A DNA stretch of 64,000 bases. It comes from Massilia sp. Leaf139 (lineage in GTDB: Bacteria; Pseudomonadota; Gammaproteobacteria; Burkholderiales; Burkholderiaceae_D). Below, piece by piece: positions 1 through 64,000 of this stretch; the stretch's first letter is position 1, and every line of letters starts with the position of its first letter. The stretch spans positions 771,194 to 835,193 of the forward strand of contig NZ_LMOJ01000001.1 in assembly GCF_001424165.1 (NCBI RefSeq). Reading direction: 5' to 3'. The position numbers and the translations under genes were made by a program. The notes under the pieces are model-generated. The model worked only from the letters and a program-made list of their open reading frames with translations. It searched no databases and was not told where the DNA came from.

Positions 1-82
1 GGCGGCGCACGGCGCGGGCGGCGGCTTCGAGGATGCGCTGGTGCGACTGTTCGCGGCGGCTGCTCTTGGTATCGGCGTTCAT
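1..82 (-). CDS. TetR-family transcriptional regulator, N-terminal fragment (runs off the window)
   Basis: The minus strand opens with ATG at 82 and reads MNADTKSSRREQSHQRILEA before leaving the window. The pattern of basic residues followed by QRILEAAARAVRR is typical of helix 1 of a TetR DNA-binding domain. Only 27 codons are visible, so the ligand domain and targets are unknown. A palindromic site lies directly upstream at 99-130, which fits autoregulation or control of the divergent DUF5694 gene. The family call rests on this short stretch only. Confidence 0.6.
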   Translation of the reverse strand, partial: MNADTKSSRREQSHQRILEAAARAVRR

Positions 83-98
83 GATGAGGGACAGACAG

Positions 99-130
99 AT
101 ATGATGGCTCTCATATTATGACCATCATAT
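99..130. promoter_or_regulatory. Palindromic operator candidate between TetR gene and DUF5694 gene
   Basis: ATATGATGG (99-107) is exactly repeated in inverted orientation as CCATCATAT (122-130). A third half-site, TCATAT (111-116), pairs with ATATGA at 99-104. The site is AT-rich in a GC-rich context and starts 17 bases upstream of the TetR start codon, as expected of an autoregulatory operator. Confidence 0.55.
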
Positions 131-253
131 TTCCGAGTCAAGCGCTTTCTTTTACATTGCAGTGCGCCATTCCCACCGCCTGTCGGGTCAGCCTTGCCGC
201 TGCGGCTTGCCTTATTTACATTCTTCCTTTCGATCACGGTCTGGAGGAACCCG

Positions 254-1321
254 ATGGAGAAGCGCCGTCTGAAGAATCGTCTCGCCGCAGCCTGCCTGCT
301 TGCCCTCATGCTGCCCGCGGCGGCCCGGGCCCAGGCCGACTTGACGGCGTTTGATCGCGACATGGCCGGCCCGCGCGCCCAGGTGCTGGTGCTCGGTACG
401 GTTCACCTGCGCGGCATGCCGGCCGGCTTCGACCCCGCCGCGCTCGACCCGCTGCTCGAACGGCTGGCGGCCTTCAAGCCCGAGATCGTCACCATTGAAA
501 CCGAGAACGGGGAGGAATGCGACCTGGCCGCGCGCCATGCCGCGAAGTACGGCGCCGACTATTGCGCCTCGACGGCGGCCGCGCGCGCCGCCACCGGGCT
601 CGATGCACCGGCCGCGCTGGCCGAGGTGAGTCAGCTGCTCAAAAGCTGGCCGGCGCAGCCGACGCCGGGGCAGCGCCGACGCCTGGCGGCGCTGTTCCTG
701 GCCTCCTACGACCGCGCCTCGGCCTATGTACAGTGGCTGCAGCTGCCATCAAACGAGCGCCGCGCCGGCGACGGATTGGACGCCGCCCTGGTCGAACAGC
801 TCGGCAAGCTCGCAGGGCGCAAGGACGAAAGCTTCATGATCGCCGCCCGCCTGGCCGCGCGCCTCGGTTTGACGCGCGTGCACGCGGTCGACAACCACAC
901 GGGCGACCAGATCGACGTCGCCGACAAGAAGGCCTTCCTGCAATCGGTCGAAGCGGCATGGGCGGCGGGCGGCGCGGCCCTGAAGGCGCGCCAGCAGGGC
1001 GAGGAAGCGCTCATGCGCGCGCCCGACCTGCTGCCGCTCTACCGCGCCGTCAACGACCCGGAAGGCCTGCGCATCCTGGCCGAGGCCAACGTCGTGCCGG
1101 CCATGCGTGCGCAATCGAAGGAAGGCTATCCGCAGATGTGGGTGGCCGGCTGGGAGATCCGCAACCTGCGCATGGTCGCCAACATCCGCGAGACCTTCCG
1201 CGAACGGCCGGGCGCACGCGTGCTCACCATCGTCGGCGCTTCGCACAAGCCCTGGTTCGACAGCTGGCTGGGGCAGTTGCAGGGTGTCGATGTCGTCGAT
1301 GCGGCGGCGCTGCTGAAGTAG
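254..1321 (+). CDS. Secreted DUF5694 family protein
   Basis: The product is 355 aa. The ATG at 254 is preceded by GGAGG at 243-247 and begins a clear signal peptide (MEKRRLKNRL, a hydrophobic LAAACLLALML stretch, then AAARAQA), so the mature protein is exported. The body opens with VLVLGTVHLRG, followed by IVTIETENG, a late RNLRMVANI stretch and a terminal GASHK. This spacing recalls the TraB/TIKI-like fold, where such GxxH, Glu, RN and GxxH elements form the active site. DUF5694 is the best family assignment; no function is established and catalysis is inference. The gene stands alone, 10 bases from the convergent acetyltransferase gene. Confidence 0.8.
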   Translation: MEKRRLKNRLAAACLLALMLPAAARAQADLTAFDRDMAGPRAQVLVLGTVHLRGMPAGFDPAALDPLLERLAAFKPEIVTIETENGEECDLAARHAAKYGADYCASTAAARAATGLDAPAALAEVSQLLKSWPAQPTPGQRRRLAALFLASYDRASAYVQWLQLPSNERRAGDGLDAALVEQLGKLAGRKDESFMIAARLAARLGLTRVHAVDNHTGDQIDVADKKAFLQSVEAAWAAGGAALKARQQGEEALMRAPDLLPLYRAVNDPEGLRILAEANVVPAMRAQSKEGYPQMWVAGWEIRNLRMVANIRETFRERPGARVLTIVGASHKPWFDSWLGQLQGVDVVDAAALLK

Positions 1322-1331
1322 CGCCGCGGCT

Positions 1332-1976
1332 CTATGCGTTTTCCATGAACCCGGTCAGCTCGGCCGCGATCTGCTGGGCCAGCTGGTGGATGTGGAAGCC
1401 GTCGACGAAGCCGTGGTGGGCCTGTACCGAGAACGGCAGCAGCAGGCGGCCGGGCGGGCCGTCCCTGAAGCGGCCCCAGGCCAGCGAGGGGATGTCGGGC
1501 GCGCCGAGCGCCGCCGCCGGGTGCTGGATGGACGTGAAGTCGAGCCAGGGAATGCAGGTGATGAAGACCTGATCCTTGCACTGGCGCGGCGAGAGGGCGG
1601 CGTACGCGTTGTTCAGTTCCGTCATGGCGCAGGCCTGGTCGCGCGCCGCAATCCCGCGCGCGACGAATTCGCGCAGGTCGTCGCTCCAGTCGAACAGGGC
1701 GAAGTTCAGGTCATTGTGTTGGTTGACGACCGTGAACGAGGGCATCAGGCGGTCGATCGCGATGACCTCGCCCTCGAAGACGCGGTAGCGGAAGTTCTCG
1801 ATCTTCAGCACGGCGCGCAGCACCGCGCACAGCAGCACGTGGAAAGGCGGCAGGCCATGCTCCTTGCACCAGGGCCGGTAGTCGGGCAGATCGAGGGTGA
1901 AGCAGAGATTGACCGCGGGGCTGTCCATGCGGTCGAAGAGCTCGAAGCGGTCGCGCCGGTGTTCGAAGTTTTGCAT
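1332..1976 (-). CDS. Chloramphenicol acetyltransferase-like (type A CAT fold) protein
   Basis: From ATG 1976 the product is 214 aa, the normal length of a CAT monomer. It shows the family landmarks: N-terminal RRDRFELFDRM, central TVVNQHNDLNF, and the catalytic HHGFVDG near the C-terminus, whose first His is the general base. Such enzymes transfer acetyl from acetyl-CoA to chloramphenicol, but many chromosomal homologues have unproven substrates. An in-frame GTG at 2069 would add 31 residues. Neither start has a good ribosome-binding site, so the N-terminus is uncertain. It lies downstream of the 3-hydroxybutyrate dehydrogenase gene on the same strand, with a 168-base gap. Base composition matches the neighbours, which argues against recent acquisition. 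Confidence 0.8.
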   Translation of the reverse strand: MQNFEHRRDRFELFDRMDSPAVNLCFTLDLPDYRPWCKEHGLPPFHVLLCAVLRAVLKIENFRYRVFEGEVIAIDRLMPSFTVVNQHNDLNFALFDWSDDLREFVARGIAARDQACAMTELNNAYAALSPRQCKDQVFITCIPWLDFTSIQHPAAALGAPDIPSLAWGRFRDGPPGRLLLPFSVQAHHGFVDGFHIHQLAQQIAAELTGFMENA

Positions 1977-2144
1977 GCGGTTGGAACCGTTGAAACGGAG
2001 GAGGGAAGAGGTGGCGTAACGTACGGGGTCATCGGGGCCAATGGCCTCGGTGACCGGTTCACTGGGCACCCGTGCCCAGGCGGGATCACCGGTCGTTCAG
2101 CGGCGCCCCACATGAAGCGGCGCCGCGTCCGACCGGATCCGCCC

Positions 2145-2939
2145 TTACTGCGCCGCCCAACCCCCATCCATGTTCCACGCCACGCCGCGCACCTGCGCCC
2201 CGGCCGGCGAGCAGAAGAACACCGCCAGCGCGCCCAGTTCGTCCGGCGTCACGAATTCGCCCGACGGCTGCTTTTCCGCCAGCAGGGCGCGGCGCGCCTC
2301 GTCGTTCGACAGGCTCTCGCGCGCGGCGCGGTCGTCGACCTGCTTCTGCACCAGCGGGGTCAGCACCCAGCCCGGGCAGATCGCGTTGCAGGTGACGCCC
2401 GTCTGCGCCGTCTCCAGCGCCGTGACCTTGGTGAAGCCGACCAGCCCGTGCTTGGCCGCGACATAGGCCGACTTCTGGCTTGAACCCACCAGGCCGTGCA
2501 CCGAGGCCAGGTTGATGATGCGGCCCCAGTTTTTCGCCTTCATGCCGGGCAGGGCCAGGCGCGTGGTGTGGAAGGCCGAGGTCAGGTTGATGGCGATGAT
2601 CGCATCCCATTTCTCGACAGGGAAATCCTCGACGGCGGCCACATGCTGGATGCCGGCGTTGTTGACCAGGATGTCGACGCCGCCGAACTTTTCCTGGGCG
2701 AAGGACATCATCGCCTCGATCTGCTCGGGCTTGGACATGTCGGCATTGTGGTAGGCCGTCTGCACCCCGAACTCCTGCCCGATGTCGGTGTAGAGCTTCT
2801 CGATCTGCTGGGCGTCGCCGAAGCCGTTGAAGACCAGGTTGGCGCCCTGTTCTGCCAGTGCGCGTGCGATGCCGAGGCCGATGCCCGAGGTCGAGCCGGT
2901 GACGAGTGCAGTTTTACCACTGAGCATACTGGATTTCAT
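2145..2939 (-). CDS. bdhA: 3-hydroxybutyrate dehydrogenase (SDR family)
   Basis: This 264-aa classical short-chain dehydrogenase interconverts 3-hydroxybutyrate and acetoacetate with NAD, the first step in using polyhydroxybutyrate breakdown product. The cofactor motif TGSTSGIG (about residues 15-22), the NNAGIQH structural motif, the catalytic Ser in INLASVHGLVGS and the YVAAK Tyr/Lys pair are all visible. The segments GIQHVAAVEDFP and KSAYVAAKHGLVGFTKV are characteristic of the bacterial 3-hydroxybutyrate dehydrogenase subgroup. Start ATG 2939 matches the normal length. It is divergent from the hydrolase gene at 3106. Polyhydroxybutyrate metabolism is usual in this bacterial group. Confidence 0.9.
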   Translation of the reverse strand: MKSSMLSGKTALVTGSTSGIGLGIARALAEQGANLVFNGFGDAQQIEKLYTDIGQEFGVQTAYHNADMSKPEQIEAMMSFAQEKFGGVDILVNNAGIQHVAAVEDFPVEKWDAIIAINLTSAFHTTRLALPGMKAKNWGRIINLASVHGLVGSSQKSAYVAAKHGLVGFTKVTALETAQTGVTCNAICPGWVLTPLVQKQVDDRAARESLSNDEARRALLAEKQPSGEFVTPDELGALAVFFCSPAGAQVRGVAWNMDGGWAAQ

Positions 2940-3032
2940 TGGTTCCTCTGAAGGGTAGGTGAGCGGGGTTCTTGCACGGAATTGGTAGAATTCTAATCGC
3001 TCGGGCGGTTAAAATGTGAGGCTGGGCTGAAT

Positions 3033-3069
3033 GAGCTGTCAATTCGGCTGCCAATCGAGCTGTCAATTC
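3033..3069. repeat. 13-base direct repeat in the bdhA/hydrolase intergenic region
   Basis: GAGCTGTCAATTC occurs at 3033-3045 and again at 3057-3069, a 24-base period (a little over two helical turns), with a related CTGCCAAT between the copies. It sits in the divergent intergenic region, 37 bases before the hydrolase start, where a tandem activator or repressor site could act. No protein can be assigned. Confidence 0.4.
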
Positions 3070-3105
3070 AACGTACCAATCTTGTCTTCCGGAGCCGGAG
3101 TCGCC

Positions 3106-3996
3106 ATGAGCGAAGCGAACATCAACCCGCGCATCAACAGCGTGCAGTGCAGCTCCCCCGCCGGCCTGCACCGGATTGCCTACAAGGAGTGGGGCGACCC
3201 GGCCAATCCGCGCGTGCTGGTGTGCGTGCACGGCGTCACGCGCGTGGCCGACGACTTCGATGCGCTGGCGCGCGCCCTGTGCGATACCTACCGCGTGGTC
3301 TGTCCCGACGTGGCCGGGCGCGGGCGCTCGGATCGCCTGCGCGACCCGCAGCTGTACGCGCTGCCGCAGTACGTGGCCGACATGGTGACCCTGATCGCCC
3401 GCGTGACCGCCAATGGCGACGGCAGCGTGCACTGGTTCGGCACCTCGATGGGCGGCCTGATCGGCATGGTGCTGGCCTCGCTGGAAGGCACGCCGGTCAA
3501 GCGCCTGCTGCTCAACGATATCGGCCCGGCCCTCGACGGCGCTGCGCTCAACCGCATCGCCGACTACATCGGCCAGGATCTGCGCTTCCCCGATTTCGAG
3601 AGCGGGGCGCGCTTCGTGCGCGAGGTCTCGGCTTCGTTCGGGCCGCACACCGACGAACAGTGGCACAAGCTGGCGAGCGATGTGCTGCGCCAGGAAGCCA
3701 ACGGCGAATGGGTGCGCCACTACGACCTGGCGCTGGCCCAGCCCTTCAAGGCGATGGGCGTGGAGCGCGCCAGACAGGACGAGGCGGTGCTCTGGCGCGC
3801 CTGGGATGCGATCGCCTGCCCGACCCTGCTGGTGCGCGGCGAATTGTCCGACCTGCTCTCGCACGAAACGGCGCAACTGATGACGACGCGCGGGCCGAAA
3901 CCGCGCCTGGTGGAGATCCCCGGCGTCGGCCATGCACCGACCTTCGTCCAGCCCGAGCAGGTCGCAATCGCACGCGAATTTTTAACGGGCGCCTGA
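3106..3996 (+). CDS. Alpha/beta hydrolase
   Basis: The ATG at 3106 follows a GGAG-containing stretch (3091-3100) and gives 296 aa without signal peptide, so it is probably cytoplasmic. The fold landmarks are in order: oxyanion region VCVHGVTR, nucleophile elbow GTSMGG (Ser about residue 111), acid in RGELSDLL and catalytic His in GVGHAPTF near the C-terminus. The substrate cannot be read from sequence; ester or C-C hydrolysis of a small molecule is possible. The RidA-type gene follows 38 bases downstream on the same strand. Together with bdhA the context suggests acyl or keto-acid metabolism, but this is a weak inference. Confidence 0.85.
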   Translation: MSEANINPRINSVQCSSPAGLHRIAYKEWGDPANPRVLVCVHGVTRVADDFDALARALCDTYRVVCPDVAGRGRSDRLRDPQLYALPQYVADMVTLIARVTANGDGSVHWFGTSMGGLIGMVLASLEGTPVKRLLLNDIGPALDGAALNRIADYIGQDLRFPDFESGARFVREVSASFGPHTDEQWHKLASDVLRQEANGEWVRHYDLALAQPFKAMGVERARQDEAVLWRAWDAIACPTLLVRGELSDLLSHETAQLMTTRGPKPRLVEIPGVGHAPTFVQPEQVAIAREFLTGA

Positions 3997-4034
3997 GCCC
4001 CATACGAAAACACGACGAAAACACGAAAGAGAAC

Positions 4035-4385
4035 ATGGAAATCAAACGACTTCACGTAGGCAAGCGCCTGTCCGAAACCGCCATCCACAACGGCACCGTT
4101 TACCTGGCCGGCCAGATCGCCGAAGACACGACGCAGGATATCGAAGGCCAGACGCGCGAGGTGCTGGGCCACGTCGACCGCCTGCTGCAGGAAGCCGGCA
4201 GCGACAAGACCTGCATCCTCATGTGCCAGATCTACATCGCCGACATGGCCCATTTCGCCGGCATGAACGCCGTCTATGACGAATGGGTGGCCGCTGGCCA
4301 CACGCCGCCGCGCGCGACCGTCGAAGCGAAGCTTGCCAATCCGGCCTGCCTGGTGGAGATCGTCGTCACCGCCGCCCTGCGCTGA
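4035..4385 (+). CDS. RidA/YjgF family enamine/imine deaminase-like protein
   Basis: The product is 116 aa. RidA proteins hydrolyse reactive 2-aminoacrylate-type enamines/imines released by PLP enzymes. The YjgF fold is indicated by YLAGQIAED, the QTREVLGHVDRLLQEAGSD helix, and the C-terminal ARATVEAKLANPACLVEIVVTA region. The Arg in PPRATVEA is at the position of the conserved carboxylate-binding Arg of active RidA proteins. The N-terminus (MEIKRLHVGKRLSETAIHNG) resembles a non-RidA1 subfamily. ATG 4035 follows an AAAGAGAA purine stretch. It lies between the hydrolase and relA on the same strand, with 13 bases to relA, so cotranscription is likely. Confidence 0.85.
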   Translation: MEIKRLHVGKRLSETAIHNGTVYLAGQIAEDTTQDIEGQTREVLGHVDRLLQEAGSDKTCILMCQIYIADMAHFAGMNAVYDEWVAAGHTPPRATVEAKLANPACLVEIVVTAALR

Positions 4386-4398
4386 GCAGTTTTACCCG

Positions 4399-6636
4399 AT
4401 GGTTTCCACCGCCGCGCTCGGCGACGCCACCACTCAGCTGATCCACGGTCTCAGTCCCGAGGAATGCGTGCGCGTGCAGCACGCGCTCGACTATGCCGCC
4501 GCGGCCTATGGCGAGCGCGCCTGCTCGTCCGGCCAGAACGCCTTCGAGTTTTCGCTCGGCGTGGCCGGCACGCTGGCCTACCTGCGCAGCGATGTCGAGA
4601 CGCGCATCGCCGGCCTGCTGTTCGAACTCGTCATCGTCGAGCCGGCGCTGGTGGAAACGCTGGAGCAGCTGTTCGGGCCCGAGGTGGCCAGCCTGGTGCG
4701 CGGCGTGCAGCAGCTGATCCGGCTGCGCGACCTGACCGTCGGCCAGCAGACCGTCGGACGCGGCAAGGGCGCGGCCCAGCAGGCCGTGGCCCAGGTCGAG
4801 ACCCTGCGCAAGATGCTGCTCGCGATGGCGACCGACATGCGCGTGGTGCTGATCCGCCTGGCCTCCTGCGTGACGACGCTGCGCTGGTTCGCCGAGCAGA
4901 AGCGCTTCGACGAGCTGACCCGCGACTATGGGCGCGAGGTGATGGACTTGTATGCGCCGCTGGCCAACCGGCTCGGCATCTGGCAGCTCAAATGGGAGCT
5001 GGAAGATCTGGCCTTCCGCTTCCTCGAGCCCGAAACCTACAAGCGCATCGCCAAGATGCTCGAGGAAAAGCGCATGGCGCGCGAGGGCTTCGTCGCCTCC
5101 TCGATCGAGCGCCTGCAGCGTGAATTGCATGCGGCGGGCATCAAGGCCGAGGTGAGCGGACGCCCGAAACACATCTACAGCATCTACAACAAGATGCGCG
5201 GCAAGGATCTGGATTTTTCCTCGCTCTACGACGTGCGCGCCTTCCGCGTGATCGTAGGGGACGAGAAGACCTGCTACACGGTGCTGGGCCTGGTGCACAA
5301 CATCTGGACGCCGATCCCGGCCGAGTTCGACGACTACATCGCGCGCCCCAAGGCGAACGGCTACCGCTCGCTGCACACGGTCGTCACGGCCGAGGACGGG
5401 CGCCCGCTCGAAGTGCAGGTGCGCACGCAAGAGATGCACAACTTCGCCGAGTACGGCGTGGCAGCGCACTGGCGCTACAAGGAGGAGGGCGGCTCCAACT
5501 TCAAGAGCCAGAAGTACGACGAGAAGATCGCCTGGCTGCGCCAGCTGCTGGCCTGGAAGAGCGACGTCACCGATTCGGTGGCGGGTGAGGAAGACCAGAA
5601 GGAATGGGTCGAGAAGCTGAAAGCCACCACGCTCGACGACCGCATTTTCGTCCTCACGCCGCAGGCGCGCGTGCTGGAACTGCCCGTGGGCGCGACGCCG
5701 ATCGACTTCGCCTACCACCTGCACAGCGAAGTCGGCCACCGCTGCCGCGGCGCCAAGATCGACGGCGCCATGGTGCCGCTGAATACGCCGCTCAAGAATG
5801 GCCAGACCTGCGAGATCATCACGGCGAAAGGCCCGGCCGGCAGCCAGGGGCCGTCGCGCGACTGGCTCAGCCCGGGCTACACGGTCAGCAGCCGTACACG
5901 TTCCAAGATCCGGGCGTGGTTCCATGCGCAGGAGCTGGCCGAGACGCTGGCTTCCGGGCGGGCGCTGGTCGAAAAATCGCTGCAACGCGAGGGCAAGACC
6001 GCGGTCAACCTGGAAGCGCTGGCCCATAAACTGGGCTTCGCCAAGGTCGACGACCTGTTCGTCGCCGTCGGCAAGGAGAAGTTCAGCCTGCGCCATGTGG
6101 AGGCGGCGCTGCACGAGACGGTGGAAGCGCCGCCGCCGGACGATGCGGCTGTCGTCAACAAGAGCCGCGCCTCGAGCGTGGAGCAGGGCGCCAAGTCCGG
6201 CGTGCTGGTGGTCGGCACCGAGGGCCTGATGACGATGCTGGCCAAGTGCTGCAAGCCGGCGCCGCCCGATCCGATCGTCGGCTTCGTCACGCGCGGCAAG
6301 GGCGTCTCGATCCACCGGCTCTCGTGCAAGAACTTCGCCGAGATGCGCAGCAAGGCGCCCGAGCGCGTGATCCAGACCGAGTGGGGCCGCGGCGTGCTCG
6401 ATACGGTGTACCCGGTCGACATCTTCATCCTCGCGGTGGATCGCCAGGGTCTGCTGCGCGATATTTCGGATGCCTTCCTGCGCGAGAAGATCAACGTCAC
6501 CGGCGTGAATACGCAAACGACCAAGGGACAGGCGCGCATGGTGTTCACGGCGGAGATCGGGGCGACGGCGCAGCTGCAGAAGGCCTTGAGCGCGATCGCC
6601 GAAGTCAGCGGCGTGCAGGAGGCGCGCAGGTCGTAA
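4399..6636 (+). CDS. relA: GTP pyrophosphokinase RelA ((p)ppGpp synthetase I)
   Basis: At 745 aa it has the length of E. coli RelA. RelA makes (p)ppGpp on ribosomes carrying uncharged tRNA. The N-terminal hydrolase-like domain lacks the catalytic HD pair: the expected LLHDTVED region reads LLFELVIVE, which marks a monofunctional RelA rather than SpoT. The synthetase domain follows (RPKHIYSIYNKM from about residue 255, then SLYDVRAFRVI and ANGYRSLHT), then a TGS domain (about 413-470, DDRIFVLTP to CEIITAKG) and a C-terminal ACT domain (about 667-743). ATG 4399 is chosen because it gives family length; the ribosome-binding site is weak. Confidence 0.95.
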   Translation: MVSTAALGDATTQLIHGLSPEECVRVQHALDYAAAAYGERACSSGQNAFEFSLGVAGTLAYLRSDVETRIAGLLFELVIVEPALVETLEQLFGPEVASLVRGVQQLIRLRDLTVGQQTVGRGKGAAQQAVAQVETLRKMLLAMATDMRVVLIRLASCVTTLRWFAEQKRFDELTRDYGREVMDLYAPLANRLGIWQLKWELEDLAFRFLEPETYKRIAKMLEEKRMAREGFVASSIERLQRELHAAGIKAEVSGRPKHIYSIYNKMRGKDLDFSSLYDVRAFRVIVGDEKTCYTVLGLVHNIWTPIPAEFDDYIARPKANGYRSLHTVVTAEDGRPLEVQVRTQEMHNFAEYGVAAHWRYKEEGGSNFKSQKYDEKIAWLRQLLAWKSDVTDSVAGEEDQKEWVEKLKATTLDDRIFVLTPQARVLELPVGATPIDFAYHLHSEVGHRCRGAKIDGAMVPLNTPLKNGQTCEIITAKGPAGSQGPSRDWLSPGYTVSSRTRSKIRAWFHAQELAETLASGRALVEKSLQREGKTAVNLEALAHKLGFAKVDDLFVAVGKEKFSLRHVEAALHETVEAPPPDDAAVVNKSRASSVEQGAKSGVLVVGTEGLMTMLAKCCKPAPPDPIVGFVTRGKGVSIHRLSCKNFAEMRSKAPERVIQTEWGRGVLDTVYPVDIFILAVDRQGLLRDISDAFLREKINVTGVNTQTTKGQARMVFTAEIGATAQLQKALSAIAEVSGVQEARRS

Positions 6637-6641
6637 AAATC

Positions 6642-6682
6642 ATGATACGAAAACCCATGCATAATTGCCGAAACCGTATCAT
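6642..6682. repeat. 8-base inverted repeat between relA and the permease gene
   Basis: ATGATACG (6642-6649) and CGTATCAT (6675-6682) are perfect inverted copies flanking 25 bases, the second ending immediately before the permease start codon. It could be an operator or an mRNA hairpin around the start. No T-run follows, so it is not a standard terminator. Confidence 0.35.
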
Positions 6683-7495
6683 ATGACCATGCGCCGCTCC
6701 CTGCACCTCGCCAGCCGCCCCAGCCTCTGGGGCTTCGCCTTCGTGCGCTATCTGCGCAGCTGGTGGTACATGTTCCATCTCGGCGCCGTCGCCGTCGTCA
6801 CCGCGCTCTCGCCCTCGACCTACAACCGCAGCAACCGCCTGACGACGGCGCGCTACATCCACGCCAGCACCTGGCAGGTGCTGCCCTGGTTCACGCTCCT
6901 GTCGGCCCTGATCAGCCTCGTCATCATCCGCATCGTGCTGGTCACCGCCATGAGCTACGGCCTGTCGCGTTATGCGCTGGAGATGGTGGTGCGGGTGCTG
7001 GTGCTGGAACTGATTCCCCTGTCGGCTGCGCTGTTCGCGGCGCTGCGTTCGGGCATGGCCTTTGACGCCACTGCCCTGGGCCTGGCGCGCGCCGGCCTGC
7101 CCACGGCCGAAGTCAATGCCGAAGCCCTGCGCCGCCTGCGGCGCGACCTGGTGCCGCAGCTGTTCGCGAATGCCTTTGCCGTGCTCGGCCTGGCCATGGT
7201 CAGCTCGACCATCGTGCTGCTGCTGGCCTACCTGAACGTGTACGGACTGTCGCCCTGGGGCATGTCCGACTACACGCGCACGGTGGGGCGCGTATTCGAA
7301 CCCGTGGTCGCGATCGGCTTCGTCCTGAAGACCGTGCTGTTCGGCCTCGCGGTGGCCGTGATCCCGACCGCCGCCATCCTCGAACTGCAGCGCTATCCGC
7401 GCCGCCTGGCCTCGAGCGTGCAGCCGGGCGCGCTGCGCCTGCTGTTCGTGCTGCTCCTGATCGAAGGCGCCTCGCTTGCCCTCAAATACATCTGA
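6683..7495 (+). CDS. MlaE-type ABC transporter permease (DUF140)
   Basis: This 270-aa inner-membrane protein has about five to six hydrophobic segments, among them AVAVVTALS, FTLLSALISLVIIRIVLVTA, NAFAVLGLAMVSSTIVLLLAYL and VAIGFVLKTVLFGLAVAVIPTAAI. The LELIPLSAALFAALRSGMAFD segment corresponds to the conserved core of MlaE/YrbE permeases. These permeases work with an MCE protein and an ATPase to move phospholipid between membranes. The start is set at ATG 6683; another ATG lies at 6689 and a TTG at 6665. An MlaD-like gene follows 10 bases later. The N-terminal half is less typical than E. coli MlaE. No ATPase gene is adjacent. Confidence 0.85.
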   Translation: MTMRRSLHLASRPSLWGFAFVRYLRSWWYMFHLGAVAVVTALSPSTYNRSNRLTTARYIHASTWQVLPWFTLLSALISLVIIRIVLVTAMSYGLSRYALEMVVRVLVLELIPLSAALFAALRSGMAFDATALGLARAGLPTAEVNAEALRRLRRDLVPQLFANAFAVLGLAMVSSTIVLLLAYLNVYGLSPWGMSDYTRTVGRVFEPVVAIGFVLKTVLFGLAVAVIPTAAILELQRYPRRLASSVQPGALRLLFVLLLIEGASLALKYI

Positions 7496-7505
7496 CAACT
7501 TGCCC

Positions 7506-8435
7506 ATGATCGAACCCACACCTGACGAGCCAGCCCATGTCGAAACCAAGGCGATGATCCTGCTGGGACTCGTCGCCGCCCTGATCATCGCCTTCGTCCT
7601 GTACGTGATGTACGCGCGCGGCGTGTTCGAGCCGACCCAGAAGTTGGTGCTCACCACCGAAAATTCCGAAGGCGTCATTCCCGGCATGGACATGACCTTC
7701 GCCGGCTTCCCGATCGGGCGCGTGCGCCTGGTCGACCTGGCCAAGGATGGCAAGGTGCAGGTGCTGGTCGACGTCTCGAAGTCCGATGCGAAATGGCTGC
7801 GCGCCTCGTCGGTCTTCACGCTGGAACGCAGCGTGGTGGGCGAGACGCGCCTGCGCGCCTTTACCGGCGTGCTCGACGACGCGCCGCTGCCGGATGGCGC
7901 GGTGCGCCCGATCCTGCGCGGCGACGTGACGGCCGAAATCCCCGGCCTGGTCGCCACCGCCAAGCAGCTGCTGGACAACCTGCAGAACATGACGGCCGAG
8001 GGTTCCAGCATGTCGGGCAGCCTGGAGAACCTGAATACCCTCACTGGGCGCCTGTCGGGTAAGTATGGCTTGCTGAGCGGCGCGCTGGGCGACGAGGAGG
8101 CGAAGAAGTTCGTCGGCACCCTGCAGCGGCTGGACGCGCTGCTGGCCAAGACCGACCAGCGCCTGTACGGCAAGAAGGGCGTGGTCGACGATGCGCAGGC
8201 CGCGGTGGTCGAGCTGCAGGGCGTGCTGCAGGATGCGCGCGGCACGCTCAAGAAAGTCGACGCGGTGCTGGTCGAGGCCCAGGCCGTCGGCGCGAACGCG
8301 CGCGTGGCGACCGAAGACCTGGGCGCCTTGCGCGGTGAGGTCGACGCCAGCCTGCGCAAGGTGAACCGCCTGGTCGACCAGATCAACCGCAAGTGGCCGT
8401 TCGCCGGCAAGAACGAGGAGATCAAGCTGCCATGA
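7506..8435 (+). CDS. MlaD-like MCE domain protein
   Basis: The 309-aa product has one N-terminal membrane segment (MILLGLVAALIIAFVLYVMYARG) followed by an MCE/MlaD domain at about residues 50-135 (KLVLTTENSEGVIPGMDMTFAGFPIGRV and following). The rest is a long helical, probably coiled-coil, tail rich in Leu, Asp and Ala. MCE proteins form hexameric rings that shuttle lipids through the periplasm. The unusual element is the tail, longer than in E. coli MlaD, which may form a tube or contact the downstream lipoprotein. Start ATG 7506 lies 10 bases after the permease stop, and the stop overlaps the next start (ATGA at 8432-8435). Confidence 0.85.
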   Translation: MIEPTPDEPAHVETKAMILLGLVAALIIAFVLYVMYARGVFEPTQKLVLTTENSEGVIPGMDMTFAGFPIGRVRLVDLAKDGKVQVLVDVSKSDAKWLRASSVFTLERSVVGETRLRAFTGVLDDAPLPDGAVRPILRGDVTAEIPGLVATAKQLLDNLQNMTAEGSSMSGSLENLNTLTGRLSGKYGLLSGALGDEEAKKFVGTLQRLDALLAKTDQRLYGKKGVVDDAQAAVVELQGVLQDARGTLKKVDAVLVEAQAVGANARVATEDLGALRGEVDASLRKVNRLVDQINRKWPFAGKNEEIKLP

Positions 8436-9064
8436 GAATCCCAGCTTTCATTGGCGCGCTGCTGCTCGCTGCCTGCGCCAGCAAACCCGCGCCGCCCGCC
8501 TGGCAGCCGAACGCGAAGGATGCACTCGACGGTTTTACTGACGACTACCTGCGCGGGAACACGGCCGCCGCCAATGCCGAATACGCGCGGGCGCGGCGCG
8601 AGACCACCAGCACCGGGCGTGCCGACCTGGTGGCGCAGGTCGAGCTGGTGCGCTGTGGGGTGCTGGCGGCGGCGCTCGAATTCGACGATTGTCCGGGCTT
8701 TTCCGCGCTGGCGCCGGATGCGACGGCGCAGCAGCGGGCGTATGCGGCCTATCTGGCCGGACGTTGGGAAGGGCTGGATCTGGGGGCGCTGCCGGAGCAG
8801 CATCGGGCGGTGGTGGGGAGCGGGTCGATCGCCGGGGTGGTGGATCCGCTGTCGAAGCTGGTGGCGGCGGGGGCCTTGTTCAAGGCGGGACGGATCACGC
8901 CGGGGGATATCGAGATGGCGGCGGAGACGGCGTCGTCGCAGGGGTGGCGCAGGCCGCTGTTGATGTGGCTGGGAGTGGCGCAGAAGCGGGCGGAGGCTGG
9001 TGGGGATGGGGCGGCGGTGGAGCGGATCAAGCGGCGGATTGCGTTAGCATCGGGACAGAAGTAG
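8432..9064 (+). CDS. Lipoprotein associated with the MCE transport genes
   Basis: The 210-aa product opens MRIPAFIGALLLAACASK, a lipoprotein signal with the lipobox LAAC, so the mature protein starts at Cys15 and is lipid-anchored. The next residue after Cys is Ala, which favours outer-membrane sorting. The remainder is mostly helical (NAEYARARRETTSTGRADLVAQVELVRCG), with no domain I can name. Translational coupling through ATGA with the MCE gene indicates it is the third component of the lipid-transport module, perhaps its outer-membrane contact. The DNA of its last 300 bases is unusually G-rich on the coding strand. Confidence 0.75.
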   Translation: MRIPAFIGALLLAACASKPAPPAWQPNAKDALDGFTDDYLRGNTAAANAEYARARRETTSTGRADLVAQVELVRCGVLAAALEFDDCPGFSALAPDATAQQRAYAAYLAGRWEGLDLGALPEQHRAVVGSGSIAGVVDPLSKLVAAGALFKAGRITPGDIEMAAETASSQGWRRPLLMWLGVAQKRAEAGGDGAAVERIKRRIALASGQK

Positions 9065-9094
9065 TTAAGTGGTGCGTTGCCGTGCGTTGAGCGC

Positions 9095-9120
9095 GTGGGC
9101 GGGAGACCCGCCCACCCTAC
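9095..9120. repeat. GTAGGGTGG-family intergenic palindrome (copy 1)
   Basis: GTGGGCGGG (9095-9103) and CCCGCCCAC (9107-9115) form a perfect 9-bp stem with a 3-base loop, followed by CCTAC. The CCCACCCTAC end is shared with copies at 14169, 16162, 16251, 22393, 40849, 59996 and 60081. It lies between the convergent lipoprotein and flavoprotein genes. Confidence 0.7.
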
Positions 9121-9136
9121 ATCGTACGCAACCTCG

Positions 9137-10084
9137 CTACGTCGTTTTTTTCTGCCGCAAGGCCCACGGCAAGGCATTATGGATCGTGGTCGCCGCGATC
9201 GCCGCCTGCCCGGCCGCCACCGCGATCTGGTTCAGCCCGCGCACCACGTCACCGATGGCAAACAGCCCCGGCACCCTCGTGCGCTGGTGGTCGTCCACCA
9301 CGATCTTGTCGCATTCGGCCGTCTCCACGCCCAGCTTCGACGCCAGGGTCGAGCGCGCCGATTCGCCCAGCATCGGATAGAACACGTCGAACTCGCGGCT
9401 TTCGCCGTCGGCCGTGTTCAGGATCGGCTTCATGTCCGGACTCATGCTCACGCCCAGCAGCGGCGACTCGATATAGCGCACGCCGGCCGCCGCGATCTGG
9501 CGCCGCTCCTCGTCGCTGAGCATCGGTTCCTGGCTGCGGTCGAACAGCGTGACGTCGGCGCTGAAGGAGCGCATGAAAAGGGCATGGCCGACCGGGTTGG
9601 TGTCGTTGGTGACGACGGCGATGCGCCGATCCATGACGTCGAAGCCGTCGCAGACCGGGCACAGGCGCACGGCGCCGCTGGCGACCGCTTCATGCCAATT
9701 TTCGATCGGCAGGCCGGCATCGGCCACGCCGGTGGCGATCAGCACGGTCAAGGCGCGGATGGAATGCGTGTCGCCGGCGTCGTCGAGGTAGTCGCCGATG
9801 AAATGGCCATCTTCCAGGCGCAGGTCGGTGATCTCGCCGTGCAGCACCTCGCCGCCGTAGTTGCGCAACTGGTGGGTGAGGTTCTTCAGCAACTGGCCGC
9901 CGGGTACCCCTTCGGGAAAGCCGGGATAGTTGTGCGACACGGGAATCAGGCACAGGCGGCTGTTGCCCTTGTCGACCACGACGATGTTGCGCGTGAAGCG
10001 GCGCAGGTAGATGGCGGCCGTCAGGCCGCCGGGGCCGCCGCCGACGACCAGGGTATCGAATACGCGTTCTGTCAGTTCGCTCAT
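9137..10084 (-). CDS. Thioredoxin reductase-like FAD/NAD(P)-binding oxidoreductase
   Basis: The 315-aa flavoprotein has the length and layout of low-molecular-weight thioredoxin reductases. An N-terminal FAD dinucleotide site ([12 protein letters not shown], about residues 13-24) is followed by a redox-active disulfide CPVCDGFD (about 142-149), a second dinucleotide region, and a C-terminal [23 protein letters not shown] flavin-contact segment. The CPVC pair replaces the usual CATC. The expected second GxGxxA NADPH motif reads [11 protein letters not shown], so cofactor use may differ from classical TrxB. The true substrate may be a dedicated thiol partner rather than thioredoxin. The gene stands apart from its neighbours. 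Confidence 0.85.
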
Positions 10085-10153
10085 GGAGCGATTATCTGGA
10101 AAGGCCGAAACAGCGCCTATCGGCGCGCGTGCCCAGGCCGGGTAAGCGCAGGC

Positions 10154-11107
10154 TTACACCCGGTGCTTGCAGTGGCCGGCATCGAGCGGCAGGCCGTCCA
10201 GCGCTTCGGGCTGCAGAGTGACGTGGTCGATGCCGTGGCGCGCCAGGAGCATGCTGCGCACGCGCTCCAGCACAGCCGGCCATTCGGCCAGGTCGCGGAT
10301 CTCGAGGTGGCCGATCAGGGCAGGGTGGCCGGGCGACATGTCCCACACGTGCAGGTCGTGCACGGAGAGCACGCCGTCGACCTCGGCCAGGTCGGCGCCC
10401 ACCTGCAGGTAATCGATCCCCTGCGGCACGCCTTCCATCAGGAAGTGGTAGGACTCGCGCAGGATGCCCCAGGTCGATTTCAGGATCAGGAGCGACACGA
10501 AGATCGACAGGATCGGGTCGATGCGCACCCAGTCGGTGACATAGATGATGGCGCCGGCGGCGATCGCGGCGAGCGATCCGAGCAGGTCGCCCATGACGTT
10601 GACCAGGGCCGCGCGCGTGTTGATGCTTTGCGTGTCGCGCGAGAGCACCCATGCAACCAGCAGGTTGATGCAGGCGCCGATGGCGGCCACCACCAGCACC
10701 ACGCCGCCCTGCACCGGTTCCGGGTGGGTCAGGCGCTGCACGGCCTCGTAGACGATCCAGGCGACGAGGGCCAGCATCGCCAGGCTATTGACGAAGGCGG
10801 CCAGGGCCTCGGCGCGCACGAAACCGAAGGAGTGGCGCGAGGAAGGCGGGCGCTTGGCGATCAGCTGGGCCAGCACGGCCAGGCCGAGGGCGGCGGCATC
10901 GGTCACCATGTGGCCGGCGTCCGAGATCAGGGCCAGGGAATTGGAGATGAAGCCGGTGACGACCTCGATCACGGCGAACAGCAGCGTCAGCGTCAGCGCG
11001 ATGGCGAGTGCCTTCTGGCTGCGCGCCTCGATGAAATGGCCATGGCTGGCGTCGCCGTCGAGGTGGGCGTGCAGGTGTTCGGAGGTCGGTGCGGCGTGGT
11101 CGGACAT
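10154..11107 (-). CDS. Cation diffusion facilitator family metal exporter
   Basis: From ATG 11107 the product is 317 aa, with a His-rich N-terminus (HLHAHLDGDASHGHF) and six predicted membrane segments. These proteins export Zn, Cd, Co or related divalent ions by proton antiport from the inner membrane. Segment 2 carries SDAGHMVTDAAALG with the HxxxD metal site. Segment 5 reads NVMGDLLGS, with Asn where zinc exporters of the CzcD/ZitB type normally have His. The cytoplasmic C-terminal domain follows and ends His-rich (GHCKHRV). The Asn substitution could alter metal selectivity. Longer upstream frames exist, but only this start begins at the His-rich cytosolic tail. Confidence 0.9.
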   Translation of the reverse strand: MSDHAAPTSEHLHAHLDGDASHGHFIEARSQKALAIALTLTLLFAVIEVVTGFISNSLALISDAGHMVTDAAALGLAVLAQLIAKRPPSSRHSFGFVRAEALAAFVNSLAMLALVAWIVYEAVQRLTHPEPVQGGVVLVVAAIGACINLLVAWVLSRDTQSINTRAALVNVMGDLLGSLAAIAAGAIIYVTDWVRIDPILSIFVSLLILKSTWGILRESYHFLMEGVPQGIDYLQVGADLAEVDGVLSVHDLHVWDMSPGHPALIGHLEIRDLAEWPAVLERVRSMLLARHGIDHVTLQPEALDGLPLDAGHCKHRV

Positions 11108-11218
11108 GGAGCGAGCGGGAATAGGGGACAGGCCGCAGTGTAATGGATAACGGGCAGGGCCGAGGAGAGCGAAACCTGCAGCAACTTTGCTCCTTTGCCA
11201 CTTAATTCCGTGCAAGCC

Positions 11219-11247
11219 TTGCGCGAGACGAAGGCACCCCCTATAAT
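11219..11247 (+). promoter_or_regulatory. Sigma70-type promoter for tRNA-Val (and probably thrS)
   Basis: TTGCGC (11219-11224) and a perfect TATAAT (11242-11247) are separated by 17 bases, with the tRNA 5' end 11 bases after the -10 box. No other good promoter is evident between the tRNA and thrS. The same transcript therefore probably runs through the thrS leader. Confidence 0.8.
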
Positions 11248-11257
11248 GCACGTCATT

Positions 11258-11334
11258 GGGCGGTTAGTTCAGCTGGTTAGAATACTTGGTCGACATCCAA
11301 GGGGTCGCAGATTCGAATTCTGCACCGCCCACCA
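11258..11334 (+). tRNA. tRNA-Val(GAC), CCA encoded
   Basis: The cloverleaf folds fully. The acceptor stem GGGCGGT/ACCGCCC has 7 bp, there is a short D arm with GGTT in its loop, the anticodon stem is CTTGG/CCAAG with loop TCGACAT, and the T arm is GCAGA-TTCGAAT-TCTGC, ending with A and encoded CCA. Anticodon GAC reads valine GUC/GUU codons. Position 33, nearly always U, is C here. The leader of thrS begins directly downstream with no obvious terminator between, so the tRNA is probably released by processing of a longer transcript. Confidence 0.93.
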
Positions 11335-11371
11335 GAACATTTAAGTAAGAGCGAGAAAGGCACCTACGGTT

Positions 11372-11413
11372 ATGACACCGCGAACTACAACGAAGTTGTG
11401 GGGGAATCGCTAG
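11372..11413 (+). CDS. Putative thrS leader peptide, threonine-rich
   Basis: The 13-codon frame encodes MTPRTTTKLWGNR, ending at TAG. Four of the 13 residues are Thr (positions 2, 5, 6, 7), including three in a row read by different Thr codons (ACT, ACA, ACG). A GAGAAAGG purine stretch (11353-11360) lies 11 bases before the ATG, a slightly long but usable spacing. It precedes a terminator 38 bases later and then thrS. The match between the over-represented amino acid and the downstream synthetase is the main support for function. Confidence 0.6.
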   Translation: MTPRTTTKLWGNR

Positions 11414-11451
11414 ACGCGGTATGGTGTTCTTTTGCTCAACACACTGAAAAC

Positions 11452-11476
11452 AACGCGCCTAGTGCGCGTTTTTTTT
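11452..11476 (+). terminator. Rho-independent terminator in the thrS leader
   Basis: AACGCGC (11452-11458) and GCGCGTT (11464-11470) form a 7-bp stem with loop CTAGT, and the T-run continues to eight T's by 11476. It lies upstream of thrS, after the tRNA and leader peptide, so it is probably conditional. Confidence 0.85.
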
Positions 11477-11540
11477 CGTCCATTGAATTCAAGTTTCAAT
11501 ATTCTCAACATTAGCGGCGTCCGCGCCACAGGAGATCACT

Positions 11541-13451
11541 ATGCTTAACGTGCGACTTCCCGATGGCTCCAGCCGTCAGTTCGACGGCCCCGTGACGGTC
11601 GCCCAGGTGGCGACCAGCATCGCCCCCAGCCTGGCCAAGGCCGCGCTCGCCGGCAAGGTGAACGGCAAGGTGGTCGACACCTCCTTCCTGATCGAGTCCG
11701 ATGCCGATCTGGCCATCGTTACCGACAAGGATCCGGAAGGCCTGGACGTCATCCGCCACTCGACCGCCCACCTGTTGGCGCACGCGGTCAAGGAGCTGTT
11801 CCCGGACGCCCAGGTGACGATCGGGCCGGTCATCGAAAACGGTTTCTATTACGACTTCTCGTACAAGCGCCCCTTCACTCCGGACGACCTGGCGAAGATC
11901 GAAAAGAAGATGGCGGAACTGGCCAAGAAGGATGAGCCCGTCACCCGCAAGGTGCTGCCGCGCGACGAAGCGGTCGCCTATTTCAAATCGATCGGCGAAG
12001 AGTACAAGGCCGAGATCATCGCCTCGATCCCGGCCAACGAGGACGTGTCGCTGTATTCGGAAGGCAGCTTCACTGATCTGTGCCGCGGCCCGCACGTACC
12101 GTCCTCGGGCAAGCTGAAGGTCTTCAAGCTGATGAAACTGGCCGGCGCCTACTGGCGCGGCGACTCGAACAACGAGATGCTGCAGCGCGTCTACGGCACC
12201 GCCTGGGCCAAGAAGGAAGACCAGGAGCAATACCTGCACATGCTGGAAGAGGCGGAAAAGCGCGACCACCGCAAGCTCGGCAAGGCGCTCGATCTGTTCC
12301 ACTTCCAGGAAGAAGCGCCGGGCCTGATCTTCTGGCATCCGAAGGGCTGGACGATCTGGCAGCAGGTCGAGCAGTACATGCGCCATAAATACCAGGTCAA
12401 CGGCTACGACGAAGTCAAGGCGCCGCAGATCCTCGACGTGACCCTGTGGCAGAAGACCGGCCACTGGGACAACTACCGCGAGAACATGTTCACGACCGAG
12501 TCGGAGAACCGTTCTTACGCGCTCAAGCCGATGAACTGCCCGGGCCACGTGCAGATCTATAACTCGGGCATGAAGAGCTACCGCGACCTGCCGCTGCGCT
12601 ACGGCGAATTCGGCCAGTGCCACCGCAACGAATCGTCGGGTGCGCTGCACGGCATCATGCGCGTGCGCGGCTTCACCCAGGACGACGGCCACGTGTTCTG
12701 TACCGAAGAGCAGATCGAGTCCGAAGTCACCGCCTTCCATTCGCAGGCGATGCAGGTCTACGACGACTTCGGCTTCAACAACATCGACGTCAAGCTGGCC
12801 CTGCGTCCGGATAGCCGCATCGGTTCCGACGAGATCTGGGACGAAGCGGAAGAAGCGCTGCGCTCGGCCCTGCGCGCCTGTGGCGTGGAGTGGACGGAGC
12901 TGCCGGGCGAGGGCGCCTTCTACGGCCCGAAGATCGAGTACCACCTGAAGGACAGCCTGGGCCGTCCATGGCAGGTCGGCACGATGCAGGTCGACTTCTC
13001 GATGCCGGGACGCCTCGGCGCCGAGTATGTCGCGGAAGACAATACCCGCAAAGTACCGGTAATGCTGCACCGCGCGATCGTCGGCTCGATGGAGCGCTTC
13101 ATCGGCATCCTGATCGAGAACTATGCCGGCGCGCTGCCGCTTTGGCTCGCTCCAGTACAAGTGGCAGTGCTCAACATTTCGGACGCCCAGGCGAGCTATG
13201 TGAAAGAGGTGGAAGCCAAGCTGAAGAAGGCTGGCCTGCGTGTTCACGCTGATTTGCGGAACGAGAAGATTACCTATAAAATACGTGAACATTCCGTCCA
13301 AAAATTGCCATATATCTTAGTTGTTGGCGACAAGGAACGTGAAGCAAACACCGTGGCCGTGCGTGCGCGGGGCAATGTCGATCTGGGCGTGATGTCCGTC
13401 GATGCCCTGATCGAGCGCCTCGTGGGCGAAGTCGCTTCGAAAGCTAAATAA
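11541..13451 (+). CDS. thrS: Threonyl-tRNA synthetase
   Basis: The 636-aa class II synthetase charges tRNA-Thr. Domains in order are an N-terminal TGS domain (residues 1-60), an editing domain with [11 protein letters not shown] and the LCRGPHV metal/editing region, and the catalytic core with [11 protein letters not shown] (zinc Cys), motif 2 around [20 protein letters not shown] and motif 3 [17 protein letters not shown]. The C-terminal anticodon-binding domain ([12 protein letters not shown] onward) completes it. Length is close to the E. coli enzyme (642). AGGAG precedes the ATG by 6 bases. It heads thrS-infC-rpmI-rplT-pheS-pheT-ihfA and is preceded by a putative attenuator with Thr codons. 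Confidence 0.97.
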
Positions 13452-13502
13452 GTCCCCCGGGTTTATAGCCGGCCGGTTATTCAGACATTAAAAGGAAACA
13501 AC

Positions 13503-14024
13503 ATAGCTACTGACAAGTCGCATCGCATCAATGGCGAAATCACTTACCCGGAAATGCGTCTCTCCGGGGTGGACAACGAGCCGCTGGGCATTGTGAGCCT
13601 GGCTGAGGCATTTCGTCTGGCCGAGGAAAAGAACGTCGACCTCGTGGAAATCGCGCCGAACGCGGTTCCACCGGTCTGCCGCCTCATGGATTACGGCAAG
13701 TTCAAGTACTCGGAGCAGAAGAAGGCCCACGAAGCCAAGCTGAAGCAGAAGATCATCCAGGTCAAGGAAGTCAAATTCCGCCCGGGCACGGATGAAGGCG
13801 ACTACAGCATCAAGCTGCGTAACCTCATCAAGTTCCTGGAAGAAGGCGACAAGACCAAGATCACGCTGCGCTTCCGCGGTCGCGAAATGGCGCACCAGGA
13901 CATCGGCTTCCGCATGCTCGAACGTCTGAAGGGTGATCTGGAGCCATTCGGCCAGGTCGAGCAGTTCCCGAAGATGGAAGGCCGCCAGATGATCATGATC
14001 ATTGCTCCGAAAAAGAAGAAGTAA
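13503..14024 (+). CDS. infC: Translation initiation factor IF-3, probable ATA start
   Basis: IF-3 binds the 30S subunit, prevents premature subunit joining and rejects non-standard start codons. From ATA 13503 the product is 173 aa: (M)[19 protein letters not shown] onward, with the N-domain [10 protein letters not shown] and the C-domain motif [19 protein letters not shown]. The first ATG in frame (13554) would cut away the conserved SHRINGEI segment. An AGGA (13493-13496) sits 6 bases ahead of the ATA. E. coli infC uses ATT, through which IF-3 represses itself, so ATA here implies the same autoregulation. It follows thrS by 51 bases. Confidence 0.93.
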
Positions 14025-14048
14025 TTCTCCGGTTTCGTAGTGCGTCAG

Positions 14049-14094
14049 GGCCGGGCCCGGTGTTGCAGCGTTAGCTGTAATGCCGGGCTCGGCC
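14049..14094 (+). terminator. Strong hairpin after infC, terminator or attenuator
   Basis: A 12-base GC-rich arm (14049-14060) pairs with 14083-14094 with a single G-U pair, and the loop holds a smaller CAGC/GCTG stem. Only TTGTGT follows, so termination would be partial. It divides infC from rpmI-rplT. Confidence 0.5.
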
Positions 14095-14129
14095 TTGTGT
14101 CGTTTGTGGTTCCGTTGCCGTACTGTGTT

Positions 14130-14195
14130 GGTGGGTACAGGGCGCCCACCCTGCGACCCCTGCTCAGTTCGTAGGGTGGGCGCCCCGTGCCCACC
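14130..14195. repeat. GTAGGGTGG-family palindrome between infC and rpmI (copy 2)
   Basis: Two 27-base arms (14130-14156 and 14169-14195) are inverted copies with three mismatches around a 12-base centre. Each arm also contains a short internal palindrome (GGGCGCCC in the left arm). The right arm carries GTAGGGTGGGC, shared with the other intergenic copies. Confidence 0.75.
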
Positions 14196-14384
14196 ATTCA
14201 AAACCGATCCCTCAGCAACACTTTCCTCATCAAACTGTGTTAGAATCTGCGGTTCCTGTTTTTCGAAGCAGGTTGTAGCAGGCTAGCTCCTGCTGCAAGA
14301 CAAGTGAAAGTAGGCATCCAAGAGCAGCGTTGCTGCCACCTGCAATCCTGTCACATATGAGGCTGTCCGCGAGGACAGATGACT
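14196..14384 (+). promoter_or_regulatory. rpmI-rplT leader region
   Basis: The 360 bases between infC and rpmI hold the hairpin at 14049-14094, the palindrome at 14130-14195 and then this leader. A TAGAAT box at 14241-14246 could be a -10 element, but no good -35 is in place. AGCAGG (14277-14282) pairs with CCTGCT (14289-14294). In E. coli, L20 represses rpmI-rplT by binding leader structure; a comparable site here is possible but not demonstrated. Confidence 0.35.
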
Positions 14385-14582
14385 ATGCCAAAAATGAAAA
14401 CCAAAAGCAGCGCGAAGAAGCGTTTTCGCGTGCGTCCGGGCGGTACTGTGAAATCGGGTATGGCGTTCAAGCGTCACATCCTGACCAAGAAGACCACCAA
14501 GAACAAGCGTCAGCTGCGCGGCACCCGTAACATCAATGCGTCGGACGTGACCAGCGTCTACCGCATGATGCCATCTGCTTAA
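14385..14582 (+). CDS. rpmI: 50S ribosomal protein L35
   Basis: The 65-aa basic protein begins [20 protein letters not shown], the conserved L35 signature, and continues with [19 protein letters not shown]. The start is taken at the second ATG (14385) because homologues begin MPKMKT and GAGG at 14371-14374 is well placed for it; an ATG at 14379 adds only MT. It lies 20 bases before rplT, the invariant bacterial order. Confidence 0.96.
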
Positions 14583-14602
14583 TCTCACACTAAGGAGCTA
14601 AT

Positions 14603-14962
14603 ATGCCTCGAGTAAAACGTGGGGTTACTGCACGTGCCCGTCATAAGAAAGTTCTTGAGCTTGCCAAAGGCTACCGTGGCCGTCGCTCAAAAGTATTCCG
14701 TATTGCCAAGCAAGCAGTCATGCGCGCTGGCCAGTACGCATACCGCGACCGCCGCAACAAGAAGCGCGTCTTCCGCGCACTGTGGATCACCCGTATCAAC
14801 GCGGCTTCGCGTTCGCACGGCATGACCTACAGCGCGTTCATGAACGGCCTGAAAAAAGCCGCGATTGAACTGGACCGTAAGGTTCTGGCCGACATGGCCG
14901 TGCACGACAAGCCAGCTTTCGCTGCGATCGTCGCTGCCGTCCAGGCCAAGCTGGCTGCCTAA
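14603..14962 (+). CDS. rplT: 50S ribosomal protein L20
   Basis: The 119-aa protein is of standard length. It begins [39 protein letters not shown], the long basic N-terminal extension that threads 23S rRNA, and has the conserved [21 protein letters not shown] segment. L20 is needed for early 50S assembly and usually represses its own operon. AAGGAG precedes the ATG. A terminator-like hairpin follows at 15011-15043, before pheS. Confidence 0.97.
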
Positions 14963-15010
14963 AGCATCCGGTTTGCAAGTCAGCGCTGCGGCAACGCAGC
15001 GCAAAAAGAG

Positions 15011-15043
15011 CGGGGCATCGGTTCAGACCTATGCCCCGTTTTT
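15011..15043 (+). terminator. Rho-independent terminator between rplT and pheS
   Basis: CGGGGCAT (15011-15018) pairs with ATGCCCCG (15031-15038), followed by TTTTT. It separates the ribosomal protein genes from pheST. I found no Phe-rich leader frame ahead of it, so it is probably a simple or partial terminator rather than an amino-acid attenuator. Confidence 0.8.
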
Positions 15044-15142
15044 GATTCTGGGCTGCTGTGAATTTGCTAACGCGTAGCATTTCCGCGACAATTCATCAAT
15101 GCCCCGTGGCTCCTGCCACCTAATCCAGGAAAAGAACAAAGC

Positions 15143-16159
15143 ATGAACTCGCTCGAAGAACTCGTCGTATCGGCCCAGGCTGACTTTGGCGCCGCGCCGG
15201 ATGCGGCCGCGCTGGAAAACGCAAAAGCGAAGTACCTCGGCAAGACCGGCCAGGTAACCGAACTGATGAAGAGCCTCGGCAAGCTCGACCCTGACGCGCG
15301 CAAGGCGCAGGGCGCCCTGATCAATACCGCGAAGGGCCAGATCGAGGACGCATTGACGGCTCGCCGCGAGGCGCTGGCGAGCGCTCAGTTGGCCGCGCGC
15401 CTGAACGCCGAAGCGATCGACGTCACCCTGCCGGGCCGCGGCCGCGCCATGGGCGGCATCCACCCGGTAATGCGCACCTGGGAACGCGTCGAGCAGATCT
15501 TCCGCTCGATCGGCTTCGACGTGGCCGACGGCCCCGAAATCGAAACCGACTGGACGAACTTCACCGCCCTGAACAGCCCGGAAAACCACCCGGCCCGTTC
15601 CATGCAGGACACCTTCTATATCGAGGGCCAGGACAGCACCGGCAAGCCGTTGCTGCTGCGCACCCACACCAGCCCGATGCAGGTGCGCTACGCGCGCGCG
15701 CATACGCCGCCGATCAAGGTGATCGCGCCGGGCCGCACCTACCGCGTCGACAGCGACGCCACCCACTCGCCGATGTTCCACCAGGTCGAAGGCCTGTGGA
15801 TCGGCGAGGACATTTCCTTCGCCGACCTGAAGGGCGTCTACCTGAATTTCGTCAAGGCCTTCTTCGAGACCGACGACCTGCAGGTGCGTTTCCGTCCGTC
15901 CTACTTCCCGTTCACGGAACCGTCGGCCGAGATCGACATCGCCTTCGGTTCGGGCCCGCTGAAGGGCCGCTGGCTCGAAGTGTCGGGCGCCGGCCAGGTG
16001 CATCCGACGGTCGTACGGAACTTCGGCCTGGATCCGGAAAAGTTCATCGGCTTCGCGTTCGGCTCCGGCCTCGAGCGCTTGACGATGCTGCGTTATGGGA
16101 TCAACGACCTGCGCCTCTTTTATGAGGGCGATCTCCGCTTCCTGAAGCAGTTCAATTGA
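15143..16159 (+). CDS. pheS: Phenylalanyl-tRNA synthetase alpha subunit
   Basis: The 338-aa catalytic subunit of the (alpha-beta)2 enzyme charges tRNA-Phe. It shows an N-terminal coiled-coil (about 1-90, contacts tRNA), [19 protein letters not shown], motif 2 with [10 protein letters not shown] and [21 protein letters not shown], the Phe-pocket region [16 protein letters not shown], and motif 3 in [15 protein letters not shown]. Length is slightly above E. coli PheS (327). It is followed after a 131-base palindrome-bearing gap by pheT. Confidence 0.97.
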
Positions 16160-16161
16160 GG

Positions 16162-16258
16162 GTAGGGTGGACGGCTCTGCCGTCCACGCGTTAACAGACG
16201 CTAAACGCGAACGCTAACGATCACTATCCCGCGTGGACGGCAGAGCCGTCCACCCTAC
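16162..16258. repeat. Perfect 29-bp inverted repeat between pheS and pheT (copy 3)
   Basis: The arms 16162-16190 and 16230-16258 are exact inverted copies around a 39-base centre. Each arm is itself a palindrome, GGACGGC-TCT-GCCGTCC. The outer ends read GTAGGGTGG and CCACCCTAC, the family signature. It fills most of the pheS-pheT gap and will form a strong RNA structure inside the operon transcript. Confidence 0.85.
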
Positions 16259-16290
16259 GACAAATACCTGCAGCGACAAGGCAAAAGATT

Positions 16291-18717
16291 ATGCAATTCT
16301 CCGAAAACTGGCTCCGTTCCATGGTCGATCCGAAGATGACGTCGGACGAGCTGTCCCATCTGCTGACGATGTCCGGCCTGGAAGTCGAAGAGGTCGAGCC
16401 GGTCGCGCCGCCGTTCTCGAACGTGGTCGTGGCCGAAGTCGTCGAGGTGGCCAAGCACCCGAACGCGGATCGCCTGAACGTCTGCCAGGTCGACGTCGGC
16501 ACCGGTACGCTCCTGAACATCGTCTGCGGGGCGCCGAACGTGCGCGCGGGCATGAAGGCGATCTGCGCCCAGGCCGGCGCCGTGCTGCCGCCGGGCGCCG
16601 ACGGCAAGCCCTTCGAGATCAAGGTCGGCAAGCTGCGCGGCGTGGAATCGCAGGGCATGATGTGCTCGGCGAAAGAGCTGAAAATTTCGGAAGAGAGCAG
16701 CGGCCTGATGGAACTCCCGGCCGATGCACCGGTCGGCACGAGCATCCGCGATTATCTCGGCCTGGACGACCTGAAGTTCACCATCAAGCTGACCCCGAAC
16801 AAGGCGGATTGCCTGTCGGTGCTGGGCGTGGCGCGCGAAGTGTCGGCGCTGACCGGCGCACCGCTGCACCTGCCGACCACGGTGCCGGTGCCGGTCACCA
16901 GCGATGAAATTTTGCCGGCGAAGATCTCGGCGCCGGATCTGTGCGGCCGCTTCACCGGCCGCGTGATCCGCGGCCTGAATGCGAAAGCCGCCACCCCGGA
17001 CTGGATGAAAGGGCGCCTGGAGCGCTCGGGCCAGCGTTCGGTCTCGGCCCTGGTCGACATCTCGAACTACGTGATGCTCGAAGTCGGCCGTCCTTCGCAC
17101 GTGTTCGACATGAACAAGATCCACGGCAGCCTGGACGTTCGTTGGGGCAAGAAGGGCGAAACGCTCAAGCTTCTGAACGGCAATACGGTCGAGGTCGACG
17201 AGTGGGTCGGCGTCATCGCCGACGAAAAAGAAATCGAATCGCTGGCGGGCATCATGGGCGGCGACTCCACCGCAGTGACCCTGGACACGACCGACATCTA
17301 CCTGGAAGCGGCCTTCTGGTGGCCGAACGCGATCCAGGGCCGTGCCCGCAAATACAATTTCTCGACCGATGCGGCGCACCGCTTCGAGCGCGGCGTCGAT
17401 TACGCCACGACCGTGGAGCACATCGAGCGCATCACCGCGCTGATCCTGGAGATCTGCGGCACGCCTGAAACGAAGGTCGGCCCGATCGACGACCAGGTCG
17501 CGAACCTGCCGCAGCGCCAGCCGGTCGTACTGCGCACGGCGCGCGCCCAGAAGGTCATCGGCGTGCCGATCACCGACGAAATGGTGGCCGACATCTTCAC
17601 CCGCCTGCACCTGCCGTTCACCCACGAGGCCGGCAGCTTCTCGGTGACCGCGCCGTCCTACCGGTTCGACATCGAGATCGAGGAAGACCTGATCGAGGAA
17701 GTCGCGCGCGTCTACGGTTTCGAGAACATTCCCGCCAATCCGCCGGTCGCCCCGAGCGCCATGCTGATCGAGCCGGAAAACACCCGCTCGCTGTTCGCCG
17801 TGCGCCACGTGCTGGCCGATCTCGGCTACCAGGAAGTGGTGAACATGAGCTTCGTGGAAAGCGCCTGGGAGCAAGACTTCGCTGCCAACGTCGACCCGAT
17901 CAAGCTGCAGAACCCGATCGCCAGCCAGATGAGCACCATGCGCTCGAACCTGATCGGCGGCTTGCTGGCCAACGTGCGCTACAACCTGAACCGCAAGGCG
18001 GGGCGCGTGCGCGTGTTCGAGGTGGGCGCCGTGTTCAAGCGCGACGCGGCGGTGGCCGACGGCGCCCTGACGGTGGCCGGTTTCGACCAGCCCAAGCGCG
18101 TCGCCGCGATGGCCTACGGCCCGGCGGTGGACGAGCAGTGGGGCATGGCGACCCGTGCGGTCGACTACTTCGACCTCAAGGCCGACCTGGAAGCGCTGTT
18201 CGCGCCGCGTGTGGTACGCTTCGTCAAGGCTGAGCACCCGGCGCTGCACCCGGGCCGCTGCGCGAATGTCGAGCTCGATGGCCGCATTGTCGGTTTCATC
18301 GGCGAGCTGCATCCGCGCTGGCTGCAGAAATACGACCTGCCGCAGGCGCCGGTGCTGTTCGAGGTCGATGCCGCCGCCTTGCAAGAGCGCGTCGTCCCGG
18401 CCTACACCGAAATTTCCAAGTTCCCGGGCGCGACGCGCGACCTGGCGCTGGTGCTGAAACAGGCGGTTCCGGCCCAGGCCGTGATCGACGCTTTCACCGC
18501 CGCGGCTGCCGCTCATCCAAATGGCAAGATCGTGCAAGCCATTGTTTTATTTGATGAATACCGCGGCAAAGGTTTAGAGGCAGACGAAAAATCGCTTGCT
18601 TTCCGCTTTAGCTTGCAAGATACTCAATCGACCTTGCAGGACGATGTCGTGGAGGCCGTGATGGCTTCCGTGGCTGAGGCTGCAATAGAAAAACACAGCG
18701 CAAAATTGCGCGGCTAA
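16291..18717 (+). CDS. pheT: Phenylalanyl-tRNA synthetase beta subunit
   Basis: The 808-aa subunit partners PheS; it lacks the active site but holds the editing site and tRNA contacts. Domains in order are an N-terminal tRNA-binding EMAP-like domain ([23 protein letters not shown], about 45-150), the B3/B4 editing domain ([22 protein letters not shown] and GGDSTAV), B5, a catalytic-like domain, and the C-terminal FDX-ACB domain ([18 protein letters not shown] to the end). Size is normal (E. coli 795). The last codons are richer in A/T than the rest. ihfA follows. Confidence 0.97.
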
Positions 18718-18826
18718 GCTGTTTGTCCAAACATGTCCAACTCGAAGGCAGGGCTTCAAAATTAATAATAACGACGTTGATTCGGCCGTATTCCAGGAAG
18801 CCCTGGCGGCCGACCTGCATCGTGCG

Positions 18827-19186
18827 ATGCAGGTGGCGCGGGTACGGAAGGAAGCGGAAAAGGATCTGCCGACCCTGACGAAGGCCGAGCTGGCCGAACT
18901 GCTCTTCGAGCAGGTCGGCTTGAACAAGCGCGAAGCCAAGGACATGGTCGAGACCTTCTTCGACGAGATCCGCAATGCGCTCGAGCGCGGCGAGGCCGTC
19001 AAGCTGTCGGGCTTCGGCAACTTCCAGTTGCGCGACAAGCCCCAGCGGCCGGGCCGCAATCCGAAAACCGGGGAAGAGATCCCGATCACGGCGCGTCGCG
19101 TCGTGACTTTCCACGCCAGCCAGAAACTGAAGAGCATGGTCGAAGAGACCAGCCCGCCACCGTCTTCGCTGGCCCGCGCTGCCTGA
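18827..19186 (+). CDS. ihfA: Integration host factor alpha subunit
   Basis: From ATG 18827 the product is 119 aa, longer than E. coli IHF-alpha (99) at both ends. The core [31 protein letters not shown] and the beta-arm sequence [41 protein letters not shown], with the intercalating Pro, are diagnostic. IHF bends DNA for recombination, replication and transcription. The frame stays open and codon-typical upstream to an ATT at 18761, which would add [20 protein letters not shown]-type sequence; no ATG, GTG or TTG start exists in that extension. The position after pheT is conserved in proteobacteria. Confidence 0.93.
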
Positions 19187-19233
19187 TTCCGCAAGGATCA
19201 TTGCGTCATGCAAGTGCCTCTGATAAGTGAGCC

Positions 19234-19647
19234 ATGAACGATCGCCCGAACAAGATTGAATTGACCGCGCTGCCGCCGATCCCGGCGAAGCGCTACTTCA
19301 CGATCGGCGAAGTCAGCGAATTGTGTGGGGTCAAACCGCACGTGCTGCGCTACTGGGAACAGGAATTTACTCAGCTAAAGCCAGTCAAACGCCGAGGTAA
19401 CCGCCGTTACTACCAGCACCACGAAGTGCTGCTGATCCGGCGTATCCGCGAATTGCTCTACGAACAGGGCTTCACGATCAGCGGCGCCCGCAACAAGCTC
19501 GACAGCCGCGCCAGCAGCCTGGCCGGCGGCATTGAAGAAATCCAGGTCGAAGAAGCACCGGTCATCGATACGGCGAAGCTGCGCGCGGATCTGCTCGATA
19601 TCGTCGCCCTCTGTAAACAGAGCGTGCGGCATCAAGAGTCACGATAA
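19234..19647 (+). CDS. MerR-family transcriptional regulator downstream of ihfA
   Basis: The 137-aa protein has a MerR-type winged helix at about residues 20-90: YFTIGEVSELCGVKPHVLRYWEQEF, then RGNRRYYQHHEVLLIRRIRELLYEQGFTISGARNKL. The short C-terminal tail lacks Cys residues arranged for metal binding (a single Cys in VALCKQS), so it is not a metal sensor of the classical type. A gene of this type directly after ihfA is a conserved arrangement in beta- and gammaproteobacteria, though its regulon is poorly defined. It starts 47 bases after ihfA and is probably cotranscribed. Confidence 0.88.
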   Translation: MNDRPNKIELTALPPIPAKRYFTIGEVSELCGVKPHVLRYWEQEFTQLKPVKRRGNRRYYQHHEVLLIRRIRELLYEQGFTISGARNKLDSRASSLAGGIEEIQVEEAPVIDTAKLRADLLDIVALCKQSVRHQESR

Positions 19648-19694
19648 AACCGTCGCGAGCGGCAGGAATTTCGGCCGAGCCTCCAAGGGGACAG

Positions 19695-19722
19695 TGCTCG
19701 CTGTACGCATGTACAGTGAGCA
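19695..19722. repeat. 12-bp palindrome containing a LexA-like CTGT-N8-ACAG core
   Basis: TGCTCGCTGTAC (19695-19706) pairs with GTACAGTGAGCA (19711-19722) with one G-U and a GCAT loop. Its centre, CTGTACGCATGTACAG (19701-19716), fits the LexA spacing. It lies in the 274-base gap between the MerR gene and the response regulator, which is otherwise without a recognisable gene or tRNA. No T-run follows. Confidence 0.4.
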
Positions 19723-19804
19723 TCGCAGGTCGAAAGTCCAACGCGCAGCAGGTTTGATCGTGACTCTGCGCTTAAGGTTGTGTTAACTGGGCAGTCGTGC
19801 GCTG

Positions 19805-19832
19805 TTGTAGAAGGGCGCATGAGTGCTAAAAT
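19805..19832 (+). promoter_or_regulatory. Promoter candidate for the LuxR-type response regulator
   Basis: TTGTAG (19805-19810) and TAAAAT (19827-19832) are spaced by 16 bases, about 90 bases upstream of the response regulator start. The -10 match is good and the -35 is partial. Confidence 0.45.
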
Positions 19833-19921
19833 GTTACATGCGGCTTAGGTAATTCAACGCACGATAGCCGGGTGAGCTTTCCCCGGCACTTTCCTGTGCC
19901 AGGAAAATTTAAGGGAAGACA

Positions 19922-20554
19922 ATGATACGCGTTGCCATTTGTGACGATCACCAGATAGTTCGAGCAGGTTTCAAACAGATTTTCTCCTCGTCCGGCGATT
20001 TCGAAGTCGTCGCTGAAGGCGCCACCGGCCGCGAGGCGCTGGACATTGCCCGTCGCGAAATCTGCGACGTGCTGCTGCTCGACATCGCCATGCCCGACCA
20101 GAGCGGGATCGACATTTTGCGTACCATCCGCCAGGGTCAGCCGAACCTGCCGGTGCTGATTCTCTCCGGCTATCCGGCCCAACAGTACGCGCTGAACCTG
20201 TTCAAGATGGGCGCCAACGGCTACCTGAACAAGGAATGCGATGCCGACGAGCTGAAAACGGCCGTGCGCACCGTGTTCCAGGGACGCCGCTACGTGAGCT
20301 CGACCGTCGGAGAATTGCTGGCGCAAAGCTTCGACCGCGACCCGAACACGGCCCTGCATACCGAGCTGTCGGATCGCGAATTCCAGGTCTTCCTGCGCCT
20401 GGCCAAGGGCGCCACCGTCTCCGACATCGGCAATGCGCTGTCGCTGTCGATCAAGACCGTGTCGACCTACCGTACCCGCATCATGGAGAAAATGGGCCTG
20501 CAGTCGAACAGCGACCTGACCTATTACGCCATGAAGAACAACCTGCTCGACTAA
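19922..20554 (+). CDS. NarL/FixJ-family response regulator
   Basis: The 210-aa protein has a receiver domain (residues 1-120) with acidic pair DD at 9-10, the phosphoacceptor Asp in LLLDIAMPD (about 55), the switch Ser in LILSGY and Lys in LNKE. A LuxR-type HTH follows (LSDREFQVFLRLAKGATVSDIGNALSLSIKTVSTYRTRIMEKMGL, about 145-195). It is a phosphorylation-controlled DNA-binding regulator. A HisKA_3 histidine kinase gene lies 262 bases downstream on the same strand and is the probable partner. GGGAAGAC precedes the ATG. Confidence 0.9.
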   Translation: MIRVAICDDHQIVRAGFKQIFSSSGDFEVVAEGATGREALDIARREICDVLLLDIAMPDQSGIDILRTIRQGQPNLPVLILSGYPAQQYALNLFKMGANGYLNKECDADELKTAVRTVFQGRRYVSSTVGELLAQSFDRDPNTALHTELSDREFQVFLRLAKGATVSDIGNALSLSIKTVSTYRTRIMEKMGLQSNSDLTYYAMKNNLLD

Positions 20555-20772
20555 TAACCGAATATGCAGGCTCGCGAGCGCTGCCCGGCGCTCGCCCTTG
20601 TCGGCTACTATCAGCCGGCGTGGCGGTTCCGCCGCCCGAGCGTCACCGCGCGACCTCCGCCCCTCCGTTAATCTGTGATCGGAAAAGTAACGGGGCCGGC
20701 GACAAGCCGCACATCTGTCTTATCCCTCCTACACAACGAAATTGCTGCGGTGCATTAATGTCCTACAGGGAC

Positions 20773-20778
20773 TATAAT
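20773..20778 (+). promoter_or_regulatory. TATAAT -10 box for the histidine kinase gene
   Basis: A perfect TATAAT lies 39 bases before the kinase ATG. The -35 position reads GTGCAT, a weak match, so activation by a regulator is possible. The rest of the 262-base gap holds a GCGAGCG/CGCTCGC hairpin (20574-20595) just after the response regulator, with no T-run. Confidence 0.45.
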
Positions 20779-20816
20779 CTGCCCGGTGCGGTAAGTTGCC
20801 GAAAGGAACCCAGCAG

Positions 20817-22292
20817 ATGTACTTCTCCACCGACCCCCGCTCCATGCGCGTGCGCTCGCTCCCTCTCTACAAGACGCTCCTGTGCTTTGCCGTGGTGGCG
20901 ATTCTGCTGGTAAACGGCATCAGCCTGCTGCGCAACCTGGACGGCATGAAGGCGGCCAATTCCCTGCAAGACCAGACCGCGAAAGTAACGGATGAGCTGC
21001 AGCACCTGAACCTGCTCGTCACCGATGCGGAAAGCAACCTGCGCGCCTATTTCCTCTCGGGTTCCTCCAGCTATCTGGGCACGGTGCAGAGCGCTCCGGC
21101 CCGTATCGACGATCAGTTGCGCAAACTGAGCACGCTGCTTGCCGACAATCCTTCGCAGCAAAAGAACCTCGTCCAGTTGCGTGCGCTCGTCGAACACCAG
21201 CTGCGCATGATGAACGAGGCGCTGACCATCTACCGCGACGGCGGGCTGAAGGAAATCCTCACCATCACCGGCGCGCCCTCGGACGGTGACAGCGACGAGA
21301 TCCGCCTCCAGGTTGTGATCATGCTGAGCGAACAGAACGAATTGCTGACCGCGCGCAGCGCCGCCTTCTACGACCAGTACCGTCATGCGGTGATCCTGGG
21401 ACTGGGCATCAATGCGGCCGCCATCATGGTGCTGCTCCTGTTTTATCAGCTGGTGCAGCGCAGCTTCGCCGCGCGCGCCCGCGCCGAACTGGCTCTGCAG
21501 GTTGCCAACGAAGAGCTCGAGTCGACCGTTGCGCGCCGTACCGAACAGCTGTCGGTGCTGTCGCGTCACCTGATCCATGTCTCGGAAGAAGAAAAGTCGC
21601 GGCTGGCGCGCGAACTGCACGACGAAATGGGCGCGAATCTGACGGCGATCGGCATGGATCTAGCCACCGTCGGCGAAGCACTGCGCACCAGCCATCCCGA
21701 ACTGGCCATGATGCTGGGGCGCGCCCGCGCCACCCTGGTCGACACCGTGCAGCTGAAACGCCGCATCGTCGAAGACCTGCGCCCGAGCCTGCTCGACAAC
21801 CTGGGACTTGCCGCGGCCCTGCAGAGCTATTGCGAGGATTACGCCCGCATCACCGGCCTCGACTGCGATGTGCTGATCGACGGCGAGGTCGACAGCGTCG
21901 GGCCGATGCATGCGATCGCGCTGTTCCGCATCGTGCAGGAGTCGCTCAACAACATCGCCAAGTATGCGCGTGCGAGCAGCGTGATCGTGCACCTGGCGCG
22001 CGAAGACGGAACGCTGGCGCTGGAAGTGACGGACGACGGCGTCGGCATCGCACCGGATGCGCTCACGCGCTCGAAGTCGCACGGCTTGTTGGGCATGCGC
22101 GAACGTGCCTTGCTGCTGGGCGGGAAGCTCGATGTCGAGCGCGGCGTGAACGGTGTGGGAACTTGCGTGCGTGCGTGGATTCCCGCGGCGGCAGCGGCAG
22201 CGGCAGCGGCGGAGGGCGTCGCGGTGCCGCCGATCCCATCGCCGGTGGTGCCGGCGGTGGGTCACGACGATCTGGGGAAGTGTGCTGCGTGA
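20817..22292 (+). CDS. Sensor histidine kinase (CHASE3-like sensor, HisKA_3)
   Basis: The 491-aa membrane protein has TM1 (LLCFAVVAILLVNGI), a periplasmic helical domain of CHASE3 type (LNLLVTDAESNLRAYFLSGSSSYL), and TM2 (VILGLGINAAAIMVLLLFYQLV). A coiled-coil follows, then a HisKA_3 dimerisation domain with phosphoacceptor His in ARELHDEMGANLTAIGM and an ATPase domain (VQESLNNIAKYARAS, DDGVGI, SHGLLGMRERALLLGG). It probably phosphorylates the NarL-type regulator upstream. AAAGGA (20802-20807) fixes ATG 20817 over an upstream TTG. The C-terminus carries an Ala-rich low-complexity tail. Confidence 0.9.
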   Translation: MYFSTDPRSMRVRSLPLYKTLLCFAVVAILLVNGISLLRNLDGMKAANSLQDQTAKVTDELQHLNLLVTDAESNLRAYFLSGSSSYLGTVQSAPARIDDQLRKLSTLLADNPSQQKNLVQLRALVEHQLRMMNEALTIYRDGGLKEILTITGAPSDGDSDEIRLQVVIMLSEQNELLTARSAAFYDQYRHAVILGLGINAAAIMVLLLFYQLVQRSFAARARAELALQVANEELESTVARRTEQLSVLSRHLIHVSEEEKSRLARELHDEMGANLTAIGMDLATVGEALRTSHPELAMMLGRARATLVDTVQLKRRIVEDLRPSLLDNLGLAAALQSYCEDYARITGLDCDVLIDGEVDSVGPMHAIALFRIVQESLNNIAKYARASSVIVHLAREDGTLALEVTDDGVGIAPDALTRSKSHGLLGMRERALLLGGKLDVERGVNGVGTCVRAWIPAAAAAAAAAEGVAVPPIPSPVVPAVGHDDLGKCAA

Positions 22293-22378
22293 AACTTTGC
22301 TCGGCTTCGTAAGGTTTAGCGCCAGGCAAGCGGGCGTTGAACACGTGAGCGGCGCGTAGGCCGTCTTAACTCGGACGG

Positions 22379-22403
22379 TAAGGTGGAGCCGCCCACCCTA
22401 CGT
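22379..22403. repeat. GTAGGGTGG-family palindrome (copy 4, short)
   Basis: GGTGG and CCACC flank GAGCCGC, with the outer CCCACCCTACG end shared with other copies. The left arm is degenerate (GTAAGGTGG). It lies between the convergent histidine kinase and Crp/Fnr genes. Confidence 0.55.
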
Positions 22404-22419
22404 CTGATGCTTCGATCGA

Positions 22420-23229
22420 TCAGCGCGCCACGTCCATCAGCAGGCGGTCGTATTCGGTCTTGGCGACCTTGTAGCATTCGCCCGCATATTCTTCCAGGCC
22501 AGCACGGTCGAGCACGGTGATGTTGCCGCGGCGGTACTGGATCAGGCCTTCGTCCTGCAGCTTGCCGGCGGCGGCCGTGATGCTTTCGCGGCGCACGCCG
22601 AGCATGATGGAGATCAGTTCCTGGGTCACTTTCAGCTCGTTGCCTGGCGAACGGTCCAGGCGGTCGAGCAGCCAGCGGCACAGCTTCTGTTCGATCGAGC
22701 TGTGGCGGCCGCCGACGGCGTTCTGGGCCATCTGGGCGAACAGCGCGTTGGTGTAGCGCATCAGTAGCTGGGGCAGGGCGCCGCCGCGGTTGAAGGCGTC
22801 GCGCAGGTATTGGGTTTTCAGGCGATAGCCGTAGCCGGCGCTTTGCACCACGGCGCTGCACATGGCGCGCTCGCCCATGAAGAGCGACACGCCGACCACG
22901 CCTTCATGGCCGACAACGGCGATCTCGGTGGTGGCGCCGTCTTCCATTACGTACAGCAGCGACACGATTGAAGTCGTCGGGAAATACACGTATTCCAGTT
23001 TGCTGCCATACTCGAACAATTCCTTGCCGAATGGCATAGGCACCAGTTCGAGGTGTTCGAACAGGGTTTCCAGGTCTTGGCGGGGAAGGGCGGCCAGCAA
23101 TTCGTTTTGCTGGGTGCCGCTGAAACTGACAACTGGACGGGACGCCGCTTTGATATCCTCTTTGGTCGAAAGAAGCTGGTTGACCGATTGTGTTTTTTGC
23201 GTGACACCACCGAGTTGAGCGTTGTTCAT
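22420..23229 (-). CDS. Crp/Fnr-family transcriptional regulator
   Basis: The 269-aa product has an N-terminal cyclic-nucleotide-binding-type beta barrel (about 45-160: LVPMPFGKELFEYGSKLEYVYFPTTSIVSLLYVMEDGATTEIAVVG) and a C-terminal winged helix (about 185-250: ELKVTQELISIMLGVRRESITAAAGKLQDEGLIQYRRGNITVLD). The barrel lacks the RxS phosphate-binding motif of CRP and the Cys residues of FNR, so its signal is unknown. The LxxIMLGVRRES recognition helix differs from the CRP RETVGR type. GAGGACAG precedes the ATG at 23229. It is flanked by two-component genes but transcribed away from them. Confidence 0.88.
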   Translation of the reverse strand: MNNAQLGGVTQKTQSVNQLLSTKEDIKAASRPVVSFSGTQQNELLAALPRQDLETLFEHLELVPMPFGKELFEYGSKLEYVYFPTTSIVSLLYVMEDGATTEIAVVGHEGVVGVSLFMGERAMCSAVVQSAGYGYRLKTQYLRDAFNRGGALPQLLMRYTNALFAQMAQNAVGGRHSSIEQKLCRWLLDRLDRSPGNELKVTQELISIMLGVRRESITAAAGKLQDEGLIQYRRGNITVLDRAGLEEYAGECYKVAKTEYDRLLMDVAR

Positions 23230-23506
23230 TTTCTGTCCTCTTATCTGACTTGCTGCATGGAGTGCGATCTTGGAATCTTGGTCGGAGACTTTGTTGTAAA
23301 TGTCTCAATCGCGATGTGTGTACGATAAGGCTTCCGTCTGTTGCCGAACATAAGATTAGGGGTTGCCCCCGTGTAGGCAGTATGCATGGTGTCGTGTCAG
23401 TCCAGTCCTACTGGGAAAGATGCCAAAAATCAGGGCTTTTTTGGCGGCAGCGCAAGGATTTCCCCCATAATGGCTGCGTTCGCAACCATTTTTTTTCCTC
23501 CTACTC

Positions 23507-24178
23507 ATGCATGTCCTGCTCGTCGAAGACGATGCCGTCCTCGCCGACGGCCTGACCCGCACCCTGCAGGGCCACGGAATGCAGGTAGAACTCGCCACCG
23601 ACGGCCTCCAGGCCGACCTCCAGCTGCAGCGTAATCCCCCGCAAGTGGCCGTGCTCGACATCGGCCTGCCCGGCATCGACGGCTTCGAAGTCGTGCGCCG
23701 CCTGCGCGCGCGCGGCGACGCCACTCCCGTTCTGCTGCTCACTGCGCGCGACGCCGTCGAAGACCGGGTGCGCGGCCTCGAGACCGGCGCCGACGATTAC
23801 CTGGTCAAGCCTTTCGCCACCCCGGAACTGGTGGCGCGCATCCGCGCGCTGGCGCGCCGCAACGCGCCGAAGACGGGAGTTCTTACGCTCGGCAAGCTGG
23901 TGTTCGACTCGAGCGCGCGGCGCGCCCGCATCGGCGAGCGCGCGCTGGAACTGTCGGCGCGCGAATGGGCGGTGCTCGAATACCTGCTGCAGCAAGCGGG
24001 CAGGGTGGTCTCGAAGCAGCAGATCATCGACACTATCGCGCCCTGGGGCGAAGACCTGACCCTGAACGCGGTCGAAGTCTATGTCTCGCGCCTGCGCATC
24101 AAGCTCGAGGGCGCTGGCCTGGCCCTGCGCACCATCCGCGGTTTCGGCTACCTGCTGGAAGCCGCGCCGGACGCATGA
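23507..24178 (+). CDS. OmpR/PhoB-family response regulator (QseB/TctD-like)
   Basis: The 223-aa product has a receiver domain with acidic ED at about 7-8, phosphoacceptor Asp in VAVLDIGLPG (about 51) and switch residues LLLTARDAVEDRV and the Lys of YLVKPF. The C-terminal winged helix (ALELSAREWAVLEYLLQQAGRVVSKQQI to LRIKLEGAGLALRTIRGFGYLLE) is OmpR-type. The sequence style matches regulators of the QseB/PmrA/TctD branch. It overlaps its kinase gene by 4 bases (ATGA at 24175), so the pair is translationally coupled. Confidence 0.92.
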   Translation: MHVLLVEDDAVLADGLTRTLQGHGMQVELATDGLQADLQLQRNPPQVAVLDIGLPGIDGFEVVRRLRARGDATPVLLLTARDAVEDRVRGLETGADDYLVKPFATPELVARIRALARRNAPKTGVLTLGKLVFDSSARRARIGERALELSAREWAVLEYLLQQAGRVVSKQQIIDTIAPWGEDLTLNAVEVYVSRLRIKLEGAGLALRTIRGFGYLLEAAPDA

Positions 24179-25494
24179 CCGGACTTCCCAGCATCCGTAT
24201 CCGGCTGCTGAAGTGGCTGGTCGGCCCGATCCTGGTCGTCAACCTGGGCGCCGCGGCCCTGACCTATGTGCTGGCCTGGACGCCCGCCCAGCTCGCGTTC
24301 GACGAAGGCCTGCGCCTGGACGCCGCCGCCCTGGCCGCGCGCGTGCGCGCCGGCGGCCCATCGGCGCTGGCGGCGGCCGGCGTCGACGCGGGCGAGGGCG
24401 AGTCGAACTGGGCCGCCCTGCACGATGGGGACGGCCGGCTGCTGGCCGGTTCGCCGCTGCTGGCGGCGCCGCGCCGCATCGGCATGGGGGACGCGCGCCT
24501 GGCCGGCGAGGCCGTGCGCGTCGCCGTCGCCGAGGTGCCCGCATCGAACGGCCAGCGCCTGAGCGTGGCGCGCACCACGCGCGCGCGCCAGGGCGTGCAA
24601 GCGGCCATCGTGCGCTCGCTGGTGCTGCTCGAAGTGCTATTCAGCCTGGCACTGGTGGGCCTGGTCTGGTTCTCGGTCGGGAACGGCCTGGCGCCGCTGG
24701 CCCGTTTGCGCGCCCGCCTCGACGCGCGCGGCAGCACCGATCTCGCGCCCCTCGACGACAGCGCCATGCCGCGCGAATTGCTGCCGGTGGTCGACGCCTT
24801 CAACGCGCTGCTCGGCCGGATCGCCGCCGGCGCCCGCGCCCAGGACGACTTCCGCGCCAACGTCGCGCACCAGCTGCGCACGCCCCTGGCCGGGCTGCGC
24901 CTGCAGCTCGAATGGCTGGCCGCGCGCCATGCGCAGGATCCGGAAACGCGCCGCTCGGTCGACCTGATGTTGAGCGCAAACGAGCGCATGATCCGCCAAA
25001 CCAACCAGCTGCTGTCGCTCGAGCGGGCCGAGCCGAACCGCTTCGCGCGCGCCCGCCTGGCGCCGCTCGACCTGGCCGAACTGGTGGCCGGCAGCATCCA
25101 GGGGTTCGTCGAACAGGCGGCCAGCCGCGACATCGACCTCGGCTTCGAACTCGAGCGGGCCATCGTCGACGGCGACCGCTTCCTGCTGCGCGACCTGGTC
25201 GACAACCTGGTCGACAACGCGCTGCGCTACACGCCGCGCGGCGGGCGCGTCACCGTCGGCTGCGCCGCGCTGGCCGGCGGCGGCAGCCTGCTGCGGGTCG
25301 AGGACAACGGCCCCGGTATCCCGGCCCACCTGCGCGAACAGGTGTTCGAGCGCTTCGTGCGCCTGGACGAAGGAACCCACGGCAGCGGCCTGGGCCTGGC
25401 CATCGTGCGCGACATCGCCAACCTACATGGCGCCGAGCTGAGCCTCGCCGATGCGCCGGGCGGCGGCGCGCTGTTTACCGTCGCCTTTCCCTGA
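24175..25494 (+). CDS. Sensor histidine kinase (QseC/TctE-like)
   Basis: The 439-aa kinase begins MTGLPSIRIRLLKWLVGPIL with TM1 directly after, then a short periplasmic domain (about 45-145, TctE-type) and TM2 (LVLLEVLFSLALVGLVWFS). A HAMP-like linker follows, then HisKA with phosphoacceptor His in FRANVAHQLRTPLAGLRLQLE and HATPase with N-box RDLVDNLVDNALRY, DNGPGI and GSGLGLAIV. It forms a two-gene operon with the overlapping response regulator. Homologues of the TctE type often sense tricarboxylates, but no transporter genes are adjacent, so the ligand is open. Confidence 0.92.
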   Translation: MTGLPSIRIRLLKWLVGPILVVNLGAAALTYVLAWTPAQLAFDEGLRLDAAALAARVRAGGPSALAAAGVDAGEGESNWAALHDGDGRLLAGSPLLAAPRRIGMGDARLAGEAVRVAVAEVPASNGQRLSVARTTRARQGVQAAIVRSLVLLEVLFSLALVGLVWFSVGNGLAPLARLRARLDARGSTDLAPLDDSAMPRELLPVVDAFNALLGRIAAGARAQDDFRANVAHQLRTPLAGLRLQLEWLAARHAQDPETRRSVDLMLSANERMIRQTNQLLSLERAEPNRFARARLAPLDLAELVAGSIQGFVEQAASRDIDLGFELERAIVDGDRFLLRDLVDNLVDNALRYTPRGGRVTVGCAALAGGGSLLRVEDNGPGIPAHLREQVFERFVRLDEGTHGSGLGLAIVRDIANLHGAELSLADAPGGGALFTVAFP

Positions 25495-25635
25495 AGCGCA
25501 CGCCGCGCGATTGTCAGCTTCCCGTCAGCATTTCCTCAGGGTAATGCAAGCTTGCTGCGGTATTATTCTCCCAAGGCAACTTTTATTTCCGGCGTGATGC
25601 GCTCCCTGCGCCATGCCTCATCCTCGGGAACCGAC

Positions 25636-26049
25636 ATGAAAACGCAGGCTGGCTTCACGCTCATCGAACTCATGATCACGGTCGTCATCGTCGGCATCCT
25701 CTCTGCGATCGCCGTGCCGACCTACGGCAGCTACATCCTGCGCACGCGCCTGACCGACGCCTATTCCGGCCTGGCGGGCGTGCAGCCGGCGGCCGAACAG
25801 CACTGGGCCAACACGAACACCTACACCGGCTTCGCCAACATGCCGGCCAATACCGAGAACTTCACCTTCTCCCTGGCCGACGCCAACGACAGCACCTACA
25901 CGGTCACCGCCACTGGCAAGAATGCGGCGGCCGGTTTCGTCTTCACGATCGACCAGAACGGCTCGCGCGCCACGACCGGCGTGCCGAGCGGCTGGACGAC
26001 CAGCACCAGCTGCTGGGTGCGCGACAAGGGCGGCAAGTGCAGCGGGTGA
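25636..26049 (+). CDS. pilE: Type IV pilin PilE-like minor pilin
   Basis: The 137-aa prepilin opens MKTQAGFTLIELMITVVIVGILSAIAVP: a short leader, cleavage after Gly6, Phe at +1 and Glu at +5, then the hydrophobic assembly helix. The C-terminal part holds a Cys near the end and another at CSG, consistent with the D-loop disulfide. PilE is a minor pilin of the type IVa pilus in Pseudomonas-like systems. It begins a cluster with FimT/GspH-like, PilV, PilW, PilX and PilY1 genes, here placed first rather than last as in Pseudomonas. The start at 25636 is fixed by the leader length. Confidence 0.85.
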   Translation: MKTQAGFTLIELMITVVIVGILSAIAVPTYGSYILRTRLTDAYSGLAGVQPAAEQHWANTNTYTGFANMPANTENFTFSLADANDSTYTVTATGKNAAAGFVFTIDQNGSRATTGVPSGWTTSTSCWVRDKGGKCSG

Positions 26050-26057
26050 CGCACGCG

Positions 26058-26678
26058 ATGCGCCGCGCCGCACGCGGCTTCAGCCTGATCGAGGCGATGG
26101 TCGCGCTCGCGATCCTGGGCATCGTGCTCTCGATCGGCATGCCGCGCATGAGCGCCTGGCTGTATGCCAGCAAGGTCGCCGGCGCCGGCCAGTTCTATGC
26201 CGAAGGCTTCGCCATGGCGCGCAACCAGGCGCTGACCCAGAACGGCACCAGCCGCCTCGTGCTGAGCACGAACCCGACTAACGGCCAGTTCGACTGGCGC
26301 ATCGACATCTGCTTCCCGCGTTCGGACGAGCCTTGCGACGAGGGCAGCGCCAACTGGTCGACGACGACCACGGCCGCCACGCGCGACCCGAAAGGCGTGA
26401 GCGGCTTCAAGTCGCTGCTGCGGCGCGCCGACGCGCTGCCGCCGGTGGCCGAACTGGCGCCGACGGCCGGGCCGGACGATGCACGCTCCGTGTATTTCAC
26501 GCCGCTTGGCTGGGTCGACCCGGCCATGAATCCGCGCCTCGAGCGCATCGGCCTGGCGCCGGCCGGCAAGCACGCCAAGGACGCGGCCGAGACGGCCGTC
26601 GTGCTGACCCTGGCCGGCAATGCCATCCGCTGCAAGCCGCAGGTCGCCAGCAGCGATCCCCACAGGTGCCCGCCATGA
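26058..26678 (+). CDS. GspH/FimT (FimU)-type minor pseudopilin
   Basis: The 206-aa product opens MRRAARGFSLIEAMVALAILGIVLSIGMP, with prepilin cleavage after Gly7 and Glu at +5. A GspH-like C-terminal domain follows (AEGFAMARNQALTQNGTSRLVLS). It belongs to the set of minor pilins that prime type IV pilus assembly. The ATG at 26058 is 8 bases after pilE; a GTG at 26046 overlapping the pilE stop would add four residues and cannot be excluded. The stop overlaps the next start (ATGA at 26675). Confidence 0.85.
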   Translation: MRRAARGFSLIEAMVALAILGIVLSIGMPRMSAWLYASKVAGAGQFYAEGFAMARNQALTQNGTSRLVLSTNPTNGQFDWRIDICFPRSDEPCDEGSANWSTTTTAATRDPKGVSGFKSLLRRADALPPVAELAPTAGPDDARSVYFTPLGWVDPAMNPRLERIGLAPAGKHAKDAAETAVVLTLAGNAIRCKPQVASSDPHRCPP

Positions 26679-27103
26679 AATCGATCCGCATGTCCAGTCT
26701 CAAGCGCCGCCAGGGCGGCGTCGCGCTGCTCGAAGCGCTGATCGCGGCCGTGCTGCTGGCCATCGGCCTGCTCGGCACCATCGGCCTGCAGGCGCGGGCC
26801 TACTCGGCGCTGTCGGAAGCCGGCATGCGCGCCGAAGCGACCATCGCCGCCGAACGCCTGCTGGGCGTGATGGCTGCCGATCCGGGCAGCCTGACCTCGT
26901 ATGCGCTGGCTGCCGGCGGCACGCCCGGCGCGCGCCTGGCGCCTTGGTATGGCGCGACCCGCAAGAACATCCCCGGCGCGCAGGTGGTGGTGACGGTCGC
27001 CGCGGGCGGCGTCAACGCGCCGTCGAACGTGACGATCGCCATAAGCTGGCAGCGCAAGGCGGGCGACGCGAAGAACACGCACACCCTGCGTGCCTGGATC
27101 TAG
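26675..27103 (+). CDS. pilV: Type IV pilus minor pilin PilV
   Basis: The 142-aa product has the leader MKSIRMSSLKRRQGG followed by VALLEALIAAVLLAIGLLGTIGLQ, with Glu at +5 of the mature pilin. The LLEALIAxxxLxIGLLG pattern is specific to PilV-type minor pilins. PilV, PilW, PilX and the GspH-like protein form the pilus tip complex that carries PilY1. Its ATG overlaps the preceding stop, so it is translationally coupled. Confidence 0.88.
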   Translation: MKSIRMSSLKRRQGGVALLEALIAAVLLAIGLLGTIGLQARAYSALSEAGMRAEATIAAERLLGVMAADPGSLTSYALAAGGTPGARLAPWYGATRKNIPGAQVVVTVAAGGVNAPSNVTIAISWQRKAGDAKNTHTLRAWI

Positions 27104-27116
27104 GAGAGGAAAGGGC

Positions 27117-28274
27117 ATGCGAATGACACGAATGCACGCGCGCGGCTTCTCGGTGGTCGAGCTGCTGGTCAGCGTGGCCATCGGCCTGCTGGCGCTGATC
27201 TTCGCCACGCGCCTGATCACGGGTTCGGAGTCGAGCAAGCAGTCGGCGCTGGGCGGCTCGGACTCGATGCAGAACGGGATGCTGGCGATGTTCTCGATCA
27301 GCGGCGACGCCCAGCAGGCCGGCTTCGGCCTGAACGACCCGATCCTGGTCGGCTGCAATACCCGCTTCGCCGACAACGCCGGCTACATGCTGGCCCAGGC
27401 GCCGCGCGGCGCCGGCACGGCGCGCCCGCTGGCGCCGGCCATCATCGAGTCGAACGGCAGCGCGCCCGACCTCATCTCGCTGTATTCGGGCAGCTCCCTG
27501 ACCGGCACCGGCACCCTGCGCGTGGTCACCGACTACATCGGCGGCACGCGCCTGAACACCGACCGCCAGGCCTACGGCTTCAAGGAAGGCGACGTGGTCG
27601 TGGTCGCGCCCGAGGACAGGACGGACGACTGCGCGCTGGCGCAGATCTCGCGCACGCCCGGCACCGAGACCTTCGTGATGGTCGCCGGCGGCGCCAACTT
27701 CCGCTACAACAGAGGCGAGCTGGGCACGAACTTCAAGGGCAGCAAGGCGCGCGTCTTCAACCTCGGGCCGGCCGCCTCGCTGTCGCTGCACACCTGGTCG
27801 GTGAACAACGGCTTCCTGCGCCTGCGTGCAACCGACATGGCCGGCGCCGGCGCGGCGCCGGCGACGGTGGCCGACAACATCGTCTCGATCAAGGCCCAAT
27901 ATGGCTTCGATACGCGCACGGGCAGCGCGTTTGCGAACCGCACCGGCCTGCGCGTGGGCAGCTGGTCGCCGACGATGATCGACGCCGATGCCGACGGCGT
28001 GACCGGCAGCGCCGGCGACTACGAACATATCGCGGCCCTGCGCATCGCCGTGGTCGCGCGCAGCAAGACGCGCGAGCGTCCCGCCGCGGGCCGAACCTGC
28101 ACCAGCACCGCGAGCCGGCCGACCGTGTTCGCCAGCGCCGAGCCCGCGGGCGTGGCGCCGGTATCGATGGCCGTCGATGTCGCCGTCGCCAACGACAGCA
28201 CCGACTGGCGCTGCTACCGCTACCGCGTCTTCGAAACCGTGGTCGCGCTGCGCAACGCGGACTGGAAGCCATGA
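27117..28274 (+). CDS. pilW: Type IV pilus minor pilin PilW
   Basis: The 385-aa product opens MRMTRMHARGFSVVELLVSVAIGLLALIFATRLI, a class III prepilin leader with Gly/Phe cleavage and Glu at +5, and continues with a large variable domain containing several Cys residues (VGCNTRFADNAG, DDCALAQ, GRTCTSTAS). PilW is a large minor pilin of the tip complex. GAGAGGAAAGGG precedes the ATG at 27117; an in-frame ATG lies at 27129. The stop overlaps the pilX start (ATGA, 28271-28274). Confidence 0.88.
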   Translation: MRMTRMHARGFSVVELLVSVAIGLLALIFATRLITGSESSKQSALGGSDSMQNGMLAMFSISGDAQQAGFGLNDPILVGCNTRFADNAGYMLAQAPRGAGTARPLAPAIIESNGSAPDLISLYSGSSLTGTGTLRVVTDYIGGTRLNTDRQAYGFKEGDVVVVAPEDRTDDCALAQISRTPGTETFVMVAGGANFRYNRGELGTNFKGSKARVFNLGPAASLSLHTWSVNNGFLRLRATDMAGAGAAPATVADNIVSIKAQYGFDTRTGSAFANRTGLRVGSWSPTMIDADADGVTGSAGDYEHIAALRIAVVARSKTRERPAAGRTCTSTASRPTVFASAEPAGVAPVSMAVDVAVANDSTDWRCYRYRVFETVVALRNADWKP

Positions 28275-28870
28275 TGAAGCCCATGATGAAACCACCTGTT
28301 CGCTCCGAGGCGGGCATCGCGCTGCCGGTGATGCTGATCATCCTGGCGGTGATGCTGGTCTCGAGCATCTACCTGCTCAAGTCGAGCAACACGACGACCC
28401 TGACGGCCTCGAACCTGGCCTACGATTCGGCCCAGAGCCGCGCCGTGGACTACGGCCTGCACCAGGGTTACCAGTGGCTGCGCGCGACCTCGCTGTCGAA
28501 GAAGGCACTGCTCGACACCAACGTCGGAACCGGCGGCTACAACGCCAGCTACGATACGACCCTGAGCGTGCGCGCGCCCGGCTTCTGGGCCGGTTCGCGC
28601 ATCGTCACGGTGGCTAACCAGCGCGTCGAATACGTCATCCACCGCATGTGCGACCGGCCGCTGCCCTACAACGACAAGAACAACTCCTGCGTCCAGACCA
28701 GCGACAACCCGTCCGCCAAGGGCGCGCCGCTGGCGCTGGGCGCGAGCATGGCGATCACGACGGCGCGCTATGCGGACGTGCCGCGCGTGCACTACCTGAT
28801 CACCGCGCGCATGAACGGCGCGCGCGGCGGCAACGTCGTCAACCAGATGGTGGTGCTGATCGGCGGCTGA
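28271..28870 (+). CDS. pilX: Type IV pilus minor pilin PilX
   Basis: The 199-aa product has an N-terminal leader ending SEAG then IALPVMLIILAVMLVSSIYLLKSS, a pilin-type hydrophobic helix. The +5 residue is Val rather than Glu, as in other PilX/GspK-type tip pilins that do not need the salt bridge to a neighbour below. The C-terminal part includes two Cys (RMCDRPLP, NNSCVQTS). The order between pilW and pilY1, together with translational coupling to pilW, supports the assignment. Confidence 0.85.
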   Translation: MMKPMMKPPVRSEAGIALPVMLIILAVMLVSSIYLLKSSNTTTLTASNLAYDSAQSRAVDYGLHQGYQWLRATSLSKKALLDTNVGTGGYNASYDTTLSVRAPGFWAGSRIVTVANQRVEYVIHRMCDRPLPYNDKNNSCVQTSDNPSAKGAPLALGASMAITTARYADVPRVHYLITARMNGARGGNVVNQMVVLIGG

Positions 28871-28925
28871 CGCCGCCGTGCACCGAACCGGGCCCCAGGC
28901 CCGAGGCCCACGAAACGGAAACAGC

Positions 28926-31900
28926 ATGAATCGTCTTCTTTCCCTGTTTGTCCCGCTGCTGCTGGTGCTCCTGTCACCGCTCGCCCATGCGGCGCCGACC
29001 GGCATCTCCCAGCTGCCGCTGCTGAACATCACCGGCTCCGGCACCGTCAAGCCGAACCTGATGCTCCTCTACGATAACTCGGGCTCGATGACGAGCACCT
29101 TCACGCCCGACTACGTGGACGATACCAGCACCTGCCGCTCGCGCGCGACGATGGCCGGGGGCACCCGCAGCTGCCGCATCGGCGACCCGCCATTCGCCGC
29201 CGCCGACTTCAACAAGCAGTACTACAACCCGAAGGTGCGCTACCTGCCGCCGGTGACGAGCGCCGGCGTGCCCTTCGAATCGATGACGCGCGCCTATACC
29301 ACCGGCTGGACGGCGGTCACGACCGACGCCTTCAACGTCGACAACACCGACCTGCTGGGTAACAACGTCGACAAGACCAACCTGGTGACGGGCTTTCCCG
29401 ACCTGCGCTGGTGCGACGCCAACGGCAGCTGCGGCTACAACACCAGCGGCTACGCCTATCCGAACGACGTGCGCACCACGGCGCAGAGCTTCACCGCCAA
29501 CCCTTACTACTACACGATCAACGTCGCCGAGTATTGCACCGATTCGACCCTGACCAATTGCCGCGTCACGGCCGTGAATGCCCCGGCCCCGGCAGGTTAC
29601 CCGGAACCGGCGCGCGTGCGCTGGTGCGACAGCCGCGCGCTGACCAACTGCCAGGCCAAGTACGTCGGCAACTTCAAGTATCCGCGCTTCTCCGACCCGA
29701 ACCGTAATCCCGACTGGTACGGCACCATCGCGATCGGCGCTTCCGGCTACGCCACGTCGATGCGCATCGACAGCGTCTCCGTGGTCGAGCCGAACGGCAC
29801 CTTCACCTTGACCAATGCCGCCGTCACCGCCAGCAGCGGCACCAATACCGCAACCAAGCAGGCTGCCGTCGCCAACGCGCTGGCCGCGTCCATCATCGCC
29901 AGGACAGGCCTGGCCGCACAGTACACGGCCTGCGTGCGCACGCCGAGCGTCAGCGGCGTGCCGGCCTGCTCGAGCTTCGGCATCACCCTCGACAGCAACA
30001 GCGTGGTGGCGGTCGTGCCGATCAGCTGCCCGGCCAACACCACCAGCAAGGCGGTCGGCCCCTGCACCCTGGTCACCGACGGCAGCCGCGCCGGACGCGA
30101 CCTGGTCGTCAACTCGGGCAGCTCGGTGACGGCGCTGCTGACCGTGGGTGGCAGCACCAATCCCAGCAAGACCCAGGTGCTCGGCGGCCTGAGTTTCGGC
30201 GGCGTGCAGCTGTTCTCGAGCAGCCTCAGTTTCTCGCGCGGCGTGAACGCCAGCGCGGTGGCGACGGCGATCAAGAACAAGATCGGTACCGGCGGCAGCA
30301 TCAAGGCCTACACCGGCGGTAACAGTGTGTCGCCGCTGTGCGCGGCCGCCGCCAGCAATGTCGTCTGCCTGGTCACAACCTCGCTCGATGCCGATGGCGA
30401 CAACATCGCGCTCGGTTCGCTCTCGAACAATTCGGCCAGCGGCACGACCTATCTGAGTTTCGGCGCCAGCACCGGCATGACCGACGGCGTGCCCACCGGC
30501 GTGACGCCGCTCGGCGCCTCCGTGTTCGTGCGCACCGACATCGTGTCGACCCGCACCAGCTATCCGAAGGTGGCTGCGCGCACCGACTGCGCGGGCGCCG
30601 CCTGCACCTACGACGAGGAGATGACCAACTTCGCCAACTGGTACGCGTATTACAAGACGCGCAACCAGATGATGAAGACGGCCGTCGGCCAGGCCTTCCA
30701 GCCGATCGGCGACAACTACAACGTCGGCATCGTGGCGCTGTCGGTGGCCGCAGCCGAGGGCACGATGAAGGCGCCCAAACCCTTCACCGGCTCGACCCGC
30801 ACCGCCTGGTACAGCGCCCTGTATGGCATGTCGCCGAGCGGCTCGACCCCGATCCGCCAGGCGCTGCATGCGATCGGCAAGATGTATGCGAACCGTTCGC
30901 CCTATAACTACTCGGCCGGCAACGAGGTGATCCAGTTCCCGTGCCAGCAGAATTTCACCTTCGTCACCACCGACGGCTACTGGAACGGCGCCGCCGCCGC
31001 CGATGTCGTCAACAACGACAACGTCGAGAGCACGGCCCGCTTCTGCGCGCGCGGCACCGGCTGCGTCGACCCGCGCGCCCAGGTCGGCAACTCGCTGGCC
31101 GACATCGCCCTGTACTGGTACAACGGCGGCTCGAACGACACGGTGACTTCGCTGCGCCCCTCGCTCGAGAACTGGAACGACCCGGACGGCCTGGTGGCCG
31201 CGGCCGCCGGCGAAAACACGCGCCTGCACATGAACACCTACACGCTCGGCCTGGGCGTGGACGGCCTCATGACCTACGACCCGAAATACGACACGGCGCC
31301 GAGACCCGGCAGCGACTTCTACAAGCTGATCACCGGCGCCAGCGGCTGCCCGTGGAACGGCGGCGGCACCTATGTCTGGCCGAACCCAAGCACCGAGGAC
31401 AATTCGGGCGGCGCCACCTACCAGTCGCGCGTCGACGACCTCTGGCATGCGGCCATCAACGGCCACGGCAAGTATTTCAGCGCCTCCGAACCGCTGCAGG
31501 TGATCGAAGGCCTGCGCGCGGCGCTCTCCAACATCGAGATCCGCATCGGCGCCGCCGCCGCGGCGGCCACCTCGACGCCGAACATCTCGCAAGCCGACAA
31601 CGACATCTTCGCCGCCACCTTCACCACCGTGCGCTGGTACGGCGAGCTGCAGGGCAAGAAGATCGACATCGTCACCGGCGCGGTGCTGCCGAAGGCGACC
31701 TGGAGTTCCTCCGACACCGTCGGCCTGAAGGTCGACGCAGCCGGCGACACGCGCCGCATCCTGATGCTCGACGTCGAGGACGGCGGTCTGAAGGACTTCA
31801 GCTACACGGCCATGAGCACCCTCGAGCGCAGCTGGTTCGACAACAAGTGCAGCTCGCTGTCGCAATGCGCGACCCTGAGCACGGCCGAGCGCAAGATCGT

Positions 31901-33539
31901 CGACAGCGGCGCCAACATCGTCAACTGGCTGCGCGGCCAGCAGCAGCACGCCAACGACGTCCTGCTGCGCGCCTATACCAAGACCGGCCATATCCCGGCC
32001 GGCGCCGCGGGGCCGCTGCCGATCGTATTGGGCGATATCGCCTCGTCAAAGCCGGCCTACCAGCGCGATCCGCGTAAGCTCTACACCGACCAGCCGTACG
32101 CCGACTTCAAGGAAGAGCACACCGACCGCCAGCCGACCGTGTTCGTCGGCGCCAATGACGGCATGCTGCACGCCTTTAACGCCGCGACGGGCGAGGAGAT
32201 GTGGGCCTATGCGCCGCGCATCACGATGAAGAAGCTGTACGCCCAGGCCAGCACCACCTATTCGACCAGCCACCAGTTCACGGTCGACGGCTCGCCCGAA
32301 GTGGCGGACGTGAAAATCGGCGGCCAGTGGCGCTCGGTGCTGGTGGCCGGCCTGAACGCGGGCGGGCGCGGCTACTACGCGCTCGACGTCACCGACCCGG
32401 AGAACCCGTCCGCGCTGTGGGAACTGTGCGCCGACGCCACCGTCTGCAGCGGCGACAACCTCGACGCCGACATCGGCCTCACCTTCGGCAGCGCCCAGAT
32501 CGGCACCTGGAAGGATGGCGCCGGCGTCGAGCGCTGGGTCGCCTTCGTAAGCTCGGGCTATAACAACGTGCCGGGCACGGACGGCGTCGCCGGCGGCAGC
32601 GGCAAGGGCTTTCTGTACGTGGTCGACATCGCCAGCGGCCGGGTGCTCTCGAAACTGGGCACCGGTTCGGGCGACACCACCACGCCCTCGGGCTTCGCAC
32701 GCATCACGGCGATCTCGAACAATCCGCATACCGATCCGCTGGTGACCTATGTCTACGGCGGCGACAACCTCGGCCAGATGTGGCGCTTCGACTTCACGGC
32801 GCAAGGCTCGCCGAAGCTGGTCAAGATGGGCGACGCCGGCGTCAAGCAGCCGATCACGACCCGCCCCGACGTGACCATGTGCCAGGTCAGCGGCGTGGCC
32901 GCGGACGGCACCGAGACCAGCACGCTGCACCGCGTGGTCGCCTTCGGCACCGGACGCCTGCTCGACCTGCCGGACGTCGGCAACACCGACGTGCAGAGCA
33001 CCTATGTGCTGAAGGACACCGGCCTGCCGATCAGCGCGGCCCAGTGGCGCGGCGCCTCGAACATGGCCAAGCAGAGCCTGGCGAAAGTGCAGGGCACCAG
33101 CACCGCCTACACGATCAACGGCGTGCCGATCGACCTCAACACCCAGCAGGGCTGGTACGTCGACTTCAACCTGAACGCCGGCGAGCGCGTCAACCTCGAT
33201 CCGCAGATCATCTACGGCAGCCTGAACGTGGTGACGAACACGCCGAGCTCCTCGTCGAGCTGCAAGGTGGGCGGTACCAGCAATGCCTACCAGGTGAACA
33301 TCTGCACCGGCGAGCCGCTGACCTCGATCACGGTCGACGGCACCAGCGGCCCGGTCATGATCGCCGGCCAGACCCTGTCGAATTCGGCGGCCGCCGTCGG
33401 CGACACCTTCATCACCCTCCCGAAGGGCAACGCGCGCCGGGTGACCACCTACGCCGACGGCACCGTGGGCGACTCGGCCGTGCACGCGGCCATCTCGGCG
33501 CCGGCCAAGCGCGGCGGCTGGCGCCGCGTGCGCGAATAA
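28926..33539 (+). CDS. pilY1: Type IV pilus tip adhesin/assembly factor PilY1
   Basis: The 1537-aa secreted protein has signal peptide [24 protein letters not shown]. The N-terminal part contains [11 protein letters not shown], a DxSxS metal-ion-dependent adhesion site as in von Willebrand A domains. A long insert (about residues 270-560) is rich in Ser, Thr, Ala and Gly, with [10 protein letters not shown] as a possible calcium loop. The C-terminal half is a PilC/PilY1 beta-propeller (about 1040-1400: [24 protein letters not shown] and [16 protein letters not shown]). It sits at the pilus tip for adhesion, twitching and surface sensing. Most Cys residues are in the N-terminal half. Confidence 0.92.
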
Positions 33540-33557
33540 TCCGGGCGGACGGGATCC

Positions 33558-33600
33558 AATGCGGCCGGGCGAGGGTGGTAGCGCCCCGTCCGGCCGCATT
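33558..33600. terminator. GC-rich hairpin after pilY1
   Basis: AATGCGGCCGG (33558-33568) and CCGGCCGCATT (33590-33600) form a perfect 11-bp stem. No T-run follows, so it may be a 3' stabilising structure or factor-assisted terminator. A TAAAAT box (33643-33648) for prfC lies just downstream, with TTCACA 19 bases ahead of it. Confidence 0.5.
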
Positions 33601-33685
33601 GCGCAGCCGAGATTCAGTTCACACGAGCGGCGCCGGAATCGGTAAAATCGAGGGTTTTCTTCATCTGGGCCAATGGGGCTCGACT

Positions 33686-35365
33686 ATGTCCAACGATCCT
33701 GACATCCTCGCCAACGACGTCGCCGGCACCGAGTCCGCCGACGCCAGCGCTTCCGCCACGACCCGCGCACCCGCCGCGATCGCGCGCGAAGTAGCGCGCC
33801 GCCGCACCTTCGGCATCATTTCCCACCCCGACGCCGGTAAAACGACGTTGACCGAAAAGCTGCTCCTGTTCTCGGGCGCGATCCAGCTCGCCGGTACCGT
33901 CAAGGGCCGCAAGAGCGGTCGCCACGCGACCTCCGACTGGATGGACATCGAGAAGCAGCGCGGCATTTCGGTCGCGTCCTCGGTGATGCAGTTCGAGTTC
34001 CGCGACCACGTCATCAACCTGCTCGACACCCCCGGCCACCAGGACTTCTCGGAAGACACCTACCGCGTGCTCACCGCCGTCGACTCGGCGCTGATGGTGA
34101 TCGACGCGGCCAAGGGCGTGGAAGCGCAGACCATCAAGCTGCTCGACGTCTGCCGCATGCGCAACACGCCGATCGTCACCTTCATGAACAAGCTCGACCG
34201 CGAAACGCGCGATCCGCTCGAACTGCTGGACGAACTGGAATCGGTGCTGAAGATCGAGTGCGCGCCGGTGACCTGGCCGATCGGCATGGGCAAGAACTTC
34301 CGCGGCGTCTACCACCTCCTGAACGACACCATCATGCTGTTCAAGGCGGGCGAGGAAAAGGCCGACGGCGCCTTCGAGATCATCAAGGGCATCGACAATC
34401 CGAAGCTGGCCGAGATGTTCCCGCTCGAGATCGAGCAGCTGAAAATGGAAGTGGAACTGGTGCACGGCGCCAGCCACCCGTTCGACCTGGAGCGCTTCCT
34501 GTCGGGCGTGCAGACGCCGGTCTTCTTCGGCTCGGCCATCAACAACTTCGGCGTGCGCGAGATCCTCTCGGCCCTGGTCGACTGGGCGCCGGGCCCGCGC
34601 GAGCGCGACGCCACCGTGCGCGCCGTCGAGCCGAGCGAACCGAAGTTCACCGGCTTCGTTTTCAAGATTCAGGCGAACATGGATCCGGCCCACCGCGACC
34701 GCATCGCTTTCCTGCGCGTGTGCTCGGGGCGTTTCGAAAAGGGCATGAAGGTCAAGCACCTGCGCCTGGGCCGCGAAGTCAAATTGTCGTCGGTGGTGAC
34801 CTTCATGGCCTCCTCGCGCGAACAGGTCGAGGAAGCCTACGCGGGCGACATCATCGGCCTGCCGAACCACGGCAACATGCAGATCGGCGACAGCTTCTCG
34901 GAAGGCGAGATGCTGACCTTCACCGGCATTCCGTACTTCGCGCCGGATCTGTTCCGCACGGTGCGCATCCGCAATCCGCTGAAGATGAAGCAGCTGCACA
35001 AGGGCTTGCAGCAGCTGGGCGAAGAGGGCGCGGTGCAGGTCTTCAAGCCGGTGCTGGGCTCCGATCTGATCCTGGGCGCGGTCGGCGTGCTGCAGTTCGA
35101 AGTCGTGGCGAGCCGCCTGCTCAATGAATACGGCGTCGACGCCGTCTTCGAGAGCTCGAGCATCAGCAGCGCGCGCTGGGTGTCCTCGAGCGACAAGAAG
35201 TCGCTGGCCGACTTCGAAACCCAGCTCGGCCACAACGTGGCTTATGATGCGGCCGGCAACCTGGCCTATCTCGCGACCTCGGGCGTGAACCTGCGCCTAA
35301 CCCAGGAACGCTGGCCAAAGCTGACCTTCCACGCGACCCGCGAGCACGCGGCCAAGCTCGACTAA
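33686..35365 (+). CDS. prfC: Peptide chain release factor 3
   Basis: The 559-aa translational GTPase recycles RF1/RF2 from the ribosome. After a 35-residue Ala/Ser/Asp-rich N-terminal extension, the GTPase domain shows the P-loop SHPDAGKTT (about 46-54), the switch I region, DTPGHQDF (G3) and MNKLDRE (G4). Domain II and the C-terminal RF3-specific domain follow ([39 protein letters not shown]). Length exceeds E. coli RF3 (529) because of the N-terminal extension. It stands alone between its hairpin-flanked neighbours and ends at a strong terminator. Confidence 0.96.
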
Positions 35366-35388
35366 GCAGCCTCGCTCCAACGCTGTTC

Positions 35389-35427
35389 CGGACGGATTCA
35401 CGGTTAACGTGGGTCCGTTTTTTTTTT
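35389..35427 (+). terminator. Rho-independent terminator after prfC
   Basis: CGGAC (35389-35393) pairs with GTCCG (35413-35417) with an inner CACG/CGTG pairing, followed by a run of T's to 35427. Confidence 0.8.
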
Positions 35428-35480
35428 CGCCCAGCGCCGGCGCATTCACGCGGATATCCTCAAGCCGGCATTTCATATTG

Positions 35481-35542
35481 CTATATGCTAGCAAAAAATA
35501 ATTCTCTAAAATATTTCCTTTATGCTCATCGCTGGCATATAG
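35481..35542. promoter_or_regulatory. Inverted repeat and -10 box upstream of the TonB receptor
   Basis: CTATATGCTAGCA (35481-35493) and CGCTGGCATATAG (35530-35542) are inverted copies at 11 of 13 positions, flanking a TAAAAT box (35507-35512). The stretch is notably AT-rich. The arrangement suits a regulator controlling the receptor gene. The arms do not resemble a Fur box. Confidence 0.45.
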
Positions 35543-35581
35543 TTGTTCGCACAAGACGAATAAACGATTGGAGATCAATTC

Positions 35582-37753
35582 ATGCATCTGCTTCGACCTC
35601 GCTACCTGGCCGCCCTCATGGCCGGGCTGACCGCGCCCGCGTTTGCCCAGCAGGCGGCCACCGAGCCAGGGATGGCACAGGTCGAAGTCAGAGGAGGGGC
35701 AGCCGCCTACGACCCGCGCCGCGACGATACGGCGTCGAAGTTCGTGATCGGCCGCGAGGAGATCGAGCGCTATGGCGACGCCAGCGTGTTCGATGTCTTC
35801 AAGCGCATTCCCGGCGTGACCGTGACCACGGGGTCGGGTCGCAGCACCGAAGTACGGATGCGCGGGCTGGGGGGCGGCTACACCCAGGTGCTGGTCAATG
35901 GCGAGCGTGCGCCGGCCGGCTTCACGCTCGAATCGGTCTCGCCCGAGATGCTCGAGCGGATCGAGGTGCTGCGCACGGCGACGGCCGAATTCTCGACCGA
36001 GTCGGTGGCCGGCACCATCAACCTCGTACTGCGCAAGAAGATCCGCAAGCGCGAGCGCGAAGCGAAGCTTGGTTATCTGCTGTCGGAAGACTTCCGCGGG
36101 CCTTACTTCAGCGCGCAGCTGGCCGACCGCGGCGAACGTGCGTCCTGGTCGCTCGCCCTCAGCGGCAACCACGACAAGCTGGGGCGGGAATGGACGGGCT
36201 ACCAGATCAATACCCGGCCCGACGGCATCATCGACATGCGCCGCAACCTAGTGACGCGCGAGGACGGGCGCATGAACCGGCTGAACCTCGCGCCCCAGTT
36301 CAAGTGGACGCTGGAGAACGGCGACAGCCTCGAATGGGACAGCGTCGCCAATGGCAGCAGTTTTCGTAACCTCGGTCATGGCGTGATCGCAACCACGGTC
36401 GGCGACCCGCCGCCGGTGCCCGACTTGGTCACGCGCGGCGAATTCGACGACCGCATGCTCAAGTCCGACCTGCGCTGGACGCGCGCACTGGCTTCGCAGG
36501 CCAGGCTCGAGACCAAGCTCGGCGTCGAGCGCACGCGCCGCGAGACCCTGGAGCGGCGCAGCGGCATCGACGGCGCCGGCCGCCCCGCCGCCGAGGGCGG
36601 CGTGCGCAACGAATCCGACGCGAAGGGCGCCGGCAGCACCGGCAAATACACGCGCGCGTTCGGCGGCGGCCACGTGCTGGCGCTGGGCTGGGATGCGGGC
36701 CTGAACGACAGCCGCGACCTGCGCGCCGAATACGATGCGATCCGGGTGCTGCCGCCCGGCCAGCCGCCCGTGGAGAATTTCACGGCGCGGGTCGCGCGCG
36801 CCGCCGTCTACGCGCAGGACGAATGGACGCTGACACCGGCGTGGTCGCTCTACCTGGGCGCGCGCTGGGAAGGCGTGCGCACGCGCGTCAGCGGCAACAC
36901 GGTCGCGCCGACCCGGGTGCGCTCGAACGTGTTCAGTCCGATCCTGCAAACCTTGTGGAAGCTGCCGGGAACGGACAGTGAGAAGAGCAGCCACCAGCTG
37001 CGCCTCGCGCTCAGCCGCACCTACAAGGCGCCGGATCTGTACAGCCTCGTCCCGCGCCGCAACGCCTGGGAAAACAACAGCCCCACCGAACCCGACTTCC
37101 AGGGCAATCCTGCCCTGCGGCCGGAACTGGCCTGGGGCGTCGACGCGGCCTGGGAGCATTACTGGGCCGAAGGCGCGATGGTCTCGGTCGGCACGACGCT
37201 GCGCCGCATCGACAACTACACCAGCAACCGCATTTATTTCGACGGCATGCGCTGGATCTTCACGCCCTTTAACGAAGACCGCGCCGCCGTGCGCACGCTC
37301 GACATAGAGACCAAGTTCCCGTTGGCGGCACTGGTCGAGGGGGCGCCCGCGATCGACCTGCGCGCCGGGGTCAGCCGCAACTGGTCGCGCGTGGCGTCGG
37401 TACCGGGGCCGGACAACCGCATGGAGCAGCAGACGCCGCTGACGGCGAACCTGGGCATCGACTACACGTCGGGCGCGCTATCGGCCGGCGCCAGCCTGGC
37501 GCACCGGCGTGGCGGGCCGGTGCGGGTCGCCGCGAACCGCGGCTTCTACAGCCATGCGCGCACCGACCTCGAGACCTATGCGCTGTGGAAGTTCAATCCG
37601 AAGATCCAACTGCGCGTGGCCGTGGCGAACCTGCTGGGCGAGGATAACCACTTCGAGGCCAGCTATGCCGACCCGGCGAGCGGCGTCGAGAAGCGCGGTT
37701 TCCTGTATCCCGAAGGACCGAAGCTGCGCACGACGCTGGAAATGAACTTCTGA
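35582..37753 (+). CDS. TonB-dependent outer-membrane receptor
   Basis: The 723-aa product has signal peptide MHLLRPRYLAALMAGLTAPAFAQQ, then a plug domain (about 45-155: SKFVIGREEIERYGDASVFDVFKRIPGVTV, RMRGLGGGYTQVLVNGERAP, IEVLRTATAEFSTESVAGTINLVL) and a 22-strand barrel ending in F (RTTLEMNF), the outer-membrane assembly signal. It imports a ligand such as a siderophore or cobalamin using TonB energy. The plug resembles the FepA/CirA branch, but the ligand cannot be read. It has no adjacent transporter genes. GGAGATCAATTC precedes the ATG. It converges on the DUF3108 gene with 9 bases between. Confidence 0.92.
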   Translation: MHLLRPRYLAALMAGLTAPAFAQQAATEPGMAQVEVRGGAAAYDPRRDDTASKFVIGREEIERYGDASVFDVFKRIPGVTVTTGSGRSTEVRMRGLGGGYTQVLVNGERAPAGFTLESVSPEMLERIEVLRTATAEFSTESVAGTINLVLRKKIRKREREAKLGYLLSEDFRGPYFSAQLADRGERASWSLALSGNHDKLGREWTGYQINTRPDGIIDMRRNLVTREDGRMNRLNLAPQFKWTLENGDSLEWDSVANGSSFRNLGHGVIATTVGDPPPVPDLVTRGEFDDRMLKSDLRWTRALASQARLETKLGVERTRRETLERRSGIDGAGRPAAEGGVRNESDAKGAGSTGKYTRAFGGGHVLALGWDAGLNDSRDLRAEYDAIRVLPPGQPPVENFTARVARAAVYAQDEWTLTPAWSLYLGARWEGVRTRVSGNTVAPTRVRSNVFSPILQTLWKLPGTDSEKSSHQLRLALSRTYKAPDLYSLVPRRNAWENNSPTEPDFQGNPALRPELAWGVDAAWEHYWAEGAMVSVGTTLRRIDNYTSNRIYFDGMRWIFTPFNEDRAAVRTLDIETKFPLAALVEGAPAIDLRAGVSRNWSRVASVPGPDNRMEQQTPLTANLGIDYTSGALSAGASLAHRRGGPVRVAANRGFYSHARTDLETYALWKFNPKIQLRVAVANLLGEDNHFEASYADPASGVEKRGFLYPEGPKLRTTLEMNF

Positions 37754-37762
37754 GCGCGCTGC

Positions 37763-38743
37763 CTACATTTCGATGTTCGTGACGGTTTGACTTTCGACCG
37801 TGCCGTCCGGCTGCGTCACCCGTAACTGCACCGGCAGCCAGTGTCGTTCGGGCGCGAGCCAGAGTTCGACGCGGGCCTGGCCGGCGGGTGCGAGCTGCAC
37901 CAGCCGCACGGCGGCGAGGACGCCGGCGGGCGTGGCCAGCTGCTCGTGGCCCGCCACCTGCCAGCGCACGATGCGCGCGCCGCCGCTGTCGGCGACCACC
38001 AGGTCGATCGTATCCTGTACCTGATCCGGCTCGGCCAGGCCGATCGCTGCCAGCTGCATCAAGGCGGATCCCCGATCCTGGCTGCCCAGCGTCAGCGGCT
38101 CGCTCGCCCCCAGTCCCGCGTGTTCGATGCGCCGTTCCTCGCGATTGAAACGTGTCGCGCGCGTGCCGCCTGCCGGGCCGGGTTCGCTGGCCTGGCGCGG
38201 CGCGATGCCGGCATCGTCCTCGCCGCCTTCGCTCTCGAGCTGGCCTAGCACGCCGTCGAGGCGCAGGCGGTAGGCACCGTTGTCCGACTCCCAGACCAGC
38301 TGCGCCGGTTCTCCGCTCAGGGCCGGCTGGCCGGGCGCGCTGCGCGTGACGGCATAGCGCAGACGCGCGGACGGGGGCAGGCGCACGCGGTAGCGGCCGG
38401 GCATCTGCAGCGGTGCGGCGCCGGGCGTGGCGGACGCGGGACGCGGGGAGGCGTCGGCCGTCGTGGCGGCGGCGGGAAGGACGGGGCGCATCGGGGGCAG
38501 GGCGGGGGGCGTTTGCTCGGGTTCCGGTACGGCCTCGGGCCTCGCTGCGCTTGGCTGCGCGCTCGCTTGCGTAGCCGGCGGCCGCTCGCGCACCAGGCGC
38601 AGGGCAAACGGTGCGCCGATAGCGGGCGCCGGCGGCGCGATCAGGACATCCAACGATGCCAGGGCCAGCAGGTGCAGCAAGAGGGACAGACCGACCCACG
38701 CCACCAGGCGCCGGTGCCGGGCCAGTTGGACGGCGATCTTCAT
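37763..38743 (-). CDS. DUF3108 domain protein with N-terminal membrane anchor
   Basis: The 326-aa product starts MKIAVQLARHRRLVAWVGLSLLLHLLALASLDVLI, a membrane anchor much like those of TonB-type proteins. A Pro/Ala/Glu-rich linker follows (about 45-125: RPPATQASAQPSAARPEAVPEPEQTPPALPPM, in pieces), then a C-terminal DUF3108 domain (about 135-326: GRYRVRLPPSARLRYAVTR to VTQPDGTVESQTVTNIEM). The linker would span the periplasm. The domain is predicted to be beta-rich; function is unknown. A longer upstream frame exists, but only this start gives a membrane anchor at the N-terminus. Confidence 0.8.
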   Translation of the reverse strand: MKIAVQLARHRRLVAWVGLSLLLHLLALASLDVLIAPPAPAIGAPFALRLVRERPPATQASAQPSAARPEAVPEPEQTPPALPPMRPVLPAAATTADASPRPASATPGAAPLQMPGRYRVRLPPSARLRYAVTRSAPGQPALSGEPAQLVWESDNGAYRLRLDGVLGQLESEGGEDDAGIAPRQASEPGPAGGTRATRFNREERRIEHAGLGASEPLTLGSQDRGSALMQLAAIGLAEPDQVQDTIDLVVADSGGARIVRWQVAGHEQLATPAGVLAAVRLVQLAPAGQARVELWLAPERHWLPVQLRVTQPDGTVESQTVTNIEM

Positions 38744-38782
38744 GGCATTAGTTTGGCCGACCTGTCTGCAATTGTCCACCTG

Positions 38783-38886
38783 CGAGCGGGCGAACAAGCC
38801 GCCATGGCTGCGTTGCATGCGTCTCGCCGTACTAGCGTACTGTCTTCGACGATGCGCCTTGCCCTGGCAGCTTTTTCGCCCGCTCG
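38783..38886. repeat. 104-base imperfect inverted repeat between DUF3108 gene and chemoreceptor
   Basis: The arms (about 38783-38823 and 38846-38886) begin CGAGCGGGCGAA and end TTCGCCCGCTCG and pair with few mismatches. The centre holds GTACTAGCGTAC, itself nearly palindromic. It is unlike the GTAGGGTGG family. The 320-base gap (38744-39063) contains this element and otherwise no gene I can support; the chemoreceptor ribosome-binding site (GAGGAGCG) is at its end. Confidence 0.65.
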
Positions 38887-39063
38887 GCTGGAGGGTGTTG
38901 ATCTCGCGCAAGGGTGCGCCCGGGACGATGCCGTAGATTGGTCGAATGCGTTAAAGAAATATCGCGCATTCTCGACTTTGCGAGGGCTCCATGATCATGC
39001 ACCAGCGTTTCCCCGCCGCGGCCATTCATCCCGCATCTTTCTACCTAGCCGAGGAGCGCTGAG

Positions 39064-40785
39064 ATGCTGTCACGCCTGAAGATCGGCCCCAAACTCCTGC
39101 TGGCTCCCGGTGTCGTGCTGGTGCTGCTGGTGCTGCTGTCCTGCGGCGCCTGGTACGCGATGGTGCGCCAGAACGCCTCGCTCGAAGACATCGTCGGCAG
39201 GCGCGCCGCCCACATGCGCGCCGCCAGCGACCTGGTGTTCTCGGCGCAGCGCGGGCATGCCGAGATCTACCAGCTGCAAAGCTGGATCGGCGGCAGCTTC
39301 CCGAAGAGCCGGATCGAGCCGCTGATCCGCGACATCCACCGCCAGCATGCGCTGACCACCGCCGGCCTGCAGCGGCTGGCGGGCATGACGCCGCCCAACG
39401 GCGACGAGCGCCGCTACGTCGACGGCGCCGCCACGGCCTATGCCCGCTACATCCAGGCGGTGCGCGACGTGATCGAACTGGCGCGCGACGACCAGTCGAT
39501 CAGCGCCAACGCCATGAGCAAGGCCGAAAGCGCCTTCGCCGACGTGGCCCAGCGCCTGAACGCGCTGTCCCAGCTCGAACAGATGCTGTCGCAGCAGGCG
39601 TCGAACAGCGCCGCCGCCGACTTTCGCGCGATGACCTGGCTGATGCCCTGCGTGATCCTGCTGGCGATCGGCGTCTCGCTGCGCATCACGGTGGCGGTAC
39701 GGCGCGCGCTGCTTTCCGAAATTCGCGGCATCGGCGCGGCCGCCGTCGACCTGGCCAGCGGCGATCTGACGGTCAAGGATCGGGTCTACGGCAACGACGA
39801 GATCGCGGAAACCTCGCGCGCCCTGAACGCGAGCATCCGCAACCTGAACGGCACCCTGCGCACCATCCTGCAGTCGGCCCAGTCGATCGGCTCGGCTTCG
39901 CGCGACCTGGCGCTGGGCAACCTGAACCTGACCACGCGCGCCGTCTTCCGCGCCAATTCGCTGGAACACACGGCGTCCTCGATGCAGGAACTGGCCGCCA
40001 CCGTCAACCTCACCGCCGACAGTGCGCAAGCCGCCAACCGCCTTACCGAATCGGCATCGAACGTCGCCCAGCAGGGCGAGAACGTGGCCGACCGCCTGGT
40101 CACCACCATGGCCTCCGTGATGAGCAGCGCTTGCCGCGCGGCCGAGATCACCCAGCAGATCGACGCCATCGCAGTGGAAACCGGCACGCTGGCATTGAAC
40201 GCGGCGCTGGAAGCGGCACGCGCTGGCGAACACGGGCGCGAATTCGCACTGGTGGCGGGCGAGGTGCGCTCGCTGGCGCTGCGCACCGGCAGCGCGGCGC
40301 GCGAGATCCGCGAACTGATCAACCAGTCGGTGGCCGAGATCGAAGGCGGCACCGCGTTCGCCGCCCAGGCCGGCAGCAGCATGGCGACGATCGCCGAGTC
40401 GGTGCAGCAGGTGGGCGACATCATCAATCAGATCAGTTCCGCGAGCGCCGAGCAGGCCAGCGGGCTGGAAGAGGTGAGCGAGGCGATCGTGCAGATGGAC
40501 CAGGTCACCCAGCGCAATACCTCCCTGGTGGAAGAGGCGGCGGAAGCGGCGCGCACCCTGCAGATGCAGGCCCTGACCCTGTCGCGCGCGGTGGCGACCT
40601 TCCGCCTCGACGAGGCGGTGCTGCCGCCGGAGCCGCCGCCGCGCAGCTCGAGCGTGGCAGAGCCGGATATGCGAGAGGTGTTGAAGGATGGCCGGCGCGA
40701 CGCCAGCATCGCGCCGAAGGTGGAGCGCAGGAAGCTGCCGCGGCCGCATTTGCGCTTGGCGTCGCGGCGGGATTTGGGGAATTAG
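39064..40785 (+). CDS. Methyl-accepting chemotaxis protein with divergent signalling tip
   Basis: The 573-aa product has TM1 (LLLAPGVVLVLLVLLSCGAWYAM), a helical periplasmic domain (about 40-190, four-helix-bundle type), TM2 (WLMPCVILLAIGVSLRITVAV), a HAMP-like segment and a long signalling coiled-coil. Receptors of this type control CheA through the hairpin tip. Here the tip reads IDAIAVETGTLALNAALEAARAGEHGREFALVAGEVRSL; canonical tips have [13 protein letters not shown] and GRGFAVVA. The Phe, Gln, Asn and Ile contact positions are therefore replaced. No C-terminal CheR-binding pentapeptide is present (ends SRRDLGN). It may act as a modified or non-CheA-coupled receptor. Confidence 0.88.
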   Translation: MLSRLKIGPKLLLAPGVVLVLLVLLSCGAWYAMVRQNASLEDIVGRRAAHMRAASDLVFSAQRGHAEIYQLQSWIGGSFPKSRIEPLIRDIHRQHALTTAGLQRLAGMTPPNGDERRYVDGAATAYARYIQAVRDVIELARDDQSISANAMSKAESAFADVAQRLNALSQLEQMLSQQASNSAAADFRAMTWLMPCVILLAIGVSLRITVAVRRALLSEIRGIGAAAVDLASGDLTVKDRVYGNDEIAETSRALNASIRNLNGTLRTILQSAQSIGSASRDLALGNLNLTTRAVFRANSLEHTASSMQELAATVNLTADSAQAANRLTESASNVAQQGENVADRLVTTMASVMSSACRAAEITQQIDAIAVETGTLALNAALEAARAGEHGREFALVAGEVRSLALRTGSAAREIRELINQSVAEIEGGTAFAAQAGSSMATIAESVQQVGDIINQISSASAEQASGLEEVSEAIVQMDQVTQRNTSLVEEAAEAARTLQMQALTLSRAVATFRLDEAVLPPEPPPRSSSVAEPDMREVLKDGRRDASIAPKVERRKLPRPHLRLASRRDLGN

Positions 40786-40848
40786 CGTTTCGACGGATCG
40801 AACGGTGTACCGCGTGGGCTCCATTTTTGATCGAGACCGATGCGTAAC

Positions 40849-40876
40849 GTAGGGTGGGCTCTCCGAGCCCACGCGT
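40849..40876. repeat. GTAGGGTGG-family palindrome (copy 5)
   Basis: GTGGGCTC (40854-40861) and GAGCCCAC (40865-40872) form an 8-bp stem with loop TCC, preceded by GTAGG and followed by GCGT. It lies between the convergent chemoreceptor and gcvP genes. Confidence 0.7.
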
Positions 40877-40900
40877 GAAGCCCGCACAAAGGCACACCCC

Positions 40901-40940
40901 AAAAAAACGGCGGCGCCGGGATCGCTCCCCGCGCCGCCGT
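40901..40940 (-). terminator. Rho-independent terminator of the gcv operon
   Basis: On the minus strand ACGGCGGCGC (40940-40931) pairs with GCGCCGCCGT (40916-40907) and runs into seven T's (40907-40901). It lies 18 bases after the gcvP stop. Confidence 0.88.
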
Positions 40941-40958
40941 TCATTCACCTACCGACAA

Positions 40959-43859
<2,901 letters not shown>

Positions 43860-43962
43860 GGTGAGGGCCAAATAGAGGGACTAAAGAGCGGAGATGGGGA
43901 TGCGCGGTGCCGGTACAAGCCGTACTGCGCAAGCGGTGCGCAGTACGGCGGGACAAACGTGG

Positions 43963-44343
43963 TCAGTTGCCGGTCGACTTGCCGTAGGCGTCGGCGTCCA
44001 TCAGGCCGTCGTAGGCGCCGGCGTCCGTCGGCTTGAGCTTGAACAGCCAGGCGGCGAAGGCGTCGGTATTGATCGAGTCCGGCGCGTCGGCGGTGGCCTG
44101 ATTGACTTCCGTGACGGTGCCGGCGACCGGCGCGTAGATGTCGCTGGCGGCCTTCACCGACTCGACCACGGCGGCGTCCTGGCCGGCCGTCAGGGCCTTG
44201 CCGACCTGCGGCAGTTCGACGAACACGATGTCGCCGAGCGCGTCCTGGGCGAAGTCGGTGATGCCGACGGTCAGGGTACCGTCTTCTTCGCGGCGCACCC
44301 ACTCATGGGACTCGGTGTATTTCAGGTCGGTAGGGATGTTCAT
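43963..44343 (-). CDS. gcvH: Glycine cleavage system H protein
   Basis: The 126-aa lipoyl carrier shuttles the aminomethyl group between GcvP, GcvT and the lipoamide dehydrogenase. The lipoylated Lys is in [19 protein letters not shown] (about residue 62), and the fold is clear from [41 protein letters not shown] 44343 has GGAG about 9 bases upstream. It lies 36 bases after gcvT and 103 bases before gcvP. Confidence 0.97.
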
Positions 44344-44379
44344 GTACAAGGCTCCAGGTTGATATAGGGCGGAATTATA

Positions 44380-45498
44380 TTAGACGGCGAGGACTTTGCC
44401 GTTGCGGACGAAAGGCAGCTTGACGACAGTCGCGGCCAGCTTCTTGTCGCGGATCTCGACGTGCACGGTGTCGCCGATGGCGACGTCCATCGGCACGCGC
44501 GCCAGGGCGATCGCCTGCTGCATCGACGGGCTGAAGGTGCCGCTGGTGATTTCGCCGAACGCGCCGGAGGCGGCGACGACCTTCTGGTGGGCGCGCAGGA
44601 TGCCGCCTTTTTCGCGCAGGATCAGGCCCATGAAGTTGGCGTTCTGGCCCTTGCTCTGCAGGGCGGCCTTGCCGACGAAGTCGCGTTCCGACACCAGGTC
44701 GATCGTCCAGGCCAGGCCGGCATCGAGCGGATTGACCGACTCGTCCATGTCCTGGCCGTAGAGGTTCATGCCCGCTTCCAGGCGCAGCGTGTCGCGTGCG
44801 CCCAGGCCGGCGGGCTTGACGCCGGCCGCAATCAGCGCATTCCACAGCGCCTCGACCTGCGTTGCCGGCACGCCGATCTCGAAGCCGTCTTCGCCGGTGT
44901 AGCCGGTGCGCGCGACCATGGCTTCGCCAAAGGCGGTGTCGGCGACGATCGCGACGTTGAAGGGTTTCATGTCCTGGGTGGCGGCCTGCGCCGCCGGCAG
45001 CACTTCCCAGACTTTGGCGCGGGCGTTCGGGCCCTGCACGGCGACGAGGGCGATCGCATCGGCGCCGTCGCGGCGGCCGGTGATCGTGAGGCCGCTGTTG
45101 GTGGCCTCGTTCTGCTGGCGCATCCAGGCGATGTCCTTCTCGGCGGTGCCGGCGTTGACCACCAGGCGGAACCAGTCTTCGCGGAAGAAGTAGACGATCA
45201 GGTCGTCGATGACGCCGCCCTCGGGATTGAGCATGCACGAGTACAGGGCCTTGCCCGGTACCTGCAGCTTGTCGACGTTATTGGCCAGCAGGCCGCGCAG
45301 GAATGCGCGCACGTTCGCGCCTTCGAGGTCGACCACGCACATGTGCGAGACGTCGAACATGCCCGCATCGGTACGAACCGCGTGGTGCTCTTCGATCTGC
45401 GAGCCGTAGTTGACGGGCATGTCCCAGCCGCCGAAATCGACCATCTTGGCGCCGAGTGCGCGGTGTGCGGAATTGAGCGGGGTCGCTTTGAGCGTCAT
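44380..45498 (-). CDS. gcvT: Aminomethyltransferase (glycine cleavage T protein)
   Basis: The 372-aa enzyme transfers the one-carbon unit from aminomethyl-lipoyl GcvH to tetrahydrofolate and releases ammonia. Conserved segments are [23 protein letters not shown] (in pieces), [10 protein letters not shown] with the catalytic-region Asp, [26 protein letters not shown] and [29 protein letters not shown] lies just ahead of ATG 45498. It is the first gene of the operon and is controlled by the tandem glycine riboswitch in the leader. Confidence 0.97.
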
Positions 45499-45569
45499 GG
45501 AATCCTCAGGGCAGAAAGGGCAGTGAATAAGGGAGCCGCCACGCCGGCGAATGCCTGCGTGCGCTGCGC

Positions 45570-45768
45570 GCCCCTCTGTCCTTGGTACCTGAGAGATAGC
45601 AGCCCTGTGTGGCCGCCTGCCCCTTCGGTGGGCCCGGGCGATTACCGGGGCCGCTCTCCAGAGTTGATCCTGCACGCCGTGCGCGCCGACCCCTGACCGG
45701 TCCTTTTGCCTGAGAGTTTTTGGGTGATGCCCCTTCGGCGGCCACGCGTAGCGGCGCTCTCCCGGTCA
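45570..45768 (-). promoter_or_regulatory. Tandem glycine riboswitch upstream of gcvT
   Basis: On the minus strand two consecutive aptamers can be read. The first (about 45768-45690) has GGGAGAG, GGGGCATCACCC, the conserved CTCTCAGGCAAAAGGACC 3' part and a closing stem. The second (about 45665-45570) opens CTGGAGAG and ends CTCTCAGGTACCAAGGACAG. The two are joined by a short linker, the classic cooperative tandem arrangement, and glycine binding is expected to raise gcvT expression. The distance to gcvT is about 70 bases. Confidence 0.95.
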
Positions 45769-45777
45769 AGACTGTGG

Positions 45778-45806
45778 AGAATATGCCAGCCTTGAATCCG
45801 TGTCAA
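45778..45806 (-). promoter_or_regulatory. Sigma70 promoter of the gcv riboswitch transcript
   Basis: On the minus strand a perfect TTGACA (45806-45801) and TATTCT (45783-45778) are separated by exactly 17 bases. The first riboswitch aptamer begins about 10 bases after the -10 box. Confidence 0.85.
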
Positions 45807-45944
45807 TGTTGGAAGGCTGGCGGAGACGCCCATCCGGTACCGTCCAGCCCGGGCGGGTGGCCGCGCACCGTTGGCATGCATGCGCGCAGGCTTTTTCCTC
45901 GATTTGCTAAACTGGTGTTCACACTTTGCGGACAAAGACAGACC

Positions 45945-46505
45945 ATGAGCGAAGATCAAGCAAAACAGAGCAAGGAAGCGTGGTTCACCCTGTCGGGCGA
46001 CGTCAACAGCGACATGGTGCACCGGGTATTCGAAGCGGTGGGCCACATGACGGAAGACGGCATCGAGACCGCCCACGTGCTGGTGCAGTCGAACGGCGGC
46101 TATGTCAGCGACGGCCTGTGCCTGTACAACTTCCTGTCGAAGTCGCCGATCGAATTCGTGATGTACAACGGCGGGGCGGTGGCCTCGATCGCCGTCATCA
46201 TGTACCTGTCGGGCACGCGCCGCTACGCCAGCGAGACGGCGCGCTTCATGGTGCACAAGTCGCACGCGACGGCCTCGCCGGGTTCGCGGCCCGATGCGCT
46301 CAACATCATCGTCGAGGGCCTGCGCGCCGACGACGCGCGCACCGAATCGATCCTGCGCAAGCATGTCGAGCTGACGCCCGAGCAGTGGGCGATCCACCAG
46401 TACTCCGACCTGCACCTCAATTCGCGCGACGCCAAGACGGCTGGCATGATCAACGACGTCGTCGACTTCTCGCCGCCGAAAGGCGCGCTTCTGCGCAATA
46501 TTTGA
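45945..46505 (+). CDS. ClpP/crotonase-fold serine protease-like protein
   Basis: The 186-aa product resembles ClpP-type peptidases: EAWFTLSGDVNSDMVHRVFEAVGHM, HVLVQSNGGYVSDGLCLYNFL, then MYNGGAVASIAVIMYLSG with the candidate nucleophile Ser in VASIA (about residue 91), and MVHKSHATA with the His. The His sits where ClpP has MIHQP. It is shorter than housekeeping ClpP, has divergent motifs and no partner ATPase gene nearby. It belongs to the ClpP-like proteins found outside the clpPX locus, with an unknown substrate. It is probably cytoplasmic. Confidence 0.8.
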   Translation: MSEDQAKQSKEAWFTLSGDVNSDMVHRVFEAVGHMTEDGIETAHVLVQSNGGYVSDGLCLYNFLSKSPIEFVMYNGGAVASIAVIMYLSGTRRYASETARFMVHKSHATASPGSRPDALNIIVEGLRADDARTESILRKHVELTPEQWAIHQYSDLHLNSRDAKTAGMINDVVDFSPPKGALLRNI

Positions 46506-46619
46506 TTTCGTACGGCCGCGTCATTTTGTGCGTGCGTTGCGTGCAAATTAAATCAGGCTGAATAAGCCGCCGTGCAAATCTTGTTTGCATGAAGCCACAT
46601 TATCTCGATGAATGGTGAC

Positions 46620-46643
46620 CCGGTTTTGAACCGGCCATTTTTG
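46620..46643 (+). terminator. Hairpin with T-run after the ClpP-like gene
   Basis: CCGGTT (46620-46625) and AACCGG (46629-46634) form a 6-bp stem followed by CCATTTTTG. The 283-base gap to the next gene also holds GCAAA/TTTGC, and an AGAGCCCGG hairpin at 46722-46750. Confidence 0.5.
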
Positions 46644-46721
46644 ATAACTCAGCAATAAGTTTTCGGATTATCGGCTTAAATAAAGCGTAGCGGCAAGAGA
46701 ATATCGACGCTGCATAATAAT

Positions 46722-46750
46722 AGAGCCCGGTCGCATTAGCGCCGGGCTCT
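46722..46750 (-). terminator. Hairpin downstream of the KGG-repeat gene
   Basis: AGAGCCCGG (46722-46730) and CCGGGCTCT (46742-46750) form a perfect 9-bp stem. On the minus strand it follows the KGG-repeat gene by 38 bases, but only ATTATTATG follows the stem, so termination strength is uncertain. Confidence 0.5.
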
Positions 46751-46788
46751 TCAATATTCGTCACCCGCAGGCGACGAATGCGACACGA

Positions 46789-47103
46789 TTACTTCTTCGG
46801 GTCGTTTTTATGGCTTTGGCGGCCGGCAGCGGCATGCTGCTCGGGGGTGCCGCCGCGGGTGCCCGAACCGGAGCCGGAACGCGAGCCCGAGCCGGAGCCG
46901 GACTGCTTGTTGCCGCCCTCGCGGCCCAGTTCGAGGTTCTGTTCCTGGGCCGAGCCGCTGCGCGAGCTCGAGCTGGAACCGGAACGCGAACCCGAGCTCG
47001 AACCGGACTGTTTGTTCGCGTCGTTCTTGTGGCTTTGACGACCGGCTTCCGCGTGTTGCTCAGGCGTGCCGCCCTGGGTACCTTTTTTCTGATTCGAGGC
47101 CAT
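46789..47103 (-). CDS. KGG-repeat (YciG/Con-10-like) stress protein
   Basis: The 104-aa hydrophilic protein is almost free of hydrophobic residues. It contains two copies of GGTPEQHA-AGRQSHKND (near the start and at the C-terminus), related to the KGG motif of YciG and fungal Con-10 stress proteins, joined by Ser/Gly/Arg repeats (SGSRSGS) and an AQEQNLELGREGGNKQSG stretch. It is probably intrinsically disordered. Such proteins are induced by general stress; their biochemical role is not known. AAAGGAAATAATC precedes the ATG. Its upstream region has a 13-base inverted repeat. Confidence 0.85.
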   Translation of the reverse strand: MASNQKKGTQGGTPEQHAEAGRQSHKNDANKQSGSSSGSRSGSSSSSRSGSAQEQNLELGREGGNKQSGSGSGSRSGSGSGTRGGTPEQHAAAGRQSHKNDPKK

Positions 47104-47113
47104 GATTATTTCC

Positions 47114-47260
47114 TTTCAATGTGTAGAAATATGCCTGCTCGCCGAATGACTGATTTTCTGTCAGCAGTAATCTCGGTGTTGCAATCATGCGAGCCGTACT
47201 GTTGAACCGGTATCGGATGACCACCTGAGCCTGTGTAGGATGGGTTCCTACACATTGAAA
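47114..47260. repeat. 13-bp inverted repeat flanking the KGG-gene upstream region
   Basis: TTTCAATGTGTAG (47114-47126) recurs exactly inverted as CTACACATTGAAA (47248-47260). The outer copy also overlaps a perfect 9-bp palindrome, TGTGTAGGA (47232-47240) and TCCTACACA (47246-47254). The near copy lies 11 bases before the start codon of the KGG-repeat gene. Operator or mRNA control sites are possible. Confidence 0.55.
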
Positions 47261-47329
47261 ATAATCCATGCTGCGAATGTGTCAATGTTTTTCGTTAGCG
47301 ATCTTCAAAATCGCCATTCAAACGGTCTT

Positions 47330-48637
47330 TTAAAACTCTTCCCAATCCATATCGGGTTTGGTGACGGCGCGGCGGATCGGGGTTACGGTCTTGGCCGCGG
47401 CCGGTGCGGATTCGGCGGCGGCCTTGCGCGGCGCGGCCTTCGGCGCCACCGGCAGCTTGCGCACCGTCGCCGCGGCGCCAGCCTGCGCCTCGCCCTTGGC
47501 CTCACCCTCGCCGGCCAGCACGAAGCCGCCCGTCGCGCGCGCCAGGGCGCCGGCCTGCTCGCGCACCGCCGCCGCTGCCGCGGCCGACTGCTCGACCAGG
47601 GCGGCGTTCTGCTGGGTCGCCTGGTCCATCGCCGTGATCGCGCCATTCACCTGTTCGATGCCGGCCGTCTGCTCGGCGCTGGCGGCGGCGATCTCGCCGA
47701 TGATGTCGGTCACGCGCTTGACGCTGCTGACCACCTCGTCCATCGTGCGCCCGGCCTTGTCGACCAGCAGGGTGCCGGCGTCGACCTTGGCCACCGAGTC
47801 GTCGATCAGGGCCTTGATTTCCTTGGCCGCCGCCGCCGAGCGCTGCGCCAGGCTGCGCACCTCGGAGGCCACCACGGCGAAGCCGCGCCCCTGTTCGCCG
47901 GCGCGCGCCGCTTCCACGGCCGCGTTCAGGGCCAGGATGTTGGTCTGGAAGGCGATGCCGTCGATGACGCCGATGATCTCGGCGATGCGCTTCGAGGAAT
48001 CGTTGATCGAGGCCATGGTGCCGACCACGTCGGTGACCACGGCGCCGCCCTTGACCGCCACTTCGGAAGCGGACAGGGCGAGCTTGCTGGCGGTGTTGGC
48101 GGAATCGGCGTTCTGGCGCACGGTGGCCGTCAGCTCTTCCATCGAGGAGGCGGTTTCTTCCAGCGAGGCGGCCTGTTGCTCGGTGCGTTTGGACAGATCC
48201 ATGTTGCCGCTGGCGATTTCGGTGGTGCCGGTGCCGATGCCTGCAGCGCCGCTGCGGATTTCGCCGATCATGCCGGCCAGCTTGGCGGCCAGGATGCCGA
48301 GGACCGCCATCAGGGCCGCCGCTTCGCCGGCCGGCTTGGCACCGGCATCGGCGCTGCCTGGCATGGTGCGCACCCGCAGGTCGCCTTCGGCCATCCGCTG
48401 CACGAGCGCCAGCGCCTCGCGCAGGGGCCGGCTGGCTTCGCGCATCGCCCAGGAAGCCAGTAAGACAGTCACCAGCAGGCCGGTGCCCAGGCAGAGCAGG
48501 GCGCCGCCGCGCACCGGCGCGGCCGCCTCGCCGAGCTGGGACAGGAGCCAGGACATGGCGCCGGCACCGAGGACGAACAGCAGCGTGAAGGCGCCCGCGA
48601 TCTTGAACCGGGTGTCGAGTTGACGAATCTGTTTCAT
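47330..48637 (-). CDS. Methyl-accepting chemotaxis protein, canonical tip, CheR-binding tail
   Basis: The 435-aa receptor has two N-terminal membrane segments ([22 protein letters not shown] and [20 protein letters not shown]) with only about 15 residues between, so it lacks a real periplasmic sensor. After a HAMP-like region the signalling helix has the canonical tip [41 protein letters not shown] (in pieces). A long Ala/Pro/Lys-rich linker ends DMDWEEF, a CheR/CheB-tethering pentapeptide (xWxxF). It probably senses a membrane or cytoplasmic state, or clusters with other receptors. Confidence 0.92.
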
Positions 48638-48888
48638 GGGAAGCTTCCTTGGGCGGGATGGGAGAAAAGGGCCTCTGTTATGTTATGGAAACAAATCCGG
48701 AGTCCGTTTGCGTAGCCGCAACGTTAAAGATACGGCCCGGACATGCCGTGAATGGAAGAGAGGGGTGGCGAAGCCCCGCATCGGCCCGGGAGTGTATGTT
48801 TTTCGCGCCGAAGTATTGCCTTTCGGAAATAATGTGCAACAATACCGTGTCGGCGCGCTGCGCCACGCAACCACACACTGACAAATTC

Positions 48889-51237
48889 ATGGCCCACGCC
48901 TCCGCCAGCCCGCATGCACCTGCCGCCGCGCCCGCGCTTCCGCGCGAGGTACTGGCCGAGCTCGTACGCGACGCCTGCGGCGCCGTCAACGCGCAGCTGA
49001 CGGGCATGGCCAACCGCCTGGTGGCCGCGCTGGCCGACATGACCACGGCCGGTCTCGACCCACAGGCCGCCTACCGCCGCGCCAAGGCCGGCAAGCTGCT
49101 GCAGGCGAACACCTACGCCTTCGTCCACCTGGCGGGCGAAGCGGTCGAACGCGCGTTGCGCGAGGCGGTCGACGAGCTGGTGCCGGGCGCGAAAACCCGT
49201 GCCGACGCCATCTCGCTGTCGCTGGTGCCGATGGAGGTGATGGACAATAAAGTCGCGTTCGGCGCGCTGTGCCGGCCCTTCGACATCGCCCATTCGGAAC
49301 TGCTGGCCAGCCTGTGCGTGCGCATCGGCCAGCTGCTCGGGCGCGAGCTGCTGCGTCCCGGACAGAACCCGTTCCGCCCCGAGGTGTTCCTGAGCGCCGT
49401 GCACGATGCCTGGCGCGCCTTTACGCCCGAGGCGGACGACCATCCGCTGCTGCTGCCGCTGCTGCGCCCCGAACTTTTCCTCGACCTGGCGCCGCTGCTG
49501 GAGGCGCTCGACGCCAGCCTGCGCGCGCGCAGCAAGCAGGCGCGCGAGCGCTTCCACATCAGTAAAACCAGCGACGCCGCGCATGCGCGCAAGGCCGGCA
49601 TGGACGCCGCGCTGGCCCAGCAACTGCGCAATCTGCTGGGCGGCGCGGACGGCGAGCAGGTCGCCCTGGTGCCGGATCTGCCGAACATGCCGCAGGGGCA
49701 GGGCTGGCGGCCGAGTTCCGCCGCCGGGTTCGGCGCGGCGCCGGCGGCCGGCGCGGCTGCGGCCGGCGTGGCGCAGGGCGTGCAAGGCACGGCCGCGTAT
49801 CCCGGTTTCGCTGCGGGGCAGGGTGCGGCCGCCGTTCCCGCCGCGGGCTTCGCCGTTGCGCCTGTCGGAACGGGCGGCGCGGCGCTCCCTCCTGGCGCCC
49901 AGCACGCCTCCCTGCTCGATCTGCTGGCCAGCCTGCAGCTCCCCGCGAGCGGCGCCGCGAATGCGTCATCGCCCACGGCGCCCCACAATGTCGTCTACCT
50001 GCCGCGCCTGAAACAGAGCCTGCCCCAGGGCGCCCTGTCGCGCGGCGAGGAGCACACGCTCGACCTGCTGTCGCGCATCTTTGAAACCGTGCTGCTGGAC
50101 GAGAGCATCCCTGCGGAGACGCGCGAACTGATCCGCTTCCTGCAGGTGCCGGTGCTGAAGGCGGCGCTGCTCGACCAGAACTTCTTCTTCGAGGAAGCGC
50201 ATCCGGCGCGGCGCATGATCGACCTGCTCTCGCACATGGGCTGGGAAGGCAGAAAAGGCGGCGACGATCCGCTGGTGCAGGCCATGCACCGCGGTGTCGA
50301 GCGGATCGGGCGCGAGGCCGACGCCCAGCCGGCCGCTTTCGCCGAAGCCGTGGCCGAACTGGAAGCCCAGCTGGCCGTCGAGGAACGCGCGGCCGAGGAA
50401 GCCATCGCCGCGCCGATCGCGCGCGCCACCAGGATCGAACGCCAGACCGTGGCGGCACGCTCGGCGCGCCAGGCGGTCAGCCTGCGCACGGCCGACGGCG
50501 AACTGATCGCCGTGGTCTCGCAGTTCCTCGAACAGCGCTGGGTCGACGTGCTCACCTTCGCCTGGCTGATCGAGGACGAGCGCCCCGGCGCGGTCGACAA
50601 CGCGACCCGCACCATGGACGAACTGGTGTGGACGGTGAAACCGAAGGCGACGCAGGAGCAGCGCAAGGCCCTCATCGCCAAGCTGCCCGGTCTCCTCACC
50701 GCGCTCAATAAATGGCTGGACGCGGTCAAGTGGCAGGACGCCGAGCGCCTGCAGTTCTTCGCCGAGCTGGCGAAATGCCACCTGTCGATCGTGCGTGCGC
50801 CGCTCGAGCTCTCGCCCGAACGCCAGCTCGAACTGGCCGTGGAAGCGGCCCGGCAGGACGCGCTGCGCCGCATCGCACTGGAGCAAAGCGCGGCTGCGCA
50901 GGAGGAAGCGCCGGCGCAGGACGAAGCCGCAGCCGGCATCGATGCGTTGGCGCGGGGCATGCGCCTCGAATTCAGCCAGCCCGACGGCAGCGTACGCAAG
51001 GTCAAGCTGGCCTGGGTCAGCCCGCTGCGCACGCTCTTCATCTTCTCGGGCGGCCAGCGCCAGGAGTCGTTCTCGCTGCCGGTCGAAAAGCTGGCCGCCT
51101 CGCTGCGCACGGGCAGCATCCGGGTGGTCGCGCCCGAAGGCGTGGTCGGCCGCGTGCTGACCGAAGCCCTGCAGGCGGTGAATGATGCCACTGCGGATCC
51201 GACTGCGGATCCGGCGCCGCTCTCCGCGGCCGGCTGA
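48889..51237 (+). CDS. DUF1631 family protein
   Basis: The 782-aa cytoplasmic protein is found mainly in beta- and gammaproteobacteria. It has N- and C-terminal conserved helical regions (LPREVLAELVRDACGAVNAQL onward; DLLSRIFETVLLDESIPAETRELIRFLQVPVLKAALLD, in pieces; QFLEQRWVDVLTFAWLIEDERPG) and an Ala/Gly/Pro-rich linker between (about residues 270-380). The C-terminus includes VKLAWVSPLRTLFIFSGGQRQESFSL, similar to PilZ-like folds in this family. The function is unsettled. ATG 48889 is followed by a low-complexity Ala-rich start. It is the last gene before smc and is divergent from the chemoreceptor. Confidence 0.85.
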   Translation: MAHASASPHAPAAAPALPREVLAELVRDACGAVNAQLTGMANRLVAALADMTTAGLDPQAAYRRAKAGKLLQANTYAFVHLAGEAVERALREAVDELVPGAKTRADAISLSLVPMEVMDNKVAFGALCRPFDIAHSELLASLCVRIGQLLGRELLRPGQNPFRPEVFLSAVHDAWRAFTPEADDHPLLLPLLRPELFLDLAPLLEALDASLRARSKQARERFHISKTSDAAHARKAGMDAALAQQLRNLLGGADGEQVALVPDLPNMPQGQGWRPSSAAGFGAAPAAGAAAAGVAQGVQGTAAYPGFAAGQGAAAVPAAGFAVAPVGTGGAALPPGAQHASLLDLLASLQLPASGAANASSPTAPHNVVYLPRLKQSLPQGALSRGEEHTLDLLSRIFETVLLDESIPAETRELIRFLQVPVLKAALLDQNFFFEEAHPARRMIDLLSHMGWEGRKGGDDPLVQAMHRGVERIGREADAQPAAFAEAVAELEAQLAVEERAAEEAIAAPIARATRIERQTVAARSARQAVSLRTADGELIAVVSQFLEQRWVDVLTFAWLIEDERPGAVDNATRTMDELVWTVKPKATQEQRKALIAKLPGLLTALNKWLDAVKWQDAERLQFFAELAKCHLSIVRAPLELSPERQLELAVEAARQDALRRIALEQSAAAQEEAPAQDEAAAGIDALARGMRLEFSQPDGSVRKVKLAWVSPLRTLFIFSGGQRQESFSLPVEKLAASLRTGSIRVVAPEGVVGRVLTEALQAVNDATADPTADPAPLSAAG

Positions 51238-51362
51238 GCCGCGCCGCGCACATCCTTCCGTTCCCCGCGCCGCACGCTTCCGTTTGCTCGCAAACTTGGC
51301 CGAAAAGCAAGCAACAGATGGTATGATGCCTCCTTTATCGATTCCCGAGTAGCCGAAGCAAC

Positions 51363-54300
51363 GTGCGACTATCCTCCATTAAATTGTCGGGATTTAAGTC
51401 TTTCGTCGATCCCACCAATTTCCAGGTGCCTGGGCAACTGGTCGGCGTGGTCGGCCCGAATGGCTGCGGCAAGTCGAACATCATCGACGCCGTGCGCTGG
51501 GTGCTGGGCGAATCGAAAGCGTCGGAACTGCGCGGCGAGTCGATGCAGGACGTGATCTTCAACGGCTCCACCCACCGCAAGGCCTCGGGCCGGGCCTCGG
51601 TCGAACTGGTGTTCGACAACAGCCTGGGCAAGGCGGCCGGCCAGTGGGGCCAGTACGGCGAAATCGCGGTGAAGCGCACGCTCACGCGCGACGGCACCTC
51701 CACCTACTACATCAACAGCCAGCCCGTGCGCCGGCGCGACATCCAGGACATCTTCCTCGGCACCGGCCTGGGCCCGCGCGCCTACGCCATCATTGGCCAG
51801 GGCATGATCGCGCGCATCATCGAATCGCGCCCGGAAGAACTACGCGTCTTTCTGGAAGAAGCCGCGGGCGTCTCGAAGTACAAGGAACGCCGGCGCGAAA
51901 CCGAGAACCGCCTGTCCGACACGCGCGAGAACCTGCTGCGCGTCGAAGACATCCTGCGCGAACTGAACGCCAACCTGGAAAAGCTCGAAGCGCAGGCCGC
52001 GGTCGCGACCCGCTTCCACCAGTTGCAGGCCGACCAGGAAGAAAAGCAGAAGCTGCTCTGGCTGCTGCGCAAGAACGAAGCCAAGGCCGAGCAGACGCGC
52101 TGGTTCCGCGAGATGGAAGAAGCCCAGAACAGCCTGGAAGAGCAGACGGCCAAGCTGCGCAACGTCGAACTCGAACTCGAGCATCTACGCCAGCACCACT
52201 TCGCCGTCGGCGACCGCCTGCACACGGCGCAGGGCGCGCTCTACCAGACCAATTCCGAGATCGGCAGCCTGGAAGCGCAGATCAAGTTCGTGATCGAGTC
52301 GCGCACCCGCCTGCAGAACCAGCTCGGCACGCTCACCGCCCAGCGCGATGGGTGGCTGGCGCAGGCGCAGGAATACGAAGAGGGGATCGAGGAAGCGACG
52401 TATCAGGTCGAGGAGCTGGCCGCGCGCGCCGAGGGCGCCCAGATCGCGGTCGAAGCGCAGAACGAGCGCCTGCCCGAACTCGACGCCGCCTGGCGCGAAG
52501 CCCAAAGGCGCGGCGACGAAGCGCGCGCCCGCATCGGCGAAGTACGCCAGCGCATCGAGCTGGCCGCCGCCCATGGCCGCAACGCCGGCAACATCCTGAA
52601 TGGCCTGGCCACCCGGCGCGAGCGCCTGCAAGCGGAGAAAAAAGCGCTGGCGCCGCCCGACAGCGCCCACCTTGCCAACCTGCGCCTGCAGCTCGAGGAA
52701 AAGCAGCAGGCGCTGGAAGAACAGACCCTGCTGCAGGAAGAAGCGGCGGCGGGACAGGACGCGGCCGAGACCGAACGCCGCGAAGCACATGCCCAGTCGC
52801 AGCGCGAGTCCGCCGCCAACGCCCAGCTCGAAGCGCGCCTGTCGGCCCTGAAGCAATTGCAGGAGCGCGTGCAAACCCAGGGCAAGGTCGCGCCCTGGCT
52901 GAAGAAACACGAACTCGATGGCCTGCCGCGCCTGTGGCAGAAGGTGAACATCGAAGAGGGCTGGGAGACGGCGCTGGAAGCCGTGCTGCGTGAACGCGCC
53001 GGCGCACTCGAACTGTCCAACATCGACTGGGCCAAGGCCTTTGTCGGCGATGCGCCGCCCGCGCGCCTGGCCTTGTACGCGCCCGCGCCCTCGGCCCCGC
53101 CGGCGCCCGATGTCGTCGGCCTGAAGTCCTTCGCCACGCTCCTGAAACTGAACGACCCCGGCCTGCGCGGCGTCCTCAACGACTGGCTGCACCTGGTGTT
53201 CGCCGCCGAGACGGCGACCGAAGCCTTTGCCGAACGCGCGCGCCTGCCGCAGGGCGGCTCCTTCGTCACGCGCCAGGGCCATGTGATCACGGCGTCCAGC
53301 GTGCGTTTTTATGCCGCCGACGCCGAGCAGGACGGCATGCTGGCGCGCCAGCATGAGATCGACAACATCGGCAAGGGGCTGCGCGCCCAGTCGCTGCTGC
53401 TCGACGAGGCGCGCACCCGCGCCACGCGCGCCGACGCGCTGGTCACCGAACTCACGCGCCGCCTGCAGGATGCGCGCGCGCGCATCGCCACGCTGCAGCG
53501 CGAAACGCATGCACTGCAGATCGAGGTGGTGCGCCAGAACGAAGTCGAATCGCGCTTCAACCAGCGCAGCAGCCAGATCGACGTCGACCTTTCCGAGATC
53601 GCGGCCCAGGAGGAAGAGCAGCGCATGGTGCAGCAAGAGGCCGAGCAGCAGTTCGAACAGCTCGACATGGAGCTGGCCGAACTGCAGGGTGGCTTCGAGG
53701 ATGGCCAGACCCTGTTCCTGCAGCGGGAAAGCGCGCTGGCCGAAGCGCGCGACAAGCTGCGCGAACTCGAACGCGGCGCCCAGGAAGCCCTGTTCGCCGA
53801 GAAGACGGGCCGCGCCCGCATCGAGGAACTGCGGCGCAGCATCGCCACCGCCCGGCAGCAGGCGGCGCAAGTGGCCGAGGCGCTCAGCGGCGGCCAGGCG
53901 GAACTGGCGGCGCTGGAAGCTGGCACCGCCCACGAGGGACTGCAGGAACTGCTGGAGCGGCGCACGGCGCAGGAAAAGGCGCTGTCGGATGCGCGCCATG
54001 AACTCGACCAGGTGGCGCAGCAGCTGCGCCATGCGGAAGAGTCGCGCATGGGTTCCGAGCGCAGCCTGCAGCCGCAGCGCGACCGCATCACGGAAATGCA
54101 GCTGAAGGAACAGGCCGCGCGCCTGAACCAGGAACAGTTCGCCGAGGCCCTGGCAGCCACCGGCGCCGACGAGGTGCAGCTATCGCAGAAACTCGATCCG
54201 GAGCTGAAGCCGCAATACCTGCAGGGTGAGGTCACCCGCCTGACGAATGCGATCGCCGCCCTGGGCGCGGTCAACCTGGCCGCGGTCGAGGAGCTGGCCA

Positions 54301-54883
54301 CCGCCACCGAACGCAAGCGCTTCCTCGATTCGCAGAACGCCGACCTGAACGAAGCCATCGCCACGCTGGAAGACGCGATACGCCGCATCGACAAGGAAAC
54401 GCGCGACCTGCTGCAGGATACCTTCGAGCGCGTCAACACGCATTTCTCGGAACTGTTCCCGATCCTCTTCGGCGGCGGCAATGCCAAGCTGGTGATGACG
54501 GGCGACGAGATCCTGGACGCCGGCGTCCAGGTCATGGCCCAGCCACCGGGCAAGAAGAACGCGACGATTCACCTGCTCTCGGGCGGCGAGAAAGCGCTGA
54601 CGGCCACGGCCCTCGTGTTTTCGATGTTCCGCCTGAACCCGGCGCCATTCTGCCTGCTGGACGAGGTCGACGCGCCGCTGGACGACGCCAATACCGAGCG
54701 CTTCTGCCGCATGGTCAAGCGCATGTCCGAACATACCCAATTCCTTTTCATCAGCCACAATAAGATAGCGATGGAAATGGCCAATCAACTGATCGGTGTG
54801 ACGATGCAGGAGCAGGGCGTATCGCGCATCGTGGCGGTGGACATGGAGTCCGCCGCCCACTTCGCACAAGAGGCACAAGCAGC

Positions 54884-54887
<4 letters not shown>
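51363..54887 (+). CDS. smc: Chromosome partition protein SMC
   Basis: The 1174-aa condensin ATPase folds and organises the chromosome with ScpA/ScpB. It starts at GTG (MRLSSIKLSGFKSFVDPTNF). The N-terminal Walker A is GPNGCGKSNIIDAV (about 31-44). Long coiled-coils flank a hinge (about residues 520-650, with PWLKKHELDGLPRLWQKV and GSFVTRQGHVITASSVRF). The C-terminal head has the signature LSGGEKALTA (about 1070) and Walker B FCLLDEVDAPLDDANT. Length is normal. Its stop overlaps the zipA start by 4 bases, the standard betaproteobacterial smc-zipA-ligA order. Confidence 0.96.
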
Positions 54888-58406
<3,519 letters not shown>

Positions 58407-58431
58407 CGAATTCAAGACACGAGGACAGCAC

Positions 58432-59317
<886 letters not shown>

Positions 59318-59331
<14 letters not shown>

Positions 59332-59854
59332 GATCCTGAAGATGGGCGACCCGCGCCTATTGCGGGTGGCCGAACCGGTGACGCAATTCGGCACGCCCGA
59401 ACTGGCGGCCCTGGTGGCCGACATGTTCGACACCATGCACGCGGCAAACGGCGCCGGCCTGGCCGCGCCGCAGATCGGCGTCAACCTGCAGCTGGTGATC
59501 TTCGGCTTCGCTAAAAACGCCCGCTACCCGGACGCGCCCCAGGTGCCGGAAACGGTGCTGCTCAATCCCGTGCTGACGCCCTTGAGCGACGAGATGGAAG
59601 AGGGCTTCGAAGGCTGCCTCTCGGTGCCCGGCCTGCGCGGCAGCGTCCCGCGCTACACGCGCCTGCGCTACGAGGGCGCCGACCAGCATGGCAAGCCGAT
59701 CCGGGTCGAGGCCGAAGGCTTCCACGCACGCGTGGTGCAGCACGAGGTCGACCATTTGCTGGGCATCCTGTATCCGATGCGGATCAAGGATTTCAGCCGC
59801 TTCGGATTTACCGAAGTGATGTTCCCAGGCCTCGACCCCGCCGCCGACGACTGA
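59318..59854 (+). CDS. def: Peptide deformylase, proposed ATT start
   Basis: PDF removes the formyl group from nascent proteins. With the first codon ATT at 59318 the product is 178 aa and aligns residue by residue with the E. coli N-terminus ([15 protein letters not shown] against MSVLQVLHIPDERL). AAGGAG (59305-59310) lies 7 bases upstream. The first in-frame ATG (59342) would remove the first beta strand and has no good ribosome-binding site. Motif 1 GAGLAAPQ (45-52), motif 2 EGCLS (98-102) and motif 3 HEVDH (142-146, metal ligands) are intact. It overlaps galU. Confidence 0.9.
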
Positions 59855-59880
59855 ATCCTTAACCCGGAACCGCTGCCTCC

Positions 59881-60240
59881 GTCGGGTGGGCACCGCCCAC
59901 GTGTTGCGCGCTGATGTACACCCGTCAGCGAGCGGTTCACGCGTACTTCGAGCACGTTTGCGAAAGCGTGCGCACCCAAGACGTGGGCTCGGGAGCCCAC
60001 CCTACGCTGCGCGGCCGTCAACGACAAGGCAGACGCCGCTGCCCGATGACCGGATCGTCGACCCGCAACGGCCGCGCGCCGTAGGGTGGGCACCGCCCAC
60101 GCGTTACGTGCTCACGCAAACCCGTCAGGGCGGTTCACGCGTACTTCGAGCACGTTTGCGAAAGCATGCGCACGCAAGGCGTGGACTCGGGAGCCCACCC
60201 CACGCTGCGCGGCCGTCAACGACAGGACAGGCGCCGCTGG
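59881..60240. repeat. Direct duplication (200-base period) of a GTAGGGTGG-family element
   Basis: Two copies of an approximately 160-base unit start at 59881 (GTCGGGTGGGCACCGCCCAC) and 60081 (GTAGGGTGGGCACCGCCCAC). Both continue through a shared GGTTCACGCGTACTTCGAGC and GCACGTTTGCGAAAGC, then GACTCGGGAGCCCACC or the related GGGCTCGGGAGCCCACC, and CGCTGCGCGGCCGTCAACGA. Each copy has GTGGGCACCGCCCAC at one end and a CCCACCC[TC]ACG segment inside. The 392-base gap between def and the DUF885 gene consists largely of this duplication; translated frames across it are merely repetitive. Confidence 0.8.
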
Positions 60241-60246
60241 TCGCGG

Positions 60247-62049
60247 CTACTCCTTCGGATACGGGCTCTTCCCACCCTCCGCAATGAAGCGGTCGATCCG
60301 GCTCGCCAGCACCGGCAGCGGCACCGACCCCAGTTGCAGCACGGTGTCGTGGAAGGCGCGAATATCGAACTTCGCGCCCAGCGCTTTCTCCGCCTTGGCG
60401 CGCGCTTCCATGATCGCCATCTGCCCCAGGTAATACGACAGCGCCTGGCCCGGCCAGGAGATGTAGCGGTCCACCTCGGTCGTCACTTCGTGCTCGGACA
60501 GCGCCGTGTTTTCGCGCAGGTAGGCCTGCGCCTGTTCGCGCGTCCAGCCCTTGGCATGGATGCCGGTGTCGACCACCAGGCGCGAGGCGCGCCAGGCCTG
60601 GTAGCTGAGCATGCCGAACTCCTCGTAGGGCGTCTCGTAGATGCCCATCTCGGTACCCAGGCGTTCGGTGTACAGCGCCCAGCCTTCGCCGAAGGCGGAG
60701 ATGTAGGCGCGGCGGAAGGGCGGGACTCCCTTCTGTTCGAGCGCGATCGGCATCTGGAAGGCGTGCCCGGGCGCCGACTCGTGCAGGGTCAGCGCCGGCA
60801 GGCTGTACAGGGCGCGCGCAGGCAGATTGTAGGTGTTGACCAGGTAGACGCCGGGCCCGCCGCGGCCGGCCGTGTAATAGGGCGCCTGGTCGAGCGGCAC
60901 AGGGCGGATCGCGAAGCGCTGGCGCGGCAGGTAGCCGAAGTACTGGCCGGCCTTGGCGTCGAATTTTCTCGAGATCCAGGCCGCGCGCATCAGCAGTTCG
61001 TCGGCGCTCCTGGCGTAGAACTGCGGATCGGTGCGCAGGAACTGTAGAAAAGCCGGCAAGTCGCCGCGAAAGCCGGATTTCGCGATCGTCGCCGACATCT
61101 CGGCGCGGATCTTCGCCATCTCGGCCAGGCCGATGCGGTGGATTTCCTCGGCCGCCATGTTCGTCGTCGTGAATTCGACGATCTTCGACTGGTAATAGGC
61201 CTTGCCGTCGGGGAGGCTCTCGGCGGCCAGCGCCGTGCGTGCGTTCGGAATGTACTGGCCGCGCACGAAGGCGAGGGTGCTGGCGTAGGCCGGCTGCACA
61301 TGTTCGCGGATGGCGGCAACGGCCTGCGCGCGCAGGGCCGCCTGCTCGGCCGCAGGAATCGCGGCCGGCATGGTCTTGAAGGGCGTGTAGAACACGGTGT
61401 CTTCGGGTGCGGCGTCGACGATCGAGGCCAGCGCCGCATCGCGCCCCTGCAGCGTGACGCGCGGCGGTGTGAAGCCGCGCGCCAGGCCCGCGCGCATGTT
61501 CTCGACCTGTTCGGCGAAGTGGCGCGGCAGGGCGCGCAGGCGCAGCAGGTAGCTGCGGTAGTCCTCGATGCGGACAAATGGCTGGCGTGCGCCGTAGGTC
61601 ACGTCCGTCCAGAAGGCGCTGTCGGCGTTGACCGGCTGCTCGTATTCGCGGAAACGCAGTTCGTCGACAAACGCGGCGATCTGGGCGCGGTAGACCTGGT
61701 AGTTGATGCGTTCCGGCGCCGACAGGGCGGCCGGATCGAGGGCGTCGAGCTGGCGCAGCACGCCCTGCCAGTGCTTTAGACGCGCGGCCTGGGCGGCGGC
61801 GTCGACGCGGGCGAAACCGGGATCGACCTCGCCGCGGGCGGACTCGTCGCGCGCCAGGCCTTCCTTGATCCGCCACTGCCATTCGGCGCGGTGGATCGCG
61901 GAAAATCGCGCATCCATGGTCGCCGCGGCACGCAGCGCGGCGGTCGGTGCAGCGCGGGCAGCAACAGGTTTCTGGCCGAAGGCCGGCGCTCCGCTGGCCA
62001 TCATCAAGCCGGCGGCGCAGAGCGCCCCGGCCACGCGTCGTTTCATCAT
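60247..62049 (-). CDS. Secreted DUF885 (M32-like metallopeptidase-type) protein
   Basis: The 600-aa product has signal peptide MMKRRVAGALCAAGLMMASGAPAFGQ. DUF885 proteins are extracellular or periplasmic and carry a zinc-peptidase-like HExxxGH motif, here TLHESAPGHAFQ (about residue 427) followed by SAFGEGWALYTERLG, the likely third ligand. Conserved surroundings include PRQRFAIRPVP, YYTAGRGGPGVYLVNTYN and YISWPGQALSYYLGQMAIMEAR (in pieces). Peptide hydrolysis is inferred from motif and family. ATG 62049 is used; an ATG at 62046 is also possible. Confidence 0.88.
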   Translation of the reverse strand: MMKRRVAGALCAAGLMMASGAPAFGQKPVAARAAPTAALRAAATMDARFSAIHRAEWQWRIKEGLARDESARGEVDPGFARVDAAAQAARLKHWQGVLRQLDALDPAALSAPERINYQVYRAQIAAFVDELRFREYEQPVNADSAFWTDVTYGARQPFVRIEDYRSYLLRLRALPRHFAEQVENMRAGLARGFTPPRVTLQGRDAALASIVDAAPEDTVFYTPFKTMPAAIPAAEQAALRAQAVAAIREHVQPAYASTLAFVRGQYIPNARTALAAESLPDGKAYYQSKIVEFTTTNMAAEEIHRIGLAEMAKIRAEMSATIAKSGFRGDLPAFLQFLRTDPQFYARSADELLMRAAWISRKFDAKAGQYFGYLPRQRFAIRPVPLDQAPYYTAGRGGPGVYLVNTYNLPARALYSLPALTLHESAPGHAFQMPIALEQKGVPPFRRAYISAFGEGWALYTERLGTEMGIYETPYEEFGMLSYQAWRASRLVVDTGIHAKGWTREQAQAYLRENTALSEHEVTTEVDRYISWPGQALSYYLGQMAIMEARAKAEKALGAKFDIRAFHDTVLQLGSVPLPVLASRIDRFIAEGGKSPYPKE

Positions 62050-62195
62050 CTACCTGTCTCCGCTTTGAGTTTTCTAAGGGCATTATGTCCTAGCAAGGCA
62101 GGTGCCGCCAGACACTTCATGCGTTCGAGAACCGGGGCGGCGGCGAAATTCATCCGATCTACATGTGAATTTATTAAACTTGACCGTATAACCTT

Positions 62196-62201
62196 TATAA
62201 T
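62196..62201 (+). promoter_or_regulatory. TATAAT -10 box ahead of the small gene and KaiC-like gene
   Basis: A perfect TATAAT lies 61 bases before the small gene start. No -35 in proper spacing is evident: TTGACC at 62180-62185 leaves only 10 bases. The local DNA is AT-rich. Confidence 0.45.
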
Positions 62202-62261
62202 CGTGCTTCGGCCCGCCACCTGAGGGGCCGCATCATAATAAACGCCACCTGAACAGCGAGC

Positions 62262-62675
62262 ATGAACCAACAAGAAGGTTCTCGGCCACGGTTGCCCCAT
62301 GGTGCCGAGACGGCCGGCGGCGCCGGCACGACCGACATGGCGCAGGCCTGGCTGCACCTGAGCGAACAGCTCACGCCCCTGATCGGCGAAAGCGGCTTCT
62401 GCGCGCTGTTCGGACGCGCGCTGCGCCTGTCGGCCGTGCGCTTCGAACGGCTCGCCGACTGCAGCAGTGCGCGGCCGGTGGCCGACGTCCTGATGTCCCT
62501 GACCAGAATCCTGAACGAGATCGGGCCCGAGCAGGCGGAGGCCGCCAACGGCGCCCTGCTCGACACATTCACCACGCTGCTGGGTAGCCTGATCGGCGAA
62601 GCGCTAACAAAACAGCTGTTACACGTCGCACAACAAGGCGCGGACGGGCAGAAGCATGGACAGGAGCAGATGTAA
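62262..62675 (+). CDS. Small protein of unknown function upstream of a KaiC-like ATPase
   Basis: The 137-aa product has a Gly/Gln-rich N-terminus (MNQQEGSRPRLPHGAETAGG) and a helical body (AQAWLHLSEQLTPLIGESGFCALFGRALRLSAVRFERLADC, in pieces; LLDTFTTLLGSLIGEALTKQLLHVAQQG). I see no catalytic motif, signal peptide or DNA-binding helix. Its stop (TAA 62673-62675) directly abuts the KaiC-like start codon ATG at 62676, so the two are cotranscribed and coupled. It may be a regulator or adaptor of the KaiC-like protein. It is not recognisably KaiA or KaiB. Confidence 0.75.
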   Translation: MNQQEGSRPRLPHGAETAGGAGTTDMAQAWLHLSEQLTPLIGESGFCALFGRALRLSAVRFERLADCSSARPVADVLMSLTRILNEIGPEQAEAANGALLDTFTTLLGSLIGEALTKQLLHVAQQGADGQKHGQEQM

Positions 62676-64000
62676 ATGAACGACAAAGTAGCCTTGGGGC
62701 TTTTGCAAACAGGTGTGCCGGGACTGGACACGCTACTTGGCGGCGGCCTGCCCGAGTTTTCGTTCAACCTCCTGGCCGGCCCGCCGGGCAGCGGCAAGAC
62801 GACCCTGGCGCACCAGATCATGTTCGCGCTCGCCACCCCCGAGCGCCGCGCCCTGTTCTTCACCGTACTGGGCGAGCCGCCCCTGAAGATGCTGCGCTAC
62901 CAGCAGCAGTTCTCCTACTTCGACATGGCCAAGGTCGGCCCGGCGATCCGCTACGTCAACCTGAGCGAAAGCCTGCGCACGGGCGACTTCAGCGGCGTGC
63001 TCGAGCGCATCATGGTCGAGGTCGAGGCCTTCTCGCCCTCGCTGGTGTTCGTCGATTCCTTCCGCTCGGTGGTGCAGACCGCGAAAACGGGGAACGAGGG
63101 CGTTGCCGACCTGCAGTATTTCATCCAGGAACTGGGCACGCGCATGACCAGCTGGCAGGCGACCACCTTCCTGATCGGCGAGTACAACAATGCCGACCCG
63201 GAAGCCAATCCGATCATGACGGTGGCCGACGGCATGCTGTCGCTGACCCAGGTGCACGAGCACAGCACCGTGGTGCGCAAGATGCGCGTGGTCAAGATGC
63301 GTGGCCGCGCCCACCTGGCCGGCTCGCACAACTTCCGCATCACCGACGACGGCCTGCGCGCCTATCCGCGCATCCTGCCGCCGCTGGCCGACGATCGCCA
63401 GACGGGCACCCCGATCGACCGCGAGCCGCGCCGCATCGCGACCGGGGTGCCCGGCCTCGACGCGCTGCTGCACGGCGGCGTGCCGCAAGGACACACGATG
63501 TTGGTGGCCGGCCCGACCGGATCGGGCAAGACCATCATCGCCACCCGTTTCCTGCAGGAGGGCGCGCGCGTCGGCGAGAAGGGCGTAGCCTTGTATTTCG
63601 AGAAGGGCACGCCGCGCCTGCGCAATGCCGAGCTGGCCGAACTGGTGCAGCGCGGCGACGTGGCCGTGGTCGAAAGCCGCCTGCTCGACCTGACCGTGGA
63701 CGAACTGATCGACGGCCTGGTGCAGACCCTGCAGCGCACCGGCGCGCGCCGCCTGGTGATCGATTCGCTGTCCGAATTCGGCCTCTACATGGCGCCCGAA
63801 TTCCACGCGGATCTGCGCCTGGCCGTGTTCCGTCTGCTGACCGAGGTGGCCAAGCTGGGCGTGAGCGCCATCGTGACGATCGGACTGAGCGACGTGTTCA
63901 CCGAACTGCGCTTCGGCGAGGCGAACATTCCTTTCCTGGCCGACGGCGTCATCGCCCTGCGCTATGCGGAGGTCGACGGCCGCCTGCAAAAGTTCATATC
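62676..64000 (+). CDS. Two-domain KaiC/RadA-like ATPase (3' end beyond the window)
   Basis: 441 codons are visible, covering two tandem RecA-type ATPase domains. Domain 1 has Walker A GPPGSGKT (35-42) and Walker B SLVFVDSFRS; domain 2 has GPTGSGKT (279-286) and RRLVIDSLSEFG. VPGLDTLLGGGLPEF and VPGLDALLHGGVPQG precede the P-loops, as in KaiC. The KaiC catalytic Glu pair (TFEE) is altered: domain 1 reads TVLGEPP and domain 2 YFEKGTP. This places it with bacterial KaiC-like proteins outside the cyanobacterial clock, which often pair with histidine kinases. The stop codon is outside the window. Confidence 0.88.
   Translation, partial: MNDKVALGLLQTGVPGLDTLLGGGLPEFSFNLLAGPPGSGKTTLAHQIMFALATPERRALFFTVLGEPPLKMLRYQQQFSYFDMAKVGPAIRYVNLSESLRTGDFSGVLERIMVEVEAFSPSLVFVDSFRSVVQTAKTGNEGVADLQYFIQELGTRMTSWQATTFLIGEYNNADPEANPIMTVADGMLSLTQVHEHSTVVRKMRVVKMRGRAHLAGSHNFRITDDGLRAYPRILPPLADDRQTGTPIDREPRRIATGVPGLDALLHGGVPQGHTMLVAGPTGSGKTIIATRFLQEGARVGEKGVALYFEKGTPRLRNAELAELVQRGDVAVVESRLLDLTVDELIDGLVQTLQRTGARRLVIDSLSEFGLYMAPEFHADLRLAVFRLLTEVAKLGVSAIVTIGLSDVFTELRFGEANIPFLADGVIALRYAEVDGRLQKFI

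Follow-up and report, generated by a model that had tools for sequence, protein, structure and literature searches.

In the E. coli attenuators of the pheST operon, with its pheM leader, and of the his, trp and thr operons, a short leader frame with codons for the cognate amino acid is combined with competing 1:2, 2:3 and 3:4 pairings and an intrinsic terminator. Expression of E. coli thrS is a model case of another mode, synthetase-mRNA regulation, in which ThrS binds tRNA-like hairpins of its own mRNA and blocks translation, and in Gram-positive bacteria the T-box leaders of synthetase genes respond to tRNA charging by controlling a terminator. In the literature, pheST attenuation is named for gamma-proteobacteria and leader-peptide attenuators are given as known or proposed for the synthetase genes pheST, trpS and leuS (PMC1262725), E. 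coli threonyl-tRNA synthetase is named as self-regulating (PMC2965389), and leader attenuation is proposed for alaS, trpS, leuS and thrS of Streptomyces lividans (PMC8079986).

Here we analyzed the thrS leader in a 64,000-nt stretch of DNA from Massilia sp. Leaf139 (the window) and in its relatives. Comparative tests and folding models make it very probable that this leader acts as a ribosome-mediated transcription attenuator sensing the charging of tRNA-Thr. It resembles the pheST, his, trp and thr attenuators in its short cognate-codon leader, competing pairings and intrinsic terminator, and pheST also in that an aminoacyl-tRNA synthetase operon is concerned. It differs from them in that the betaproteobacterial leader would sense threonine and precedes thrS, often behind a tRNA-Val gene, and in that the regulatory codons come almost directly after the start, segment 1 being largely the leader's own Shine-Dalgarno (SD)/start region. 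The E. coli thrS operator likewise places the control of thrS in the 5' leader, but there the ThrS protein blocks translation, whereas here a leader peptide and a transcription terminator would be used; T-box leaders differ in binding tRNA directly, without translation.

The preliminary description of this locus knew of no account of such a leader for thrS. A proposal does exist, with another architecture: S. lividans thrL is likewise a short Thr-codon frame proposed to attenuate thrS, but it encodes the peptide MKRVRPFLETTPGFVPAR with two Thr, on a leaderless transcript and with no clear Rho-independent terminator (PMC8079986). By eye, its peptide has no likeness to the leaders described here. 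Our search of the open literature found no recognised description of a betaproteobacterial thrS leader-peptide attenuator; Lopatovskaya 2010 (Mol Biol 44:128) and Vitreschak 2004 may predict one, the title of the former reportedly covering aminoacyl-tRNA operons.

Results

A threonine-codon frame and an intrinsic terminator precede thrS

The region upstream of thrS, and one site further downstream, contain the following features:

11219..11247, plus strand: promoter-like TTGCGC-N17-TATAAT before tRNA-Val, found by reading; the likely start of a tRNA-Val/leader transcript
11258..11334, plus strand: tRNA-Val(GAC), from the tRNA scan; presumably co-transcribed with the leader
11349..11364, plus strand: segment 1, the leader Shine-Dalgarno and spacer (GAGCGAGAAAGGCACC), predicted partner of segment 2 from the MFE fold and the 1:2 tests on relatives
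11353-11360, plus strand: SD-like GAGAAAGG of the leader frame, found by reading
11372..11413, plus strand: leader frame of 13 codons, peptide MTPRTTTKLWGNR, Thr at codons 2, 5, 6 and 7; ATG at 11372, stop TAG at 11411-11413
11408..11437, plus strand: segment 2, the stop-codon and post-stop region (CGCUAGACGCGGUAUGGUGUUCUUUUGCUC), from folds and pairing tests
11446..11463, plus strand: segment 3, an A-rich stretch with the terminator 5' arm and loop, predicted antiterminator partner of segment 2 from the duplex test
11452..11476, plus strand: intrinsic terminator (3:4) with a 7-bp stem, 5-nt loop and 8-T tract, from the terminator scan
11541..13451, plus strand: thrS, threonyl-tRNA synthetase, the putatively regulated gene, ATG at 11541; from the ORF and Pfam
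15011-15043: terminator-like hairpin CGGGGCAT-N12-ATGCCCCG-T5 in the rplT-pheS gap, found by reading; the terminator scan does not accept a loop of this length

The leader frame reads ATG ACA CCG CGA ACT ACA ACG AAG TTG TGG GGG AAT CGC TAG (11372-11413) with the putative ribosome-binding site AAAGG before its ATG, and the terminator is AACGCGC-CUAGU-GCGCGUU (11452-11470) with its T run at 11469-11476. Reading of the window together with the terminator scan thus confirmed the order given in the preliminary description, a 13-codon Thr frame, then a terminator, then thrS, which is the only full-length thrS match in the genome. A strict promoter scan returned no promoter. At -44.7 kcal/mol, the predicted fold of the 146-nt stretch 11335-11480 is more stable than the average of 200 shuffles (-36.2 +/- 3.4; z -2.55). 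Two pairings had been put forward earlier for this stretch. The first, ACCGCG (11377-11382) with CGCGGT (11415-11420), is exact. For the second, GTTCTTTT (11426-11433) with AAAACAAC (11447-11454), seven of the eight pairs form and one position is a C-C mismatch; as the sole antiterminator it gives way to a better candidate, in which the 5' arm and loop of the terminator are the partners of the post-stop segment (GCUAG:CUAGU and CGCG:CGCG in the window).

No Rfam leader family (Thr_leader, Trp_leader, Leu_leader and others) matched at gathering score in the window and 11 loci, and with relaxed thresholds the window and locus L024 yielded none that fits the leader, the window's Trp_leader (18.2 bits) and Leu_leader (17.5 bits) scores lying below threshold. 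The T-box covariance model had no match in the stretches scanned (the window, 11 loci and L024). A minus-strand Bp1_162 match in the window was rejected, as it scored 23 bits against a gathering score of 50 and was absent from the Burkholderia locus L024.

Distribution of the leader among relatives

Two samples were compared with the window. The first consists of 80 named thrS loci, the best 80 of 582 from a scan of genome contigs, so that it is biased to close relatives. In the window's family, 116 genomes were searched and thrS was found in 112; the pattern GAAAGGC, 0-12 nt, GGTTATGACACCGCGAAC occurred in 76 of the 116, in a single copy each, and the reversed control pattern had 0 matches. 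From the family genomes with thrS, 80 upstream stretches were taken (45 of the 76 with the pattern and 35 of the 36 without it). A leader was called by a rule requiring a start codon, 2-6 codons, CGN-ACN (the Arg-Thr anchor) and a stop, the frame with most Thr being chosen. By this rule 105 of 161 thrS upstream regions have a leader: 39/80 named loci, 65/80 family stretches (on recount, 21/35 pattern-negative and 44/45 pattern-positive) and the window. An SD-like AAAGG, AAGG or GGAG precedes the frame in many of the 105, and an intrinsic terminator lies between leader and thrS in 104 of them. Conservation of the leader frame, its Thr codons and the terminator in relatives, the first check suggested for this locus, is therefore borne out.

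Named carriers include Massilia, Duganella, Janthinobacterium, Noviherbaspirillum, Cupriavidus, Ralstonia, Paraburkholderia, Caballeronia, Burkholderia, Roseateles, Piscinibacter, Acidovorax, Comamonas, Rhodoferax, Azoarcus, Aquitalea and Vogesella. The rule found no leader in 56 of the 161 regions, among them those of Polynucleobacter, Limnohabitans, Malikia, Methylophilaceae, Gallionella, one Alcaligenaceae genome, five genomes of genus g7 and four of genus g13. A Polaromonas locus (L051) has ATA where the start codon is expected, and its Thr run is absent. The rule also misses five loci (L010, L034, L036, L114 and L129) with Thr-bearing frames in the same place, which were left out of the counts, and one stretch (L118) has 105 nt upstream only, too short to judge. 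Across the order, TTATGNCACCGCGAAC occurred in 45 of 399 genomes and its reversed control in 4, a count of matches irrespective of a neighbouring thrS, from a pattern that misses variants.

Several individual loci stand out. In L097, from the window's own family, the leader between GAGAAAG and the terminator is apparently deleted, with tRNA-Val and terminator kept. In L129 the leader frame overruns the usual stop, crosses the CUAG element and has its end just ahead of the terminator. Two Lysobacterales thrS loci, L054 (MSTTSSQR) and L071 (MATTRFHC), have other short frames with a Thr pair before a hairpin and possibly represent an independent Thr leader of that order; one DNA pattern for this type, which may be too narrow, gave 0 matches in 274 genomes of the class.

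Threonine codons are enriched in the reading frame

The anchor Thr is ascertained by the rule and was therefore excluded from the Thr test; picking the Thr-richest frame gives Thr a slight advantage. After the anchor, Thr codons (ACN) made up 159/642 codons in frame, compared to 11/560 and 43/560 in the other frames, and 1000 shuffles gave 52 +/- 6.7 with a maximum of 75. Among 82 distinct leader peptides, Thr accounted for 230 of 813 codons, anchor excluded. The third base of Thr varies synonymously at the two codons following the anchor, the first of these being ACC in 21, ACA in 15, ACG in 13 and ACT in 5 leaders. Some leaders are Thr-poor, e.g. MTPRTSRQLFM. The confinement of the enrichment to the reading frame indicates that the leader peptide is selected as threonine.

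Competing stems are matched within lineages

In leader folds, the post-stop segment has two alternative partners, the SD/start region (1:2) and the 5' arm and loop of the terminator (2:3). When segment 2 was shuffled by dinucleotides, the 2:3 duplex had a mean z of -1.85 over 95 distinct leaders, with 48/95 at p<=0.05 and 47/95 falling short of it; for 1:2 the mean z was -1.64, with 41/94 leaders at p<=0.05 and 53/94 short of it. Two Cupriavidus leaders (L013, L023) had a positive z for 2:3. The window's own 2:3 duplex is weak by this test (dG -14.1 compared to a shuffled mean of -9.8, z -1.73, p 0.075).

The Massilia/Duganella-type cluster was aligned with 42 of its 43 members (L128, with a long insert, was excluded), and since the pairing elements are nearly invariant there, covariation was tested between lineages and not inside the cluster. 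Segments were exchanged between representatives of 41 lineage clusters, and the stability of matched and mismatched combinations was compared. Matched 2:3 duplexes were more stable than mismatched ones (-16.0 vs -14.1 kcal/mol; z -4.97, p 0.0002), as were matched 1:2 duplexes (-23.8 vs -21.1 kcal/mol; z -4.93, p 0.0002), while the control pairing 1:3 gave z +0.45 and p 0.67. The 2:3 pairing is CUAGUCG:CGGCUAG or CUAGUCG:CGGCUGG in the Massilia/Duganella-type cluster, UCGAGG:CCUCGA in Paraburkholderia, CAAGG:CCUUG in Ralstonia vs CGAGG:CCUUG in Cupriavidus, GUUCGCGC or GUCCGCGC with GCGCGGAC in Acidovorax and Rhodoferax, and CUGAGCC:GGCUCAG in Aquitalea. Two genomes of one genus (L101, L106) have CAGCCGC:GCGGCUG vs CAACCGC:GCGGUUG. 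The compensatory changes looked for in the stems are thus present as lineage-specific complementarity of both 1:2 and 2:3. For the group, these comparisons support 1:2 and 2:3 as mutually exclusive pairings, with the p value given above for the window's antiterminator taken alone.

Modelled switching by ribosome position

The pairing states were modelled with a ribosome mask of ~32 nt and the terminator 3' arm absent, the readout being how large a share of the terminator 5' arm is paired to segment 2. This share was 0.568 with a Thr codon in the A site, 0.247 without a ribosome and 0.149 with the ribosome at the stop codon, where the drop follows in part from the masking of segment 2 itself. 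It was higher at Thr than at stop in 89/94 leaders and higher at Thr than without a ribosome in 87/94. The Thr-none contrast was 0.337 in real leaders and 0.109 with shuffled segment 2 (p 9e-8), and the Thr-stop contrast 0.435 and 0.197, respectively (p 4e-9). Stalled occupancy itself was not above that of shuffled segment 2 in two comparisons (0.584 vs 0.546, p 0.16; 0.584 vs 0.558, p 0.38), and because real and shuffled values are nearly equal, we do not count the absolute level of stalled antiterminator occupancy as evidence. Shuffling instead lifts the other states, from 0.247 to 0.448 without a ribosome and from 0.149 to 0.360 at stop, and with the stalled share unchanged the contrasts shrink. 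The model thus indicates that what is specific to the real sequences is that the antiterminator is kept off in the ribosome-free and stop states.

The window itself had a modelled share of 0.34 at Thr codon 2, 0.27 at codon 5, 0.10 at codon 6, 0.04 at codon 7, 0 without a ribosome and 0.01 at stop; the direction is right and the switching weak. Among the full-length folds listed, the terminator was present in every ribosome state except in the ribosome-free fold of one leader (L084), and a switch would therefore have to be kinetic.

tRNA-Val, the terminator and alternative explanations

The presence of a tRNA and of a terminator was tallied in the 156 regions for which 250 nt or more (up to about 460 nt) upstream of thrS were examined. 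The 102 leader regions comprised 60 with tRNA-Val and terminator, 41 with a terminator and no tRNA in the examined sequence, and one with neither; the 54 leaderless regions comprised 15 with tRNA and terminator, 18 with terminator only, 6 with tRNA only and 15 with neither. These counts bear on the explanation that the terminator merely ends the tRNA-Val transcript, the short frame being fortuitous and thrS having a separate promoter. It would account for the tRNA-Val upstream in 60/102 leader loci, for the 15 loci that have tRNA and terminator with no leader by the rule, and for locus L083, where the terminator immediately follows the tRNA. However, the 41 leader loci with a terminator and no upstream tRNA argue that the terminator is not merely that of the tRNA, and neither the selection of Thr codons in frame nor the lineage-matched 1:2 and 2:3 complementarity would be expected, so that we consider this explanation very improbable.

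Still less probable is an operator of the E. coli type, in which ThrS would bind a tRNA-like structure before the thrS start and autoregulate translation, with the leader secondary; both controls could coexist. Where terminator and thrS are 35 nt or more apart, a hairpin abuts the thrS SD in 43/82 leader loci, but by the same simple rule it is missing in the other 39, the hairpins among the 40 loci listed differ in their loops, and the Thr-coded frame and the terminator would be left unexplained. The window's case among the 43 is a GC-rich hairpin, GCGG-CGU-CCGC, at 11514-11524 close to the thrS SD; its sequence varies between loci.

Least credible of the three is that the conserved GGTTATGACACCGCGAAC block is a nucleotide element (a site for a protein or an sRNA, or a hairpin at the start codon) with the peptide incidental: from GGTT to CGAAC, 89 distinct sequences are 88-100% identical, third codon bases included (the anchor CG and AC being fixed by the search rule), and GGTYATGNYACC occurs in 74/89, but the two codons after the anchor keep Thr at the codon level and not at the base level, and leaders without the block keep Thr runs (Azoarcus MIFRTTTEAGN, Vogesella MFKRTTTTRISR, L084 MMRAFRTTTTTLLG). 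In the window, the block lies at 11368-11385; it is conserved base by base, the CCG and CGA codons included. A possible GGU-UAUGAC-ACC hairpin, whose loop would contain the start codon, is shared by 74/89.

Reach of control downstream of thrS

The genes after thrS in the window are, by Pfam, infC, rplT, pheS, pheT and an IHF/HU-type gene; an rpmI-like frame was read in addition, and 360 nt separate infC from it. The preliminary description had extended the attenuation from thrS to infC, rplT, pheST and ihfA. Attenuation of thrS itself is upheld by the comparative sequence tests. The extension is not: given the 360-nt infC-rpmI gap and the terminator-like hairpin between rplT and pheS, threonine attenuation of pheST and ihfA is unsupported. 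A by-eye search of the window sequence for a pheM-like Phe leader before pheS found none.

Two further observations were made in the window. On the minus strand, tandem glycine riboswitch aptamers (Rfam) lie at 45566-45774. At 13503-13556, infC apparently starts at ATA (ATA GCT ACT GAC AAG TCG CAT CGC ATC AAT GGC, in the frame of the IF3 domain) rather than at ATG 13554, which is reminiscent of the AUU start that E. coli uses for autoregulation (PMC5559785).

Discussion

By comparison, the thrS leader has the sequence-testable features of a known kind of element, the ribosome-mediated transcription attenuator, and we class it as one on these features. In the mechanism that we propose for it, RNA polymerase would transcribe tRNA-Val and the leader, and a ribosome starting on the MTPRTTT frame would open the 1:2 stem, a pairing that the comparison supports. 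When Thr-tRNA-Thr is scarce, the model has the ribosome stall on the early Thr codons, where it would cover segment 1 and leave segment 2 free to pair with the 5' arm and loop of the terminator; no terminator would form and thrS would be transcribed. With good charging, the ribosome is predicted to reach the stop codon, inside or just before segment 2, and to cover that segment, and the terminator would form. Without translation the 1:2 stem would form, making termination the modelled default.

A broader reading, to which we give an even chance, is that thrS of betaproteobacteria (Burkholderiales, Neisseriales, Rhodocyclales) was ancestrally controlled by a Thr-leader attenuator, often fused behind tRNA-Val, instead of by the synthetase-binding operator of E. 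coli. Such an attenuator would be self-closing: with segment 1 being the leader's own ribosome-binding/start region, an untranslated leader would terminate and also close its own entry. The GGTTATGACACCGCGAAC block would add a second function at the base level.

The data indicate that many betaproteobacteria would regulate thrS by ribosome-mediated attenuation, unlike E. coli, and that lineages reach the same competing stems by different sequences. As an RNA element the leader found no match in Rfam 15, and it points to a short conserved peptide gene that annotation is likely to miss. The timing and manner in which proteobacteria exchange one control mechanism of a gene for another thereby become directly testable.
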